Assembly (NCBI GenBank): GCA_020061125.1
Contig: JAGUYV010000311.1
Location: 1 to 5,867, forward strand
Direction of reading: 5' to 3'
Source: a bacterium
GTDB lineage: Bacteria; UBP15; UBA6099; DSWB01
DNA length: 5,867 nt
The stretch's first letter is position 1. Each line of letters starts with the position of its first letter. A program made the translations under genes and the position numbers. This document shows, one piece after another, positions 1 to 5,867 of the stretch. The notes beneath the pieces are model-generated. The model was given only the letters and a program-made list of their open reading frames with translations. It was not told the origin of the DNA and searched no databases.

Positions 1-64
1 CCGACGCCGCACCCTGCAATGCAACCGCGGCGCCGTCCGTTCCGTTGTCCGGAAATGTCTTCAT
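1..64 (-). CDS. 5' end of an unidentified gene, cut by the window edge
   Basis: An ATG on the minus strand at 64-62 overlaps the TGA stop (63-61) of the upstream glycosyltransferase in an ATGA arrangement, and the frame stays open to position 1. The 21 visible complete codons begin MKTFPDNGTDGAAVAL and continue with small residues. No domain can be recognised in so short a piece. There is no clear Shine-Dalgarno sequence before the ATG (the bases just upstream are GGGCCGTGCGCGCC), so translation would depend on coupling to the glycosyltransferase. The four-base overlap is the main support, and the same junction type occurs at 5611-5614. The gene probably belongs to the same glycan-related operon, but its function is unknown. 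Confidence 0.5.
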   Translation of the reverse strand, partial: MKTFPDNGTDGAAVALQGAAS

Positions 65-834
65 GGCGCGCACGGCCCGTGGTGAAATTCTCTGAACAAC
101 GACAAAGCATCCTTTACGAGCGCGATGACATTTTTCATGCGAAGAGACGAAGATTGCCCGGCCGTGCGCGGGTATGAGGGAATGGGGACCTCGATCACGC
201 GCAGCCCGGCGCGGTGCGCGCGAAGCGCCATTTCGCACTGCATGAAGATGCCGCGGCTGCTCAAACCGCACACGCAGAGCGCATCCCGCCGGAACATTTT
301 GAATGCGCAACCCAAATCGCGGTACGGCGCATCGAACAACCACCGCAGCATCGCGTTGAATGCCCAGGACAGCATCGCGCGCGCGGCCCCGTTCGGATAA
401 TTCGTGCGGCGCCCGATGATAACATCCGCGGAATCGCAATGCCGCAGCAGCATCGTGATGTCCCGCGGATCGTACTGATCGTCGCCGTCGCAGAATCCGA
501 TCCATTGCCCGCGCGCCGCGCCAATCCCTGTATCGAGCGCCGCGCCGTGCCCGAGGTTGACCGGGTGGTGCAGCGCCATGACGCTCTCGTTCGATGCGGC
601 CAGGGCGTCCGCCTCGGCCCCTGTGCGGTCCGGGCTGCCGTCGTTCACGATAATCCACTCGAACGCATGTCCGGTTGCGCGCAGCGCCTTAACGCCGCGG
701 CTCACAACGCGGGCGATGTTGTCCTGGTCGTGATACGCCGGGGAAACGAACGAAACGAAGATGTGCCGGTCCACGGCTGATGAGCCAGGGGAGGAATCCC
801 GTGGTTTCTCGGTGGCTGTGGCGCGCGTTTCCAT
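61..834 (-). CDS. Family 2 glycosyltransferase, DPM1/polyprenyl-phosphate sugar synthase-like
   Basis: This is a GT-A fold family 2 glycosyltransferase, most like the dolichol/undecaprenyl-phosphate sugar synthase group, which moves a sugar from a nucleotide donor to a polyprenyl phosphate at the inner face of the membrane. From the ATG start (257 residues) the domain begins near residue 26 with the FVSFVSPAYHDQDNI strand. NDGSPDRT lies near 64-71, the acceptor-side NLGHGAALDTGIG near 93-105, and the metal-binding DGD of FCDGDDQYDP at 116-118. The late conserved stretch DLGCAFKMFRRDAL lies near 173-186. No C-terminal membrane pair is present, so it is the short soluble or peripheral type. An in-frame TTG at 855 would add seven residues (MCYYVKT); neither start has a strong ribosome site. 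I prefer the ATG at 834 because it is the standard codon and already leaves about 25 residues before the first strand. Sugar and acceptor are unknown. It is divergent from the radical SAM/GT-C unit and overlaps the next minus-strand gene by four bases. Confidence 0.9.
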   Translation of the reverse strand: METRATATEKPRDSSPGSSAVDRHIFVSFVSPAYHDQDNIARVVSRGVKALRATGHAFEWIIVNDGSPDRTGAEADALAASNESVMALHHPVNLGHGAALDTGIGAARGQWIGFCDGDDQYDPRDITMLLRHCDSADVIIGRRTNYPNGAARAMLSWAFNAMLRWLFDAPYRDLGCAFKMFRRDALCVCGLSSRGIFMQCEMALRAHRAGLRVIEVPIPSYPRTAGQSSSLRMKNVIALVKDALSLFREFHHGPCAP

Positions 835-838
835 TGTC

Positions 839-873
839 TTTACATAGTAACACAAGTTAAGTTAAAGTTTAAT
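839..873. promoter_or_regulatory. Candidate divergent promoter region, AT-rich
   Basis: This is the only AT-rich stretch between the two divergent units. On the plus strand TTTACA (839-844) matches five of six -35 consensus bases, and TAAAGT (863-868) lies 18 bases downstream with four of six -10 matches. TTTAAT (868-873) is a better -10 but has no well-spaced -35. On the minus strand TTAAAC (872-867) and TACTAT (849-844) are 17 bases apart but weak; a start of transcription from them would fall almost on the glycosyltransferase ATG, giving a very short leader. Direct TTAAC-type repeats run through the region. The location supports promoter function; the exact elements are guesses. Confidence 0.3.
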
Positions 874-877
874 CGTG

Positions 878-920
878 GGCCGGACGGTCCGGGGCAGGCT
901 CCGGTTCCGGCCTTTTCTCT
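878..920 (+). promoter_or_regulatory. Compound GC-rich hairpin followed by a T-rich tract in the leader of the radical SAM gene
   Basis: Bases 878-884 (GGCCGGA) pair perfectly with 906-912 (TCCGGCC). Inside this, 889-894 pairs with 899-904 through five Watson-Crick pairs and one G-T pair, with a four-base loop. The stem is followed at once by TTTTCTCTCTT (913-923). On the plus strand this looks like an intrinsic terminator placed before a gene, and a competing smaller hairpin (880-884 with 888-892, inside the palindrome CCGGACGGTCCGG) would prevent the larger one. That pattern fits an attenuator but may be chance in GC-rich DNA. The palindrome could instead be a protein operator. Confidence 0.3.
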
Positions 921-994
921 CTTATGAGACACGGCTCCAGACCACATGACCCCTGCGGGAATAAGCGCCCCGGCGCGCCGCTGCGTGATGCGCG

Positions 995-2377
995 ATGAAG
1001 ACCGTGGCGCTCGTCAATCCCCCGGCCCGCGGCGTGGTGATCCGGGACTATTTTTGCAGCAAAACCTCGCAGGCCGCTTACATCAACCCGCCCGTGGATT
1101 TCGTGTGCTTGAGCGGCAGGCTCGCGAAACGCTTTGATGTGCGCCTGGTGGACGCCGTGGCCGAACGCCTGTCCACGGCCGCGTGCCGCGCGCGCATCCA
1201 AAAGCTTAACCCCGAGGCCGTCATCGGTCTCACGGGCTTTGTGTCCTGGGACCAAGACGCGCCCTTTTTCGAATCCCTGGACCTGCCTGTAATCCTGCTC
1301 GGCGACATCCTGTTGGAAAACCCGGCGCAGCGCCTCGCGGACAACCCATGGGCCGATGCCTTCGCTCTGGATTTCACGGTGGATGACCCGGTCCGCTATC
1401 TGCTCGGCGCCAGAGATTCACTGCCATCCATGGCTTATCGCCGGGACGACACAATCATCGCTCCGGATCCCGCGCGCAGTTCGGTTCACACATTCGAGAT
1501 TCCGGTTCCCCGCCATGAGCTGTTCCTGCCCCTGGACTACCGCTATCCGTTTGTTCTGGGCAAACCCTTCGCCAGCGTGCTGACCGAGTACGGGTGCCCT
1601 TTCAACTGCGGGTTCTGCATCATGGGCCAGCTCGGGCACAAATCAAGACCCGTCAGCAATGTCGTTCCCGAACTCGAAGCGTTGCGCAAACGCGGGGTGC
1701 GCGACATTTTCTTCATGGACCAGACCTTCGGCTCCGACACCAACAGGACACGCGAAATTCTGGATGCGCTTTCGCAATTCAAACCGCGCTTCCGATGGCT
1801 GTGCTTCAGCCGCGTGGACCGCGCGGACGAAGGTCTGCTGCCGGACATGAAACGCGCGGGCTGCCATACGGTGATTTACGGCATCGAGAGCGCCGACGAC
1901 GCCCTTCTCAAAACATACCGCAAGGGCACAACGCAGGCGCAGATACGGGCCACATTCGCCGCGGCGCGTCGCTGCGGCATCCGCACCGTGGGCACCCTTC
2001 TTTTCGGCCTGCCCGAAGACACCGTGGCTTCCTGCGAACGAACCATCGAATTCGTGAAGGCCATCCCCTGCGATTTCATTTCCGTGAACATCGCCGTGCC
2101 GCGCATGGGTACGCCCATGCGCGCGGACGCGGTGCGCCGCGGCATCGTGCCCGCGGGCCTCGACCGCATGGACCAGTCCGGCGCGTTCATCTCCATGCAG
2201 GCCGGAGACTTCACCACGGACGAACTGCTGCGGCTCAAGAGAAAAGCTCTGCGCGAGTTCTATCTGAACGCTCCCTACGCGGCGCGCCGCCTTCGCGGCA
2301 TCAGATCCCTGGATCAGTTCCGCATCGAAACGCGCCAGGGGATCTCTCTATTGCGCAACTTCCTGAAAGGCGGCTGA
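995..2377 (+). CDS. Cobalamin-binding-type radical SAM enzyme (B12-rSAM), substrate unknown
   Basis: The 460-residue protein has the two-domain plan of B12-binding radical SAM enzymes, many of which methylate unreactive carbons or phosphorus or rearrange lipid and antibiotic precursors. Residues 1-135 form the Rossmann-like cobalamin domain, opening MKTVALVNPP, with VRLVDAVAERLS at 49-60. The histidine of the classic DxHxxG cobalamin ligand motif is absent, as in many class B methylases. The radical SAM core starts near 190: the cluster cysteines are C201, C205 and C208 in CPFNCGFC. FFMDQTFGSD (239-248), YGIES (295-299) and GTLLFGLPED (333-342) are the later core strands that line the SAM site. 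The C-terminal 60 residues are basic and helical. The ATG at 995 is chosen because family homology begins at once; no good ribosome site precedes it, but a short upstream ORF ends in an ATGA overlap with it. It heads the plus-strand unit with two GT-C genes, which suggests a lipid or glycan substrate (inference). Confidence 0.9.
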   Translation: MKTVALVNPPARGVVIRDYFCSKTSQAAYINPPVDFVCLSGRLAKRFDVRLVDAVAERLSTAACRARIQKLNPEAVIGLTGFVSWDQDAPFFESLDLPVILLGDILLENPAQRLADNPWADAFALDFTVDDPVRYLLGARDSLPSMAYRRDDTIIAPDPARSSVHTFEIPVPRHELFLPLDYRYPFVLGKPFASVLTEYGCPFNCGFCIMGQLGHKSRPVSNVVPELEALRKRGVRDIFFMDQTFGSDTNRTREILDALSQFKPRFRWLCFSRVDRADEGLLPDMKRAGCHTVIYGIESADDALLKTYRKGTTQAQIRATFAAARRCGIRTVGTLLFGLPEDTVASCERTIEFVKAIPCDFISVNIAVPRMGTPMRADAVRRGIVPAGLDRMDQSGAFISMQAGDFTTDELLRLKRKALREFYLNAPYAARRLRGIRSLDQFRIETRQGISLLRNFLKGG

Positions 2378-2470
2378 ATCGCCCTGGAATCCCAAGCGCG
2401 CCATAACCGGCTCATCCTGCTCGCGCTCGCCGCGGTTCTTGCCGCGTCCGCATTCGCCCAGTCGCGCGGC

Positions 2471-5400
2471 ATGAACAGGCCCATGACCACCTACCGCGAC
2501 GGCAACGGCGTGAGCCAGGCGCGCATCGCGTGGAACTATGAAAAATACGGCCTATGGGAAAACCGGCTCATCCCAATTTTCGACAAGTCTCCGGCCCCGG
2601 AACTCACGCCCATCTTCCGCATCAAGTATTCGGAAAACGAGTTCTTCCACCTCATCGGCGACAAAGTGGTCATGGCGCACTATCCGCCCACATTGAGCCT
2701 CACGCTTTACGCCGCGTTCAAAATCTTCGGCTACTCGCCCTTCACAACCCGGCTCGTGCCCATCGTCGTGACCCTGCTCACGCTCCTGGTTTTCTTTCTC
2801 ACCGCGCGCCGCTTGTTCGATCCCCTCACAGCGCTCATCGCCGTTTTTCTTTTCGCCATGAGTCCCATCGTGCTCGCCTACGGGCAGATGCCGGACACCA
2901 TCATTTTCAGCCTGCTCTCGTTTCTGTCCGCGCTTTACTTCACCCTCGCATGGGAAGAAACGCGGCGCGCAATGCATCTGGCGGGCGTGCTGTTCAGCAT
3001 TGTGTTCGGCTGCTCCTACGGGTGGTTTCCGTACTTTCTGGTTCCGCTGCTCGCCGGGCATCATCTATTTTTCAGGCGCGGAAAATTCTCCTGGGGGTAT
3101 TTCCTGGGCGTGCCCGCCGCGGCGTCGCTGGTTCTGGCCTCGTTCGTTGCGTACCTGTTCTGGGCCATCGGTCCCACGGCCCTGCACGACTGGCTCTCGG
3201 CGTACGCCAGCCGGCGCGGGGATGTCATCATTGTGAACGAAACCCAGTACGCCATCACCACATTCCAGTTTCTCAAGACCATGATTCTGCGCGTTCCGTT
3301 CCATTACACCTGGCCGGTGTTCCTGTTCGCGGCGGTGTGGCTGATAGGCATGCGCGGCCGTGCGGATTGGCGGCCCGGCGCGCATCGAGCGGGCGCGCTT
3401 CTCGTCATGCTCGGCTTCGGCGTGTTCCCCATGCTCATGTTCAAGCAGGGCGCGTACATCCACGGGTTTTATTCCTACCTCTTCGGCCCCGTGGTCTGCC
3501 TGTGCGCCGCGGCCATGATGCAAAAGGCGCTGCACATGTCCTGGCTCCCGCGCATTCTCGCCGCAGCCGCGGCCGCGCTTTTTCTTGCCGGAACATTCCC
3601 GCGCACCCAAACCATCACCTCGTACCTGTCCATCGAGAAAGCCATCAAATTCAACGATTTCCTGGACACCGTGGCCGGAGACAAGACCGTTATCGTGCAG
3701 GATGTGTTCAACCTGCACACCCTGCTCTGGTCCAGCACCTTCATTGATTCGTTTGTGCTCCAGAACGAGCTTTCGCACGAATCGTTTCTGAAAACCATGA
3801 AAGAACTGCCGCCTGGCTACAAACTGATCTACATACACCTGCCCCTGCCCGACGCCATGCGCCTGCAGGGAACCGAGAAAACCCTGGCCTACCTTTACAG
3901 AAACTTCGAGTACCGCAAAAAGGGCCATTACATCATTTTCGACATGGACCGGAAGAGGGTCTTAAATCGAACGGACGATTCCGCAAAGCCTCTGCTGAAT
4001 TTCCAGAACAAAATCGCGCTCCATGATTTTTCCATAAATACCGCTGACCCGAAAAAACCTGCCACGGCGCGTGCCGGGGAGCGCGTCACTCTCACCTACC
4101 GGTGGCGCAGCATCAACCTGCTCGATAACGACTACATCATGCTGGTGCGCATCGTTGCCGGCCTTTTAAGCAACGACCACGAGCCGGTTCACAGTACATT
4201 TCAGACTTCGCACTGGCGGCCCGGCGACTCGGTGGACGAATCGTATGTGCTCGATATTCCCGCCACCACGCCGCCCGGCGATTACCCGGTTGAAATCGCG
4301 GTCTGCACGCCCGGCGAAGAAACTTCGTTCTGCCTGGAGCCGGACCATGGCTGGAAAGACGGAAGGCACCAATTCACCAAAATCGGAACGCTGCGCGTTC
4401 TGCCCGCGCATGGCGTCACGCCCGTTTCCCCAGACCCCAAGCTCGTGGCCGCCACGGCCTCCATTGACGATTACATCGCATTCTACAATCTCAAGCAGTT
4501 CGAATTTTTCATTGATTTTATCGGCGTGGATCCCACTTTCGACACCATGATCAAGGGCTGGAAGGATATCCTGCTCGGCGACAAGGACCAGGCCATGCGC
4601 AAGCTCGAGACCTACTCGCGCCGGTTCGCACAGTTCAGCATGATTGAGAAAATGGTGTCCACGGCCATGCAGGAAGTTCCGGCCATGCTGCGCATGCAGC
4701 TCATTGGCCTGTATCTCGAAAAGCGCCGGTTTTTCAGCGCGGGCCGCGAAGCGGCGTCCATCGCGCTCAACCTGCCGCAATCCCACCGGGCGTATGAAAA
4801 ACTGGGCGCGCAAATCGAGAAAAACACGGCCGGGATCAAAGTACCGGCAATTGCAGCAGCGCTCATTCTTCTGTCCGATCATTTCTATGCGCGCACCATG
4901 GAAATGCGTCCCAACGACTTCTCCATGCGATTGAACGCGGCCGAACATTACATGCGCACCGCGCGGCCCGAAAAAGCCTTTGCGCTGCTCCGCCACAACC
5001 TTGGCGGCGTGCGCAACGACGATCTCCGAGCCGCGACCCTTTTCGCATATCACGCTCTGCGCCAGGGCCGCGTCGCGGATTATCGCCTGGCCGCGCTCCG
5101 CCTGGAACTGATCAGAAGCAGAAAGGGCGCATCCAGCCTCGACAGGCTCGTGTTCCAGTCCATCATGGACCGTAAGGATCATGTCACTCTCGAGGCGTTT
5201 TTGAACCAATTGCCGGACTCCGCCTCACGCAGGGATTACTGGCTCCGCGCCCTGGATCTGTTCTCGGACGCGCGGGATTATTCACGGCTCATCCTGGTTC
5301 TCGACATGCTCGATCCGGAAACTCTGGATTTGCCGGACGAGGACTACGCGCGGCTCGCCGCGTTTTACGAAATCATGGCCATGAAAGCGCACGAAAACGG

Positions 5401-5614
5401 CGCGGACGCGGATGCGATGAAACTTTATGAAACCGCGCACAGGCTGAACCCCGGCGCGACCGGCGTGATGTACAACCTTGCGGTGCTGTACCTCAAGGAC
5501 GGCCGCCCGGACCGCGCGCGCGACCTGCTGGAAAAACTCCTGGCCCAAAATCCGGACGATGCCGGGGCGCGCGCACTGCTGGAACGCATCGCGGGAAAGG
5601 CGCATGTCCCATGA
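2471..5614 (+). CDS. GT-C (GT39/ArnT-like) glycosyltransferase fused to a beta-sandwich-like region and TPR tail
   Basis: From the first ATG the protein has 1047 residues in three parts. Residues 1-385 resemble GT-C membrane glycosyltransferases of the PMT/ArnT/GT39 type, which take sugars from polyprenyl-phosphate donors on the outer face. They show the loop acidic residue D10 in TTYRDGNGVSQA, AHYPPTLSL at 69-77, and about ten hydrophobic segments between 95 and 375. Residues 385-500 form a soluble extracytoplasmic region. Residues 505-645 look like a beta-sandwich, with HWRPGDSVDESYVLDIPATT then PPGDYPVEIAV, a pattern seen after the membrane part of some bacterial glycosyltransferases. Residues 655-1047 are helical, with clear TPR-like repeats at about 960-1035 (DADAMKLYETAHRLNPGA, YNLAVLYLKDGRPDRARDLL). 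The first membrane helix expected before D10 is encoded in the same frame at 2411-2461, upstream of this ATG, but that stretch lacks a standard start codon, so the true start is probably near 2378-2384. No ribosome site precedes 2471. The stop overlaps the next gene as ATGA. Sugar and acceptor are unknown. Confidence 0.85.
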   Translation: MNRPMTTYRDGNGVSQARIAWNYEKYGLWENRLIPIFDKSPAPELTPIFRIKYSENEFFHLIGDKVVMAHYPPTLSLTLYAAFKIFGYSPFTTRLVPIVVTLLTLLVFFLTARRLFDPLTALIAVFLFAMSPIVLAYGQMPDTIIFSLLSFLSALYFTLAWEETRRAMHLAGVLFSIVFGCSYGWFPYFLVPLLAGHHLFFRRGKFSWGYFLGVPAAASLVLASFVAYLFWAIGPTALHDWLSAYASRRGDVIIVNETQYAITTFQFLKTMILRVPFHYTWPVFLFAAVWLIGMRGRADWRPGAHRAGALLVMLGFGVFPMLMFKQGAYIHGFYSYLFGPVVCLCAAAMMQKALHMSWLPRILAAAAAALFLAGTFPRTQTITSYLSIEKAIKFNDFLDTVAGDKTVIVQDVFNLHTLLWSSTFIDSFVLQNELSHESFLKTMKELPPGYKLIYIHLPLPDAMRLQGTEKTLAYLYRNFEYRKKGHYIIFDMDRKRVLNRTDDSAKPLLNFQNKIALHDFSINTADPKKPATARAGERVTLTYRWRSINLLDNDYIMLVRIVAGLLSNDHEPVHSTFQTSHWRPGDSVDESYVLDIPATTPPGDYPVEIAVCTPGEETSFCLEPDHGWKDGRHQFTKIGTLRVLPAHGVTPVSPDPKLVAATASIDDYIAFYNLKQFEFFIDFIGVDPTFDTMIKGWKDILLGDKDQAMRKLETYSRRFAQFSMIEKMVSTAMQEVPAMLRMQLIGLYLEKRRFFSAGREAASIALNLPQSHRAYEKLGAQIEKNTAGIKVPAIAAALILLSDHFYARTMEMRPNDFSMRLNAAEHYMRTARPEKAFALLRHNLGGVRNDDLRAATLFAYHALRQGRVADYRLAALRLELIRSRKGASSLDRLVFQSIMDRKDHVTLEAFLNQLPDSASRRDYWLRALDLFSDARDYSRLILVLDMLDPETLDLPDEDYARLAAFYEIMAMKAHENGADADAMKLYETAHRLNPGATGVMYNLAVLYLKDGRPDRARDLLEKLLAQNPDDAGARALLERIAGKAHVP

Positions 5615-5867
5615 CAGCGCTGACTGATATGCTGAAACGCAATCAAGGCCTGCTGGCTGCATGTATCGTCTTCGCGGCCGCGGTTCTGCGCGTGGCCTTC
5701 GCGGGCCAGTTCGCGTTTTTTATTGATGAACTGCACGCCGTGAATTTCACGCGCGGCGCCCTTGCCCAGGCCATGCGCCTGCTGCCCGAAACCCCGGGCA
5801 CCGCGCCTCTGGATTATGCGCTCGTGAATCTTCTTCAACGCGTGTCCCTGTCTGAATTCTGGATGCG
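5611..5867 (+). CDS. 5' part of a second GT-C-like membrane glycosyltransferase, cut by the window end
   Basis: The ATG at 5611 overlaps the TGA of the preceding GT-C gene (5612-5614) in an ATGA junction, and the frame is open for 85 complete codons to the window end. Residues 14-32 (LLAACIVFAAAVLRVAFAG) form a hydrophobic first helix preceded by K9 and R10, which fits a cytoplasmic N-terminus. QFAFFIDELHAVNF follows, with the D39-E40 pair where PMT/ArnT-type enzymes carry their catalytic loop aspartate. GTAPLDYALVNLLQ at 63-76 stands where such proteins have the HPP-type loop before the next helix. The order of helix, acidic motif, proline-containing loop and helix matches the preceding gene and supports a GT-C assignment, though only the N-terminus is visible. 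An alternative in-frame ATG lies six codons in. The function is likely transfer of a lipid-linked sugar to an outer-face acceptor. Confidence 0.7.
   Translation, partial: MTALTDMLKRNQGLLAACIVFAAAVLRVAFAGQFAFFIDELHAVNFTRGALAQAMRLLPETPGTAPLDYALVNLLQRVSLSEFWM

Follow-up and report, generated by a model that had tools for sequence, protein, structure and literature searches.

Where does translation of a membrane glycosyltransferase begin when its reading frame offers no canonical start codon ahead of the first membrane helix? The question is raised by a contig of 5,867 nucleotides (C4; analysed over its whole length and called the window here), which belongs to a bacterial draft genome of 4.1 Mb, distributed over 513 contigs and 78.8% complete. 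The plus strand of the window encodes a radical SAM protein of 460 amino acids (995..2377; PF04055, 64 bits), which contains the cluster motif CPFNCGFC and is read from ATG 995 to the TGA at 2375-2377. It is followed by an open reading frame of 1078 codons (2378..5614, plus strand; stop TGA 5612-5614) for a membrane glycosyltransferase of the GT-C type with C-terminal TPR repeats (5399..5590; PF14559, 51.5 bits, cut-off 25).

A second GT-C gene (5611..5867, plus strand) begins with an ATG that overlaps the stop codon of the first. This 4-base ATGA overlap (5611-5614) is a standard coupled junction, unlike the one between the radical SAM gene and the first GT-C gene. The last 99 bases of the contig (5769-5867) are identical to one end of contig C184 (L094 1-99), indicating that the second GT-C gene runs on into C184. 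On the minus strand, a divergent family 2 glycosyltransferase is encoded at 61-855 (PF00535, 91 bits; the best NCBIfam model is ArnC-like, with a score below its cut-off), which may supply the GT-C enzymes with their polyprenyl-phosphate sugar donor.

The GT-C gene lacks a canonical start codon at its 5′ end

The frame of the GT-C gene is open from the base that follows the radical SAM stop codon (TGA, 2375-2377), and this stop lies in the same frame. Both points had been made in a sequence-only reading of this DNA, whose coordinates proved correct; a frame common to both genes is a one-in-three coincidence. A codon scan also bore out that the 31 codons at 2378-2470 include no ATG, GTG or TTG in the GT-C frame. 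The first canonical start is the ATG at 2471-2473, which is located downstream of the first membrane helix (TM1) and has no Shine-Dalgarno (SD) sequence (anti-SD duplex of -1.7 kcal/mol). When all plus-strand frames between 2196 and 2470 are considered, the only canonical starts are TTG 2351, which precedes the TGA within the radical SAM coding sequence, and TTG 2439, which belongs to another frame. A start hidden in another frame and displaced by an indel was rejected, because neither of the other two frames has an ATG, GTG or TTG between 2196 and 2438. Elsewhere in the same genome, 540 of 6645 coding windows of 31 codons (8.1%) are free of these three codons.

Near-cognate codons are present in the stretch. 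ATC 2378-2380, directly adjoining the stop, and CTG 2384-2386, the preferred candidate, had both been named as possible rare starts, but they are not the only ones, since ATC 2414 and CTG 2417 are also in frame; the latter two fall within the first membrane helix. By chance, 28% of coding stretches carry one CTG or ATC in their first three positions and 3% carry two, and the mere presence of these codons is thus weak evidence. An SD-like AAGGCGG (2367..2373, plus strand) is found inside the 3′ end of the radical SAM gene, four bases before ATC 2378 and ten before CTG 2384, exactly where the sequence-only reading had placed it. Its anti-SD duplex of -7.1 kcal/mol is stronger than that of 53% of unambiguous ATG starts and is reached by 3.5% of background sites, so that an SD at a usable distance from a near-cognate codon is present. 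A short hairpin can be drawn at the junction with the SD in its stem and the TGA in its loop; a special RNA structure was nevertheless rejected, as folding is no better than that of shuffled sequences (z 0.52).

Coding potential of the 5′ stretch and the first membrane helix

The stretch 2378-2470 is real coding sequence, as indicated by its codon score, by homologue alignment and by the modelled TM1. Genome-wide statistics, including the training of the codon model, were based on sampled contigs of the same genome, about 0.8 Mb, which is an upper bound because some of these contigs may be partly masked. The in-frame score of 0.35 bits/codon equals the median of coding stretches (coding mean 0.30, out-of-frame mean -0.46 bits/codon), and only 1.6% of out-of-frame shadow stretches score as high. 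Among 610 genes of this genome with an upstream stop, the start-less overhang at 2378-2470 ranks second by score. Only one scores higher, a run of 11 codons rich in Lys and Glu ahead of an open reading frame of 117 codons, while those ranked below are shorter or resemble untranslated sequence. No comparable start-less overhang was thus seen in any other of the 610 genes scored in about 0.8 Mb, and start-less coding 5′ ends are rare in this genome. With no second example in this sample, non-canonical starts receive no independent support from the genome; infC (TIGR00168), sought to check near-cognate initiation within the same genome, was not found in this 78.8% complete assembly.

The first membrane helix, LILLALAAVLAASAFAQ (2411..2461, plus strand), was assigned by hydropathy, homologues, a modelled helix at residues 2-29 and alignment to GT-C structures. 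It precedes the first extracytoplasmic loop (YRDGNG), in which Asp41 (2498..2500) is invariant in the homologues. Three genes, found in genomes of a single family and showing 24-28% identity, are the nearest GT-C relatives; one of the records bears the name Candidatus Coatesbacteria. In the numbering of the extended frame, where ATG 2471 is residue 32, local alignments to them set in at residues 8-11, although one of the three was matched only from residue 97 in one search. S24, P35, D41 and N43 are invariant in all four proteins. Homologues starting at the equivalent of ATG 2471 and lacking the first helix were looked for, but the homologues identified keep TM1. In G098, the first ATG is located 14 residues before the helix, a position that agrees with a start near 2378-2384.

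Two of these homologues, G040 and G098, carry one in-frame TAG each, at different positions (L058 6889-6891; L079 5841-5843, minus strand), and both align to a Tyr of the intact third. Recoding of TAG was rejected for these Coatesbacteria, where it is an ordinary stop (49/116 and 30/82 genes), and a search in this context returned no PylS above the cut-off. The simplest reading is that each TAG arose by its own nonsense mutation. The junction itself has no close relative in the genome contig collection (searched with a single-protein query), in plasmids or in seven genomes of the phylum; within the same order, the genes of the best-matching radical SAM proteins are followed by different ones.

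The PMT_2 domain (PF13231; 2684..3094) exceeds its curated cut-off with 37.3 versus 26.1 bits. Residues 1-551 were modelled with AlphaFold from four sequences; the overall quality is poor (mean pLDDT 47), with a pLDDT of about 70-76 over most of the helix at residues 2-29. Despite this low confidence, structure alignment supports the GT-C fold: the model matches 44 solved GT-C chains, including oligosaccharyltransferases, Pmt, ArnT and PglB, with Z values of 7.4-15.9 over 262-395 residues, the next unrelated entry reaching 4.8. All 44 alignments start at model residues 1-15, which indicates that the residues encoded before ATG 2471 form TM1. The protein thus has TM1 and, in the loop that follows it, a conserved acidic residue; TM1 is present only if 2378-2470 is translated. 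In GT-C enzymes, the catalytic acid resides in the loop after TM1 (PMC7801869). With Asp41 as the predicted catalytic acid, a protein beginning at ATG 2471 would be mis-oriented: this start would delete TM1 and misplace the catalytic loop. Eleven other GT-C loci of the genome were inspected, nine of them with a complete 5′ end, and all nine have a canonical start at or before the first predicted helix; in one of these, the hydropathy window opens two residues before the first ATG. Homologues and fold alignment therefore both uphold the claim that the protein includes the helix ahead of its acidic loop.

Initiation at the junction and its alternatives

Bacterial ribosomes can scan around a stop codon for an SD after termination and then reinitiate (PMC5972666), and natural non-canonical starts are known from infC (ATT/ATC) and sigR (GTC) (PMC5472188). 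Together with the SD-like site, these precedents place the probability of a near-cognate start within the few codons after the TGA at about one half, with CTG 2384 preferred over ATC 2378. The GT-C gene would then be intact and encode a membrane glycosyltransferase whose TM1 derives from 2411-2461 and whose C-terminus carries TPR repeats. Ribosomes that finish the radical SAM gene would linger near the TGA, where the end of their 16S rRNA would bind AAGGCGG (2367-2373), and reinitiation with fMet-tRNA would follow on CTG 2384 or, less probably, ATC 2378. The expected output would be a low yield of GT-C protein that depends on ribosomes terminating at the end of the radical SAM gene. CUG accounts for 0.024% of bacterial starts (PMC11497404), which corresponds to about one gene in a genome of this size. 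Several observations count against such a start. The SD-like site lies within the upstream coding sequence and could be incidental, given its frequency among background sites; a CTG start yields only 0.86% of AUG (PMC11497404); near-cognate codons are common by chance; and no second example occurs among the 610 genes. We infer the exact start codon, the coupling and the correctness of the sequence.

An error in the consensus or assembly, or strain mixing in the draft genome, could hide an ordinary start in 2378-2410, an unlikely explanation that still has to be taken seriously. It fits the fragmented and incomplete state of the assembly, the uniqueness of the start-less junction in the gene sample, as would be expected of a rare error, and the canonical starts of the nine complete GT-C genes in the same genome. 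On the other hand, the exact 99-base overlap between C4 and C184 points to a short-read k-mer assembly, in which base errors are normally rare, and the reading frame is otherwise intact across its 1078 codons. Less probable again is a true loss of the canonical start by mutation, leaving a weakly expressed gene or incipient pseudogene with residual near-cognate initiation. An intact frame without a start codon is what such a loss would leave behind, and the homologues that TAG interrupts in two Coatesbacteria genomes of one family suggest that the GT-C gene may be dispensable. However, the 1078 codons show no other lesion, and the downstream gene begins within the ATGA overlap, an arrangement that expects the GT-C frame to be translated to its end.

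Initiation at ATG 2471, giving a protein without TM1, is very improbable: it has in its favour that this is the first canonical start, but it has no SD, the 31 codons upstream are coding, and TM1 is present in the homologues and in all matched GT-C structures. The earlier judgement that ATG 2471 is the wrong start is thus very probably correct. Read-through of TGA 2375, which would produce a radical SAM-GT-C fusion alongside the free radical SAM protein, is hardly credible, and the same holds for its partial form, in which the radical SAM protein would be both free and the N-terminal cytoplasmic domain of the GT-C protein, with CTG/ATC reinitiation as the other product. The single frame without an intervening start would allow it, as would topology, the N-terminus of TM1 being expected in the cytoplasm. 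Yet the frame is shared in one of three cases by chance, and the radical SAM protein matches HpnJ, its closest NCBIfam model (119 bits, below the cut-off of that model), as far as position 459 of the 472 in the profile, which leaves 12 residues to the TGA. The protein thus ends at the normal C-terminus of its family, and more genes of this genome end in TGA than in any other stop (345/545), which makes a fusion unlikely. Fused homologues were sought, and none were found among the relatives looked at; both the Coatesbacteria relatives and the radical SAM loci of the same order keep the genes separate. Of the sequence-only interpretation, the helix, the wrong ATG 2471 and the missing canonical start were retained, whereas its read-through fusion was weakened.

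Relation to known systems and implications

The genes infC and Streptomyces sigR likewise have no ATG, GTG or TTG before their true N-terminus, probably with lower expression as a consequence. Their starts were established by experiment and feed IF3-linked regulation (PMC5472188), whereas the GT-C start is a proposal from sequence analysis. The putative near-cognate start would be unusual for one gene but would constitute no new kind of system. With ArnT, PglB/STT3 and Pmt, the GT-C protein has in common TM1, an acidic first loop (Asp41), HYPP, the PMT_2 domain and structural similarity with Z values of up to 15.9, but it adds a large further region and the C-terminal TPR repeats. The TMTC proteins, animal GT-C O-mannosyltransferases, display the same order of parts, a GT-C membrane domain followed by C-terminal TPR repeats, and have their catalytic Asp in the TM1-TM2 loop, as predicted for the window protein. 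In contrast to TMTC, the window protein is bacterial, contains a single D and only about two recognisable repeats. The DD motif found in EL1 of TMTC is absent, the corresponding residues being RDG in the window protein and MDF or QDF in its homologues, and the Pfam search at E 0.001 gave no match to DUF1736 of TMTC.

As a rule, gene-prediction programs recognise no start codons other than ATG, GTG and TTG. The enzyme would therefore be annotated from ATG 2471 without TM1; its topology would be wrong and its catalytic loop out of place. Should the proposed start be real, the junction would add to a rarely documented class, in which a gene naturally starts at CTG or ATC and its initiation is tied to the stop codon of the gene before it, and scoring start-less coding overhangs could reveal further cases across genomes.
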